Assembly (NCBI GenBank): GCA_949317995.1
Contig: OX439041.1
Span: forward strand, 3,474,501-3,538,500
DNA length: 64,000 bases
Direction: 5' to 3'
From: Acholoe squamosa
Taxonomy: Eukaryota; Annelida; Polychaeta; Phyllodocida; Polynoidae
A program made the position numbers and the translations under genes. Position 1 is the stretch's first letter. Each line of letters begins with the position of its first letter. This document shows, one piece after another, positions 1 through 64,000 of this stretch. The notes beneath the pieces are model-generated. The model was not told the origin of the DNA. It saw only the letters and a list, made by a program, of their open reading frames with translations, and searched no databases.

Positions 1-1851
1 ATTCAGGAGGGCACACCAAAACCCCCCACACAATCACAAACTATTCTAAATGAGAAAAAGGTCACAGGAAACAAACCTATCAAAACCCCACCTGCCAGGA
101 AAGATGTCACAAAAGACACTGCATCTACTAAATCAAAGAACTCTGAGACAAAGAAGATTGACAAAAAGCAAATTGTGCCTTTAAAGAAAAAGGTTGCCAC
201 TCCCATCAAGGCGAGAATAGGCCCTCCAAAGGAGCCTACACACCAAAACAAGAGTGACACACCCCAACAAAAGGCACAAGATAGGCCAATAGTCGATGAA
301 AAAGAAAAAGAAAGAGACAGAATAAAACAACATGTGCTAGATATAAATCAACTACTGGATCAGATTCCCGACACATCCATCTCAGGTACAAACCTTGGCC
401 TGGAACAAAGGAAAGACAAGGACCTATTGCCCCTCATACAGTATCTTGAGGATGGAACCTTGCCTGCACCAAAAGCACAAGGAAATAGAATCATCAACCA
501 AGGCCAGACATACACCTTGGTAAATGGTACATTAGTCCATATATGCCCCATAAATTGGAGAAAAACCAATACTGTACCACTTCAAATTGTTATACCACAG
601 CAATGGGTAACAAGTACACTACAGTATTTCCATGACTCACCTACCGGCGGCCATCTTGGTTCAAGTAGGATGCTGTCAGCACTCCGACCTAGGGTATATT
701 GGAAGTCTATGCTAGCAGACACAACAAAATATGTTTCCACCTGCCACACATGCCTCACAGCAAAAAGGCAAGTACACTCACACAAAACACCAATGACAGT
801 GAGAGAGTACATGACTTCACCAATGAAGTTCCTAAACCTAGACGCGGTGGGACCACTTCCCACAACTGCCAGGGGAAACAAACATATACAAGTCTGCATA
901 GATTATGCTACCAGTTATGCAACAGCTTGGGCTACTACTGACTTAAAAGCTGAGACAACAGCAGCAGAGTTCTACAAGAATATAATTTGTCATCATGGAA
1001 CACCAGCCACTCTTCAAACAGATAATGGGACATGTTATACAGGTGCAAAGTTCACAAAGTTAACTAAACACCTCAAGATCAAACATAAATTCTCCTCACC
1101 ATACAGGCCACAATCAAATGGGCTTGTAGAGAGATTCAATGCTAGCATAGGCACAGCACTCAGAGCATTCTGCTCAGAGCACCAAAACAATTGGGATTCA
1201 TTTATTGAACCCATAACCTTTGCATTAAACAACACTGAATCCCAAACCACAGGATTCACCCCTTTCTTCCTACTCCATGGGAGAAACCCAGCCACCCCAA
1301 TGGACTTAGGGCTGGGAATACAGGAAGACATATCCACGGTAGCAGACCATGTAGCTAACATGATAACAAATCAAGATACCTCTAGGAGGAAAGCTATAGA
1401 AAGGGTCGCCAAGCTACAAAAGGAAAGGAAGGATAGATATGATAAGAAACTTACACCACAGGAAATCAAGGTCACCGACATGGTGTACCTAAACATACCA
1501 AGAATCCTGACCAATACAGAGTGTAAGAAACTTCAACCCCTTTTTATGGGACCATATGTTGTAGTAGATAGACCTAGTTTGACAAGTGCCAAACTCAAAA
1601 ACTTGGACACCAATCTATTGGTGGCCAGACCAGTGCACATAGACAGACTGAAAAAGGTTGTGGCTGTCAGAAATAATGAATTTGCACACAGGCTTATTCC
1701 ACATGAGGCCAAATACTACAGCAAAATTGTAAGGAACAAAAATGATATCACCCTTACAAGAGAAACCACAGGCATAGGCCCTATCAAGCCTAGGCCTGCA
1801 CACCACATACTAAGAAAGACATCTAGGTGTGGTGCAGTTTCAAGAAATTAG
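1..1851 (+). CDS. pol: Retroelement pol C-terminus: integrase (partial, open at left edge)
   Basis: The frame is open from base 1, so this is the end of a longer polyprotein; the GTG at 175 is not a real start. The first ~100 codons are Lys/Pro/Thr-rich linker. Then comes an H2C2 zinc-binding finger (histidines near 631-660, CHTC at 742-753). The integrase core has D at 841, D at 1021 and E at 1129. The last two are 35 residues apart, the canonical D,D-35-E, so the core looks catalytically competent. A GPY/F-like module follows (MGPYVVVDRP near 1546-1575) and then VHIDRLKK. The protein would catalyse 3' processing and strand transfer of element cDNA. No stop or frameshift is visible in the visible part. 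Confidence 0.9.
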   Translation: MQEGTPKPPTQSQTILNEKKVTGNKPIKTPPARKDVTKDTASTKSKNSETKKIDKKQIVPLKKKVATPIKARIGPPKEPTHQNKSDTPQQKAQDRPIVDEKEKERDRIKQHVLDINQLLDQIPDTSISGTNLGLEQRKDKDLLPLIQYLEDGTLPAPKAQGNRIINQGQTYTLVNGTLVHICPINWRKTNTVPLQIVIPQQWVTSTLQYFHDSPTGGHLGSSRMLSALRPRVYWKSMLADTTKYVSTCHTCLTAKRQVHSHKTPMTVREYMTSPMKFLNLDAVGPLPTTARGNKHIQVCIDYATSYATAWATTDLKAETTAAEFYKNIICHHGTPATLQTDNGTCYTGAKFTKLTKHLKIKHKFSSPYRPQSNGLVERFNASIGTALRAFCSEHQNNWDSFIEPITFALNNTESQTTGFTPFFLLHGRNPATPMDLGLGIQEDISTVADHVANMITNQDTSRRKAIERVAKLQKERKDRYDKKLTPQEIKVTDMVYLNIPRILTNTECKKLQPLFMGPYVVVDRPSLTSAKLKNLDTNLLVARPVHIDRLKKVVAVRNNEFAHRLIPHEAKYYSKIVRNKNDITLTRETTGIGPIKPRPAHHILRKTSRCGAVSRN

Positions 1852-2676
1852 AAACAAGATTGAGATACCAAAAGTCATAATATTTTCAAAATGTATTACA
1901 AATTCTCTTCATCCACACATAAGACATGTGTGACTGATAATGAATTACTATGTATATAAAGCCAATCAAATTTGTAAATATATCAGTAGGTTATTGCCTC
2001 TGAAAGGGTCAAAGACTGGGACCCCCCAAGTAAAGCAGACATGAAGTCTAAGAAGAGTAAGGGTAACACAATGGAGTGTCTAAAGCCTAATCCCCACATG
2101 AAAGAGCGCGCTATGCCAACACAGCAGTCTATAAAGATCAATTGACCTTATAAGCTACCCTCAGACAACTGTCTAGACGGTCATGAATGGCTGTCCTGGA
2201 TGACAGGAGGAGCTAATTACCAGTACACAGACTACACAATAGACCCCACAGTTAGCAGACACTGGAGATTAATGCATTGTCTCCAGAGAAACAATACCAG
2301 GCCCACAATGGATGTGGGTAGGGTAGGCTACATAAGAAGCACTGTGGACCATAGCCCACCATCAGTCTTCATCCAGCTGCAGTCTGGAACACAAGTCTAC
2401 AGGACCCCACTTGGGAATTAGCCAGCCCACTTCTCCATTAGGAGAGACTGCACTAGGATAAAGAACACACCTACTTCACCTTCAACCTGACCTTACCATT
2501 TACTGGTCAACCTCTATAGACTCACCGGACATATTGCCAAGACAGCTCAATCTTGCAAAGGTACAGTTTGAACCACTTCATTTAAAGTGTTACACCATAC
2601 ACTTAGACTTTACCAGCACCAAATCACTACAAATTTGACAAGACTTTAAACAGCAAACTTGCTTTACACAAGCACC
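1852..2676 (+). other. Spacer between pol and env, with a short ORF
   Basis: This ~825-base gap has no recognised domain. One 73-codon ORF with an ATG (2200-2421) reads MTGGANYQYTDY... and has no family I recognise. Its position between integrase and env is where accessory ORFs and splice acceptors for env mRNA are found in other env-bearing elements, but coding status is unproven. Confidence 0.3.
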
Positions 2677-5301
2677 ATGGGGACACTGAGAGTTTCACCC
2701 ATACTGCTAACTATGCTGTTATTATATACTATAAAACCACTTACTGCAGGCTATACACCTGTGGTGAGACAAAACATAGGAGTAGTATTCAAACCTAGCC
2801 CTCAACCATTGGTCAATGGACATACAACCACAACACTGTTGTTAGCTATTCCCTACAAGATACCTTGGGCACCCGTTACCCAAGGATCCATAAGGGATAG
2901 AATACTCCATTTGACCACTCCTACTCTACAAGATCATACCTCTGGCCAAATTATCCAACAAGCTAAGGAGCTAGACACCTTGCTGGAAATTGCAGACAAG
3001 GAGATAAATGAAACACTAGCCTCCATCAAATTGTTCTTATCCAACCCCATAAACACATTGGACAAGGCCAAAAGAGAGGCCATACTGGGTTTTCTAGCAC
3101 CCCTGTTTCGCGGTGTGCTAGGTCTAGCCACAGTAGAAGATGTAAACCAAGTAATGGGACAGCTCAAGAACATAGATGAAATACTAAGAAAATTTGCTAA
3201 ACAGGATCAGGAAGCAGCTAATCTCATTGAAAAGATCACAGACAGACAAGATAAGTTTGTCAAAGCATACATCCAAGATAAGAAGGTACTGGACAGCACA
3301 ATCAACACCATAGGTGACACCGTCAACCTGTGGGCCTCTAACATGTCCAGGTCACTTGACTCATATTCAAGGCACGAGAAAACTCAAAGGGAGAAAATGC
3401 AAGTATTAAATGATGCATTAATTATCATAGCAGCAAGAATGAATACAGTTCAATCACTGCAAAGGACAAACGCAGCCCTGAGGATGCTATCATCAGGGAT
3501 CCTAACCCCTGATATAGTACCACCCTCAGACCTTGCTAGATACCTAATTGACATTAATAACAAACTTAGGATTACACACCCTGGAGCACAAGTCGCAATT
3601 AATGACCTAGATTTCTATTATTCACAGAAGCTGACCTCATACACTTACTCAGCTCACCATATATATATTCATCTGGACATTATAATTCAATCTACCACCT
3701 CAACCTTCAAACTGTACCAAATGATTACAACACCCATGCCTATAGACACACAGGAGACTCCCACCAGAGGAGTCACCAAACTACAAACCACAACTGAGTT
3801 TCTAGCAGTATCTTACGATGAATCATTATTTATCGAATTGGACTCAGCAGATATGCAGGCATGTGAAGGTACTACAGTAAAGGTATGCAGAGATGTAAAT
3901 GGTAGAATCTATAAACACAGGCCTACATGCCCTGTAGCCATTTTTACTAACCAGGCTCAACAGATTAAGGAACATTGCAAGTTTACAGTTTCACCACTGC
4001 AAGCACCTACCACCCATGCTATTTCCATTTCTGAAGATGAGTATCTGGTCACTACTAATGAACCCCATTACTTTATCAACTGCCATGGTAAAACGTCTGA
4101 AACTCGGAAGGCCCAGTCCTACTCAATCATAGGTGTACCCTGTGGGTGCACGATCAGTGTAGGAGAATTTTCTCTTCCAAACACAAGGTTGCCCTGTAAC
4201 TCAACCTTATCATTTCATTACATTCTCAAGACAATTAATTTACCATTCATGGCAGCACTTAACAAAATTTCTGAAACCAAACCAGATGAAAGAGAGAATC
4301 TTCCAAATTTCCCAGTAGTAAACCTTTCTAGAACCTTAGAAAAACTACAGGAAAATCCAATCATGGATGATATTACTCAACTAAATTTAGAGCCCTTTGC
4401 TAAAACAGTATTAAAAGATGCCTCCAACCTTAATAAGGAAATGGAAACGCGCTACGAGGAATCATACCTACGTCGAGTTACAGAGCATCCAATCTTCCAA
4501 AGCTTAGCACTCATCCTAGGGATATCAGCTCACATTTTTATAGTATACATACTACTCAAACTGTACCGACTAGGAGGAACTGTAGCCTACCTGCCTACAG
4601 CCAAAGCATTCAGACTAGTCACCGAGCTGCCCCTACACAAATTGCTCCCAGATAAGAATCCTACCAAACTAACCCCTACAGAGGAAACCCACACCCCTTT
4701 CCTCACAATTCAGGAAACCCACACCCTGATAATTGCTATATTATTCACCCTGACCATCTACTCAGCCTACAGAATAATGAAGTACCTTAAGAAATTTGCA
4801 CAGACACACTGTGGCAAGAAAAATGTGGCCAAGCGCACAAACCCCACAATATATTTTAAAATATATTGTGGAGACTCAAACTTCGCGCTACCCTTGAGGC
4901 CAATACCACATGAATTTGATGAGATTAAATCAGCAGCCGCCCCTACCTATAAGGATATAGTGGTTAAAACCTTCCCACTACCTAAGGCTATATTTACCTG
5001 GAATGGACCAGCAGTTATAACAACACAGAGAGGAGAATTTGCTTATCACCTCCCTCAGGTGATACACCTACCTTGGCGCACTAGGTTCAGCACTATACCA
5101 GCCCTTAAAAACAAAGGACTGTACTACTCCATGCTTCTCCAGAATGATTGTGGCACCAGCCCGGTGACCATGACAGCACTGGAAAATACAACAGATATAA
5201 TTATTGACGAACAACAGGAGGAGACCGCAAGGTCAAACATGCAGACTATTGCTAATTTTCTAAACCACCAGCCCTCCCCGGTGACTGTGGAAACAGCCTA
5301 G
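2677..5301 (+). CDS. env: Envelope-like fusion glycoprotein of the Ty3/gypsy element
   Basis: The ORF opens at a TTG (2659), but the ATG at 2677 sits in a strong context (caccATGG) and begins a hydrophobic signal peptide (LLTMLLLYTI). A basic KAKR site (3064-3075, near residue 133) is followed by a Gly/Ala/Leu-rich stretch with LFRGVLG and then a heptad-like helix. That cleavage site, fusion peptide and helix order is typical of baculovirus F/errantivirus envelope proteins. Cysteine-rich ectodomain segments lie near residues 465-510. A transmembrane helix is at about 606-631 and a second hydrophobic segment at about 682-702. They are followed by ~170 more residues, unusually long for an Env tail. 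No disruptive mutation is visible. Assignment rests on architecture; a strong primary-sequence match was not tested. Confidence 0.75.
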   Translation: MGTLRVSPILLTMLLLYTIKPLTAGYTPVVRQNIGVVFKPSPQPLVNGHTTTTLLLAIPYKIPWAPVTQGSIRDRILHLTTPTLQDHTSGQIIQQAKELDTLLEIADKEINETLASIKLFLSNPINTLDKAKREAILGFLAPLFRGVLGLATVEDVNQVMGQLKNIDEILRKFAKQDQEAANLIEKITDRQDKFVKAYIQDKKVLDSTINTIGDTVNLWASNMSRSLDSYSRHEKTQREKMQVLNDALIIIAARMNTVQSLQRTNAALRMLSSGILTPDIVPPSDLARYLIDINNKLRITHPGAQVAINDLDFYYSQKLTSYTYSAHHIYIHLDIIIQSTTSTFKLYQMITTPMPIDTQETPTRGVTKLQTTTEFLAVSYDESLFIELDSADMQACEGTTVKVCRDVNGRIYKHRPTCPVAIFTNQAQQIKEHCKFTVSPLQAPTTHAISISEDEYLVTTNEPHYFINCHGKTSETRKAQSYSIIGVPCGCTISVGEFSLPNTRLPCNSTLSFHYILKTINLPFMAALNKISETKPDERENLPNFPVVNLSRTLEKLQENPIMDDITQLNLEPFAKTVLKDASNLNKEMETRYEESYLRRVTEHPIFQSLALILGISAHIFIVYILLKLYRLGGTVAYLPTAKAFRLVTELPLHKLLPDKNPTKLTPTEETHTPFLTIQETHTLIIAILFTLTIYSAYRIMKYLKKFAQTHCGKKNVAKRTNPTIYFKIYCGDSNFALPLRPIPHEFDEIKSAAAPTYKDIVVKTFPLPKAIFTWNGPAVITTQRGEFAYHLPQVIHLPWRTRFSTIPALKNKGLYYSMLLQNDCGTSPVTMTALENTTDIIIDEQQEETARSNMQTIANFLNHQPSPVTVETA
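4844..4871. repeat. Perfect 28-bp palindrome inside the env tail coding region
   Basis: The sequence runs CCACAATATATTTT and then its exact reverse complement, with no spacer. It lies in coding sequence just after the second hydrophobic segment. Confidence 0.9.
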
Positions 5302-5450
5302 ACTGCCCACAGCCTAGGCTGCCCCCAGTCCACCACCAGGAGACAACACATCAGAGACAGTATTCAGAACTTTTCGGACAATTTGCCGGCCCTGAAAAGG
5401 GCCTTTGGGATGGCGGGTTTTTACACCCTAGGTTTCAGTCAGTCGGGATC

Positions 5451-5930
5451 CTACCACAGATCCTCGGGTTCAACATCAATGGGAGAGTCCGGGGCCGAGT
5501 CCGAGCCATACATATGGCCGTGATCCTGCTCCCACTCAGCGAGCCGGGCCTCCAGCATCCCCAGTCCATACTCGGCAGCCGTGGATGGATTCCCGGATGC
5601 CGCAAGATCGAGGAGGGATGCCGCCAACAAATAATCCCATAGCACTCGCTCCCGCGGCCCTAGGTTATAATCCATGGGCCAGAAACCCATATTGCCCAAG
5701 GCCCTAGTCAGAAGGGCCACAGTGGCCCCCCGACGCAAGGCTGAGCCCAGGAAATAATGGCAGGAGTAATTACAGACCATCACATCACCATGCTCAATGA
5801 TCTATTTGAAATTACTCACTATGTACCCATAATGGATGGTCTGGTTAGACTCAACCAGGGCCCTAGCTGGACTCCCCACCTCCATCACCTGGGGGACAGG
5901 CAGAGCAAAGAGAGCTTGTAGGTGGGCCAT
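5451..5930 (-). pseudogene. Unrecognised antisense ORF beyond env, one in-frame stop
   Basis: On the minus strand an ATG at 5930 (MAHLQALFALPV...) opens a frame that runs to a stop at 5451, broken once by TAG at 5802-5804. Ignoring that stop it would encode about 159 residues: a hydrophobic/neutral first half, a middle with PRERVLWDYLLAASLLD, and an acidic end (DSPIDVEPEDLW). I do not recognise the family. It runs opposite to env and lies where the 3' LTR should be. It could be an antisense accessory gene, the edge of another minus-strand element, or chance. The amino-acid composition looks protein-like, which is why it is listed. Confidence 0.35.
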
Positions 5931-6739
5931 GGTACTACAGCAGTGACTTCCAGAGAGGAACTGATGCTCCAATACCAGCCACACACTCCTTAAATGGACA
6001 CACACACACCCCCCCCCACCCTGAACTGTCCACTGACACCAAGCTAGGCACTGCCACAGACACATGCCAAAATCTGGCACCTAACACCTCAAGTGCCACC
6101 ACTGCATGAGCACACCAGGGAGGAGACTCACATCTCACTCCTGACACACCTCCACTGTCAATGAAATTATCAAAGTATTAGAAAAAAAAAAAAAAAAAAT
6201 TATATACACAGCCACTTGTTGATGTATAATATGAAAATCTATGGTATTCTCACAAAAATCAATGATTAATGCGCACATATACGCGCAAAATTGCAAAATT
6301 GCAAATTACAAATTGTAAAATTGTACAAATCTAACATTAATATACATGAATGCAGGTAGATAACTAAGACAGTTTTTGCACCCACTAGCACTTGTATACT
6401 ATGCCAAGGTTTACTTAAAGTAACACACTTTAGGTATCCAAGAAAATTGTTGGAAAAATGAATGAAAAAAAAAAAAAAATTGTTGAGAAAATTGTTGACA
6501 TAAAACATGTTTACTTAAGATACTCACCAAATAAATCTCTTTCAGGGACACATACTAAAAAGGCTAGGGGAATAGTCAATTAAGCAGCGGCCCACTGCCG
6601 AAATTGCCAATTAATACACCCATATAGCAAAATCAATGAGTAACTCAGAGACAAACAAGCCTATTGTACATGAAGTACTTTGTTTTTCCGGCCCTCGGAA
6701 AAATTTGTCTCAAATCCCATAAATTGAATAGTGTAATCT
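5931..6739. other. AT-rich non-coding stretch
   Basis: This holds homopolymer runs (A-tract at 6181-6199), a C-tract near 6011-6020 and AT-rich sequence, with no credible gene. Possibly the outer LTR of the env element plus flanking host DNA. Confidence 0.5.
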
Positions 6740-7330
6740 AGATTGTACGTTTGTACCCAATTTGCACACTAAAATTGTATATTTGCACACCAGATTGTAC
6801 GCTTGTACCCAATTTGCACACTAAAATTGTATGTTTGCACACCAGATTGTACGCTCGTACCCAATTTGCACACTAAAATTGTATGTTTGCACACTAGATT
6901 GTAAGTTGTATCCAATTTACATTTGAATTATATGTTGCACATTATACTGTATGTCTGTACCCAATTCATACACTGAAGTCAGATTTTTAAAAAAAAAAAA
7001 TCAACATTTCTATGTGTATCCAAGCTGTACGCAAAATTATATTTGTACATACAGAAACTATCAATTGAACGCAAAATTATACATTGGCATACTAAAATTG
7101 CCAAATGCACGCGAAATTATATATTTGCACACTAAAATTGCCAAATATACGCAAAAATTATATATTTGCATACTGAAATTGTCAATTGAACGCAATTACA
7201 CGCGAAATTGTAAATTTGCACACTGAAATTGTCATTTATGTTCAATTTGCACGCTAAATTGAACATTAAATGCCAAAATTGCACACTATTTGCCAAATTG
7301 TATGTTGTACATAAAAATGGAAAATTGTAC
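6740..7330. repeat. 52-bp minisatellite, decaying to the right
   Basis: Units beginning AGATTGTACG start at 6740, 6792, 6844 and 6896, an exact 52-bp period, each containing CCCAATTTGCACACTAAAAT. From about 6950 to 7330 the array dissolves into looser copies of ATTTGCACACTAAAATTG and ACGCAAAATTATAT motifs. Confidence 0.85.
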
Positions 7331-8277
7331 CCAAAATTGATGTTACATAAGCAAATAAGCTATGGTATGGTAAGATATAGAAACTCGGAAATGTACTTAT
7401 ACCCAGGAGAAAATTGTTTATACTGACAAAGCTCTACCACAAAAATTGCATTTGAAGCACTCCCCATCACTTCAAATCCTCTTACAAAACAGTATATAAC
7501 TCCAAAATAAGGTAAAAATTGTATAAATTGTACATTCCCTCGGCGAAATGACGGAGTTTCGCATTCTTTCGGGGGAGAGGGAGTATTCTATCATATACCA
7601 TTTTATTATTCCATAAATTGTAACATATTTTGTATTAATCAAAGGATATCTATGAAATTAATACATTAGGTTGGTTCTAAGAGCTATAAGAGCGCTCAAA
7701 CTTTACATAAGAGCGTTCATGCCCCACTGCACACCAGCCAGGTCAGTTACATACACTCTCTGACATCAAAGGCTCCGACCTAATGGTCCACTGCACAATA
7801 TAATAAAAATGAGGGTCTCAGTGTGCGACCTCATGGTTCAATGCACAAATTAATAACTTGTAAGTGAATGCAACCGGCCGTCACGGGTGCCTGAGCACCG
7901 CTGATGCCGTCATGAGTGTCTGAGCACTCTAAGGACTGAACAATGGGTTACATAAGCACGACGCCATAACCTTCCGGTCGCTCTAGCGTCGCTCCTGAGC
8001 GACCTAGGTCAAATATCAAAAATTCTATGGAAAGCCCATAATTAGACGGTCAGAATGAGCCCAAGATCAAGGCGGAACTCCCAGTATTAAGGAAGTTATG
8101 CCATGGAGACTGAAAGAAGCTCCGAGTGCACCACAGACAAACCGGCGCGAATTACGCGCCTATCCAGCGGGCATTATAAACTTGGCATATTCAACTCTGC
8201 GCATGCCCAAAATGGTGGTTATAAACGCATAAACGGCCGAGATATGAGGGTCTAAAGATGCAGAACCGACCAAGACA
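7331..8277. other. Non-coding stretch, nothing recognised
   Basis: No supported gene. Short internal echoes such as AAGAGCG (7688, 7711) and two TGAGCAC-containing phrases near 7891-7930 are present but form no clear element. Confidence 0.4.
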
Positions 8278-8727
8278 ATGGGGGCCATAGCGGCGTCCAT
8301 GGGGGTCCTTTGTCCCCCTGTGACACTTGAAAGGGTCCCCTCAAACAATTGTAGAGTTAGGCAGATGCTGCTGGCTCCAGTCAGTCTGGAGGTGCTTTTC
8401 CAAGATTTGCTACAAATAGCCTGTCTGCACCTCCAGGAAGACATCACCAAGAACCGCTCTAGAGGTAACATCTCCAGTCATCTCCTGCTACCTGCTATAC
8501 CACTGCACTATGGTGAAACTATGCTAGACAGGCATTGGTTTCCTACCATTAGTGGCCAGAGGCTATCTTCTTCAAGACTTCCACCAGAGGGTAAAGTTAT
8601 CCATTATTACATTATTCCTCTAAGCAGCAGGTCAGGAGCTAGGTGTGGGAACCCACCTAGAAGTATGCTGGACACTGTATTATTAATACCTCACAGGTGG
8701 AGTGGAACTGAACATTGTACTTTATAA
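8278..8727 (+). other. Unassigned 149-codon ORF
   Basis: An ATG-initiated ORF on the + strand overlaps a 103-codon ORF on the minus strand (8160-8471). Neither shows a domain, signal peptide or repeat I recognise, and both are plausible chance ORFs in a locally less AT-rich patch. 8728-8940 is AT-rich and holds nothing recognisable. Confidence 0.2.
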
Positions 8728-8940
8728 ATTACTGTATGTTTACTGTATGTGCAAACTACCTACATACTAACTACTGTATGATTGATATTTCTTACATGTT
8801 GCCTAAAGCTGAATAAACAAGTGACAACTGGGAATAACACTATTTTATATGAGCCTGATGTATTTACTCCATACACCACTAGTCATATGATATTTCTCAT
8901 ATGACAACTTGATCATGCCAAACTCTACCATGACAGTATC

Positions 8941-11430
8941 TCCAGGGGGTTCTACGATCTTATACCGGATGAACATGATACTCTCAAATCGGGAGGAAGT
9001 GCTCAGACGGCCGACGGCAGTACCTTGCAAACGTATGGTAGAACTTGTGTGAAACTACAGTTAGATGGTATACATGACTATGTCATGAGCGCCACCCTTG
9101 CAGATATAGCAGATGAGGGGATACTCGGGTTGGATTTCGCATCCCTGTATGGCGCTGTGTTAGAACCTCAAACAGGAGTGTTGAGTGTGAGATACCCGTA
9201 TCCCGTAAAGGTTAGATGTGTACTGAGACAAGTGAGCAGTATGGCTAGTGTGGCACACACTGTGCGAATCCCTCCGGGAGTAGCCTGTGATGTGCTTGTA
9301 AGAAGTGATCCTGCAATGCGTAACAAACCTGCAGTGATAGAACCGGATGTAGTTACTTTGTCGAGTATCGGATTAAATTCTGTAGACACGATAGTAGCGA
9401 ATGCATCCTGGTCGGTAGTACCTGTCTCCAATACTGGAAACACGACTATCTACTTAAAAAAGGGACAAGTTTTTGGAAACGTGACCCTTTCGGAAACTGT
9501 AACGGATAGTAAGCTAAGCTTACAAAAGGTAACAGGAGATGATGAAATTTCGGAAGACTTACTTAAGTTGTATGAAGAAACTTCATTAGAAGATCCGGAA
9601 CACCGGAAACAGTTCTATGATTTGCTCTGTCAGTATAATAATGCCTTTGCCAAACCTGGTGAAAAGCTAGGTACGACAAATAAGGTATTACATAAAATAG
9701 ATACTGGAGATGCTGAACCCTTTAAGATACCGTATAGACGGTTACCTTTAGCGAAAAAAAAAGTAGCTGAAGATGAAATAAACAAGATGTTGGAACAGGA
9801 TGTAATAGTCCCTTCCAATAGTCCATGGAGTAGTCCTGTGTGTATGGTAACAAAGAAAGACGGTACTATCCGCTTTTGCATAGACTACAGGAAGTTGAAT
9901 GGAATAACGAAAAAGAATTTGTATCCATTACCAAGAATAGACAAAACCATTGACTCCTTAGGAGGAAACAGCTGGTTTTGTACCCTAGACTTGCAATCAG
10001 GTTACTGGCAAGTGGGAATGAACCCTTCAGATATGGAGAAAACTGCATTTTCGAGTCATATTGGATTATTCCAATATAATGTAATGCCGTTTGGATTGTG
10101 CAATGCACCTGCAACATTTGAAGCAATGATGGAAACAATTCTAAGTGATTCATTGTGGAAAAGATGTCTTGTATATCTAGACGATGTCATAGTCTTCGGA
10201 AAAACATTCGAAGAGTGTTCTAATAACCTGAAAATGGTACTAGAACGTATTATTTCTAATGGTCTCAAATTGAAACCTAAGAAATGCCACATGTTTAGAA
10301 AGTCCATAAATTATTTGGGCCGCATCATCAGTGATGGAGGAATAAAGGCTGATCCGAAAAAAATCGAATCAGTTACGAATTGGAATAGACCTAAAACACC
10401 CAAAGAAGTGAGGTCCTTTTTAGGATTCTGTTCCTATTACAGGGAATTTATTCCGAATTATTCTAGAGTCAGTTACCCATTACAAGCAATAGCTAACTGG
10501 ACTCCAGGAAGTACCAAGGAAAAATTTCCTTGGACGCATGAACAGGCAACCGCTTTTCAAAAGCTAAAAGACCTGTTCACAAGTACTCCTGTATTGCAAT
10601 ATCCGAATGAAACGGATCATTTCATACTGGATACTGATGCTAGTAATGATAGCATTGGTGCAGCTCTCTCGCAAGTCCAAAATGGGAGAGAAGTACCGAT
10701 TGCCTTTGCCAGCAATACACTGAGCAAGACTCAGCGCAATTACTGCACAACCAAAAGAGAGTTGTTAGCAGTAGTCGTATATACCAAGAAGTTCAAACAT
10801 TTTCTATGGGGAACGAACTTTACTTTACGTACGGATCACTCCTCTTTAAAGTGGCTACTGAACCTCCGAGATGCTGAAGGAATGTTAGGCCGATGGCTAG
10901 CCCATTTATCCGAATATGGGCTTGAACATCAACAGATTCAGCATAGACCCGGAGTTAAGCATTTAAATGCTGATGCTTTGTCTCGAATACCAATTCGGAA
11001 ATGTGATAATCCGGATTGTACTGATTGTGGAGCTCATAGGGCAGTGTTAGCAGGGATTCGAAGACCATTCGTACCCCTAGTTGCCAGTATACTGGATTGG
11101 TCTATGGATCACATACGACATTTCCAGGAAGCTGACTCGATAACTGCGCAGCTACTGCAATTAGTACCAAAGGGTATACGTCCAGTTAGACCGGAGGTCT
11201 CTCTGGAAAATCGAGAAATGAGAAGGTTTCTTGCTCAATGGACCGAGCTTGAAGTCCGGAAAGGTGTGTTATACCATTGGAAGCCATGTAATAATGGTGA
11301 GAGAATCATGCAAGTGGTGATACCACATGCTATGAGACATGACATTATATACTTCTGTCATGGGCATCGGACCAGTGGTCATTTCGGAAGGAAACGCTCG
11401 TTAGCACGACTTTCCAAGAAATACTATTGA
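8941..11430 (+). pseudogene. pol: Element A pol, part 1: protease tail, RT, RNase H, integrase finger
   Basis: The reading frame is recognisable from SRGFYD at 8941; the TTG at 9025 is not a start. DEGILGLDF (near 9112) marks the protease C-terminus; the D-T-G active site lies upstream of the break and is absent. The RT contains FCIDYRKLN, LQSGYWQ, MPFGLCNAP and the catalytic YLDD near 10173. RNase H shows FILDTDASND near 10621 and RTDHSS near 10831. The H2C2 finger starts with HGHRTSGHFG. The frame stops at TGA 11428-11430, exactly where the related family has Trp (YYWP), so it is a TGG-to-TGA change and the frame resumes immediately. Apart from this the RT and RNase H look intact. Confidence 0.9.
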
Positions 11431-11436
11431 CCTGGC

Positions 11437-12714
11437 ATGACACGGGACTTGCAAAGATGGGTAATCACCTGTCCGGATTGTTGTAAAAACAAACCCGGAC
11501 CCGGGATGGGCAAACTTCCCCTATCCCAAGAACTTTTCGGAGTTAGATTCGCAAGAATCGGGGTAGATATTATTAGTGGATTGAATACAACCGCTAATGA
11601 TAATACCTGTATGATGGTAGTGTGTGATTATTATACGAAATACACTAAAGTATTTCCACTACCTGACCACAAAGCAATTACTTGTGCCGAAGCCTTTGTA
11701 AAAGGTTGGGTACTAAGTTTCGGTGTACCATTAATGTTACACAGTGACCAAGGCAGAGAATTTGAATCAAATCTCTGGCAGGGTATGTGTGAATACTTAG
11801 CTATTTGCAAGACTAGAACCAACCCGTATAGGCCACAAAGCGACGGATTGGTAGAAAGGTTCAATAGAACCCTCATCCAAGTTCTAAAGTCACTCGTTAA
11901 TGAACATATGGATGACTGGGATGAGCAATGTCATTTCATGACACATGCTTATAACAGTACGGTACATTCAAGTACAAATTGTTCTCCGAACCTTTTAGTA
12001 TTCGGAGAGGATTTGATAATGCCTGCTGACCTAGTTTTTGGAGTCGTAGGGATGGACCCTGAACTACCTTGCCATGTAGTTTTGGTGGAATGTTTAAGAG
12101 ACAGATTTAAAAAAGCATATGAGTCTGTCCGAATTGATTTGGAGAAAAGTGCCAAATGGCAGAAAGTAGGATACGATACCGATCTAAAGCATCGGAAATT
12201 CCAATCCGGAGACAGAGTTCTCAGATTACATGAACCACTTAGACACATAAAATTAGCGTCTAATTGGGATGGTCCCTTTACTATAACACAAGTTATCAGT
12301 GATTGTACCGTAATTATCAAATCTGACCTTGGTCGACTTTATAAGTCAAATGTGGCTAGATTAAGGAAATGGTCTGGGAGGGAGACCTCCACAGAAATGT
12401 ATGGTGAAGGTTCCGAAAAGATCCTGAACCAGAATCGCATAATAGACCAGGTAAAGAACACTACAGTGAAGCGTGGTCGTGGTAGACCGAAAAAGTGTTC
12501 CGAATCAGTGACACCCACGCCAACACCGATTAAGCGTGGGGGAGTTAAAAAAGTCTCGGCAGGTGAAGACAAAAAGAGGAGGAAAGGTGTTTCTAAGGCT
12601 AAGAAGCACCTAGAGAAAGCTCTTCAGACTGTCAGGTCCGATAAAGAACTATCCGAGAAGGGGAGATACGTTCGCCGCAGCCCCCGAATTGCCCAGAGGA
12701 CTGCAGTGACCTAA
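11437..12714 (+). CDS. pol: Element A pol, part 2: integrase core, GPY/F module and AT-hook tail
   Basis: This is the same frame as the preceding segment, separated by the single TGA. CPDCC (near 11471) completes the zinc finger. The catalytic core has D at 11566, D at 11746 and E at 11854, the last pair 35 residues apart, with HSDQGREFE and GLVERFNRT around them. A GPY/F-type module follows (NWDGPFTITQV near 12262). The C-terminal ~80 residues are very basic and include KRGRGRPKK near 12469-12495, an AT-hook-like DNA-binding motif, then SPRIAQR. No chromodomain is visible; the AT-hook could play a comparable targeting role, which is inference. It ends at TAA 12712-12714. Confidence 0.88.
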   Translation: MTRDLQRWVITCPDCCKNKPGPGMGKLPLSQELFGVRFARIGVDIISGLNTTANDNTCMMVVCDYYTKYTKVFPLPDHKAITCAEAFVKGWVLSFGVPLMLHSDQGREFESNLWQGMCEYLAICKTRTNPYRPQSDGLVERFNRTLIQVLKSLVNEHMDDWDEQCHFMTHAYNSTVHSSTNCSPNLLVFGEDLIMPADLVFGVVGMDPELPCHVVLVECLRDRFKKAYESVRIDLEKSAKWQKVGYDTDLKHRKFQSGDRVLRLHEPLRHIKLASNWDGPFTITQVISDCTVIIKSDLGRLYKSNVARLRKWSGRETSTEMYGEGSEKILNQNRIIDQVKNTTVKRGRGRPKKCSESVTPTPTPIKRGGVKKVSAGEDKKRRKGVSKAKKHLEKALQTVRSDKELSEKGRYVRRSPRIAQRTAVT

Positions 12715-12936
12715 CCTGTATACACAAGAGTGTAATGTTTACATTTAGAGGAACGGATGACAACTGACCCGAAAGGCTTATTTGTCGCCGCCGCATGATG
12801 TACCAATGGGTAGTGGACGGATAATCCGGTGGATTTGCTTAAGCTTTCCATAATCTCCACTTTAATCCCCAGACGAGTCATCGGTGTGAGCGATAATTAC
12901 CTAAAAACAATCAGTTTGTTGATGTACCGCTTGTAG

Positions 12937-13041
12937 CACGTGCGTTTCCGCATGACGTCACAGTGTCCAGTCTCGGCTGACCTCTCGTGACCCCGCGCGC
13001 AACGGGGAAATGACGTCACGAATGCTGGCCTGTCGCCATAT
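12937..13041 (+). promoter_or_regulatory. Promoter-like cluster upstream of the zinc-finger ORF
   Basis: Within 105 bases lie an E-box CACGTG (12937-12942), two perfect CRE palindromes TGACGTCA (12953-12960 and 13011-13018) and a YY1-type site CGCCATATT (13033-13041). This is followed by CpG-rich leader sequence up to the ATG at 13222. No TATA box is seen. The cluster would fit a TATA-less internal promoter for the third ORF, but this is inference from motifs only. It lies in the 500-base gap between pol and the ORF. Confidence 0.45.
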
Positions 13042-13221
13042 TGTTTTTCGGTAATGTTCAAGACGGTCGAGCTCGCTCCCTTCTTGGATTTTACCGGCTA
13101 GCAAACTCCTCGCTGCTCCTCCAGAGTCTGTCTCCTGGTAGACAGACTCCGTTTGTGTCGGCCCCGGCGCCGTAAAAGCTGGAAAAAGAAGTAGTCTACT
13201 CCCGTGGGCGATTCCCCAGTC

Positions 13222-16170
13222 ATGGCTGAGGAATCCGTAGCTGCAGCCAAGCTATCCGGTGACCCGGATAAGCTGACTCTGTCCGCAGAAGCTTTTCCGG
13301 AAGCTTTGTCGCCTGTTACACAGGAAGAGAGCGAGATGATGGACGTGGAGGAATCTAAGGATCGCTCGTTCGAGGAGAAACTGGCTTCATTTTCACTAAA
13401 TGAGCCGGAGAAGATGTTATCTCCACTCCCACCAGAGGGATCCGGAGCGACTGCGAGTGCCGAACCCACAGCGACAGAGTCCGAGACCACACAGGTCGAC
13501 GGCTCGAAGGACCAGTGGAAGCCAGCAGTGGCTGACCCGTTCCCAGTAGACTACGATGGTCGCTACCTGTATGTCCACCCGGAATTGCAGGCACAAGTGA
13601 CCTACGCGGACGGGACACCAGTCAGGTTGGACCCGAAAGTTCGGATAGCTGTGGAGGGCACTATGGTTCCCGATCAGCTGACCAGGATGCCTCCCGAGTG
13701 GCTTCGAGACTGGCCGTGGTTCCAACGGGGACTTATGGTAGACGCTGACTTCCGTGAGACAGTGTATAAAGCCAACCGAGCCATCGAGCTCGGAGCGTAC
13801 CCGAAGCCTGACAAGTCCCTGTGGAACGTCAAGGCAACGAACATTAACTGGGTAGGCTGCGTCTCGGATTCCGAGGGGCAGACTTACCCACGCCCTTGTG
13901 CTACCCGGCCCCAATACCGGACAACAAAGGAGTTCAGGGAAGCCGCTGCTAACTTCGAACAGTGGGACGACGGTTTTTACATAACCGAGAAAGAGTTAGT
14001 GGATGTTCAAAACAACTCACTAATCGGTATGGACCGTAATGCAGCCATTCGGACGGTACTCGTCCGCCGAATGACTGCTGAACAGGAGGCCCAGGAAGAG
14101 GCTAAGAGGGCCGCGGAAGTACCCGCACCTCCTATCCCCGACCTGAAGCTTGCCACCAGGAGCTCAGCCAGTGCTACACCAGCCACCGGCAGTACTACCA
14201 CTCCGGTAGAAGCCTCGACCTCTAGCGCATCCGGAACCCAGGAACCGGAGGAAGACTGGAAGGTCAGCAAGAACAGGAGTTCCGCTGCTCGGAAGCTCAA
14301 GAATCTCCCGGATTCTGCTAGAGCCGAGCCGAAACCCAGCACCTCAGCCACGGGTAGTACTGCCATGGAGGTTGAGTCGTCTGACGAGGAGTCGGTGCAC
14401 GAATCCTCGGTTGAGTATGATGAGAAGGCCACTCCATCAACTCAAACCGAGGCCGAGCGTTGGGCTTACGCCAAATCCAGATTCAAAACCCGAATTCCGA
14501 CGTGTTTCTCCGACTGTGCCTACGGAGTGAAGAAGGACGGCTCTACCCTCTATGCCTGTCCAGACTCAGTCAATAAGAACGATGAGTCAGATGATGAAGA
14601 TTGGATGCGTCTTTCGGACGAGGACCCCAATCCGAGCAAAGCCTATCGAAAGATGTGGCTTATGCTAAACCACACCGAAGGGTATTACACTTATACCCAG
14701 AGGAGGAAGCTGCGTTGGGCTTTAGAGAAGTGGTACGGTGACGACCAAAAGTCCTGTCCCTTCTCTATCTGCCAGGATGCGAGTGATGTCTCGATCCGGA
14801 CCTGGAGTACTCCAGCCCGGTTTCAACGGCATCTGGTAGAGGCCCACTTCCACCATCACCCGGTTTACATTTGTGATCCGAGTTATGGTAAGAAGGGCAA
14901 GAAGTGTACTACGAAGGTGCAATACAACCGACGTAGTGATCTGGCTAGACACCAGAAGAAATGCCACGCAGAAGGTTTGGACGGGGCACGGAAGCGCATC
15001 ATGGAGCTTCATCAGGAACTCATGAAGGAGTTCGACAGTCTGAGCGAGGATGCTTGGTCTAAGATCCGACCAGGGGACCAAGTCCTCTGCGAAGTTCCGA
15101 AGACCAAGAATTCGAAACTCCGAGCAAAGATAGTCCTGACTCCTGGAAAGGGTAAACTGGACATGCACGAGTCTCTCTGGCAGAAATGCGAGGAATCCGG
15201 AAAGGATGCAAAGAGAGCTCGTGAAAGGAGCAGGAGAGATCAGAACCGTGGCGGCAACGGTAATGGTCAGGGCACCACTAAACCGAAAGTCAGAGCAGAG
15301 GACCGTTCCAGGTCCCCTCTGGCTAGGCACCCCGCAGAGCAGGCTCAGGGCACTCCGGTGTTCAAGAAGCCCGAACCTGCCGGATACGCTGGAGCCGTAT
15401 CTAAGCCTGGGAAAGTGAGTTCTCGAAACTTTCCGTCCTTAAACCAGGGACCTGGACCTGAGAGCCAGACCTTGGTGGTAGGAAAGGATGGTCGCCTTAT
15501 GCCAAAGAAGACCACCGCATCTGCTGCCGCCGGATCTGCATCCGCTCCAGCGGCCCCACCAGTTACCTTTACCCAGGAGCAGTTAAACATGTACCTGCAA
15601 ATGGGACTGAAACAGAATGTACCACCTGCCTACTGTGTACCAACGGCAGGTGTGTCCGGAAGCCCTAAACCCGGAAGTGGTCCACAGGCCGCCTCGACTC
15701 CTCCCAAGGCTGTCGCTGCACCTGCGAAACTAAAAGACGCTACTACCATTAAAACCGGTAATGCGGAAGTTTGGTTCGAGAAGTCTCGCCAAGGGGAGGC
15801 AGATGTCCAGAAGGCCATCTATACCCACTGGGAGAAGTGTGTTCGCGAAAAAGCGACCGAGTTTCATCAGGGTCTCCTAAATGACACCCTGTTGTGTATG
15901 AAACAGGTGGGCGACGCTGAAAAGCAACGTCTCGAGACCCTCATCCGGGACGATGTGAAGGCCCAGGAGGAGGCTGCCACAGCTGCCCAGGAAAAAGCAG
16001 CTATGGATGTGCACGTGTTGGAGAAACGTGTAAAGGAGGAGATTACTCGGAACACCAATCTGAACACTAAGTTCATGAGGGTGTTCGGAGTCAACTTGGA
16101 CGAGTGGGACGGCACTCCCGAGTCGGCTCTAGCTCTTCTTAAGAAGAAGCATGCTAAGAAGTCTGCTTAA
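13222..16170 (+). CDS. Intact 982-aa protein with paired C2H2-like zinc fingers, carried after pol
   Basis: The first ATG is at 13222 (gtcATGG context), with an in-frame TAG at 13192-13194 upstream, so this start is well fixed. Layout: acidic Ser/Glu-rich N-terminus (to ~105); a globular-looking region with VDYDGRYLYVHPEL and MPPEWLRDWPWF (~105-285); a Ser/Thr/Ala linker; a second region with an acidic Glu/Ser patch; then two zinc fingers, C512-C517-H537-H542 and C551-C562-H577-H582. Next come a long basic, Pro/Gly/Ala-rich disordered stretch and a charged C-terminal helical region (~870-975, coiled-coil-like). I recognise no known full-length family. It has no stops or frameshifts over 2.9 kb, in contrast to the decayed sequence around it. 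Nucleic-acid binding is likely; a Gag-like or regulatory role is speculative. Confidence 0.8.
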   Translation: MAEESVAAAKLSGDPDKLTLSAEAFPEALSPVTQEESEMMDVEESKDRSFEEKLASFSLNEPEKMLSPLPPEGSGATASAEPTATESETTQVDGSKDQWKPAVADPFPVDYDGRYLYVHPELQAQVTYADGTPVRLDPKVRIAVEGTMVPDQLTRMPPEWLRDWPWFQRGLMVDADFRETVYKANRAIELGAYPKPDKSLWNVKATNINWVGCVSDSEGQTYPRPCATRPQYRTTKEFREAAANFEQWDDGFYITEKELVDVQNNSLIGMDRNAAIRTVLVRRMTAEQEAQEEAKRAAEVPAPPIPDLKLATRSSASATPATGSTTTPVEASTSSASGTQEPEEDWKVSKNRSSAARKLKNLPDSARAEPKPSTSATGSTAMEVESSDEESVHESSVEYDEKATPSTQTEAERWAYAKSRFKTRIPTCFSDCAYGVKKDGSTLYACPDSVNKNDESDDEDWMRLSDEDPNPSKAYRKMWLMLNHTEGYYTYTQRRKLRWALEKWYGDDQKSCPFSICQDASDVSIRTWSTPARFQRHLVEAHFHHHPVYICDPSYGKKGKKCTTKVQYNRRSDLARHQKKCHAEGLDGARKRIMELHQELMKEFDSLSEDAWSKIRPGDQVLCEVPKTKNSKLRAKIVLTPGKGKLDMHESLWQKCEESGKDAKRARERSRRDQNRGGNGNGQGTTKPKVRAEDRSRSPLARHPAEQAQGTPVFKKPEPAGYAGAVSKPGKVSSRNFPSLNQGPGPESQTLVVGKDGRLMPKKTTASAAAGSASAPAAPPVTFTQEQLNMYLQMGLKQNVPPAYCVPTAGVSGSPKPGSGPQAASTPPKAVAAPAKLKDATTIKTGNAEVWFEKSRQGEADVQKAIYTHWEKCVREKATEFHQGLLNDTLLCMKQVGDAEKQRLETLIRDDVKAQEEAATAAQEKAAMDVHVLEKRVKEEITRNTNLNTKFMRVFGVNLDEWDGTPESALALLKKKHAKKSA

Positions 16171-17689
16171 GCATGCTAGGGTTATTTCTCCCATAATTTT
16201 TTTTTCTCCATCACCGAATGACCAGATATAGTCTTTGCGGAACCCTATAGGTCTGCGAATGTTTTATTCACTAGTGTATGAACACCTATAGTATGTGTTC
16301 CGGGTTCCTCTTATGACCAGTCTATTGTATAATTCAGGTTGTATAACTCTTATTGCACCCTGAATAGTCTATTCGGATTTGTAACTTCACCGATGAACAA
16401 TCCGATAGTAGACTTGCTGCTGTGAGACGTATCCGGATGCCAGTCCCAGACTCCTGCTATTACCCGTGCTAACCACTTACTAGGATGGACTTTACGATTT
16501 ACCTCTACAACTCATCTGTACTCCCGAATGGACTTATATCAAATACTACTATTACTTCCGGATCAACCTACATTGGACTATTATCTACTTATGTCAACTA
16601 AGCTTAAGAAGGATTACGTTTTCTACATAGTTGACACATCCGGACTATTATTCTACATTCTACACCATTCGGATATACTATAAACTTTAGCACTACTAGA
16701 GGATTGTGGGTAGCTGCCCCAAAATCAACTACCGTGTTCACTCTATATAAGGAAACCATAAACTTTAGCACGTCCATCCCGTGGTTAGCTGACCACACCT
16801 ACCTACTAGTACCCGGAGGATACAGCAGAAGACTTCAGCAGCATTTATAATTTCTGTATATTGTATATAATGTCATATTTCTATTTTTCTATTATATGTA
16901 TGTGTATATCCACTAGATACATATTATTATACGGGTACATAGACATTTCTTGATACGGATCTCTAATTATTATTAGTATTCATATTATAAGATCCGTTAA
17001 ACTTCACCAGAAAACACATATTATTGTCCTGCGAGACAAATTGTATAATAAGTATAATGATCTGGTGCTATAAAGGTTATTAGGTACACGGTGATAATAT
17101 ATTATTATTATATTCATTACCACACCGTGATGTTTTTTTCTTTTCTTTTCAAGTGTATGGTATAAATAATCCCATTCGTACTACTCACGGAATCCTTAAC
17201 GGATTCGTATGTTAATAATATACGACATGTCATTGTATAGTGAAGTTACTATAACAGTCTTCTTTAAGACTATATATTCAAATGTGGTGTTAATAACTAC
17301 AAACACACATACGGATGTTATTATGTGATATATCGACAGTTCCGTTACACATAACTGTCATCATCACATGTATACGATTCATATTACTTGTCTTATTAGT
17401 TATACTGTAAATATAATATAACATTATGTGGTATAATAATTTAGCAGACAGTTCCGTTTCACATAACTGTCTCTTGTTCAAGTAATTTGTATAATATTTC
17501 AACATCCTAATCGTTATTTGTAACTACATTTCACTATTGAATATATATATATGACATTCGGTTCATACTCAACTTGGTGTTAATGTTATACCTATGGTTG
17601 TACCTCTATTACTAAAGGTTTAGACATGTAGAAATGTTATCCTAGTAATATTATAACTATAACACCCTCCTAAATGTCTGGGGGAGTGG
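16171..17689 (+). other. AT-rich 3' non-coding region of element A
   Basis: 1.5 kb with no ORF of note, increasingly AT-rich to the right. It ends in a purine-rich GGGGGAGTGG tract (17680-17689) immediately before the proposed LTR, in the position of a polypurine tract for plus-strand priming. Confidence 0.55.
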
Positions 17690-17987
17690 TGTAGAGGTAC
17701 ACGTTATTAAACCATAGGAGTTAGGTACCGTCTGACGTGGTGGGTGAGTCGAGTCGTCGGACGTTCCTCAGGTTCCGGATAGGTGGCAGCACCGATCCGG
17801 GTCTGTGGGGACATCTGACGACGAACACCTGGGTCCATATATAAAGCCCAGGGCTCAGCCGCTACGTCAGAGGCCCTTCTGGCCTCCACACTATGTAGAC
17901 CATTGTCCTTTAATATTAGCTGCCTCTCTGATATCATCCGGCAGCCGTGAGTATGCGTTAAGTAATAAAACCAACCGTTGGCATACA
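17690..17987 (+). mobile_element. Probable 3' LTR of element A
   Basis: It starts TGTAGAGG and ends GCATACA, giving TGTA...TACA termini like the other two LTRs in the window. It follows a purine-rich tract directly, has a TATA box (CATATATAAAG near 17835-17845) and an AATAAA at 17964, spaced as expected for U3-R-U5. ACCAACCGTT near its end also occurs at the end of the LTR at 49634-49980. No second copy exists here to confirm the edges. Confidence 0.6.
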
Positions 17988-18254
17988 CTTGGAATACTGT
18001 CTTACTCTTTCTTTCCGAACCGTAAGACCCGAACCCCCCAGGTCCGTAAGGCCACAAACCCTTACAATATTCTAGCTGACCAATTGTCTAGATTATCATA
18101 TAAAGGTACTGTGGAGAAATGCATTCACACCCTTCAGGATAAAAATATGTGCTGCTTTACTTCCAGAATGGAAAAGGTTACAAAAAAGAAAAGAGTGTCT
18201 TTTGACGAAGGGTGTATCAGAAAATACAAGGAGAACAAGGAAACAACAGCTTAA
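17988..18254 (+). pseudogene. DIRS-type fragment: RNase H tail
   Basis: In frame 3 the residues NILADQLSRLS (near 18070-18100) match the conserved LAD-x-LSR end of retroelement RNase H. The frame ends at 18254 after overlapping the tyrosine recombinase ORF by about 50 bases, the layout seen in DIRS-like retroelements where RT/RNase H and YR ORFs overlap. The RT itself is absent; the fragment begins right after the proposed LTR. Confidence 0.45.
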
Positions 18255-19068
18255 CAGGTATAAGAAATTTTGTAATAAATTTAATTTATCTTTTTTTCCT
18301 TGTTCTCCCTCACGGGCTGCTACATATGCGGTATATTTATCAGAATTTATGAAACCCTCTTCTGTAAGGAACTATTTATCGTCCATTTGGTACCATCAGA
18401 AGCTTAGGGGTGGCTTGGACCATAGCGGTAATTTCATGATAAAAAAGGTGTTGGATGGTATTGATAGAAAATATTCTATTCCTACTAGGGTTATTCACCC
18501 ACTGAGTCCAAAAGAGATGTTATGTATTAGGTCGTACTTGGATCTCTCCAGCAGGGCTGACTTGAAATTTTGGTTAGCTATTCTCTTATGTTATATAGGT
18601 GTCCTCAGGATAGGGCATGTTGTGTTGTCTCCGCATACACTAAGGGTAGGTGATGTTAAAGTATGTAAAAGTTATGCTAGTCTTCGCATTAAAACTTCTA
18701 AAACGGACCAGCTTGGTACCCATTCTTTTTATATATATTTATGTAGGGACGATACCTCTTTGTTATGTCCTTGTGAAGGTAGGGGTGTGAGGGAGTTATT
18801 ATTTAATATTAATGGTGTTCCTCTAGAATACCAATATATTAATTCGAGATTGAAATCTTTATCTCTACGTGCTGGTATCAAAGGTTCAGTCTCCACTCAC
18901 TCCCTCAGGCATGGAGGTGCTACTATGTTAAAGGATGCTGGACTCAGTGTAGACTCCATTAAGAAAAAGGTAAATTGGAAATCTAGTTCTGTCTTTACAT
19001 ATTTACATAATCATAAAAATGAACTTTTGGAATTAGATAGACTTTGCCAATCTCAATTGCATTGTTGA
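18202..19068 (+). CDS. Tyrosine recombinase of a DIRS-like (or Ngaro/Crypton-like) element
   Basis: A ~288-residue frame carries the phage-integrase-type signature. The first catalytic Arg is in LRIGHVV, the box II HSLRHGG supplies His-x-x-Arg, VNWKSSSVF has Trp in the second-His position, and FTYLH holds the likely Tyr nucleophile near the C-terminus. An N-terminal SAM-like helical part precedes it (SVRNYLSSIWYHQKL). The frame opens with TTG rather than ATG, consistent with an overlapping or fused upstream ORF. It would integrate circular cDNA by site-specific recombination. No split direct repeats or inverted terminal repeats were found, so the element type is inferred from the upstream RNase H remnant. 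Confidence 0.8.
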   Translation: MTKGVSENTRRTRKQQLNRYKKFCNKFNLSFFPCSPSRAATYAVYLSEFMKPSSVRNYLSSIWYHQKLRGGLDHSGNFMIKKVLDGIDRKYSIPTRVIHPLSPKEMLCIRSYLDLSSRADLKFWLAILLCYIGVLRIGHVVLSPHTLRVGDVKVCKSYASLRIKTSKTDQLGTHSFYIYLCRDDTSLLCPCEGRGVRELLFNINGVPLEYQYINSRLKSLSLRAGIKGSVSTHSLRHGGATMLKDAGLSVDSIKKKVNWKSSSVFTYLHNHKNELLELDRLCQSQLHC

Positions 19069-19277
19069 TTGGTATGTGTTTGTTCACAAATGTTTGGCGT
19101 GTTTAGGTGTTTGGCATGTATGGTGCTGATAGCCCCAAGGTCAGTAACCCACCAAACTCATGTGTCTGTGATATGATCATTTATTATACTACTGTATCAT
19201 ATATTATTATTACTGTATATATCAACATTATTATTATCGTTATTACCGGTATTAATTATTCTCTGGTAGCGAGATAA

Positions 19278-19346
<69 letters not shown>

Positions 19347-20347
19347 ATATATGAATATTGCATGATTATTACAGTAAAAAAAAAGAAAGAAAAATAACTA
19401 CATGTATGTGCATGGAAATATATATACATATATTCATAAAAATAATAAGGATATATATATGTAAAAGAGTGAAGACCAAGTAAAAAATAACATAGTTGGG
19501 AAAGTATATCGCATCCTAATTCAAAAGGGAGGCGACAAGTTAGGTCGAGGAACCCAGGTATTGGAAAAACCGCAGTATATGAGAGTGTGAGTGCATGTAT
19601 GGAAGTAGTCAAAACTGGAGGACGCTACAATCAGGTCCGAAAGAGGACTTTGATTGTAATTGCAGGGGGCCTTGTGAGTTATAGGGAATTAAAGTCGGTG
19701 ACAATTTGGTCGCTATTGTTTGAAGATTTACAACAGTAATCCTGCAAATGATACAAAGACACGGGGTTCCTCCATACTAGGTGTCTTGTTATATATCCCA
19801 GTAGAATGCATGAGTGTTTGTTATAAAAGTATATTTATAAAGAGAAGAATTTCTGGATGTGATATGTCACTGGGAATAGGTAAAGAATGTCACTATGATC
19901 CTTAGACCCCATGAAGCCTAGAGTGGGCACTATGCAAAAGTTTTTTTGGACAAATAACACTCTGCATATTCACTGATACTTTCCTGTCATCTTTTAGGTC
20001 AATCATCAAAAAGAAATTGTTCTGGTGAGTCTTGTGAAATACGATCTTACTATTGTTCATGAGATCCATCTGTGCTTAAGGAGCTTAGATAAATTATTAG
20101 ATGATTATATCTTAGCGAGTAAAGTAATAAAATGATTTAGAGGTTGTGAATATCCTACTCTAGCAAAGTTCCAAGTCAGGATGAAAAAAACTTGTTTGGA
20201 TTTCCCTTCATAATTAATTAGATTTGCAGGGGATTCAATTCAAAGAAACCCAGATATAGCTAGGGCATACAATGGGATAGTCGACCAAACACTAACTGTC
20301 ACTGTTCAAATCTCTAATAATCTTTTATTTCTAATGTATCCTTCTAG
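19069..20347. other. Non-coding stretch with a TA microsatellite
   Basis: A TA repeat with short interruptions covers about 19279-19353. The rest is AT-rich without a supported gene; the 3' end of the DIRS-like fragment must lie at its left edge. The right end is polypyrimidine/acceptor sequence for the SRCR exon. Confidence 0.6.
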
Positions 20348-20460
20348 AGCTGCGCCTGGTCAATATCCAGGGCAATAGTACAGAAGGGAGGCTGGAGATT
20401 AGGATCAATGACACGTGGGGCACTATATGTGGTGATTCGTTTGATGACGTTGATGCTTCG
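20348..20460 (+). CDS. Host gene exon: first half of an SRCR domain
   Basis: The exon follows a pyrimidine-rich tract and TTCTAG acceptor and ends at GTAAGC. It enters in phase 1 and leaves in phase 0. The translation LRLVNIQG...GRLEIRINDTWGTICGD...DDVDAS matches the start of a scavenger receptor cysteine-rich domain (R-L-V, G-R-L-E, W-G-T-I-C). SRCR domains occur in secreted and membrane receptors and bind ligands outside the cell. The domain continues in the exon at 21117. The rest of the gene is not in recognisable form upstream. Confidence 0.88.
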
Positions 20461-20800
20461 GTAAGCTGATGGATACACAACCTAACACTTCATAATTATG
20501 CCCAGAGCATTGCTGATCAGCCTCATTATTATACCTATCATATGAAACTTCTATTACTTAAGTGTAGAAGAGTGTGTGCATGTACCATTGTCATATTGGA
20601 GCCATATGCACACTCGTGTGCACACATATTTGGACTCACAAATGCATTGTAGGGAAAACCAGAACTAAATCAGGGCTGATCGCCAATTTTGCCAGCGATT
20701 TTAGAGAAAAATTGGCTGAATATTGAGGTTTCCATAGTGGAAATCAATAGTTTATGTTGGCATCGATGTAGAACTAGAACTTTGCAGCATGAGAATCAAA

Positions 20801-20867
<67 letters not shown>

Positions 20868-21116
20868 AGGTCATGGGATGGAAATTCATTTTGAAAAAAA
20901 ATCGGGAGACATCTAGTGGGCAATTTGCAAAATATAAAATAGAAACAATAGACAATTTATGGGAATTATAATTGACTGAATATAATAATCATGTTTCTGT
21001 AGTGGGCCACTCATGGGCATGTGAGTGCTTGTATGCTCACATGTTGTGTTTTTGGTCATTGTACCTTTTTTTATTAATTCTCAGATATGTGACAATTATC
21101 AATCTGTTTATGTCAG
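20461..21116 (+). other. Intron within the SRCR domain
   Basis: GT...AG intron of 656 bases in phase 0. It contains a pure TA microsatellite at 20803-20865. Confidence 0.8.
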
Positions 21117-21285
21117 GTGGCCTGCAAACAACTAGGCTACAGAAATGTTGGATTTATCGGAAGAAAAATATGGCTGGATGATCTAGGATGTACAAGCAGT
21201 GATCAATGTATAGAAGACTGCCCCAATAACGGTGTCGGTATTAATAATTGTAATCATTTAAAAGATGTCCATATTGGATGTTATG
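21117..21285 (+). CDS. Host gene exon: second half of the SRCR domain
   Basis: Acceptor TGTCAG; donor GTGAGT at 21286. It enters in phase 0 and leaves in phase 1, so with the previous exon it makes a phase 1-1 module, the arrangement that allows exon shuffling. VACKQLGYRNVG, IWLDDLGC and HIGCYG match the conserved cysteine-containing blocks of SRCR (V-C-R-Q-L-G-Y, L-D-D-V-x-C, C-G-H-x-E-D-V/A-x-V-x-C), though the penultimate block is divergent (NCNHLKDVHIGC). Confidence 0.88.
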
Positions 21286-22727
21286 GTGAGTTTTATTTAA
21301 CCAATAAGATGCCTATGGTTTGAGTTGAATCAGAGAATCCATTTCCTGATATTGGCTCTTTCTATGTGTCTTAAAAGACGTCATATAGCCCTCACCTTTG
21401 ACAAATGACCTAGATATGGCAAAGGCCGTCTGAGGATCGGCTACTGAGTTTCATTTTTTTACTTTATCTGATAGATCCATCAAATTTTAAGACCTTGTTC
21501 AGTAGCATAATCAACTTGATAGAATACAGCCTGAAAATGATTAAAATGTTAAAGATGGGGAGGAAAATCAAGTTAAATTCAAAAAAATTACAATAACCTT
21601 GTTTGGCCTATCTGGTAGTGGTATGTACTAGGCCTAATCATATCATTGGCTGCAGTAGAACTACCGGTACCAGCAACGAAGCAACACCATTTTTAATATG
21701 GGGTAATAACAACAGTAAGGCTCTTGTTTGTATAAGTTCAATTCTGTAAAAAAGACAAATATAACTCCTTTTCAAAAATAACTATAGTATATCATTAAGG
21801 TGGGGAATCAATGGGGTTCTTTTACTAGTGGTGAAAAGGATCGAGTAGGGTTTATGTTCGGTGTGTACCAGAAATATTGGTTCAAGGCATAGAAAAACTT
21901 TGAAGAACCCAGAAAACCCTGTAATAATTAACTCTTTAAGGGCTGCTGATGCAGGAATGCATCATGCCCATTAGTCATCATGCTGCATCAATGCAGCCCT
22001 GGCAATGCAGCCCTGGCAAATAACGATATTGGGCAAGTAACTTGCCAGGGCTACTAGAAAAATATGGCAAGGAGCAGGGCTGGTTCTTCATGGCTGACTC
22101 ATGATGTCACAATTGCCAAATGACATCATCTGTGACATCACATGCTGACCATGACATCACTCACAAAATCCAAAAACAGAGTTGGCTAGTGCTTCGCAAA
22201 AGGGTTTGATAGAATACAGCCTGAAAATGATTAAAATGTTAAAGATGGGGAGGCAAATCGAGTTAAATTCAAGAAAATTACAATAACCTTGATGCACTAG
22301 ATGGGCAAGGTGGTCTATGGCTGCTCATATAAATTCAGCCATCTCACAGCCATCCACAGCCGGTCTAGATCTAGTTGGGCAACATCTGTGGCGCCATCTG
22401 ACGATATGCGGTCGCATCTGTGACGTCATGTAGCCCTCACCTTTGACATATGACCTAGATATGGCAAAGGCCGTCTCCTTTTCAGAAATAACTATAATAT
22501 CATTAAGGTGGGGTTCATTTACCGGTGGTGAAAAGGATCTAGTAGGGTTTACGATCTCCTGGGTGTGTGCATACTTTATGGAAGCCCCCTTACACTTAGG
22601 CTGCTGCTACATAAAAGGGTGATCAGCTGATAGCGAACATTACCTACAGGTCAATCATTATTCTCAAACACTGTGCCCATTGATTTCTTGACTAGAGCCA
22701 CACTGCCATAAAACAGTAAGCTAATAG

Positions 22728-22795
22728 ATCATGGATATTGCAGCCCTAGGGCTGTATATACAGCATATACAGCCCGTGGGCTGCAATATCCATGA
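22728..22795. repeat. Foldback hairpin with ~31-bp arms
   Basis: The left arm (ATCATGGATATTGCAGCCCT...) and right arm (...GGGCTGCAATATCCATGAC) pair over about 31 bases with about three mismatches and a short AT loop. RNA from either strand could fold into a precursor-like hairpin. Confidence 0.85.
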
Positions 22796-22844
22796 CCTAA
22801 TAGGTTTATACCACAATTTCCGTCATTTTGTATTAATTTCTTAC

Positions 22845-22926
22845 CTGATATCCACAGAATATAGCCACGAGAAGACATTTTGTAAAAGCAAGTGATACGG
22901 CCCGTGGCCGCTCTGCGCGAAGCCAT
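22845..22926 (-). CDS. Possible first coding exon of an unrecognised minus-strand gene
   Basis: On the minus strand an ATG in good context (aacaATGG) begins MASRRAATGRITCFYKMSSR and meets a consensus donor (CAG/GTAAGA) after 82 bases, in phase 1. Upstream sequence (22927-23160) is richer in CpG than its surroundings. No downstream exon could be joined to it, and a chance ORF is possible. The hairpin at 22728 lies in the putative intron. Confidence 0.25.
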
Positions 22927-23873
22927 TGTTTTTGTTCCTTGCCGAGAGATGAACCGCCGTGTTCACACTCACTTTTTTTATGGAATCCAACCATGACAAC
23001 TCTTCAAAATAAAACATACATATCCTTAGATAGTCTAGATGATCCCTCCATACGTATTATGTCCAATATATTCAAAATAAAGGAGAATCCATTGATTTTT
23101 CCATCGTAAGCGAGTCGCGGTCCGGCCATTCCCACCCGCCTCCTTGTCCGACGAAAGTGTGTCAGTGGCCCGGATGTAGATATAGGTCAACTGCTCGCCG
23201 TACAAGAAAGACGCCAAAAATTTTGGACCCGTTTGAAAAACACAGTGCACCAGCCTTTTATGAGGTTAGAGGGGCAGACTGGCCTTACATGGCTGTAACT
23301 ATTTATAGCCCTATATGTGCCAACAACCTTGCAAACCATTAGCTGTAGTGTGGAAGTGTACAACCACTATTTGTATCAACAGTGGCTTTCTGTTGTACAG
23401 ATAGTGGTTGACCACCTAACTGCTATCTGTGTAAAAAGAACACTATCTGTATGAAAGTGTTTGGAAGGTGCACATAGGAAGGCCCATATCCAAATATTCA
23501 TCTTCACATGTATTTGGGAACAAGGTAGGTTGGAACAGGAAACTTTTGGTCAATTAGCCAAAGATGGGTTGAGTAACCAAGGATTGGCCCATATTTAGTT
23601 AGACAAGCCCCTGAAGTTGGATGAACAAGGCCAAATTAACCCAAGATGGGTGAACTGACCAAAGATTGGCCTGAATTAAATCATCTCTATTTGGCCAATG
23701 TTTTGTCCAATTTTGGTCTAATTTAACCCAATTTGCCTACCTTTGGCCAATCTGCTTTTATTTGGCCCACCGTGTGCCATCTTTACCCACCTTTTGCCTA
23801 ATTTTTCCCATATTGACTTATATTGGCCCAATTGGCCAATTCGCCCCATATTTGGTCAATTTGTCTTAACTAA

Positions 23874-24054
23874 GGGGCCATCCACAAATTATGTCACGCT
23901 GAAGCAGTGAGGGGTGGCCAGGCTTGGTGTGAGGGAATTAATTTTCCATGTACCTTCAGCATTGCAAATTTAGCAAAAAACATGATGAGGGAGGGAGGGG
24001 GGGCAAAAATGGTCAAATTTTGCGTGACATCATAAATAATTTATGGATGGCCCC
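23874..24054. mobile_element. MITE with GGGGCCATCC terminal inverted repeats
   Basis: It starts GGGGCCATCCACAAATTATG and ends with the inverted counterpart (AATTTATGGATGGCCCC), 181 bases in all, flanked by TAA on both sides. Inside, a GTGACAT/ATGTCAC pair extends the inverted repeat. There is no coding capacity. Confidence 0.8.
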
Positions 24055-24234
24055 TAAGGGAGTGATAAATTTTAACAACAGGGGGGCTGGTGGGATTGCG
24101 CACGGATTGGTCAATATTTTTTTACCTTCCTTTGGAGGCGAAAATCGCTTGCGAACGCGCCCTATTACCCTATAGTAACGCACTGGCTTTTTCGCTGAAA
24201 ACAGGAGAATCTAATTAGTCAAGGGGGCCAAAAA

Positions 24235-24525
24235 ATTTCTTACTGTCCATGAGGTGCAGGTATCACATGGGTGTCACATGGGTGAGAGATATAGAAATGC
24301 AGGCTTAACCCTGTAAAGGCTGCTGATGCATTATTGCATCATGCCCATTGGTCTTCATGATGCACCAAAGAAGTGCTGGAGAGACTGCTCACCAGCACTC
24401 ATGCTGACCCTTTGGGAGTTCACGTATCATCCCCATAGAGTAGTCATGATGCTCCAATAAAGTGCTGGCGAGCAGTCATGCCACCATTTCATGATGACCA
24501 ATGAGCTTGATGCACTCCTGCAACA
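24235..24525 (+). repeat. Duplicated segment, copy 1, with truncated piggyBac-like MITE
   Basis: The segment from CATGAGGTGCAGGTA through CTCCTGCAACAGTA matches 25525-25820 closely, including sequence outside the MITE, so it is a segmental duplication. The MITE starts after TTAA at 24305-24308 but lacks its right terminal inverted repeat. Confidence 0.75.
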
Positions 24526-24691
24526 GTATGTGTTTTTTCCCATGCATTTCCTATGTGAAAATCCGTCAGACAAGCAGAAAAGGGACTTGACCGATGCAGT
24601 GGAGGCAGCCTTATACAAGGTGCATTTGTAGAAAATCTGTTCAAGGCAAACAATTAAATGTAACACCTTTTGATTTTTATCACATAAACAG

Positions 24692-24805
24692 CGGACATTG
24701 ATGATTGTGCTATGAACCCCTGCCAGAATGGAGGAACATGTACTGATGCTGTGGATGGCTACAGCTGTGGCTGCGTAGAGGGATATACAGGTACCCGCTG
24801 TGAAA
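24692..24805 (+). CDS. Host gene exon: calcium-binding-type EGF domain
   Basis: Acceptor ACAG, donor GTAAGT; phase 1 at both ends, 114 bases. The exon encodes one complete EGF repeat beginning [16 protein letters not shown], with six cysteines and the D-I-D...D...Y pattern of calcium-binding EGF modules, ending GYTGTRC. It follows the SRCR exons in the same orientation and phase, so it probably belongs to the same extracellular or receptor protein. Confidence 0.92.
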
Positions 24806-25588
24806 GTAAGTGCAATTAATATATGTGATGATCTAATTAACTTATTTGACGCAATAAATGCAAAATACCCTTATAATTGCAAACTCTCTATCCTTAGTCA
24901 CATTTTAGAGTAGAAATGGACAAAAAATTGACCCATGTGTGAATGATTTTGTGAGCCAATGACCTTCGTACTCCATCCCCACATTGGATATAATATGCTC
25001 ATATTCCATGCCCTGCTCATGTGACCTTTTGATAAAGTTGTAGCCTCGAAATGGTGATGTAAACAAAAGTTGAAACGGCGAGTTATGCACAATTGTTTCA
25101 GTGATTCCTTTTGTATTTCCCCAATGAACCATAAAATGAATGCCGCTGTTGACTCCCACGGAATAATTCCGCATTGCATTCACATCAGTGAGGCCTGTCT
25201 GCATCCTGCTCTGCCATATGATAGCTTTGTGGAATATAGACAACCTCACTTCAGTGAATAGTATGTAGATTTATTCCTTGGTCATGGATATTTGCTTATT
25301 TATTCCATATTCATTGATAGGCAAAAGGTAAATGACGATTGGTAATAGCCTTGTGATATCGTGAACCCTTACTCTGTGAGACAACCCTTAGTCACATCAA
25401 TCATTAAGACCCTTTGCACTTATCTCATGTTGTATTGGTCAGAGATGTTCCATTGCAATGGCGTGAAACACTCATTTAGATCATTGAATTCATCCAACTG
25501 ATATTGTAATTTTGAATGTTCTTACTGGCCATGAGGTGCAGGTAAGAGTGTTATCACATGGGTGTGAGATATAGAGATGCAGGCTTAA

Positions 25589-25832
25589 CCCTTTAAAGGC
25601 TGCTGATGCATTATTGCATCATGCCCATTGGTCATCATGATGCACCAAAGAAGTGCTGGAGAGGCTGCTCACCAGCACTTCATAGGAGCATCATGCCGAC
25701 CCTTCGGGAGTTCACGTATCATCCCCATAGAGTAGTCATGATGCTCTAATAAAGTGCTGGCGAGCAGTCATGCCACCATTTCATGATGACCAATGGGCTT
25801 GATGCAATCCTGCAACAGTGGCCTTTACAGAA
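25589..25832. mobile_element. piggyBac-like MITE with TTAA target duplications
   Basis: TTAA at 25585-25588 and 25833-25836 flank 244 bases. The ends CCCTTTAAAGGCTGCTGATG and the reverse complement of the right end (TTCTGTAAAGGCCACTG...) pair, with GCCCATTGGTCATCATGA conserved in both arms, an inverted repeat of about 55 bases. TTAA duplication with CCC/TTC ends is the piggyBac signature. Related ends occur at 21928, 24305 and near 33225-33255. Confidence 0.8.
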
Positions 25833-25896
25833 TTAAACCTATGAGGCTCTCATATCCAACTTGAAATAAATGCTTAATGTCCATGTGTGTGTGTAG

Positions 25897-25947
25897 ACGA
25901 CTTCTGCTGTAACTGTAACCTAGGATTCGCTGGGGATATGTGTCAGA
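25897..25947 (+). CDS. Possible small host exon: C-terminal half of an EGF-like domain
   Basis: A 51-base phase 1-1 exon between TGTGTAG and GTGAGT encodes DDFCCNCNLGFAGDMCQ, the C-x-C-x-G-(F/Y)-x-G-x-x-C end of an EGF module. Its short length and incomplete cysteine set leave doubt; it may be a decayed EGF exon. Orientation and phase agree with the EGF exon at 24692. Confidence 0.5.
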
Positions 25948-26888
25948 GTGAGTACAGTTAGACAGTTTAACCGCTTAATCCTTCAAGGGCCGCTAATGCA
26001 CCAATACAAAGAGGTAATACCTGGACATTTTGGATTTTTGGGGAACTTTGGTGAATAAATCTGAAACAGAACAAGCAGTCTTTTTGCAAATGCTACACTT
26101 ATGTTAATTAAAATGTGTAAATCAATATAGAAATATAAAACTATGTGGTTTCAATGCTATATTTTGCACAAGATGAGTGTGTATGCAGGTATGCAAAGGG
26201 GTTTGGAAACCCTAATGCATAAGCCACAGTCATAGCGGTGTAGAGGGTGGTTTGTGGTCTCTGATTGGCTCAGGGGCTCCCATCGGCCTCACCACTGTGT
26301 GTGCTACACTACCACTAAGACTGTGTCTACATTCTTCTGTGCCTGATAAAATTGAAATTAATAAACTTTTGGAAACAGTTAACCCATGATAACATCCCTC
26401 TTTTATTGTAGAATGATACTGTTCCTACGCCATAGAATTATAAAAGGGCAAAGGTATGGTTATTATTTCTTAACACTGCGTACAGTGATGAGACCAATAG
26501 AAACCCCTCTAGGGTGTTTCAGAAGGAAATAATGTCTACAACCAGTTGTAGGGAGATATTATTGCAGTTTTAATAGTGATCGTAGGCTTAAAACCACAGG
26601 TGTATCTGAACGATAATTATTATCTTACCGAGTTTATAACCTAAAATCAGTGCTATAGCTAAAGTTGTTGTGAAACAGACAGTGGTTGTAAGTCCCGACT
26701 TATGACTGGACCAGTTGTAGACTGTAACTCCCACTATAACTCTGGTTGTAAGTTATAATTTTAATTGCAGACGGCCGGAAACCAGTGTATAATGTTGAGA
26801 ACCCCCCTCTTACTTCATAGCTTAGAGGGAAATCCATCTGAGTCATGTGAGGCAGATATATCGGACCACTCATACCCGGCACGATGGG
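25948..26888. other. Non-coding, part of a dispersed repeat
   Basis: No gene seen. 26631-26745 (CTAAAATCAGTGCTATAGCT...) recurs at 34074-34172 as the left flank of element B. Confidence 0.5.
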
Positions 26889-27370
26889 ATCAGAGACCTG
26901 TTTCACAATCATTATTTAAGATCAATCTTTCCACTGTATGAGTAACCACTTAAGATCAGTCATTTGGGAATCACTACAAGTGTTTCAGAACAAGCTGTTA
27001 CTCCTATTGGAACATAAGGCTGGTCCTTTAGAAACAGCTGTCAATTAGACATAGGGGCAGTAATCAAGATCAGTTGTAATGTCACTTACAGGCCAATTAT
27101 CCAGCTAGTAAGATCAATCACATAGGTGCAGAATATGGCTTAACTTAATAATTCCATGATAGAAAATGGTATTAAAAGGGGGAATTTCCATTTGATATAT
27201 ACCTGACTTCATGCATTAGAAAATGTTGTGGGATTCCATTTGTTGATAGGATTTTTCACAACCTTCCCCTTAAATCAGCTACTTTATGTTGGTCATAAGT
27301 CACTCTTACATTGACCCTTTACTGGTAAGTTACACTCCGCATTTACTTTTGAAACACTTCCCCTAAGTCT
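26889..27370 (+). repeat. Dispersed repeat, copy 1 (~480 bp)
   Basis: CAGAGACCTGTTTCA... through ...TTTTGAAACAC matches 28766-29262 over most of its length. The part 27050-27171 (CATAGGGGCAGTAATCAAGA...) recurs at 45838-45958. Confidence 0.8.
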
Positions 27371-27538
27371 AAGAAGCCTAAGTTCAATCTTAGGATGACC
27401 ATAGGACTGATCTTGCTCGTACACCAATCTTTCTTGTTTCAGGCCGCTGTTGGGCACTATAGCACAGTGGGCTAAAAATATAGAGTGATATGTAGTTGTA
27501 AGTTTAGCTGTAGCTGTAAGTTTAGCTACAACTGCACT

Positions 27539-28428
27539 ACACTGCGAAAAATGGTGTTCAGGTATAAACATGTTTAAAATCTAAACATTTTGGTTCAATA
27601 GGTGTTTATCCAACAATGTGTTTAGGATTTGAATATTTAAATTCTATACACTAAACAGTTACATTAAACATGTTGACATGTGCAGACTGTAAACAGACAG
27701 AAATCTATTTGTTTAGCTTTTAAACACTATTTATTGGTGTTTAGACATAAAATATACACCAGGTGTCAGCTCTAATCTATAGTTGACCTTATGCATGCAG
27801 TCATCTGTTATTGCTTGGTTACAATATATTGCAGCATTTTCCCAAATCACAGTTTTACCTAATAAGGTATGTACATTACATTAACAATAAGAGGCTATGC
27901 AATTACACCCTATGGCATTGCTACTAGTGCACCAGAGGGAAGCAACTAGTGCTTGGACACCCATTTTGTGAATTAAAAAAATATATAAGGCACAATCCTT
28001 TCTGTGTGTCTGTTGTATTTGACAATGGGCCCTGGCACTGATGTGATATAGGTTCAATACAGTATAGATGACTGATGAAATACTTTGACAATATAGCTGT
28101 CCCTGTACATGAAGGTGCATTGATCCCCTTCAGAAAGTTGGCATGCATGATGCATAGGGTCCTCAACCTAAATTCATTTATAAGCCAATCGCCAAATACA
28201 ATATCATAGTATGCATAGAGAAGCAAATCACATATCTAAGCAAAATTTCTCAAATCAGAAAAAAACTAATATAAACCTAAACAGTTTATAGCATAAACAC
28301 ATTAATATCTAACCATGTCATCTCTCTAAACACTTTTCATGTGTTTAGGATGATATTTTGTTCAGAAAAACGGGACAATATTATGTTTATAATTATGTTT
28401 AGGATCTAAACACCATTTTTGCAGTGTA
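27539..28428. mobile_element. Non-autonomous DNA transposon with CACTGC termini
   Basis: Left end TACACTGCGAAAAATGGTGT and right end ACACCATTTTTGCAGTGTA are inverted repeats about 30 bases long, delimiting 890 bases with no transposase. TGTTTAG words recur inside both ends. CACTG-type termini suggest a CACTA/EnSpm-like source, but that is inference. It lies between the two dispersed repeat copies. Confidence 0.65.
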
Positions 28429-28765
28429 GATCACCTACTATAACATTACACTACAGTGACTGCGCTATAGCGGTGACCTGTTTTAGACTGTAAAAGTTAT
28501 GACTGACTTAAAAGTGACCTTTTACATACCATAGGTGGAAATTTAGAATTTACTCCATGAAAAGGTCTAAAAGGATATATATTTCAACAAAAATTAATAT
28601 ATGATATACCCTTACCATGCAGAAAAGATAGGACCCTTTTTTCCCTCTAAATAAGTCATATTTTTTGTTTGATGTGGTTGAAATAGGTCCACACAGATCA
28701 GCTTCTAGAAACAGCTGCCACCGGTTGCAGACCGGTCATAAGTATTTAGACTGTATTTATAACTT

Positions 28766-29262
28766 CAGAGACCTGTTTCATAAGCATTCTTTATTTAAAA
28801 TTGATCTTTCCACTCTATGAGTAACCACTTAAGATCAGTCATTTGGGAATGACTACTAGTGTTTCAGATCAAGCTGGTATTGGAACTTAAGACTGGTCCC
28901 GTAGAAACAGCTGTCAATTGGACATAGGGGCAGTAATCAAGATCAGTCCTTAGGTCACTCGTAGACCAATCATTTAGCTAGTAAGATCAATCACCCACAT
29001 GCAGAACATGCCTCTACTTTGTTATTTCACAAAAGAAAAAGGTATTATAAAAGGGTATTTCATTCTGATATATTCCTGACATCATGGATTAAAAAGATAT
29101 GTAGAATTCGACTAATTGATATGATTTTTTTCCTATTTATGTGTACCCTCAACCTTCTACATAAATCAGCTACTTTATGTTGGTCAAATGTCACACTTAC
29201 AATGAATCTTTACCCATAAGCTTCACTCCCCATTTCCTTTTGAAACACCTCCCACTAAGAGT
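28766..29262 (+). repeat. Dispersed repeat, copy 2
   Basis: Homologous to 26889-27370 as described there, with small indels. 29263-30330 shows no gene; it holds a TTTT run near 29580 and AG-rich sequence. Confidence 0.8.
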
Positions 29263-30333
29263 GAGATATGGAGATATGACCAATGAACCCAATGATTGAT
29301 CTTAATACCACCTTACTAGTATTTTGCTCATAAGTCTATGTCACTCGTATATGGCCCTTGTGGAACAGGTCTCAGTTGTATCTTGTTCTGAAACACCTAA
29401 AGTTATAGTCTACAACTGAGATATGACTGGAGAGACATAATAATGGTTGCAGTTGTAAGTTTAGAGGCCTGCAGTTTTAGAAACAGATATTTAATGTTCA
29501 TTATCATGTCCGGCTTCTGTAACGCCCCACTGAGGTGCGGAGAATTTTACAACCCTCTTTCATCTTTAGTACCATGCATGTTTTTTTTTTTTGCTAAAAC
29601 ATGGTCAATATTCTACGCCCCTACTAAGAGGAGTCACAAGTTCTTACACACCCCCTAAGGAGGGGTCAAAAGTTTTGCATCCCCATTCCAACCCACCAAC
29701 CCCCTCTTAATAAAATATTGACCATTCCATTATGCACCAACAATGCTGTATTCATCCTGCATTCATGCTGCCTGCATGCCTCAGTGACAAAAGGGTGTGG
29801 TGTAATAATACAGTGTCTTGGTCGTAAAGGTGTAGCTTACCGATTCCCTCCTGGGTAGTAGCACGACGCAGTGAAGGATCAGGTAGCCCGCCAGAGTGTT
29901 ATTTGGGGTGGTGTACTGCAGACTGTATATATACCTGCACTGTTAGGTCAACTGCAGGAAAGGTGCAGTGGACAGCCATCAAGCAGAGAGTTAGGATCAA
30001 AGACTGATCCCTATTCAGTATAGGAGGTAGAGGAGAAGGAGGACTAGGTGTGACGCTAGGACCAAACAAAGTAAAGACAAATTGAATAATCTTAGTATGT
30101 AAATCTAACAGGGAAAGGTAACCTTACCTGAGGGATGATCCCAAGATGGCCGCTAATAGCTCAGCTCCCCAAAAAAGAGTGTTGCCCAAAGGGTGTACAG
30201 AAAGTGAAAGCACCATATGTTTGTTACTTTTTAGGTATTCTAAATTGGTTTTATCAAATTTGAATCTGGACGGAAAGAAATAAAAAAGGTGAAAAAAAAA
30301 TAATATGTCTACGTCATATATATATAAATGCTG

Positions 30334-30830
30334 CCGAACTCCCTCCTCCCAAAGTTGAATGGTCAGACACAGCATGTATAACAGCAAATTATAATTTCAC
30401 CTTTACAGACTGTTGTAAGGGGTGTTAGCCCTGTAAGGCCCCAGCTACACCTTATATACAGGGTTTTACCTGTACAGACTATAGTAAGGTATGGGAACCT
30501 TGTCAGGTTCGCGGTGCGCCTTATATACAGGGTATTACATATACAGACTGTGGTAAGGAATAGGAACCTTGTAAGGCCCCAGGTGCGCCTTTTATAGTAA
30601 CCTTGTAAGGCTCCAGGTGTGCCTTATATAGGAACCTTGTAAGGCCCCAGGTGCACCTTATATACAGGGTTTTACCTGGGAATAGGAACCTCTTCAGGCT
30701 GTAGGTGCGCCTTATATACAGGGTATTACATATACAGACTGTGGTAAGGAATAGGAACCTTGTCAGGCTGTAGGTGTGCCTTATATACAGGGTATTACAT
30801 ATACAGACTGTGATAAGGAAGTGATCATTT
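30334..30830. repeat. Short duplicated block followed by a ~70-80 bp minisatellite
   Basis: 30334-30394 (CGAACTCCCTCCTCCCAAAG...) recurs at 33608-33668. From about 30400 to 30825 units containing GACTGTGGTAAGGAATAGGA and CGCCTTATATACAGGGTATT repeat at least five times with variable length. Confidence 0.8.
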
Positions 30831-31180
30831 TTAACAACTAAGAAATGAAAAAGGTAAAAAAATAATATGCTTCTATAAATAATATATAAACTGGTGTAGC
30901 TTTGGTTCTGGTGCATTATTATCAGTCATTTTCTCAGCTTATTGGAAGTAGTATAATCCATAGGATTGTTTCATTTGAGTCCAGCCCAACATGCTTCAAG
31001 GAGCTAAGACCTGACATAAAAATAGACCCTGAGAGAACAAATTTAATGGGAAAATTGCACTAGGCCTCTACTGCCCATGCCCCTTTGGGGGTTGGGTCTT
31101 TGACCTAAATCTTTTGTCAAAATTGTGAACACAGTTGATATTAATAATGGAGTAGCCAACGACAAGGAAGGTGGCAAAAT

Positions 31181-31402
31181 ACACTGTAAAATATAACTGT
31201 TGAATCTACCATGGATCCTCAAAAAACTGAGCAGTGTACCACTGTAATCATATTGCAGTGAATTAGTGAAGTTTTTACAGGAAGGCCTAGTAGGTGGCAG
31301 TCAAGTGGCAGAAGACATCTCTGCAGTAATAATGACCAACCTCTGGCAACTTTGAGATAAGGATTTTGCCGTTATTAAGACAACATTTTTCTTACAGTGT
31401 AG
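31181..31402. mobile_element. Small element with ACACTGTAA terminal repeats
   Basis: ACACTGTAAAATATAAC near 31181 and TTTTTCTTACAGTGTAG near 31387-31403 are short inverted repeats around ~220 bases. Weaker than the CACTGC element but of the same terminal type. A further ACAGTGTAAG end occurs at about 46401. Confidence 0.4.
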
Positions 31403-32655
31403 GGGTGGTAGTTAAATGCATTTAGGAGGGTGTTGCTTCTATGGAAATAGAGCTGTCAGTATGTGCCCTCTTTTCAAAACAAGTCACGCTCTGCATCAAC
31501 ATTCAACGTACACTCACCCCATTAGTGTGAAAAGTCACATGCCTTGTTTAAAATAGAAAGAGCTGCACTATCAGGTACCCACCCTATAGTATACTATACT
31601 GACTGTCTTCTCATACCAAAGGTACCTACTAAAATCACCCTTTTCTAGCACTGTACTAGCATGACCACTTGTGAGCAATGCAAGTGAAAGGTTATCACTA
31701 CACGGAAGGCCAGTTCTGCAGAAGAGGCACTTCTTAGCTAGTACTACCTTTTACCATAGGAGGAACACCCTCCTGAGATCACTAATGTTTACTTATGGCA
31801 ATAGGCCTTAAGTAGAAACCTTTGATTTTGTATAAAGTGTGCTAAAGAAGAAAAGTCTGTAGGAAAGCACATAAGGTAAGGGCCTTGGTGAATACTTGAA
31901 ACTCAATCCATTGACATCACTGTACATGTGGAGTGTGGAGTCATCAAAATATACACTAGCGCTATTTCATAATGAAAACACTCTTCAGCGACTTATGTTT
32001 TAATAACCTATGTAGCCTCTTACCTAACTCCATGTACCTCACAGTACTACCAAAGAAAATGCTGATTATTGCCCCTAATTACACACAGGTAAACACCTGC
32101 AGTATGTACTACATGGTCCTCTAGAGGGTTGGGGGAATGCCCCAATTTAGTTCTCTTCCGCAACACGATTTGTTATAAGCTATTTTCAAAATGACTCTTT
32201 AAAATATGTTGTGAATAGCATTGAAATGATCATCTGTATCTTTGGAATAACCAGGCTAATCATTCTTAACTCTAAGAATGCCCCTGTTAATTTTCTTAAC
32301 TTATGAATGAGTGAGTGAGTAATAGACGCATTACGCCATTTTGACAGCTAAGGTGATATGATAAGCGAGAACTATATAACACAATATCACAGAGGAATGT
32401 GTCAGTGCCCACGCATATGTATCACACACATCAGAGGGGATAGGAAAGATGCGATGTAGACCCTTTTAAGTGGGCTAGGGAAGCCCAGCTTAAGTTAGGA
32501 TTTTCACCCAGGGCTACATTAACACATCATGTTAGCCATCAGGAAGTATAAATCACCAAAATCTCTGAGTTTACATAACTCATGTGTCTCTCTATAGTAG
32601 AACAGAAACACACCCTTTTTGCCCTACTTTCTATGCCTGCTCTACCATAAACACA

Positions 32656-32718
<63 letters not shown>

Positions 32719-33400
32719 GTAGCCTGCCTGTAGGGATGACAGGTATTCTTCAACAGAGGCTATATACACTTGGAGTGACGACTGTATACCACATGTAACC
32801 ATTCAAGGTCCCTCTCAAGGCTGATGGTCTCATATCATCATGATGCACCAATGCAGTGCTGGCCTTTGTATTTGCCAGCACTGCATTACTGCATCGTGAA
32901 GACACTTTCTGAGTGTCTCAGCACATGTATGATACATAAAACTAGGCTTAACTCCACAGTTCATTAATGCATCATCATTTTTTAATGTATAGAGGCTCTT
33001 CAATAGCCAAGCCTTTTGGGATGAGCAGTGCATCTGCCCACCAGCACCTCATTGGAGCTACATTCATGCATTATTACGACCAATGGGCGTAATGTACTAA
33101 TGAATCAGCAGCCCTTAAAATGTCGATAAAGGTGAAAAGCATCACGCTAACCCTCCAGAGAAGTATAGTCCTTAGGGTCTGCATGATCAAGGAGTGTAGC
33201 CCTAATGAGTTACGACCAATGGGCATGCATTAGCGGCCCTTAAAGAGTTAAAGAAGGTGAAAATAATATATGCGTAGGGCTGGCTGTGCATTGGCCAAGG
33301 TGGGATGACATAGTATAAGTGTATAATGACGCATACAGGGTGGGGATTTGTACACTGCATGTCACATAGAGCATGAAGAGAGTGCACAGACCTGGTCTAC

Positions 33401-33472
<72 letters not shown>

Positions 33473-34073
33473 GGTGTGTGTGTGTGTGTTTGTGTGTATA
33501 TACCCTTTATTTATCATAGTTATAATAGAACCGTATTCCCATAGTGTCCCTGATATATGGTACCCTTGTGTATTTAAGATGCACCGATGCTGTGAAATGA
33601 ATGTTGTCGAACTCCCTCCTCCCAAAGTTGAACGGTCAGATACAGCATGTATAACAGCAAAATTATAATCATTCCACTTTAAGTCAGTTCCCACCCTGTA
33701 CTCTTTTATCTAATAGTAATAGGTCCGCTCTCAGAAGAACAAACACACACTCATTTCAGTCCTCCTCCTCGCTTATACGGTCTTCAGTCAGTCCCCACTC
33801 TGAACTATGGGGTCCTTCCCCAAACCAAGGCTCCCACTGCAGCAACCTATAGACAAAGTTCATTTCTATAGCTAGATCAAATGATGGTTCTATTCATACT
33901 CATTAAGGTATTGACTATGGAGAACAGGAAAAGTAACATCTATCATTTTGCGAGCTACTCTTAGACCCAGTGTTTGTTTTGGATTTGTTTCTCAAATAAT
34001 TAACCATGGATGAAGATGTGTTTGAGCAGCTGTGTCTGAGCTGTGAGATGAATTTCTGAATGCCCAGACTATG
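31403..34073. other. Non-coding region with TA microsatellites and MITE debris
   Basis: TA runs at 32659-32715 and 33404-33467, the latter followed by a GT run (33473-33497). 32830-33255 carries decayed copies of the piggyBac-like MITE ends (GATGCACCAATGCAGTGCTG; AGCGGCCCTTAAAGAGTTAA). No supported gene. Confidence 0.6.
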
Positions 34074-34259
34074 AGTATATAACCTAAAATCAGTGCTATA
34101 GCTAAAGTTGTTGTGAAACAGACAGTCCCGACTTATGACTGAACCAGTTGTAGACTGTAACTTCCAATATAAGCACAGGGGGGGAACGAGTATAAAAAGG
34201 TAAAATGGTAAAGAATGGACCCTGAGGTCAACAGCCTACTTTAACTAATCTTAGGAGTA

Positions 34260-34565
34260 AGAAATGAAAACTAATCGGGAGCGGCCCCCTTCCGCCCCCT
34301 CTGATCTAAGCCAGCCGTTTGGGGCTATAGGGTTAGGAACCCCTCCTTAAACTTATACCCTGCCCTTAAGGGGCTTAGTCGGCCAAAGGGCCCATAACTA
34401 AGATTAACATGTCGCTTCTCATGTGGAGCCTAAAAACGAGTGCGTCCCCCATGCGTCCCCTCCTAGCTAAAGCCCGCCATGTGGGGAAACAAGGGCTAGG
34501 AGCCCTGACCAAATGTCTATCACTGCCCAGAAGGGGCTTAGTCGGCCAACGGGGCCCAGAGACTA
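34260..34565. repeat. Two diverged ~150-bp tandem copies in the 3' region of element B
   Basis: AAGGGGCTTAGTCGGCCAA occurs at about 34373 and 34522, and preceding sequence (CCCCCTTCCGCC / CCCCCATGCGTC; AAGCC.GCC.TTTGGGG / ATGTGGGG) aligns. No ORF crosses it. Between 34566 and 35029 lie a GATGAT-rich patch and an imperfect hairpin CCGTGGAAGGGG/CCCCTCCACGG near 34694-34728. Confidence 0.6.
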
Positions 34566-35029
34566 ACTAACCAAAAGGGGGTTTAGAACCCCAACGATGA
34601 ACCTGCCTATAGGAGGTCGACGTCGACCTTGTCCGTCGCTCCGACGATGATGATGATGAAGGTGTCTGATGAAGGATGATGACACCACCAGCTCCGTGGA
34701 AGGGGCCTCCGGCTCACCCCTCCACGGACCCGGAACCGGGTGCCCAACCCCGGCTCCGCGACGCCTCCCCAGGCTCGGACCAGGCTGGTAGCTCCGCCCT
34801 ACTCGGGGGCCTCCTCCTCAGGCTGTAACGACACACAGAACAACAGTTTAGCCACGCTGCTCCCCTAGGTTTCCTACCGCGCCTCCTGGCCCTGCTCCTC
34901 CCTCTTTTACGGTTCTACTTTCCAGCACCCCGCTTGCTGGACCTCCCGTACCCCGGGCACGAATTACAGTGCCACCGCTGCAACATATGCTGACATGATT
35001 GGGTATACGTCTTCTTTAGTATCAACTTC

Positions 35030-36321
35030 CTAAACTGGAAAATGACTCACCTCCTGCTCCGGCTGGTCCTGCTGGTCCCGCAGGAGGCGCCAGCGGGTGG
35101 TGACCGATGCGATGACGTCGTACACGTCGGGGCCGACGACCCGGAGGCGGGACGACATGTCCCCTCCCGTCGCTGCGAAATCGTCACCCATGGAGAGAGG
35201 CGGCACAAGGTAGGCCGCCCATCTCTCCAGGCGCGACGGATCCCGGCCCGATACCGTCCACCAGGGGAGATGCACGGCGTTCCCTGGAGCGGGTCTTCCG
35301 CGTGGGCGGCGGCCTCTGCCGGCGGTGGTCGGGGGGGGTGAACGAACCGTCTCCTCTGTTGGTGAGCGCTCGGTGGAGTCCCCCCGAAGGAGGTGCCCGG
35401 TCCTTTCGTCTTGGGGGCAGCCCCTTGTGACGACGTGCCCTTCTCGGGCGACTGCTTGTCCGCCGGGGGAACATAAACCCTGCCCCACCGACCTGCCGCC
35501 TGCTGTCTCCTCGACGGCTGGGGTCGGGGTTGGCGGAGGGATATACGCGGATGAGGTGCCGGGGACTGCCACTGAGAGTCCAGCTCGGAGTCACTCAGGG
35601 CTCCCCCTGGGCTGCGGCTATCGTCGGTCACCAGCCTCTGTAGGGCTGACCCCTCGTCTGGTCTGTTCCGGTGCCGGGTGGGGGGATCCTGTTCCTCCAC
35701 TACCACTGGGGCCGTACGGGAATGTGGAGAGAAGAGAACACGGTGCTGGGGGTGGGAGGGCCAAGGTAAATTTATAGCCGTACGTCCGTCCCACTTCCCC
35801 TGGTCAGTGAACACCGCCTCAACTTGGACAGGACTCTCCCGGTCCCAGTACTTAATCACCGCGGCCATAGCCTCGGCCGGGATGGCGAAGGGCGTGGTTC
35901 CACCACCTGGCGCGGTGCCCGTGTCCCTGGGGGCGGAGGGCTGGGAGGGAGCGGTATCCGGGGCGGTCCCCTCGGCAGCCGAGGTGGGTTCCCGAGAACC
36001 CGCTGCTAAGGGCACACCGGTGCCTTGTGTGGTCCCGTCCCCCCTCTGAGCCGACGTGTCCCCCTGAGGGACCGCCGATGGGGATGAACCGGTGTCTTGT
36101 GCAGTTCCCTCCTCCGGCTGAGGTGGTTCCTCCGGCACGCCCAGCTGGCTAGCCTCCGGAGCAGTGTCCTGTACTGGTGTCAGGGACTCCCTCGGAGTCG
36201 ACCCTACCTCGAGGACGGCCACATCCCCAGCTGCGTCGATAAGAACCGTGGGGCTCTTCCCGGGTGTCAATTGCAGGGACAGGTCCCCGCTCATGGCAAT
36301 GATGGACGCCACCGCGGCCAA
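35030..36321 (-). pseudogene. Element B post-integrase coding region, C-terminal part
   Basis: Two overlapping minus-strand frames (36321 to 35047, and 35572 to 35030) carry Pro/Thr/Gly/Glu-rich disordered sequence and then a compact end with LERWAAYLVPPLS and VGPDVYDVIASVTTRW. The more ordered C-terminus is in the second frame, so a frameshift near 35.4-35.5 kb probably split one protein. A further piece lies at 36498-36869. I recognise no family. It is read as the end of the same long protein that carries the zinc fingers at 37.2-37.4 kb. Confidence 0.45.
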
Positions 36322-37000
36322 GGTCTCCGCCTGAGACGGTGTCAGGGAGTCCTGGAGAGTCCTGCGGGCGCCGCCCCATGCGTAATTAGGGCCCCCGCTG
36401 AGTCGCTACCTGCTCCTGGAGCGCTATGACCGTAGTGGCATCCCCCTCATGACTGCCCGGTGAAGCAGGGGGCGGCTCCGTGTGCGACGCCCCTAGTTCA
36501 CCGGTAATCGGGTCCAGCCCGACGCCTCCCCGTGGCTCGGTGTCGGAGTCGCTGAAGCGGCACTACCTCCCCTGTTACTGGGTTCATGACTGTCTCCATC
36601 GGCTCGCCGTTCACATCCACCCACACTCCGGTCAGGGGATCGAGGAAGACCTCGTCGTCAGGTGTCCAGGTCGATGCTCTCATAGGAGAGGGGTTGCGGG
36701 TGCACACCCTCCGCCTGATCCGCGGGGAGCTGAACCAAGGGCTCTTGAGGGGGGGGGACAGGGATGCCTTCGCCAACACCATGGAGGGTGCCACGCCGGA
36801 GAGGGAGTCCATGGGGGCGGGGGTCAACAAGGCCTCGGACCCCGGACCGCTGAGGGCGGGGGCTGCCATGCCCCCTTCCTGCTTGGCCAGTGTGGCTGGG
36901 TTGCCCCCGGGCTTCTGCGTGGGATGGGATCCCGAAGTACGGCCGGATGAACTGGAGGGGATTGTTTCCGATCCTCCGTCGGAGGAGTCTTCAGTTCTGC

Positions 37001-38156
37001 CTATGTCGGTACCCGCGTGTACTCAGGGCCGCTCCTGGGTCGACGAGGCGAAAGCCGGGCCCCCTCGACGGCCACCTCCTCCGTGGCCCCCACCTCCGGC
37101 ACCTCCTCGTCCGAGGAGATCTGGACGGGCGCATGAGGCGGCGGGGCGGGGCTGGTGGGGACGATCGGATAGGCATCCGGGAAGGCGTCCTTGCCCCTGA
37201 CCGACCACGGATGTTTAGACCCTTCGTCCGCCCGGTGACCCGTACTGCGGAGGTGGCGTGTCATGTCGTTGTGGCGGTTGGTGGCGTAGGGCATTCCGGC
37301 CTTCCCCAGAGTGCACCCCCGTATGGGGCACAGCCATCCCTTCAGGTGTTCACCCTCGGCGTGGGCCTTTCGCATGTGCCGGTTGCGCGGGCCTGCCTGG
37401 GTGAAGGTTTTGGCACATTTCAGACATGGGTACCTACGGCTGTCCATCACCCCGTGCTCACAGACCAGATCAGTCCGTCTCGGCAGCAGCCTCCTTCCTG
37501 CCGCCCAACTGCCGTAGAATCGTGGCCTCAGCAGGCCTGTTCCAAAACGGGCCTGTGGAACCAGAGGAGCTAGTCCCTTACCCGCACCCCGACCCCGGGG
37601 GGAAGAAGTTCCCAGGCTGACAGCACTGCTGCCACCCTCAACCGAGACCGTGCCGCTCGCGGTACCAGGGGATTTTGTGCTGCCAGCGGTATGGCTGTGA
37701 CTTTCCTCTGTCTCCTCTCTCCTACTGGGTGCTAGGGGCCTTCCCTTACCTGGAAGAGCGCTTGTCTCCTCCTTTTCTCCCCCTTTTTTCGACTTTTCCG
37801 ATGAAGAGGGGAGAGCGTCTATCAACGTGCCGCTCGCGGTACCGGTCCAGTTGTCCTCTCGTTCCCTCTCGCGGCACGGCGAGATACTGCGAGAGTTGGA
37901 AGACGAACCACTGGGGCCTCTAGGGCTACTTAAAAGCCTACTTTTCCGCCGAGGGGAAGGAGAACGGCTAGATCTACTTCCCTCCACCCCTCTCTCCTCT
38001 TTTCCGCCCCTTCCGCGGTCTTTTTGGTCCGTTTTCTTGGGAGAACGGCCCGGTTTTGTCCTGCCCTTGCCGCTCGCGGTACAAGGCCTGTTTACATCTC
38101 GTTCCCTCTCGCGGCACGGCGAGATACTGCGAGAGTTGGATTTTTTTCGTGCCGCG
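37001..38156 (-). pseudogene. Element B post-integrase protein: SR-rich and paired C2H2 zinc fingers
   Basis: The frame continues directly from the preceding SR-rich ORF past a TAA at 38159-38161 and stops at 37001. From the Met at 37987: Ser/Arg dipeptides (SRSSRSPSPRRKSRLL), disordered Ser/Gly sequence, then finger 1 C188-C191-H204-H209 (CLKCAKTF, a classical C2H2) and finger 2 C220-C225-H245-H251 (CPIRGC). Nucleotides 37235-37426 cover the fingers. Finger 2 has the same C-P-x3-C-x19-H layout as finger 1 of the 982-aa protein of element A. An acidic/Pro-rich end follows. Nucleic-acid binding is likely; the role in the element is unknown. Confidence 0.6.
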
Positions 38157-38430
38157 CGTTACGAAGACGAACCACCGGGGCCTCTAGGGCTACTTAAAAG
38201 CCTACTTTTCCGCCGAGGGGAAGGAGAACGGCTAGATCTACTTCCCTCTGCCCCTCTCTCCTCTTTTCCGCCCCTTCCGCAGTCTTTTTGGTCCATTTTC
38301 TTGGGAGAACGGCCCGGTTTCGTCCTGCCCGTGCCGCTCATGGTACTAGGCCTGTTTACATCTCGTTCCCTCTCGCGGCACGACGAAATACTGCGAGATT
38401 TTTTTCGTGCCGCGCGGTACAAAGACGGAC
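37828..38430. repeat. Tandem duplication inside the SR-coding region
   Basis: Units opening with GTGCCGCTCGCGGTAC-type words begin at about 37828, 38068 and 38331, i.e. steps of 240 and 263 bases. Units 1 and 2 are nearly identical. Copies 2 and 3 carry an extra TTTTTTCGTGCCGCGCG insert that supplies the in-frame stop at 38159 in copy 2. Confidence 0.85.
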
Positions 38431-39034
38431 CGCCAGGGCTTCCAGACCGTGCCGCGCGGCATGACCTTGAGCCGCTCCCCGCCTTTGGTGATCTACCCCT
38501 TTCGGCCTCGATTTTTCTGCTTTTCAGCGCCGGACTGCTCACATCTTTTCTGTTATTCCTCTCTTCCTTCCAGCTTCTGCGTGGGGGAGGGGAGTGTGAG
38601 ACCGATTCCCTCACCTTTTTAGGAGTTATCCGGGGGCTCCTAGGTCGCCTCCTTGGTGGCCCTGGAGGACTCTTTCCTCGCAGGTCTCCTTTTCTGGACG
38701 GACTTTTCCCTTCTTCCTCTTTCTCACCCGTTCTCTTGGTTGTGATTTTTAAGGTTCCCTCGGCCGATTTTACTGTTTTCCGGCTACTGCTCCCCCTGGT
38801 CACCCTGAGGATCTCCCCTTCTTCTGCACTCTCTGAACTTCCTGTAGAAGGGCTCCTCTTTCTCCCCTTCCGGGGAACCTTGCCAATGGACGCGGCTATC
38901 CTTTTGGCCTCCTCCCTCTTCTCTGGACTTTCCCCCACTTTCTGCTTCTTGGGGATGACATAGCTTTGCAAGGTTCTTCTTTTCTCCCTTATTTTCCCTC
39001 TTCCAGCACCAAGCCTGTCCCACACGGACGACAT
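38159..39034 (-). CDS. Element B post-integrase ORF: SR/Lys-rich protein start
   Basis: An ATG at 39034 begins MSSVWDRLGAGRGKIREKRR, which looks like a natural N-terminus; the frame is also open further upstream into the Ala/Arg repeat and the end of integrase (to 39523), so either a separate ORF or an integrase fusion is possible. The 291 residues are very basic and rich in Ser-Pro, Arg-Ser and Lys (SRSSRSPSPRRK), like SR splicing factors in composition only. It ends at a TAA created inside a tandem duplication, after which the same frame continues to the zinc fingers. Confidence 0.5.
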   Translation of the reverse strand: MSSVWDRLGAGRGKIREKRRTLQSYVIPKKQKVGESPEKREEAKRIAASIGKVPRKGRKRSPSTGSSESAEEGEILRVTRGSSSRKTVKSAEGTLKITTKRTGEKEEEGKSPSRKGDLRGKSPPGPPRRRPRSPRITPKKVRESVSHSPPPRRSWKEERNNRKDVSSPALKSRKIEAERGRSPKAGSGSRSCRAARSGSPGGPSLYRAARKKSRSISSCRERERDVNRPSTMSGTGRTKPGRSPKKMDQKDCGRGGKEERGAEGSRSSRSPSPRRKSRLLSSPRGPGGSSS

Positions 39035-39046
39035 GGACGCAGCTGA

Positions 39047-39235
39047 TGCGGCAGCGGTACCAGCGGCAGCGGCACGGGCGGCAGCGGCACGGGCGGCAGC
39101 GGCACGGGCGGCAGCGGCACGGGCGGCAGCGGCACGGGCGGCAGCGGCACGGGCGGCAGCGGCACGGGCGGCAGCGGCACGGGCGGCAGCGGCACGGGCG
39201 GCAGCGGCACGGGCGGCAGCGGCAGCGGTACTAAG
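39047..39235. repeat. 15-bp tandem repeat GCGGCAGCGGCACGG
   Basis: About eleven near-perfect units. On the minus strand one frame reads (AAAAR)n inside the integrase-SR frame and another reads (VPLPP)n. The same core recurs, spaced out, in gag at 45115-45360. Confidence 0.95.
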
Positions 39236-39512
39236 GTCTCCACTACTGAGAGAGGAAGACAGAAGAAACAGGGGCCCCTCCCTTCTCCCCCAAGTTATGA
39301 AGGGGGACCTGCGAGGAAACTCTAGGCGAGGAAGATCCTGAAGTGGTGCCATCTTTTCCTCCCGAGGTACAGGAGGCTGTGGGAGGCGGGGCGCTAGGGT
39401 CCCCCCACCCACAGAAACTTCGTTCTGGAGAAGGGGGTCCTTCCTCACCCTCCGCACCTCCTCCTGGAGAGGGCGGACTCCTTCGGGCGGGGTGGGTACC
39501 ACCTTCAGGGAG

Positions 39513-39743
39513 TCAAAGTGCACGATCTTTCGTGGTACGGGCTCGGGAGATTTCGTACACGGCCTCCCCTATCCTCTTAGTGACTTTCCAGGGGCCGGTC
39601 CACCAGCGTTCCAGTTTAGGCGAGTGTCCCTTTCTCTTGATTGGATGGAGGTAATACACCATTGTGCCCTCCGGAATACTCCGGTTTGAGGCTCGCATGT
39701 CATAGTTCCTCGTTTGCCTGGTTACCCCTACACCCAACTCCAT
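39513..39743 (-). pseudogene. pol: Element B integrase C-terminus (GPY/F module)
   Basis: KGHSPKLERWWTGPWKVTKR is the GPY/F-type C-terminal module of Ty3/gypsy integrase. It is in a different frame from the catalytic core that ends at 39728, so a frameshift separates them. The usual closing phrase (HFDSLKVV) appears in yet another frame at 39523, at the head of the Ala/Arg-SR ORF. Confidence 0.8.
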
Positions 39744-41089
39744 TCTAGCGATCTCATGAGATCAGCCACGTAACCGTGGGCCCCGTCCCCTACCCTCTCC
39801 TCCACCTCCGGATAGAGAAGGGAGATGGGAGGATTGTTTTCTCGTCCCAACATGAGCATATTCTGAGTCATTCCCGTTGAAGAATGGACGGAAGACCGGT
39901 ACGCTGACATGACCAAGGGTAGCTGCTCGTCCCAATCGCCGTGATCGTCCGCCACCACAGCTGCTAACAGGGCCTCGATGGTACGGTTGGCGCGCTTGAC
40001 CAGCATGTCGGACTTAGGATTAAAGGCGCAGGTGCGGGTTTGTTTTACCCCTAGGAGCCGCACCACCTCCCGGAAGAGGTGGGACTGGAAGTTGCGTCCC
40101 TGGTCGGAGTGTAGGCTCCCCGGGGAGCCGAAACGGCACACCAGACCTTCTACCAAGGCCCTGGCTACCGTTGCGGCTTCCTGGTTAGGGAGTGCCGCGG
40201 CCTCAGCCCACTTCGTAAAGTAATCGCACATGACGACGATGTATCTGTTTCCGCGGGGGGTAACGGGCAGGGGTCCCATAACGCTGATGGCTACCCTCTC
40301 CATTACCATCCCTACCGGGACGTGGCCCATCTTAGCCCGACTGGGATGTGGGGGAGGTTTTGGCACGAGGCAACGTGCGCAGGAAGCGGCCCAGTACGTC
40401 ACCTCCCTCCGGAACTCCGGCCAATACCAGCGTTCCTGGACCTTCCTTAAAGTCCTATCCCGTCCGAAGTGACCGATAATACCCTCGCCGTGGCAGGCCT
40501 CAAAGATTTCTTTTTTCCGCTTTTCCGGCACCAATACCTGGAACTGGCGCTCACCACCAGGGACAAACCACCACCAGCCTAGGAGGCCCTCCCTGAGGAG
40601 GAGCCGGCTATGGTGGGCTGCCAAAGATCGGAGCCCATAGGATGCACCCGCCAGCTCATCCTCGGTGGGTTCCGCTTCCTCCGCTACCCACCTGTACGCT
40701 CTTCCCACCAATTCATCGGTCTTCTGGTCACGTATCCACTCCTCTCTCACTTCTTCGGCGACGTCGGGGTCCCGAGAACCTCTCCGCGTCACGGCTCGGA
40801 TGCCGGCAGCGGTGGCCCCGACCTCCGATTCTTCGTCTACTCTCCCACATTGTCGGCAGGGGATGCGGGAGAGGCCGTCGGCATTCCCGTGTAGACGACC
40901 CGGCCGGTGCTCCACACTGTAGTCGTAGGTATCCAGGATTTGGAGCCACCGCGCCACCTGACCTTCCGGTTCTTTGAAGGCCATAACCCACTTAAGGGCC
41001 GCATGATCAGTCTGAATCAGGACGTGCCGCCCGAGGAGGTAATGCCGGAACCAAAGATGATGGCCAATAATTCGCGTCGGGTCACGCAA
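39728..41089 (-). pseudogene. pol: Element B RNase H end and integrase, catalytically dead
   Basis: RNase H C-terminal motifs (IQTDHAALKW, NADGLSRIP) are followed by an H2C2 finger (HGEGIIGHFG ... CARC), a block preceding the core (MGHVPVGMVMERVAI), and the core. Two of the three catalytic acidic residues are lost: the first Asp is Ser (VAISVMGPLP, near 40280) and the Glu is Lys (MLVKRANRT, near 40000). Only the Asp of LHSDQGRNF remains. The frame then shifts before the GPY/F module. Architecture is that of a Ty3/gypsy pol, diverged from elements A and its copy. Confidence 0.9.
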
Positions 41090-41157
41090 TAATTACGCTC
41101 CGGCCTGGTGAGAGTCCGGCTGGCGTAGGATAGGACCACCTCGACCTCCCCTTGTTT

Positions 41158-42072
41158 CTAGGAGAGCACCGCCCCCAAACCGGTGTCAGACGCGTCCGTG
41201 TCCAGCACGATGGCGCCCTCCTCCTCGGGGTATCCTAAGATAGGTGCCTCTATCAGGAGCTGACGCAAAGCATCGAAGGCCGCCTGGCAGTTGCTATCCC
41301 AGCGGAAGGATTTCCCCTTCTCCGCTAAGGTGGTGAGGGGTTTAGCGAGGGTGGCGAATCCGGGGACAAAGGCCCGGTAGTAGCCCGCGAGGCCCAGGAA
41401 ACTCCTTACCTCCATCAAACTTTCCGGGGTGGGCCAATTCCGAACGGCTTCCACTTTCCTGGGGTCGGTAGCAATTCCCTGGGCACTAACCACATGCCCT
41501 AGAAAAGCCACTTCCCTCTGCGCGAGATGGCATTTGGAAGGCTTTACTTTCAGGCCCGCACTCTCGAGGCGGGACAGCACCTCCCCCAGCCGGTGCAGAT
41601 GACTATCGAAGTCCCGGGAGAAGATCACGATGTCGTCGAGGTAAACGAGGCACGACGACCATTGCAGGCCCCGCATCGCCACCTCCATCAACCTCTCGAA
41701 CGTACCGGGGCCGAAAGGCATGACGGTGAACTGAAAGAGCCCCCGGTGCGTGGAGAAGGCGGTCTTCTCCCGGTCCTCCTCAGCCATGGCCACCTGCCAA
41801 TAACCGCTGACGAGGTCCATCGTGCTGAACCAGCACGACCCCGCCAGGGTGTCCAGGGAGTCGTCAATGCGGGGTAGAGGGTATGCGTCTTTTATTGTTG
41901 CCGCGTTTAGGCGACGGTAATCCACGCAGAACCTCATGCTGCCATCTTTCTTCTTAACGAGGACGACAGGCGATGGGGGGCCAAGCGCCTGGGGGGTTGT
42001 TTTATAGGCGGGTGTTCTCCTGTTCGTATGTGGTGTTCCACCATGGTGGCTCGGCCCGTTTCCTCGGGGCAC
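41158..42072 (-). pseudogene. pol: Element B reverse transcriptase and RNase H start
   Basis: [19 protein letters not shown], the catalytic YLDD (near 41630-41645) and [10 protein letters not shown] mark a complete RT palm; [14 protein letters not shown] begins RNase H and is cut by TAG at 41158. The MPFG block has lost about six residues (MPFGPGTFE), and the upstream segment 41934-42311 lies in another frame. So at least one frameshift, one deletion and one stop separate it from a working enzyme. Confidence 0.9.
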
Positions 42073-42517
42073 AGCTGGAAGGCCTTGCGGTGACGGCGTA
42101 GGAGCGCGGCCACTGCTTCTCTCTTGTCCTCCTCTACCCCTGCTGTCATCCTGTTGATAATGCCTTCCTCCTCCGGCGATAATTGTTCCCTCTCCGGTGG
42201 GGAGACCGCTTCAGCTGACCCCGGATGTGCGGTCACCATACGGCACGCTCGAGGGCCCGTGGTACCCCCCTCCTCCCGAGGCTGCACCGGTTCAATCGAT
42301 GCCAGTGTCATGTCCCGATAAATAACACTCGCAGAGGTGTCTCATTCTGCCGAGTGTCAACCAGATTACGGCTTACTAAGAAGCTCCGTTTTTCCTCCAC
42401 GTCCCACAGGCCTTCTATCAAACCGTCATCTGGACCTTCCCAGTCCCCCACCAAGTAGGCGTCCAGTACGGCTTCCTCCCCTGCTGCAATCACGGCCGTG
42501 TTTCGGCTGAGGACGCG

Positions 42518-42967
42518 TCACTCCCTCATGGGAGCCTCACCCCTGCCCCTAAGCCACAAGCACTTCCCAGCCAGGTCTACCACCAGCTGCGACTCCCGAA
42601 AGAATACTGCGCCCAATATGGCATCTGAACTAATATCCGACAACTTGAAGATGGTATCCCACTTGTGGCCACCCAAAGCTAGCTGGGATCGTATCCGCCC
42701 GTGCAACTTCAGCGGTCGTCCCTCCACCGAGTACAGGGCCTCCGTGGTCTCTTCCAGAGCGCCTGGTTCCCCGTTGGCTTGCCACCAAGATAGAGAGAGG
42801 ATGTTTACTGCCGCTCCTGTGTCCACCAGACACCCTAGGGAACAACCCCGCATCTTCCCTTCCATCAACAAACAGGAACCGCCCTTCTCCAGGCGCCCAG
42901 GAATAATCCATCTCTCTTGCCTATCTCTTTCGCTGTCGACCCCAGCACGGCTGTCTTCTGGGGTCAT
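42518..42967 (-). CDS. pol: Element B aspartic protease
   Basis: CLVDTGAAVNILS holds the catalytic Asp-Thr-Gly of a retropepsin, with ILGAVFF in the position of the conserved ILG turn. It processes Gag-Pol. It lies on the minus strand after the CCHC knuckle (near 43050-43110), which reads C-x2-S-x4-H-x4-C, i.e. the second zinc Cys is replaced by Ser. The frame is closed upstream by stops (near 42970), so the gag-pol junction is broken. Confidence 0.75.
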   Translation of the reverse strand: MTPEDSRAGVDSERDRQERWIIPGRLEKGGSCLLMEGKMRGCSLGCLVDTGAAVNILSLSWWQANGEPGALEETTEALYSVEGRPLKLHGRIRSQLALGGHKWDTIFKLSDISSDAILGAVFFRESQLVVDLAGKCLWLRGRGEAPMRE

Positions 42968-43315
42968 TCCTAGTTTTCCGCCAGTTTGTCAGCTGCCTGG
43001 GAGGGGGCCCCGGACGGGGAGCGAGTCTCGGCTACCTCTACCATTGCTTTCCAGGCGGGGCAGTTTACCCGCACGTGTCCTAACTCCACGCTGTGATAAC
43101 AGCGTAGGTCACTATTGCGGGGTCTCGCAGAAGACGAGCGGCCAGAATTACCTCTACCGTTCCCGCTACTCCGGCTGTTCTTCTCGCGAAACGAATCGCG
43201 GAAGATCCCGATCTTTCACCGACTCTGCACGCAGTTGCGCCAGCTCCTCCGCCATGGTCTTGTCGGCAGCTCTCACACTGCTGGAATTTCGGTTAGGTCT
43301 TAGGACAGTCTCACC

Positions 43316-44710
43316 TCACAGGGCGATCTGTACTGCGTCGACTAGAGTCTCGGGAGTCCCTTGGTGAATCCAGTTTTGCAACTCCAGATCCTTCAGGCTG
43401 TCTATGAATTTATCCTTTGCTATCACATTAATGGTGTTAACGTCGGCACCCGGATAAGCCATTCGAGTATACCGCTCGATTTCTTCTGCGTAGGCCTGCA
43501 AGCACTCCCCTTTTTCCCTTTCCTTGGCTCGTAGGATGGCCTTATACATGGCGGCCTGGTTAGGTGGTTGAAAGCGGGCCACCAGCGCTTCCCGCAGTTG
43601 TAAGTACCCCCGGGCGGTACCTGATTCGACTCCTGCCAGCTATCTTCGGGCAATGCCGGTGAGGCTTAGACCTAAGAAAACTCCAGCTGTTTCGTGATCC
43701 CATCCGTTCGCCCTCCGGCAAAGGTCGAAGTGCGCCAGGTACTCCGTCAGATAACCTGACCCATCAAATTTACCGGGCATGAATATGGGTTTCGACAACT
43801 TGTCTCCCTTGCCCCATTCTTTAGTGGTCGAGTTGCCCTCGCTGCCACTGATGCCCTTGAGTGCCTTCTCCGGGCCACCCCACTGTTTGATAGAAGGTTC
43901 TCCCGCTGGTCCTCGGGGCAACTCCATGGCGGGTGCGACGGGCCGAGGGAGGTTACTCCAATCATCCCCTGCTGCCGGGGGATGTGCAGGCACCATCCGC
44001 TGCGTAGGGTATCCCTGGGGGTTTTCCGCCTCAGGGAACCTGGGGCCCTCCGAAGGGGCTCTCCAGCCCCAGAGGGGAGGGGACACGTAGGACCCATATG
44101 ATGGTGCCAGCCCCAAGGGAGGGGCGACCGCTGGTCCCATGGGTGCTCCTGCATACCCCGCCGTCCCTACTGGGACCCCGTGCCTCTCAAGGATAGTGTC
44201 TCTCTCCCGGTGACTCGGGTACATGCGGCCCTCACCTAATTGGAGAAAGCCTGGTGGAAGACACGAGGCGTCTACCGGTTTCGGGAGCTCCGCCAAAGGC
44301 ATCTCCCATCCTCCCGTCCTTTGGTAGCTTGTTGTTTCGCGATCTCCTAGGCGTGCCGGAGGCATTGGACTAGGGGCCAGAACGCCATCTCTCTCCGCCT
44401 CTTGTCTCACTGGGATCGGGTCTGTCCCGCGGCCGCCTGGGTCCACGCGGCTCTCCCCCAACTGGAGAAACCCAGGTGGTAGGCGAGACGTATTACTTGT
44501 TTTAGGCAATGCCGCCGAGGGCATCTCCCCTCCCTCCTTCCTCGGGAAGGACATCGCCCCACGGTCATCAGGGCAAATTGTAGGTGCGGGGCTAGCCCAC
44601 GCTGGAAGGCACCGAAGGGGCAGCTCCCTGAAACATGGGGGTCCATGGCCAACTCCCCTGAGGGGGAACGCTAGGAGCGTCTGACGAGTAGAGTTGTAAC
44701 CGGACCTCAT
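43316..44710 (-). pseudogene. gag: Element B gag, capsid part
   Basis: The frame from 44710 contains a Pro/Gly-rich half with an internally repeated phrase (LPPGFLQLGE twice), then the start of a retrotransposon gag capsid domain (FMPGKFDGSGYLTEYLAHFD). TAG at 43640-43642 interrupts it; the same frame continues through REALVARFQPP and KEREKGECLQAYAEEI, the conserved centre of the family, to TGA at 43316. Both stops are single-codon changes in an otherwise continuous frame. The capsid would assemble the particle. Confidence 0.75.
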
Positions 44711-44924
44711 GCCTGGTCAGGGGAGTCCGAGCCTCCCGATTATCCCTCCAGACGGACTCGGTTTCCTTGCGGACCGGTGCCGAGAATGATGATCCCCATG
44801 GTAGCGACAGGTCACCCCCCTGCCGTGGAGTGCCTTCCCAGGGTGATCCCCTATCCCCTGTATGGTCGGCCGGGGAAACTGGGATGTCACGAGTCGTCTC
44901 TTTCTAGGTGAGTCAGCGCCAAGC

Positions 44925-45467
44925 TCAAGGCTCTGAGTCCTCCCATCTAGCCTCTTGTGCTGCCCTCTCCTCCTCTCTAGCCTTCCGCCTTTCATCCATT
45001 TCCACATCGTACTGCCAAGCCCAGGCTCTTTGGTTCGTCACGAGACCATCTTCCATCGGACGAGGCTGCGGCACCATCTGTGGTACGTGGACGTCAGCAG
45101 CCGCGGCAGCGGCACCAGGTACAGTGTGGTGCTGAGGCATGGCCTGGTACTGCGGTACGTGCGGCAGCGGTACTTCTTGGCCTCTCCCTTGCGGCAGCGG
45201 TACCTCCTGATCCAGTCCCTGCGGCAGCGGCACACCCTGGTCCGGTACCTGCGGCAGCGGCACGCCCTGGTCCAGTCCCTGTGGCAGTGGTACCCCTTGG
45301 TCCTGCGGCACGTGCGGCAGCGGTACGGTGTCCCCCTGCGGCAGCGGCACGGAAAATGGCGGACCTTCTTCCCTGGACCTTCTCAGAAATATGTCCTCTC
45401 CAGGGATAACTTCCACTAGGTTACCCCTTCTTCCTGCCATAAGTTCTTGAATTTCCCTGTCACTCAT
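44925..45467 (-). CDS. gag: Element B gag N-terminus with VPLPQ repeats
   Basis: The frame is open from within the LTR, but the first ATG after the PBS is at 45467 (MSDREIQELM), about 40 bases downstream of the PBS, so I start there. Residues ~35-100 are a run of GVPLPQ-type units encoded by a GCGGCAGCGGTAC-rich repeat (45115-45360). A charged helix ends the ORF (MDERRKAREEERAAQE). The downstream gag frame is different, so a frameshift at ~44.9 kb separates it from the capsid part. Confidence 0.6.
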   Translation of the reverse strand: MSDREIQELMAGRRGNLVEVIPGEDIFLRRSREEGPPFSVPLPQGDTVPLPHVPQDQGVPLPQGLDQGVPLPQVPDQGVPLPQGLDQEVPLPQGRGQEVPLPHVPQYQAMPQHHTVPGAAAAAADVHVPQMVPQPRPMEDGLVTNQRAWAWQYDVEMDERRKAREEERAAQEARWEDSEP

Positions 45468-45508
45468 ATTAAAACCCCCAGCGTAGAGTTCTTTCCTTTG
45501 AAAACACT

Positions 45509-45519
45509 GGCTGTCACCA
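45509..45519 (-). other. Primer binding site of element B
   Basis: On the minus strand the LTR end (TTACA) is followed by one T and then TGGTGACAGCC, the position and TGG start expected for pairing with a tRNA 3' CCA end. The tRNA identity is not assigned. Confidence 0.65.
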
Positions 45520-45520
45520 A

Positions 45521-45836
45521 TGTAACGGGAATTAGTATGAGTGTAGAGAAGACACAAGACAGAAGTGCTGTAAATAAACTAGAGTTCAATATTGAAGAAT
45601 GCAGGAATGTAACATCACTTGTCATCAACTTATCACCAGCTCGCGTCGTTCCTGTAGCCTAGTAGAGAGTAGCAGTGGAGGCATTAAGACCAGCACAGGG
45701 CACGTCCTACTCTCAGCTCAAGCGAGACTAGACTGGCCCCCGTGCAGCACACGTCGTCTTATATACGTGCGCCGCCCGGGGCGCCCCCTACCGGGTGCGT
45801 GCCGCTGTGCCGCCCTCGGTGCCGCCCACCGCTACA
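45521..45836 (-). mobile_element. 5' LTR of element B
   Basis: 316 bases with TGTA...TACA ends (minus strand TGTAGCGG to CCGTTACA), a TATA box on the minus strand (GTATATAAG, 45759-45768) and the PBS one base inside. The CCGTTACA end is identical to that of the LTR at 49634-49980. No second copy is present at the left end of the element. Confidence 0.85.
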
Positions 45837-45837
45837 A

Positions 45838-45958
45838 TAGATAGGGGCAGTAATCAAGATCAGTTGTAATGTCACTCACAGACCAATTATCCAGCTAGTA
45901 AGATCAATCACACAGGTGCAGAATATGGCTTAACTTAATAATTCCATGATAGAAAATG
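45838..45958 (+). repeat. Dispersed repeat fragment flanking element B
   Basis: CATAGGGGCAGTAATCAAGA-type sequence through GATAGAAAATGG matches 27050-27171 nearly base for base. It is the right half of the repeat copy that element B entered. Confidence 0.9.
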
Positions 45959-46084
45959 GATATCAGCACTGTTTGGGGGAATATAAGCACTGATTGGGGT
46001 CGATATCAGCACTGTTTGGAGTGGATATCTGTATGATTTTAGTGGATATCAGCACTATTCTTTGGACATGAACATATTTAAAAT

Positions 46085-46820
46085 TGTCCACCCACTGCAG
46101 GACTTGAACATTCAACCTATGGACTTAAGTGCCCTAACCACTACCCCATGTAGGTAGGTGACTGACAGCAGCATATAACCCCTACTATGCAGAAGTATGA
46201 GAGTGGGTGTAGTTTAACTAGGTCTGTATAAGTCAATAATATATCCTTTGTGCATGTGCAGGTGCACCTATCCCAAAAAAAAACAATTTTTTTTTCAGCA
46301 GAACTAAATAAACAAACTTTTTCTATGCATAAATAAACATTATTTTAAAATTAAAACGTTTTAAAACATTATTTTAATTTTTGAAAAAAAAATAATGTTT
46401 TACAGTGTAAGGATGATTGGTCCAATGAGGAGAGGCAAATGAAAAACTAAATGAAGTGTGGATTTGAACCTCCGACCCTTAGATGAAGATTCCCAAGCTA
46501 TCTCCATTAGGCCACTTAGCCTTGTTTGGTGACTGGAGAGATTTATGTCTATATAAGTTAGCATGTCAGGATATATGATTCCTTTCTGAACAGTTTTACA
46601 TTTCAGGTTTTTCTTTAAACCTAATGAGAACCTTTTCTGAACGTTCAGAAAAAAGTCAGGAAAGGTTGGGAAAAAGGTGTGGGTTGTAACCCCCTCCCCC
46701 TCCCTCCCCCTGTCCCCTATGGTAGGTCCTGGACAGGTCTATTTCTCAGCCAGCCATGTGTAGTATAGTGGTTCGCATGCAGCACTTCTAGTCCATAGAT
46801 TGAAAGTTTGAACCCCACCT
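46085..46820. repeat. Three tRNA-like (SINE head) sequences in 750 bases
   Basis: Pol III A- and B-box-like pairs occur at 46085-46152 (minus: GGTAGTGGTTAGGGC ... GTTCAAGTCC), 46459-46524 (minus: GTGGCCTAATGG ... GGTTCAAATCC) and 46754-46820 (plus: AGTATAGTGGTTCGC ... GTTTGAACCCC). None folds obviously as a full cloverleaf, so tRNA-derived SINE remnants are more likely than tRNA genes. Confidence 0.5.
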
Positions 46821-48311
46821 TTGGCAATGGATTTCTCATTGGTTTAAACATGTGAGAATCGTGTAATAAACCTTGTATGATATCCTTTTGTACAAGGCCT
46901 GAGTTAATGGTTATCCATACCTAGTTAATAACATGCCAATACTACTGTACTAAAATGACTCATGGTTGGCCCAATGTGTGCCTTATAAGTTTGTCAGGGC
47001 TGACCCAGGATTCATTGGAGGTTGTTTCAGGGTGCACATGGTACCCATTATGCTGGTTATTATCACTGCCAGGTGCCAGAACACGCAATGCATGACCCAC
47101 TGAGTATCCATACTTAGTTAATACACAAGGGATTACATGGTAAAAACCCTACTGCTTTTCCTAGCTTGGTTTGCACCAGTTCAGCTCTTGAAGCCTCAAG
47201 TGTTGTATTCTACTAGCTAGGATTTTCGTATACCTCATGGTAATCAATGCATATTCAATTAATATTCGCAAGTATAGCAAAGGAAGATTGGCAATACTGT
47301 GTCCATGGTCAGTTAGAAATGTATCACCCTCTTTTATTTCATGTTAAAAACCAGTCTATTAGTATGGGAAGACCCATTTACCATAGGGTCTAGGAGAAAC
47401 TGAATCCCATTCTCTACTGCCCCTTGTGATGTCATCAAAACAGCCTGACACCTCTCAACCAAAAGTCATTTTTGAAGGCTCTTTTACATACCAAGAATAG
47501 AATAGATACAGAGATCCAGTGGAATTACTCCAAATTGAATGTGAGAAGCACTTAGTTTGGATAATAGTTATTATTCAATATTGCTGATCAATTTATCATT
47601 ATGACTGCCATTATGACACGTTTATATTGAAATCATACTTTATGAAATTGCAATGGCAGTAGACTCATAGCATTTAACTTCGTTCGAGTAGCTCTTTTCT
47701 CGACACACTACAAATGCTGTTCTTCAAATAGGTGCATAGGCGCTAATTGTACAGAACATTTTTAGGGTAGGACCTAAGATCACAAGAGTCCCAAATTGTA
47801 GTCACTGTGCATTCCTAGCCTGTTAAGAAATTGCTTTGTCTGGCAAAATCCATTCTAGATAATAGAGAGGTTAAGATGATGACGTGTACTGCCACACATA
47901 TGTCTAGAATGATAGGGAGAAGCAGGCTACAGACGTTGCAATACATGTTACAAGTCTGCAGAAATTAAAGTCTCTATTATATGTCCGCTCCCCTCCCTTT
48001 CTTTGTTTAGAATTTGGCCATTACAGGTTGCTGTAAGATGTATACTTCTGATGTCTGAGGTAAAAAAGCAATGGAAATGATATTTGTACTAAGCTGTAGG
48101 CTTCTGCTAACTACTCCTTGGTTCTAAATACTTTTATATAGTATTGTCTCCTGTACTTTAAAGACATACAATGCTCTGGTTGTGCTTGATCTTCATGAAA
48201 AACACTCTCTATTATCTAGAGTGTCACTTTTTTCAAAAAGAAATCACTCTTTTCCAATAATACAAATACGTAATATGGCAAAGGCACTTCTGAATACCAA
48301 AGAAAAAAAAA
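46821..48311. other. Non-coding stretch, nothing recognised
   Basis: AT-rich, no ORF of note, no clear repeat structure. Confidence 0.5.
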
Positions 48312-49485
48312 CGTTACGTATGTGAGGATTTGGATAGAGCAATACTTTTAAACATCACAGATCATCTGCATCACTATTTCTTGTACAGGACTTGTTAAGT
48401 TAATAGTTCAAAGGGATATCTTAACACATTAGACTATATTATGGGTCATTTCCATCTCACTCTGAGCGCATGCCATCCTCCTTGGGCAGCCTGTCCTCCT
48501 CAGAAACTTGGAGACTGCAAAAGATTGAATATAGTTGTTAAACAACTAAGGTGAGTCATATCAAGCAATTATGCTCTAATATTTACAGTTTCTCAATGGG
48601 GGAAGAGAAGTAAGTAGGAACAAAAAATTGTGTATGGATAGAACCCCACAAATATCATTGCTGACTGGCAGTGCAGCCTTACCCTAGAATATCACAACCA
48701 TAAAAAAATTTTGAAAAAAAAAATTGCAGGATTGCTACACTCACTACTATTTTAGTTTGGGGAACCATATGTGCATCTAATGGTGAATTATGTAAAGTAT
48801 GGGTGGGTCTGAAGTACACATTGTAACCAAAATGAACGAAACCTTACATACGTAACGTCTTCAAATTTGTGGGAAAATGGTAATTGCCTTAATTCTATCC
48901 AGGACATTTTTATAAGATGGTCAACCAATTTATTTGAAAAATTCTATTTGGAGGTGTGTGGTGCAACACATATAGTAAACACCTCACATACGTAAGAGCA
49001 GTTAATCTTGCTAAATAATGCACTTCAACAAATAATTTGATTGGGGATAAATATACAGCAGGGGTAGCTCCCGAAGGGCAATTTCCATTCCCCAGTGAAA
49101 ACGTTATGTATGTGAGGAAAATAAAGCCTTAAAGAGTATGGGGCTTCTTGGCCAAATTAAATGGCATTACTAAGGTGCTATGGCCAGTCTATGGCTTGGG
49201 ACTTTCAATCAGAGGGAAATATAACCAAAAATACATCATTTCCATGCAATCTAAGACAATTGCAGAGCTTCACATATATAACACAGACTATTTCATGAGA
49301 ATTTGATTGAAATTCCAAACCTTTTTGAGAAATGTAGTGTAAATGGAGCTGCAAAATTACAGTAGACTGTGAGCTTAGCTAATTTGAGATTCTCTGAGTG
49401 ACTTCCAGTGGACGGTCATTTCTGCCAGGGCAACTGGAAACATTTCCTTCTCCTCCACATATTTGTGTTATGTATGTGAGGATTT
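48312..49485. repeat. Dispersed 15-bp motif GTTAYRTATGTGAGG, six copies
   Basis: Copies: 48312-48329 (+), 48842-48857 (-), 48981-48996 (-), 49101-49118 (+), 49268-49283 (-, degenerate), 49467-49485 (+). Spacing is irregular and sequence between copies is not repeated. Two more copies lie at 62.5-62.7 kb. Confidence 0.8.
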
Positions 49486-49633
49486 CCACACCAATACGGA
49501 AAGACCCCCTCTGTCAGGTTCGGAATATCCTGTAAATACCCCTGTACCAGGTAAAATCTGAGCCCTGCATTATTTGCCAGTGCTGCATATTTACCCTGCC
49601 ATGGGAAATAAGTCAGCACCTGCAGTAATCTCT

Positions 49634-49980
49634 TGTAGGGGTCGGCATTGTTGTGTATATATTAGTGCGCTTCATCCGAGAGATGTGTTTGTGTGGTGCT
49701 CGTTCCTTCTATGCCAACCAGATGTCGCTTTGCGATACCCGTTTGGTACAAGAGGGGGCAGCACCACACTTTGCGTCCAGCTCCTAGTTAGGAGCCGGAT
49801 GAACCGCAGAAGAGGACCTAGTCCAGTCCAGACGTGTGATCTCTTCTCGAATAAAAACCTACCCGAGTGGTAGGAAGTCTGGGGCTTTGCCCAACCCGAA
49901 ATCCTCGTGTTGTGTTGGTATCTCTAGTGTTAAGCGAGCCAAAGAGCCAACCGACAGATAAGTCGAAACCAACCGTTACA
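49634..49980 (+). mobile_element. 5' LTR of the degraded element
   Basis: Starts TGTAGGGG and ends CCGTTACA (TGTA...TACA), about 347 bases, with GTATATATTAG near 49654, AATAAA at about 49850 and the PBS one base beyond. The left edge could instead be TGTTGTG at 49649. Confidence 0.7.
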
Positions 49981-49981
49981 C

Positions 49982-49994
49982 TGGTGCCGAGACC
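49982..49994 (+). other. Primer binding site, tRNA-Phe-like
   Basis: TGGTGCCGAGACC follows the LTR after a single C. It differs by one base from the complement of the common eukaryotic tRNA-Phe 3' end (TGGTGCCGAAACC). Confidence 0.7.
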
Positions 49995-50125
49995 AGTTGT
50001 TTTGGGGTGGAGCACGACCAGACGGCTGAAAGTCGCAGACTACCCAATGCGAGTTTGAGGGATTCAAAGAGGATGGTATCACATCCCAGCATCTGCTGTT
50101 AGACTGGAAACCGGGTCAACAGCTT

Positions 50126-51841
50126 ATGTATAACCTGGATGGTGTGCAGGGAGTTTTCTCAACACCGGGTCTAACAGACGATTCCACCATGACTGGAGAT
50201 GGGATCGTTAAACTATACCCAAGTACTCCTAGAGATGTTGCTTCAGATACTTTGGTATTAAGCGGGTTGGTAAAACCTGCCAGGTTAGACTTGTACGATT
50301 GGTCTCAAGTAATAATTAGCAGGCGCCAGCTAGGACCTAGCATCCTGGCGAGCACTTCTAAGATACTAGAAACCCCTAAGGCTCAAAGTCCAATTCAACT
50401 GACGGAGATGCCTACAGGAGGGGGAATACATGGGTCGACCCGACTGACTCGGGAGACACCATTGATGACATCATCGGATCATGAGAGCGATGATGAAAGG
50501 GATGGTGAAGATCCAAAAGGATCAACCACCACCCAGAGGGATATTACCGAGAAATACGGAAATGTATACTTTGGGACTATCCCTAGAAGAGGCCTTGTCG
50601 GACTCCGTATTTAATCCGGGGGTAGCCGCAAGTCCAGACATGGGCGTCGGATAGGCCCCGGATATAAGTTGAACTCGGCTTATTTGAAAGCCAGGGACCA
50701 AGTAGAGCAGCAAGCTAAGAAGCAGCATGAACAATTCATAGCTGCACAAAAGAAGATAGAGTTTGAGACACGAGAGCGGATCAATCAGAGATAGACAGTA
50801 AGTTGGCTGACCTGGAAAAGGGGGAAGCCAATAGACGAAGGGCGATTGACAAGGCTAGAGCCGAGGAAGTCCCTAAAGCTGGGGATGTAAACAGATTACA
50901 ATCTGAGTTAAGTGCAATGGAGGAAAATTTAAAAAGACTTCAACTTTGAAAGCTGAAATTGAATCCAAACTGATCTCAGAACAGGATGAGATCCATAGGG
51001 AAACCACTGAGTACCAAATGTCTCAGAAAGAAAAAGGTGAGAAGTATTGTTTGTTAAAAGATACTTTGAAGAAGGAGGCACAAGCCGCCCAGGCTGAACA
51101 GAACCGAGCTGTCTCGGACAATGAAAAGATCTGATCCAAGATCTTGTCCGAGAATGCTCAGTTAAGAGAGGAACAGAGGAACCTGACCACAGACGTGGCA
51201 ACCCTGACTCTAAACAAGTCCGCTATGGAAAGCTACTTGAGGGAAAAGGAGCATACCAATCGACCTCCAAAGAGTACGGACCAGAATCCCGACTCTACCT
51301 TTGTCAAAGAGGGTGACTTTGTCTCCTGCTTGACACCCGGAATGTTGATCAGGGTGGAGTCTACGTTAGGACCCAAGATCAAAATGGACGGACTAGTAGA
51401 GTTCGCATTAGTGAGGTTCCGGTAGTCCATAACTTGGACCCGGACTTCGTACAGAGGGATTGTTCCGACACGAGTGCTGAAACAAGCAGATTCCACATAC
51501 ATGTGGATCAGACAGACAATGTTGGACTGGACACTGGTAATCCGGGCAACCAGCAGAATGCTCAGGGTAGCAGTAGTCAGCAAGGACAAGCTGGCCAAGT
51601 GCCTAATGCTGGTGGTCAGGGCAGGTCTGCCAATGCGAATGGCCAAGGGGGTAGTGGTAGCTGGGGTACCAATCCCAATGCTGGTGGTGGAGGTTACGCT
51701 GGTTATAATGGGTCACAGTGGAATTATACCCAACCACCACCACCACCACCTCCAAACAATTTAGTGTCAATTTGTGTGGTGGTGACAATTATGAGGCGAG
51801 TGGCCACACTGGGGGAGAGGAAGGATGGATCAATGAGTTGA
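50126..51841 (+). pseudogene. gag: Gag remnants of the degraded element
   Basis: Fragments in several frames: 50126-50614 (N-terminal part with SDHESDDERDGED), 50946-51425 (charged coiled coil with IESKLISEQDEI and ENAQLREEQRNL, cut by TGA near 51133), and 51434-51841 (Gly/Asn/Gln-rich with poly-Pro). No capsid major-homology region or CCHC knuckle is visible, so either Gag is unusual or a central part is deleted. The poly-Pro stretch overlaps the pol frame, which begins about 51718. Confidence 0.6.
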
Positions 51842-53169
51842 TTCGAGTGTGTGGGACACGCCTTCCCCCAAGTCATCCATGTCTGGAGTTTTTAAGAGGA
51901 CTCGGATTGAATCTTGGTGATTCGGGAGACTTTCATCAGTTTATCAGTACCCCATCCCCACTCGGAGGGAGACGGTGGTATATACCCGTATCTGTGGAAG
52001 GCCCGGTAGGAGAATTCTTAGTGGATACTGGAGCTAGCCACTCCTGTGTGTCCAAAGGATTCTTCAACGCGGTGGCCAGCAGTCATGAGAACCTCAAAAC
52101 GGAGGTAAATGCTTGCAAGGCTGACGGAAGCAGTATGAGAACGTTTGGGAAGACTTTTATGCCTATCCGGATAGGAGGCAAAGAATTTGTTCTTTCGCCG
52201 ACTATCGCAGAGGTTAGTGATGACGGAATCCTTGGTCTGGATTTTACAAACCTGTATGGGGCTATGTTGGATCCGCAGAATGGGATGATGAGTATCCGAA
52301 ACCCCTATGGCTTGCATGTACAATGCATGTTAAGACAAGTGTCTTCAGTAGCTTCGGTTATACACACTGTGAAAATCCCTCCGGGTACGACTTGCGACGT
52401 CCTTTAAGGCGGAGCAATGGCCCAGAAGGGTGAGACGGGAGTCTTTGAACCCGACACAATACATTTATCGAGCATCGGGTTGGACTCAGTGGATATGTTG
52501 GTGTCAAATGCAGCATGGTCTGTATTACCCATGACTAACCGAACCGGCTCAGTGATTTATCTGAAACGTGGCGACAGTGTTGGGGTGATGAGTTTGGTAG
52601 AACACTTCGCCGAGGCCAAGTTTAATAAACCATTGAACCGCGTTAGTAAGCATCCAATGGATGAAGAATTTCAGAAACTGATTGATAAATCAGGTTTACA
52701 GGATATGGAGCATAAACGGCACCTAGGGGACCTCCTGCAAAGGTATGAAAATGCTTTCGGCAGGGAGGGAGGACCCGTAGATGAAACCGATAAGGTGTTG
52801 CACACTATTGATGTGGGCGACAAGAAACCTTTTAAGATACCGTATCGTAGACTTCCTCTCAAGAAGAAGTTAATATGTGAACAGAATACAAAAGCAGCTG
52901 GAGCAGCTGGGGTAATCGTGCCGAGCTTGAGCCCCTGGTCCAGCCCTGTTTGTATGACCACAAAGAAAGACGGTACAATCCGTTTCTGTGTCGATTACCG
53001 GAAACTGAATGGTATGACAAAGAAGATATCGTATCCTCTACCAAGGATCGACGAGACTTTAGATAGCTTGGGTGGGAACCAATGGTTCTGCACCCTGGAT
53101 TTGCAGTCTGGGTATTGGCAGATACCAATGCACCCTAAGGACATAGAGAAAACTGCGTTCTCTAGTTAG
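51718..53169 (+). pseudogene. pol: Protease and first half of RT, degraded element
   Basis: The frame is continuous apart from TAA at 52405-52407 and ends at TAG 53167-53169; element A has sense codons at both points. FLVDTGASHS (52018-52045) is the retropepsin active site, DGILGLDF the flap-end block. RT motifs FCVDYRKLN and LQSGYWQ follow. This is the only place in the window where the protease active site of this lineage survives. Confidence 0.88.
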
Positions 53170-53193
53170 TCGGGACTATTCCAGTATAATGTC

Positions 53194-53912
53194 TTGCCTT
53201 TTGGATTGTGTAATGCGCCCGCTAGGTTTGAGGCTATGATGGAATCTCTACTCAGCAACCTGCTGTGGAAGAAGTGTCTGGTTTACTTGGATGATGTTGT
53301 TGTGTTCGGCAAGTCATTTCAGGAGTGTCACACAAACCTACAGCTGGTCCTGGATAGGATTTTAGCCAATGGCCTAAAATTCAAGCCTAAGAAATGTAAC
53401 CTGTTTAAGAAAACAATTAGATACCTGGGAAGGATCATTACCCCCAACGGGGTAAGTGCGGATCCGGAGAAGCTTGAGGCTGTGGAAAATTGGGATAGAC
53501 CCACGAGTGTGAATTTTGCTCCTATTACCGTGATTTTATACCAAATTACTCTCGTGTAAGTTTTCCCATGCAATGCTTACCTCATTGGACACCGGGTAGG
53601 GCTCGGAAACCCTTCCCATTGACCAGCAAGCAAGAAGAATCTTTTAAAAAGATAAAAGATTTATTTAGAAACACCCCGGTATTGAAATATTCCACTCCCA
53701 AAGGGCATTTCATACTAGACACCGATGCGAGCAATGATGCTATAGGAGCGGCACTCTCTCAGGTCCAGAATGGGGTCAAAGTTCCATTAGCATTCGCTAG
53801 CAACACGTTAAGCAAGACCCAGCATAATTATTGTACCACTAAAAGAGAAATTCTCGCTGTAGTGGTATATACGAAGAAGTTTAAGCATTTCCTGTGGGGA
53901 ACTGACTTTTGA
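53194..53912 (+). pseudogene. pol: Second half of RT and RNase H, degraded element
   Basis: MPFGLCNAP and YLDDVVVFG (near 53287) complete the RT palm. A small deletion and frameshift near 53510-53530 shift the frame; the following part (53568-53912) has FILDTDASND and NTLSKTQHNYC of RNase H. About a dozen residues (including the TDHSS block) are deleted at 53910, after which decayed sequence runs to 54266. Confidence 0.88.
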
Positions 53913-54266
53913 ATTTTAAAGACGCCGAAGGGATGATTGGAAGATGGTTGGCTCACTTATCCGAGTTCGGATTAGAGCATAAGCAGATCGAGCACCCACC
54001 AGGTGCAAAGCATATAAATCCGAAAGTACCAAAATGTGACTTGTGAAGACTGCAGTGCCCACAATGCTGTGGTCGCTGGGTTGGTGTATACCACCCCCCG
54101 TATCCCCTGGGAGGAGGCTGTATGCAGCTATCTAAATTGGTCCCCAGAGACCATCAAGAAGTTTTAACAGTCGGATCCCACCACTGCGCGCATATTGGAA
54201 TACTTGCGGAAAGGTATTAAGCCGGTAAGGCCAATGTTATCTCTAGAAGACAGAGAAACAAGATAA

Positions 54267-54815
54267 TTGATAGCTCAATGGACCGAGCTGGAGATCCGAG
54301 ATGGCATATTGTGTAGATGGAAGACTACTTCCACCGGCAATAAGCTATTGCAAATAGTGATTCCCACCTCAATGAGAAGGGATATCATGTATTATTGTCA
54401 TGGACACCAAACGAGTGGCAATTTTGGGAAGAAAAGATCCATAGAACGTCTGCAAAGACGATATTACTGTCCCGATCATCGTAAAAACATGGCAGGACCC
54501 GGCCTAGGCAAGCTACCCTTGTCCCAGGAATTGTTTGGTGTCAGATTTGCTCGAGTACCAATATACCTCATTAGTGGATTTAAAACGACCCCCAGAGAGA
54601 ATACTTGTATGAAGGTCGTCACAGACTACTATACTAAGTACACTCGGGTGTTTCCTCCTCCTAATCACAAAGCCGCTACAAGTGCCAAGGCATTTGTAAA
54701 AGACTGGGTGCTACATTTGGGCATACCCCTCATGATGCACAGTGATCAAGGTAGAGAGTTTGAGTCAGAGTTATGGCAGGAAATGTGCAATTACTTAGCA
54801 ATATGTAAGACCTAG
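54267..54815 (+). pseudogene. pol: Integrase fragment, degraded element
   Basis: HGHQTSGNFG (finger), GKLPLSQELFGVRFAR and HSDQGREFE match element A closely. The second finger half is deleted (about 15 residues missing before KNMAGPG), the first catalytic Asp is replaced by Leu (PIYLISG), and the Glu region and the C-terminus are absent. Confidence 0.88.
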
Positions 54816-54934
54816 ACCCAGAACCTAACCCGGAGCCAGCTGAGAAGATGGACACTGGAGACGAGTTTGATGACTCTGCCAGCTTCCTCTCACCAGTACC
54901 CATAGGGTAAACAGGTCTAAGCTAAAGTATAGAA

Positions 54935-55085
54935 ATGACCCTGGGTGATCTTTGACCCGGAGTCATTTTTGACCCTGCCCCCCACCATCCCCCCACTTAC
55001 CCTACTTGAAGAATTTTCACCCCAGAGTCATTTTTGACCCTGGGTCATTTTTGACCCAGAGTCATTTATGACCCCGTCCCCCACC
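54935..55085. repeat. Short repeats of GAGTCATTTTTGACCC
   Basis: At least five variants of AGTCATTTTTGACCC / GGGTCATTTTTGACC separated by C-rich tracts. The unit is itself nearly palindromic (GTCA...TGAC). Confidence 0.8.
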
Positions 55086-55750
55086 CCTCCCCTTCCCCCT
55101 CTCTCTGCCTTATGAGTTGACCTAGATAAGTGGCCTCTCCCCTATACTGACTTTCAGTTATGAATGGGCAGTAGATTAAGTTTCAAATTGTGTTTTCTCA
55201 ACTGCTATAGTTCATATCCAAAAGTTATTTTAGATTTAGATCAATCATACATCTTTCCAGTGATGTATGATTGATCAATCTCAAATGTGATACAAACTTA
55301 TCATTTGCATTATTGTGAGCCCAGAGAGTTATTTTCCCTCATACCCACTGCAGTCAGGGTCAGTGTCAGAATAATTGTACAAAACCTGGAAAACCATGGT
55401 TTTTGGCCTTTATGAAGCCATAGAATAAATTATGCTTATCCAATCTTGTCTTCCATGGTCTCATCTTACAGAAGACATTCTAGCCTTTCAGAAAAATATC
55501 CATTTGTGTCTGTCGGGTAAATATTCTTTGAGTTAAGGTGACCAAAAGTCCCAAAATCACTAAAAATTCTGTTTTTTTTGCAGTTTATGTCATTTTGCAT
55601 ATGTCCTATTGTCCACTCAAAGACTAGAAACACATCCAAAATTGCCTGTGGTATTAGGCATATATTAGGCCTACACTATTTATGTCAGTTTAGGTGGATG
55701 TTGATCGAGAATTTTTTACTATGGTCACTCATGTGTGAAATTTTACTCTT
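55086..55750. other. Non-coding stretch, nothing recognised
   Basis: AT-rich; a 69-codon ORF (55578-55787) has no protein-like features. Confidence 0.4.
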
Positions 55751-56492
55751 GGAGGCGTCTGTGACAATAACTCTTAGGTCAGAATAACTCTATCAATAAT
55801 AGTGATATAATGTCTCTATTACATATCACATAAAGAACTTATAAAGGGCTGAAGTTGGTATAAAGATTTTAGCCATCGGTCAAATTGTCCCTGATTTGTG
55901 GGTCAGAATGTTCATGTGGACTTGGTTTTCGTCACAGACGCCTCAACTACATGTTATAATGTTGTTAATCTATTTAAGTATCTATTTGTGTTTCTGACAT
56001 GTCGTATCAACCATCACAGCCAGCTTATCAATTCTGACAAGCATTGGTAGGTGTGGGCCTGCAGTGTAGCATTCTGAGTACCATTTCTCATATAGGGGGT
56101 TTTCGTCACAGAGGCCTCACGATTTTGTTTGTTGCAAAGTCAGAATCATCTGGTGTTACCCAGTGGAAGTCAACTACTTGGTAGAGCCTTGTTTTTGCAA
56201 ATAAGTGTTACAACTGGTTGTTTATCAAAGATTTTCTGAAGATTCTCTGCAGACTTTGACAAATTTTGCCATCAAAGTTTAGGAATCCAATCAAATTTCC
56301 TTCACAGTCCAAAGATTATATCCCCTAGTACTTGCTGATGTGGTTAGATTTGGTTAATTTGGTCTTATTTTGATGAAAACAGTATAGCTTGATTGAATCA
56401 GCAAGCCTCTTGGACTTGGCAGGTAGCTGCAATGTTGATTTCGGGCGATATTTGATACAGACTCATATTCGTGAGGTGTCTGTGACGAAAAC
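55751..56492. repeat. Dispersed motif TTTTCGTCACAGACGCCTCA, four copies
   Basis: Copies: 55751-55767 (-), 55926-55946 (+), 56099-56120 (+), 56473-56492 (-). The intervening sequence is unique and spacing irregular. Two further copies lie at 62.03-62.22 kb on the other side of the LINE. 56493-57000 holds nothing else recognised. Confidence 0.8.
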
Positions 56493-57026
56493 TCCTGTTG
56501 AACAAAATTCTCTCTGGCGAGCACCATATGCTGCCCTAAGGTCAAAAATGGATTGAAATGTGCAGAAATGATGTGGCCCAATTATTTTAGGGCATTTGCT
56601 ACATGTTCTGTTGATTTTATTCAAGAGTTGGTGGGTCTAAAATTGTGTTTGACCTAAATTGCCTCAAATTGCTCCAGAAATTCCTATCTGTATTTGAAAC
56701 TGAAGAAACCTTTATTTCTTAGGTGAAAATACAAGTTTGACATGTAGCGTAACATAAATTGACAGCGACAATGTAATTCCTAAGGTAAAGGTAAAGTGCT
56801 ATACCCTTTCAGTAAACTGTTGCATCCGGTATGCACTTGATAACATTCCTGCAGAACATACAGGTTGTCAATATAATAACATTTTATGTAATTAGAAACA
56901 TATAAGCGGCAGCAATAGTATACAGATTAATTAACATCTTTATGCTTATTTTAACAAAATAATTGTTAGAAACCCAAAGTATGCCAATTCTGCCATAATA
57001 AAAGGCAGGTACAACTATTGATAATA

Positions 57027-58265
57027 TTATGGGATAGACCTCCCCAACTCATCCTTGCCCATTTGTTTGAAAGTTTCATATAACTCTATGTTTCTATCTA
57101 AAACACTCAAGTTGTTCCATGTCTGGGCACATAGAACCTTAGGTGAATTTTCATAAGTTGCGCATTTAATAATATCATACATTAACACCAGTGCATCATT
57201 AAGCCTAGTCTGCCTGGCTGGCACTTTACAAAATTCTGGTTTTCTAGATCTTTTATATGCCAAATTCTTTAGATGGAATTTTCTGTGATTCACTAACATG
57301 GGCAAGGATGCATTTCTATGCACTTCCTCAGTAGGTGTTAGAAAATGTACTTTTAGACACGTCTTAAGGCACTTATTTTGGAATCGCTGTAATTCATCCA
57401 ATAAATTCACATTTGCACTATTGTATATAACATCACTGTAGTCAATTACAGGTAAAATGTGGGATTTGTATATTCTCAATAATACTCTAGGGGACATTTA
57501 TATTTCCTCACTTTATATAGGAGAAAAAATTTATAACCTAGGTTCCGTAACATGTTGCGTACATGCATTTTAAAGTTTAACACACGGTCCACAGTGAAAC
57601 CTAAATATTTGTAGGATACAACATTCTGTAGAATTTTTTCCATTGAGTTCAATCCTGGGTCCTGGTAATCTCGACAGTTTTTTGGAAGATGCAAAAACCA
57701 TAATTTTTGTTTTAGATTCATTAATTGTTAACTTATTGTAAGATGACCAGTTATAAAAAATAGCTAGAGCTTGTGTCAATTGTTGAGACAAAATTTCCAA
57801 ATTTGGACCTGATACATATAATACTGAATCATCAGCATAAAGCAAGGTTTTATGTGTGTCCGTGGTATTTATACAATCATTTATATATATATAGTAAAAA
57901 GAACAAAGGACCCAAAATTGAACCCTGTGGCACTCCACACCTCAATGGTGCATGCCCAGATCTTATATTATTAGCGACTGTGCACTGTTGTCGAATAGAC
58001 AGGTAATTTTCAATTAATGTGAGGCTCCTATTTCTAATACCGTACATTTCCAATTTTCATAATAAAACATCATAATTTACACTATCGAATGCTTTTTTTA
58101 TATCAATAAAAGCAGCTCAAGTAATATTCTTGTTGTTTCTATTTTCAAGTATGTCGTCAACCAAAATACTAATTGTATCGAGCGTAGATTTACCCTTTAA
58201 GTAACCACCTTGATTTTTTGAAATAATATCATGATCATCTAGGAATTTTGAAATATGAGTATGCA
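57027..58265 (-). pseudogene. LINE ORF2: RT core and C-terminal region, frameshifted
   Basis: Read in shifting frames, the minus strand shows GYLKGKSTLDTI, FIDIKKAFDSV (first catalytic Asp), CGVPQGSILGPL, LLYADDSVLYVSG (catalytic YADD near 57835), NKLTINESKTKIM and a C-terminal domain ILPVIDYSDVIYNSANV to GRSIP at 57027. Frame changes occur near 57.6-57.7 and 57.95 kb, and stops lie around 58.06-58.12 kb. Reverse transcription from the nicked target would be its role. Confidence 0.88.
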
Positions 58266-59027
58266 TCAAATGTTCCAAAATCTACCCTGGCACAGGTAGG
58301 ATGCTGATAGGCCTAAAATTAGAAACATTGGTTTGATCACCCCCCTTTGGCAGAGGAGTGACTGTGGCAATTTTCCATTTTTTTGGTATTTTTTTTTTTT
58401 TAAGATGAGTTTAATTAATCTAATAAATCTTGCTCGGTTGTGCAAGACTGCAGCCTTGAAAATGTTAGTTGGTAAGTAGTCAATAGATGAAGACTTCGAT
58501 ACATCAATGTTTTTTATCACCTCAATAATTTCAGCGTCAGAGAAATCAAAATCATTCATGTCTACATCATTATGTATACCATTAAAACGCCATTCTGTGT
58601 TATGTGTTTCAGCTAGAGTAGGCCCAATATTGGCGAAAAAATCATTTATAAAAGTTGCAGTCTCATCTGGAGGGATTACATTGCCATTATCCAATAGGTT
58701 TATAGCTTTTGAGTCACCCTTTTTTGACGGAACAATTTCCTTCATAATCGCCCAAAACCTTTTAGAGTCATTGATATGTTCATCACACACATTATTAAAA
58801 TAATTATGTTTGGCAACTTCAATTTCATTATTAACAGCATTTCTTAAATCTTTGGCCTGGCGCCAATCTAAAATAGACTTGCTATTCCTGGCATGTAAAA
58901 GTGCATTATTTTTATCAGTAATTCTTTCTATCAAATAATTGGTAATCCAAGGTTTGACATGGTCCTTCACTCTAAAACATTTTACTGGACACATAACATC
59001 CAACATCCTTTTAAACATATTTTCCAT
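58266..59027 (-). pseudogene. LINE ORF2: region between endonuclease and RT
   Basis: KPWITNYLIERITDKNNALLH, DSKRFWAIMKEIV and TATFINDFFANIG are the conserved linker phrases of CR1/Jockey-like LINEs; DYLPTNIFKA begins the RT N-terminus. A frame slip at the poly-A/T run near 58390 replaces the expected K-G-G and F-R-P-I-S blocks, which appear in another frame. Between 59028 and 59157 the frame from the endonuclease is also lost. Confidence 0.85.
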
Positions 59028-59157
59028 TATATCCCAGCACTTATCAGGGTCCTCACTTTGATCAAAGAAAGTCCAATTACACGCATCAAGGGAATTTAAA
59101 TAATCCTTTTGATTATAATTACGATATGACCTACCCGTGAATTGTCGTGTGCCAGAT

Positions 59158-59856
59158 TTACAAGAGGCAGTTGCCTTGATTACCTTGTACCGGTAAATGA
59201 TCTGATAAATGAATGTTCAAAGGTCCGGATGATGTAATATTTACACAATTAGTAAAAATAAGATCAATACATTTATTGAAACCTGAAGTGGTAGTAACAG
59301 TTTTGACCAGTTGAATTAGATTAAAGTCGGAGAAAGATTCATACAGATTTTTCTCGTTAGAATTTACTAGGACATCAACATTAAAATCACCTAATACAAA
59401 TATGTCGTAGGAATCTCGATCATCAGTTTGTAGAAAAAGCGCTTTATTTGTATCACAAAAATTCACAAGTGAACCACTAGGGGGTCTATAAATATTACAG
59501 ATTATACACTTTTTCATTGTACCCTTAACAGAAAAAAGCCATTGAATTTCAATATCTGGATTTGATCTATTCAATTCTTTAAACCTAATTATAGAGCATG
59601 AAACCTGTTCATCAACATGAGCGCACAAACCTCCACCACGGAAAATACTAATTCTGTCTAGTCTATACATGTTGTACCTGGGAAAGGTATATAAAAAATC
59701 CATGTCAGTGTCATTCAACCAAGTTTCAGATAGAAGTACAATATCAATATTCAAGTTTGACATTTCATGTTTAATGGCAGTCATTTTTTTACGAACTGAT
59801 CTAGCATTTAAGTGTACCAGAGAAAAACCTCTCTTAAGTTGAGGAAAATTATTCAT
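59158..59856 (-). CDS. LINE ORF2 N-terminus: APE-type endonuclease
   Basis: Starting at the ATG at 59856, the frame has all the AP-endonuclease signature blocks in order: HLNARSVRKK, LSETWLND, IYRPPSGS, VLGDFNVDV and HLSDHLPV. The enzyme nicks target DNA for target-primed reverse transcription. It ends in a frameshift near 59158 rather than at a natural terminus; no catalytic residue is obviously lost. Confidence 0.9.
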   Translation of the reverse strand: MNNFPQLKRGFSLVHLNARSVRKKMTAIKHEMSNLNIDIVLLSETWLNDTDMDFLYTFPRYNMYRLDRISIFRGGGLCAHVDEQVSCSIIRFKELNRSNPDIEIQWLFSVKGTMKKCIICNIYRPPSGSLVNFCDTNKALFLQTDDRDSYDIFVLGDFNVDVLVNSNEKNLYESFSDFNLIQLVKTVTTTSGFNKCIDLIFTNCVNITSSGPLNIHLSDHLPVQGNQGNCLL

Positions 59857-60299
59857 TTACGGTATTGAAAATTAATGGGACTGGAGTTGTTGAGTGGTCT
59901 GAACCCATACCAGTTTGACATGTCAAAAATAGAAAAAGAAAATGCCCAAAACCCCAACATCCCTCCCTACATGGACCTCGGTTCTTCTGACCGCCCATGA
60001 ATATATTATATTACTCAGGCATGACCAAAGATATACCAAGCCCCGTAGAAAATATTAATAATAACGACAATAACAATAGGCGCTACAATATAAGACATGA
60101 TAAACTTTTCGTGGACTTATCACTATTATACAGTATTACAATAGTTGATTATACAGTATTACCGGTAATGTACAACCACATATCAATATTTAAAACACAA
60201 ATTTAGACAATTATGCATAGAGCAAATTCAATCTAAACAAGGTATTTTTCAAATATAAATGTAATAATAAAGAATTAAAGAAGAAAGTTCATTCTGGCT

Positions 60300-61445
60300 C
60301 TATGTAGAGGCGGGTGGATCCGGTTTGTTGGGGTTAGGGGTTGCACCAGCTTCAGTTTCAGTTGGCTCACCTCCCTCAGCTAGATCTTTTTTCGCTTCAT
60401 CATCCTTATGTTCATCATTCTCAGCTTTCTCGTCAGCTTTAGCTTTATCATCGCCTTCTTGCTCCTCATCACCTTCCTCGTCATCTTGCTCGTTATCATT
60501 ATCACTTGTGTCCCTTTTTAGCTGTGTTCTGATGTGCTCCAGGATTCTGCCATGTAGATTTTCACCTTTTATATTGTCCTGCGTGCACATATCATGCTGA
60601 CCTAGGTGTAGACCCGCCCCCCAAAGAGGGTGGAAAGAAGCCTCATATAGGTGGGCGTCCTGTGTGTCGAGCAATAACTGCTTGAGATCTGGTGAGGAGA
60701 ATTTAATCATATTGAACTTGTACAACTGGTTCTCTGCATCACGAGCCCATTCTGTTGATTGTTTCAACTTTTTCCCTTCAGCCATTATTTCATATGGATC
60801 ACTTAGACTCATAATTTTGTCTCTATGGTTTTTTGTGCCACACACCTCTGCCTTTTTGAACTGGTAGGCTTGTTCAACAGATGAGAATTCTCTGTCGTAC
60901 TCATCGATTATTTTGCAAGGGTACAGATTAGAAAGTCTATTGTGATGGGACCTGAACATGATTCCGTCAGGTGTGGTGGCAGTGGTTGCTAGTTCCAGGT
61001 TGACTTCTGGAAATGGAAGATTGATCAATTGGTGGTGCGGGTAGACCTTCTTATTGATAATCACCGCTCTTTGACGTAAGCGTACATCCATACCTTTGTT
61101 CTTGGCGAGGAAATAAATCGCTCTTAAGTCCAGGAACTGTCGTCTTTCAGTTTCATTGAGCTCATCCCCTACTGAGACGTTTCTCCAGTCATTCTGACCC
61201 TTAAGATTCTTCAGACACTTAAACAATTTACCCTTTGACTCGAAATCTTTGAATACAACTTTCACAGACCGTGGCTTTTGTTTACGGCCATGGGCGCCGC
61301 CATCTTGGTTCCGCTGCGTCATACCTAGCCGCTCTGCGCTTTGGACAGTTTCGTACCCAAAGCCTACCGATGTATCAGAGAAGAGATTTACAATTGCTGT
61401 GCTCAGATCTTCATTTACCATTTCTGTGAGTCCTTCAATCACCAT
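60300..61445 (-). CDS. LINE ORF1 second part: RRM-like region fused to a NADAR (YbiA-type) domain
   Basis: Residues 1-140 from the Met at 61445 resemble the RRM and C-terminal parts of LINE ORF1 RNA-binding proteins (RIMVIEGL; SVKVVFKDFESKGKLFKC; YFLAKNKGMDVRLRQRAV). Residues 162-310 (nt 60516-60962) match the NADAR fold family: LSNLYPCKI, the FSSVEQAYQFKKAE block with its conserved Glu191, IKFSSPDLKQLLLDT, LYEASFHPLWGAG with Trp-Gly 275-276, and the closing GENLHGRILEHIRTQL. The tail 312-381 is very acidic, then Pro/Thr-rich. NADAR proteins cleave N-glycosidic bonds (riboflavin intermediates; ADP-ribose on guanine in DarT1-NADAR). Fusion to ORF1 is the unusual point. The frame is intact to its stop at 60300. 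Confidence 0.88.
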   Translation of the reverse strand: MVIEGLTEMVNEDLSTAIVNLFSDTSVGFGYETVQSAERLGMTQRNQDGGAHGRKQKPRSVKVVFKDFESKGKLFKCLKNLKGQNDWRNVSVGDELNETERRQFLDLRAIYFLAKNKGMDVRLRQRAVIINKKVYPHHQLINLPFPEVNLELATTATTPDGIMFRSHHNRLSNLYPCKIIDEYDREFSSVEQAYQFKKAEVCGTKNHRDKIMSLSDPYEIMAEGKKLKQSTEWARDAENQLYKFNMIKFSSPDLKQLLLDTQDAHLYEASFHPLWGAGLHLGQHDMCTQDNIKGENLHGRILEHIRTQLKRDTSDNDNEQDDEEGDEEQEGDDKAKADEKAENDEHKDDEAKKDLAEGGEPTETEAGATPNPNKPDPPAST

Positions 61446-61466
61446 GATTCTCTTCTTTTCTTGTCT

Positions 61467-61901
61467 TTATAGCGCACTGAGCGTATCGTCATGTCTTGAC
61501 AGTACTCGCGTTGTAGCCATAGCTGTCACTGTGTGTTGTTTAATGGAGTCCTCTGTCGCTTCTAAGGTAGTTGTGACACCAGTCAGCTGATCGGTATGTG
61601 AGCTCAAACTTTCTTGAACGAGTCTTAAAGTCTCTGCAGTGGTGGTCTGATTATTATTTATTTTTGTGATGTTGTCATTTATACCCTGCAGGGTTTTTAA
61701 GATACCCTCTGTGACTTTTTCTTGTGCTGTCATTCGATTTCCTAGGGCATTGACAGTGTTGACAATCTCGTTGTTTGTGGCGCCAGGTTTCAAAAGCTTC
61801 TTTTCTCTCATATTGACGGTGTGTCGTCCCGGAGATATTAACTCAGGGGTCCCTCGGGGTGTGGATACCTTTATGTCCTTATCTCCGTAGTATCTGTACA
61901 T
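61467..61901 (-). CDS. LINE ORF1 first part: coiled-coil N-terminus
   Basis: From the ATG at 61901 a 144-residue segment is rich in Thr/Glu/Leu heptads (TLQGINDNITKINNNQTTTAE; LSRHDDTLSAL), the trimeric coiled-coil region typical of ORF1 proteins. It ends at TAA 61467-61469, but the same frame continues without another stop into the RRM-like part eight codons later (RQEKKRIMVIEG). The stop is therefore best read as a nonsense change splitting a ~533-codon ORF1, though termination and re-initiation at 61445 cannot be excluded. Confidence 0.75.
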   Translation of the reverse strand: MYRYYGDKDIKVSTPRGTPELISPGRHTVNMREKKLLKPGATNNEIVNTVNALGNRMTAQEKVTEGILKTLQGINDNITKINNNQTTTAETLRLVQESLSSHTDQLTGVTTTLEATEDSIKQHTVTAMATTRVLSRHDDTLSAL

Positions 61902-63725
61902 TTAATGAGGGTATTCAATTGACTTTTCTGTGGTTGATATGATGTTTTGTACTCCTCTTCATCAATTGTTCATCAAATTAAAATCGCATTACTTATTTGG
62001 CCACAACAAGCACCAAAGCGCAGAAATGAGTTTTCGTCACAGACGCCTCCGACAGAAATGAAATTCTGTTCATGTAATTTTGCAAAGCATCATCGATACA
62101 ATATTTATTCTTGGTAGACCATGATACATTATTATTCAATGTCCTGACCTAAAATAATTACATTTCCAGCATATTTATCTAAATTTATTGCAATTTTTAG
62201 TTTTTGTCACAGACGCCTCATTTCAACATTTTTCCCCCCAAAAAATCAGTTAATAAGTTACACAAATTATCATATAGATTTAAACAGTACTGGTGTTTGA
62301 TGTGAACACCAGCTAATAAGCCAGTGCAGGCTTATCACCCAGGGCAATCACCAGCAAAAATGTCTGTGCCAGTGCAGTCTTATCACCAGGAATTACCAAA
62401 CCTGTCTGTGGCCTTACTTGAGCCATGATGTTTTAATCATTTAATTCATATACATACTACACTAGAATAGACTAGAAATAAAGAATCATTTATTTAGATA
62501 GCCTACAGACATCTCAAAATGTACCTCACATATGTAACATTTTGGGGAGTTGAATTTTGGTTTTTGAGACTTAGCTTGTATCTGCAGCAAACCAGCACTT
62601 TCATTTATTTACCATCAAAACCCCTCTAGGGGCCCTGCTCAACACAGGTTATAAGAACAGTGAGGATACTTTTTAAGCATGGAAATTTAAGGTGTAAAAA
62701 AAGTGTTACATATGTGAGGATGCTCACAGTTCGATATTATAACACATGTGTGAAAGACAGTTGAGGAAGGGACATGGAAAAGTATTTTTAATAGATAGCT
62801 ATGACCTCTCACCAAAGGCAAAATAGGATTATCACACTCTAATACTGCCTAGCTTAACAATAGATAGGTGGGAATGATGGAAAATTGGACTAAAAAGGGT
62901 ATTTTTGGTTTAACTCATCAAATTATAGGCCGATATACATAAATTTGCCCTCTGCTTAAAGCTCAAGATGTTTTCTATCAGATGTGACTAAAATAATGAA
63001 GAATAGTGGTCTTTTTTTTTTACTGTAGCTAAAATCCTCTCATAATAGGCACAAACATTGCTCAGTGAATTTGCCCATATAAGTAAGGACTGATGCGCAC
63101 TCCAATATTATTCTAGTTTAGTGACTAGTATAGTGAATAGTATTCGTTATGTAGTGCCTGCTGTTAATACATTGCAGTCATATAGCTCCTATAACTGCTG
63201 ACACTAAATTTTGGGGTTTCATATCATAGAGACTGTGTGCAGTTGTAGGGCCTTAAGAAATGGCCTCAAGGGCCTCAGCCTCTCATATGTAATACAAATA
63301 CATCAAAAGGATATTCGTCCTCTCAGTGGTTAGGCGGGGGGTGATGGCTTTCTTGCACTTGAGCAGTTACTGTAAAAATCCAGCTCAAAAGCCTGTGGTG
63401 GACTTTAGAAGCTGATTTTGGGGACTTATTTTCTCAGTTTCCTTTATATTCTATTACAATAAAACCTGCTCATAAGCCTGGGCAGAGTTTGAGCAAATTC
63501 GAGGAGCCGGTTTTAGTCAAAAATCAGAAAATAAAATTGGCTTACAACCAGGGTTTTATGGTAAAAAAATAATGATTTTAAAACGTCAATAACTGGACGT
63601 GTTACCATTGCATGCAGCGTTAGGAGTGTAAATTCTTGTGCTATTCTTATGCCGGAGGGCATCAGACGGGGCAAGATTTCTGCATACTAATGGTCCCTTT
63701 GCGTCATTCATGACATTATTTCTTT
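61902..63725. other. Non-coding region with dispersed motifs
   Basis: Two TTTTCGTCACAGACGCCTCA-type copies (62030-62050 and 62201-62220, both +) and two GTTAYRTATGTGAGG copies (62523-62539 minus, 62704-62721 plus). No gene supported. Confidence 0.6.
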
Positions 63726-64000
63726 TGTAATGGTTCGAATCAATGTCTTGACTAGTTCGAAGTAAAGACCAGACAAGGGATCTCAGGTTAGTGCAACTGG
63801 CACGTATTTATTACGGTATATGGTTTACATCTACCTCGAAGTTTACTGTTTAACTATAGTGTAAGCTCAGGTAAAAGTGGTCCGACTCCGTCGACAGCTA
63901 GAGACAGACTAACGCCTTCCCCGGCCCCAGGTAGGAGCTGGGACGAGGTGAACAGTGCTGCCACCACCCCGCAGAGACCAGGGGTCGAGGAGACCTCTAG
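63726..64000 (-). mobile_element. Possible LTR edge of another minus-strand element
   Basis: Sequence composition changes at TGTAATGGTTCG, which on the minus strand is an LTR-like ...CATTACA end. A minus-strand AATAAA (63808-63813 region) and GC-richer sequence follow to the window edge. No coding sequence is in reach, so this is tentative. Confidence 0.3.

Follow-up and report, generated by a model that had tools for sequence, protein, structure and literature searches.

LINE ORF1 proteins are usually viewed as RNA packagers, and the locus described here raises the question of what a NADAR domain does on one of them. The window, by which we mean the whole analysed stretch of 64,000 nucleotides (3474501-3538500 in a genome of 1.48 Gb and 63 contigs), carries on its minus strand a LINE copy with ORF1 followed by ORF2.

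Structure of the LINE copy in the window

The ORF1 frame (60300-61901, minus strand) comprises 534 codons including the final stop and is interrupted by a single in-frame TAA. An APE endonuclease and a reverse transcriptase (RT) are encoded in ORF2 downstream of ORF1, which identifies the element as a LINE. Its features are, in window coordinates:

61467..61901, minus strand: N-terminal part of ORF1, 144 codons plus stop, probably a coiled coil (weak coiled-coil-like Pfam matches)
61467..61469, minus strand: in-frame TAA interrupting ORF1 of the window copy (read from the sequence)
61002..61445, minus strand: RRM-CTD of ORF1, human LINE-1 ORF1p-like (residues 1-148 of the 381-codon part)
60501..61001, minus strand: NADAR domain (residues 149-315 of the 381-codon part)
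60873-60875, 60852-60854 and 60642-60644, minus strand: codons of the NADAR residues E191, K198 and E268 (E43, K50 and E125 of 8bau)
60300..60500, minus strand: C-terminal tail of ORF1, acidic and disordered (sequence; pLDDT <50 from residue 318)
59857..60299, minus strand: spacer between ORF1 and ORF2, 443 bp
59158..59856, minus strand: first piece of ORF2, APE-type endonuclease (PF14529 1.9e-8, PF03372 1.1e-7)
58266..59027, minus strand: middle piece of ORF2 in a different frame (tblastn against ORF2 of lineage I loci)
57573..58407, minus strand: RT pieces of ORF2 (tblastn against lineage I RTs, 37-41% identity with most loci)
57027..57721, minus strand: C-terminal pieces of ORF2 in overlapping frames (sister-family homology as far as about 57327)

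The RT lies in two frames, one with in-frame stops within 57718-58407 and the other, containing YADD, at 57573-57902. Because of the TAA in ORF1 and the frameshifts and stops in ORF2, the window copy is a dead non-LTR retrotransposon (LINE).

On the plus strand of the window an LTR-type integrase fragment is found at 54267-54815 (Integrase_H2C2 4.7e-8; rve 1.1e-7, 32.5 bits against a cut-off of 32.6). At about 62030-62220 (minus strand), 5' of ORF1, a GAGGCGTCTGTGAC(A/G)AAAACT-like stretch occurs twice, about 170 bp apart, and is perhaps a 5' UTR repeat.

ORF1 is an RNA-packaging protein with a C-terminal NADAR domain

The C-terminal domain of ORF1 reaches 80.6 bits against the NADAR profile PF08719 (cut-off 35.1) and has the YbiA fold. 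The region in front of it resembles the RRM and CTD of L1 ORF1p and is folded like an RNA-binding module, and the segment before the RRM gives weak coiled-coil-like Pfam matches. The window ORF1 belongs to the LINE-1-type RNA-packaging proteins, with a probable coiled coil, RRM and CTD, and has a NADAR domain at its C-terminal end. A preliminary description of this DNA had already placed a minus-strand ORF1 with RRM-like region, NADAR and acidic tail upstream of an ORF2 with APE endonuclease and RT, and profile, fold and coordinates confirm this layout; the match that it proposed to look for in the NADAR/DUF1768 family is significant, and the coiled coil that it named is probable, given the weak matches in the N-terminal part.

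A chance match or a lone fusion is ruled out by the profile score together with the NADAR loci elsewhere in the genome that are linked to endonuclease and RT (EN/RT). A DarT1-linked NADAR of the BC4488 type was rejected as well, as the Asp in place of E125 is not seen in the window.

NADAR-LINEs occur in three ORF2 lineages

A NADAR profile search of the source genome gave 3224 first-look candidates, 150 of which were scored; all 150 are above the cut-off, and the window copy is not among them. Two of them, L001 (184 bits) and L002 (169 bits), resemble ordinary host genes. In these two host NADAR genes the domain lies within one open frame; they are 63% identical to each other and close to bacterial YbiA-like proteins.

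From the other 148 scored matches 28 long loci were taken with their flanks, chosen for a spread of scores and for long open frames. EN/RT lies downstream on the same strand in 28/28, 0.35 to 3.5 kb past the NADAR. This contradicts the possibility, left standing in the preliminary description, of a fusion present in one copy without ORF2-linked relatives. The best RT match at L146 comes from a different element, but a lineage III-like endonuclease frame adjoins the ORF1 of L146. In addition, P0001-P0013 are protein rows without genomic context, and the end of P0002 looks frameshifted.

The NADAR-ORF1 fusion occurs in three ORF2 lineages:

Lineage I: window, L009-L012, L014, L018-L020, L024-L028, L143-L145, L147-L150
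Lineage II (L1/Tx1-like): L013, L017, L021
Lineage III: L015, L016, L022, L023, and L146 by its ORF1 and endonuclease

RT scores are 183-665 bits within lineage I for near-whole RTs (62-256 for fragments) and 651-686 bits within lineage III; across lineages, with three seeds, they are 25-89 bits. ORF2 of L021 (lineage II) scores 253 bits against human L1 ORF2p and lineage II is therefore L1/Tx1-like. ORF2 of L023 (lineage III) has 95 bits to L1 and 70 to R2, that of L018 (lineage I) 46 bits to R2 and 31 to L1. The Tx1 clade (L1 group) was rejected for the window element: its EN/RT queries gave no tblastn match at E 1e-3 against L013, L017 and L021, and lineage I, with L018, reaches 31 bits to L1 against the 253 of L021. 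The RT of the window element may resemble that of CR1/L2 (Jockey group).

For lineage III the RTE-X assignment is a guess by analogy. No RRM is visible in its ORF1, which has an SGNH-like domain after the NADAR (L023:1259-3529, P0010-P0012); SGNH esterases occur in RTEX ORF1s according to the available text of PMC3905857. For a model of the relative P0012 (mean pLDDT 62), the top Foldseek matches are platelet-activating-factor acetylhydrolases (7.3e-7), and 8bau ranks 8 (3.4e-6).

In several lineage I families ORF1 and ORF2 are separated by one or two additional, middle ORFs, giving three-/four-ORF LINEs:

L012:3440-5087, middle ORF (oriented coordinates)
L014:3661-5053, middle ORF (oriented coordinates)
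L018:2883-4052, middle ORF (oriented coordinates)
L144:2236-3138, middle ORF

The middle ORF of L018 weakly resembles SGNH (PF13472, E 0.0025, 18.8 bits against a cut-off of 32.9). A Pfam search with those of L012 and L144 gave no match, a PDB sequence search with one lineage I middle ORF gave no SGNH match, and inspection of the lineage I middle ORFs by eye revealed no GDS serine; any SGNH/GDSL likeness is weak at most.

The NADAR domain descends with the reverse transcriptase

For 14 lineage I families the NADAR and RT trees, with the RT row of the window cut to its in-frame part, have 9/11 splits in common; the best of 10000 relabelings shares 5 and none reaches 9. Both trees place the window copy next to L147 as its sister. 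Because of these common splits, we conclude that the NADAR has long been inherited vertically together with the RT in the window's lineage.

In a quick NADAR tree, built with 12/37 bacterial and 14/31 viral rows after thinning and without P0002 and P0009 (both counted in the residue tallies below), the LINE I, LINE III and P rows lie on one side of a branch with an SH-aLRT of 98 and the host, bacterial and viral rows on the opposite side. Recent capture from the host genes L001/L002 was rejected, as this branch groups them with the bacterial and viral rows. L007, a Tx1-like NADAR on a long branch, falls outside the LINE I/III/P side in the free tree. A constrained tree with all LINE rows in one clade is 2.76 lnL higher than the free tree and is not rejected (p-AU 0.647), and neither is a tree that separates LINE I and P rows from LINE III (p-AU 0.287). 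Swapping of ORF1 between LINE lineages has been proposed (PMC4120745, in the text available) and would explain a NADAR in several of them.

The NADAR domain is under purifying selection

The window's sister family consists of L143 and L147-L150, five copies chosen for an open ORF1 of 463 codons. The 5' start shows the same motif in 5/5 copies. At the 3' end L148-L150 have an AATAAA-containing A-rich tail, L143 has the same AATAAA at the edge of the retrieved stretch and L147 lacks it. Pooled over the five copies, dN/dS is 0.048 for the NADAR, 0.067 for the RRM-CTD and 0.071 for the N-terminal part, values in which low dN is favoured because the copies were chosen for the open 463-codon frame. 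For ORF2 it is 0.06-0.07, with stops masked and in four of the five copies (L149 left out).

Four diverged pairs, in which synonymous sites are saturated, give the same picture at the protein level: NADAR identities are 71, 55, 61 and 48% against 59, 52, 36 and 35% for the upstream ORF1, the pair L020/L026 accounting for the 61 versus 36%, and in 4/4 no other part of ORF1 is as well conserved as the NADAR. Near-identical pairs of other families have few NADAR changes, with ratios of 0 to 0.51 or none countable. The comparison of dN/dS across copies that had been suggested beforehand finds the NADAR under purifying selection in the sister family.

These results bear on the simplest alternative, a NADAR captured by chance and without any role in the element. 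Such a passenger would fit the dead state of the window copy, with its stop in ORF1 and frameshifts in ORF2, but dN/dS of about 0.05, the conservation in diverged pairs, co-descent with the RT, retention of the catalytic residues (see below) and presence in three ORF2 lineages make it very improbable, and we reject it.

Within the sister family, L147 and L150 have near-identical ORF1 (dS 0.05-0.15) and diverged ORF2 (dS 0.65), a pattern suggestive of recombination or a template switch among members of the family. In L148 (1-133, 4977-6574) the NADAR-LINE lies inside a 34-bp satellite array; a 27-bp stretch with a variant unit is common to both flanks and may be a target-site duplication. None was found at L149 and L150, where the longest shared stretches are 6 and 5 bp.

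The catalytic residues are kept and the ADP clamp is lost

According to the available text of PMC11543638, E43, K50 and E125 (E88, K95 and D171 of E. coli C7 NADAR) matter for in-vitro hydrolysis of guanine-ADPr and/or rescue. The K95R mutant of the E. coli protein retains in-vitro activity, E88A (E43) alone has a minor in-vitro effect and E88Q is inactive. The same source gives R79, Y84, W89, R93, D130 and W133 among the ligand contacts, with E43 and E125 at the distal ribose; R79 contacts the pyrophosphate. The residue numbering of 8bau was fixed on these residues in our alignment.

The window NADAR has E191, K198 and E268 at the places of E43, K50 and E125, and W233 and W275 at those of W89 and W133. 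K225, a lysine, takes the place of R79, and there is a gap at Y84. The preliminary description had asked whether a conserved Glu and Trp line the pocket. In the alignment E191, W233 and W275 do occupy such places (E43, W89, W133), whereas the contacts of R79 and Y84 are absent.

The same holds for the LINE-type NADARs as a group. Among 30 LINE-type rows E43, W89 and K104 are each kept in 30/30, K50 is K in 27, R in 2 and Y in 1 (P0013), and E125 is Glu in 29 and Ala in 1 (P0009). R79 is kept in 1, replaced by Asp in 14, by Lys in 11 and by others in 4 (acidic in 15/30); Y/F84 is present in 0/30, with a gap in 25; R93 is found in 3/30, D130 in 20/30 and W133 in 19/30. The reference set of 70 rows is made up of 2 host, 37 bacterial and 31 viral NADARs. 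It lies close to the host NADAR, and is biased towards the host type, because the bacterial and most viral rows were retrieved via host-NADAR patterns; in it R79 is present in 68/70, Y/F84 in 70/70 and W133 in 70/70. Reference rows retrieved by LINE queries (L094 and L140-L142, the latter three chosen out of 268 phage records) have R79 in 3/4 and F/Y84 in 4/4.

As judged from these alignments, LINE-type NADARs retain the catalytic centre and lack the ADP clamp. Since R79 and Y/F84 are lost and W133 and R93 are variable, ADP-ribose binding may be lost too, and the loss of the clamp argues for an altered substrate.

Proposed function of the LINE NADAR

We regard the NADAR of the LINE ribonucleoprotein as a long-inherited N-glycosidase that is probably active. 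Our leading reading of the locus, plausible though somewhat short of probable, is that of a dead LINE copy whose ORF1p bore a NADAR N-glycosidase acting on a ribosyl bond at a nucleic acid or nucleotide during retrotransposition. ORF1p would coat the element RNA and the NADAR would be held on the RNP, where it could hydrolyse N-glycosidic ribosyl bonds on nucleic acids or nucleotides met in the course of retrotransposition. In this way (ADP-)ribosyl adducts, which would block reverse transcription, might be cleared from guanines of element RNA, cDNA or target DNA. With the ADP-gripping residues lost, recognition of the substrate would probably rest mainly on ribose and base, or on RNA bound by the neighbouring RRM-CTD, and not on canonical ADP-ribose. 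The interpretation in the preliminary description is partly supported: the ADP-ribose eraser that it proposed is possible, but with R79 and Y/F84 of the clamp lost, an eraser working in the canonical mode becomes less likely.

The domain could also read rather than erase, as a non-catalytic binder of RNA, nucleotides or ADP-ribose marks that aids RNA packing or chromatin targeting. The pocket is remodelled (R79 and Y/F84 lost, W133 variable), the RRM-CTD next door is folded as RNA-binding modules are, and since E43 and E125 both contact the distal ribose they could be kept for binding; the minor in-vitro effect of E88A points the same way (PMC11543638, available text). However, it is the residues tied to catalysis that are kept in three ORF2 lineages while ligand contacts drift, and we consider a pure binder rather unlikely.

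Small molecules or RNA caps might instead be the substrate: soluble ADP-ribose derivatives, NAD, NAD-capped element RNA or riboflavin-type ribosyl intermediates in place of nucleic-acid adducts. Riboflavin-pathway intermediates are substrates of YbiA, for viral NADARs an action on soluble ADPr derivatives has been suggested (PMC9503650 and PMC11543638, available text), and the riboflavin N-glycosidase model TIGR02464 gives the window NADAR 71.1 bits, under its cut-off of 73.7. That the domain is fused to an RNA packager speaks for a polymer-bound substrate, the pyrophosphate-contacting R79 has become acidic in half of the LINE-type rows, and for animal RNA viruses macromolecular targets are favoured in what is available of PMC9503650; on this evidence we hold such substrates to be unlikely.

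Returning to the N-glycosidase on the RNP, a wider version, which we put forward as doubtful, is that an old class of ORF1p N-glycosidases, inherited vertically and with a specificity of its own (Glu-Lys-Glu retained, clamp gone), is common to several LINE lineages and serves as RNP-borne counter-defence or repair against host ribosyl adducts on element RNA, cDNA and target DNA. In molluscs, DNA ADP-ribosyltransferases that target guanine, clam CARP-1 for example, could be the opponents; PMC11209040 describes, in the text available, CARP-1 and ADP-ribosylation at N2 of guanine in DNA in six edible clams. All NADAR/YbiA proteins assayed in the available text of PMC11125620 hydrolysed guanosine-ADPr. 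Here a conserved domain, of an enzyme class known to erase guanine ADP-ribosylation, is inherited with the RT and as strongly selected as the RT itself. If the proposal is true, this would suggest that retrotransposons are opposed by (ADP-)ribosylation of nucleic acids or by a related mark, and would give some animal NADARs a role, eukaryotic NADAR roles being called unclear in the same portion of PMC11125620.

Comparison with known systems

Compared to YbiA and the P. nicotianae NADAR (8bau), the LINE NADAR is without R79 and Y84, has variable W133 and R93 and is fused to an RRM-CTD. With the type II LINE ORF1p (human L1 ORF1p; CR1 and L2 lineages in PMC4120745, available text) the window ORF1 shares the RRM and CTD with a probable coiled coil before them, but it has the NADAR as an extra C-terminal domain; NADAR, YbiA and DUF1768 are all unmentioned in the main text of PMC4120745.

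A YbiA-type NADAR in ORF1 of several Crassostrea gigas Tx1 LINE families (from Repbase) is in print (PMC12477816, available text), and the idea of NADAR-bearing LINEs is therefore known. That text also places a NADAR in Pol of Ectocarpus Gypsy elements, and its authors suggest processing of the RNA intermediate. The YbiA-type NADAR in a LINE ORF1 is common to the oyster elements and ours, but the window ORF2 is not L1/Tx1-like. Lineage II (L013, L017, L021) may be of the same kind as the oyster elements, a likeness drawn from its L1/Tx1-like ORF2 and not from direct comparison. Selection, co-descent and clamp loss are absent from the available text of PMC12477816. Our searches of the open-access literature yielded no other report of NADAR, DUF1768 or YbiA in a retrotransposon, and NADAR is absent from the main text of PMC10294476, a survey of LINEs in bivalves. 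What is new against this literature, where we found none of it, is the NADAR in non-Tx1 LINEs, its co-descent with the RT, the measured constraint and the loss of the clamp.

In invertebrate RNA viruses, too, a NADAR is attached to the replication proteins of such an element: it is part of their polyproteins (PMC9503650, available text) and is proposed there to remove host ADP-ribosylation. The fold matches, and the difference lies in the carrier, a viral polyprotein there and the LINE ORF1p here.
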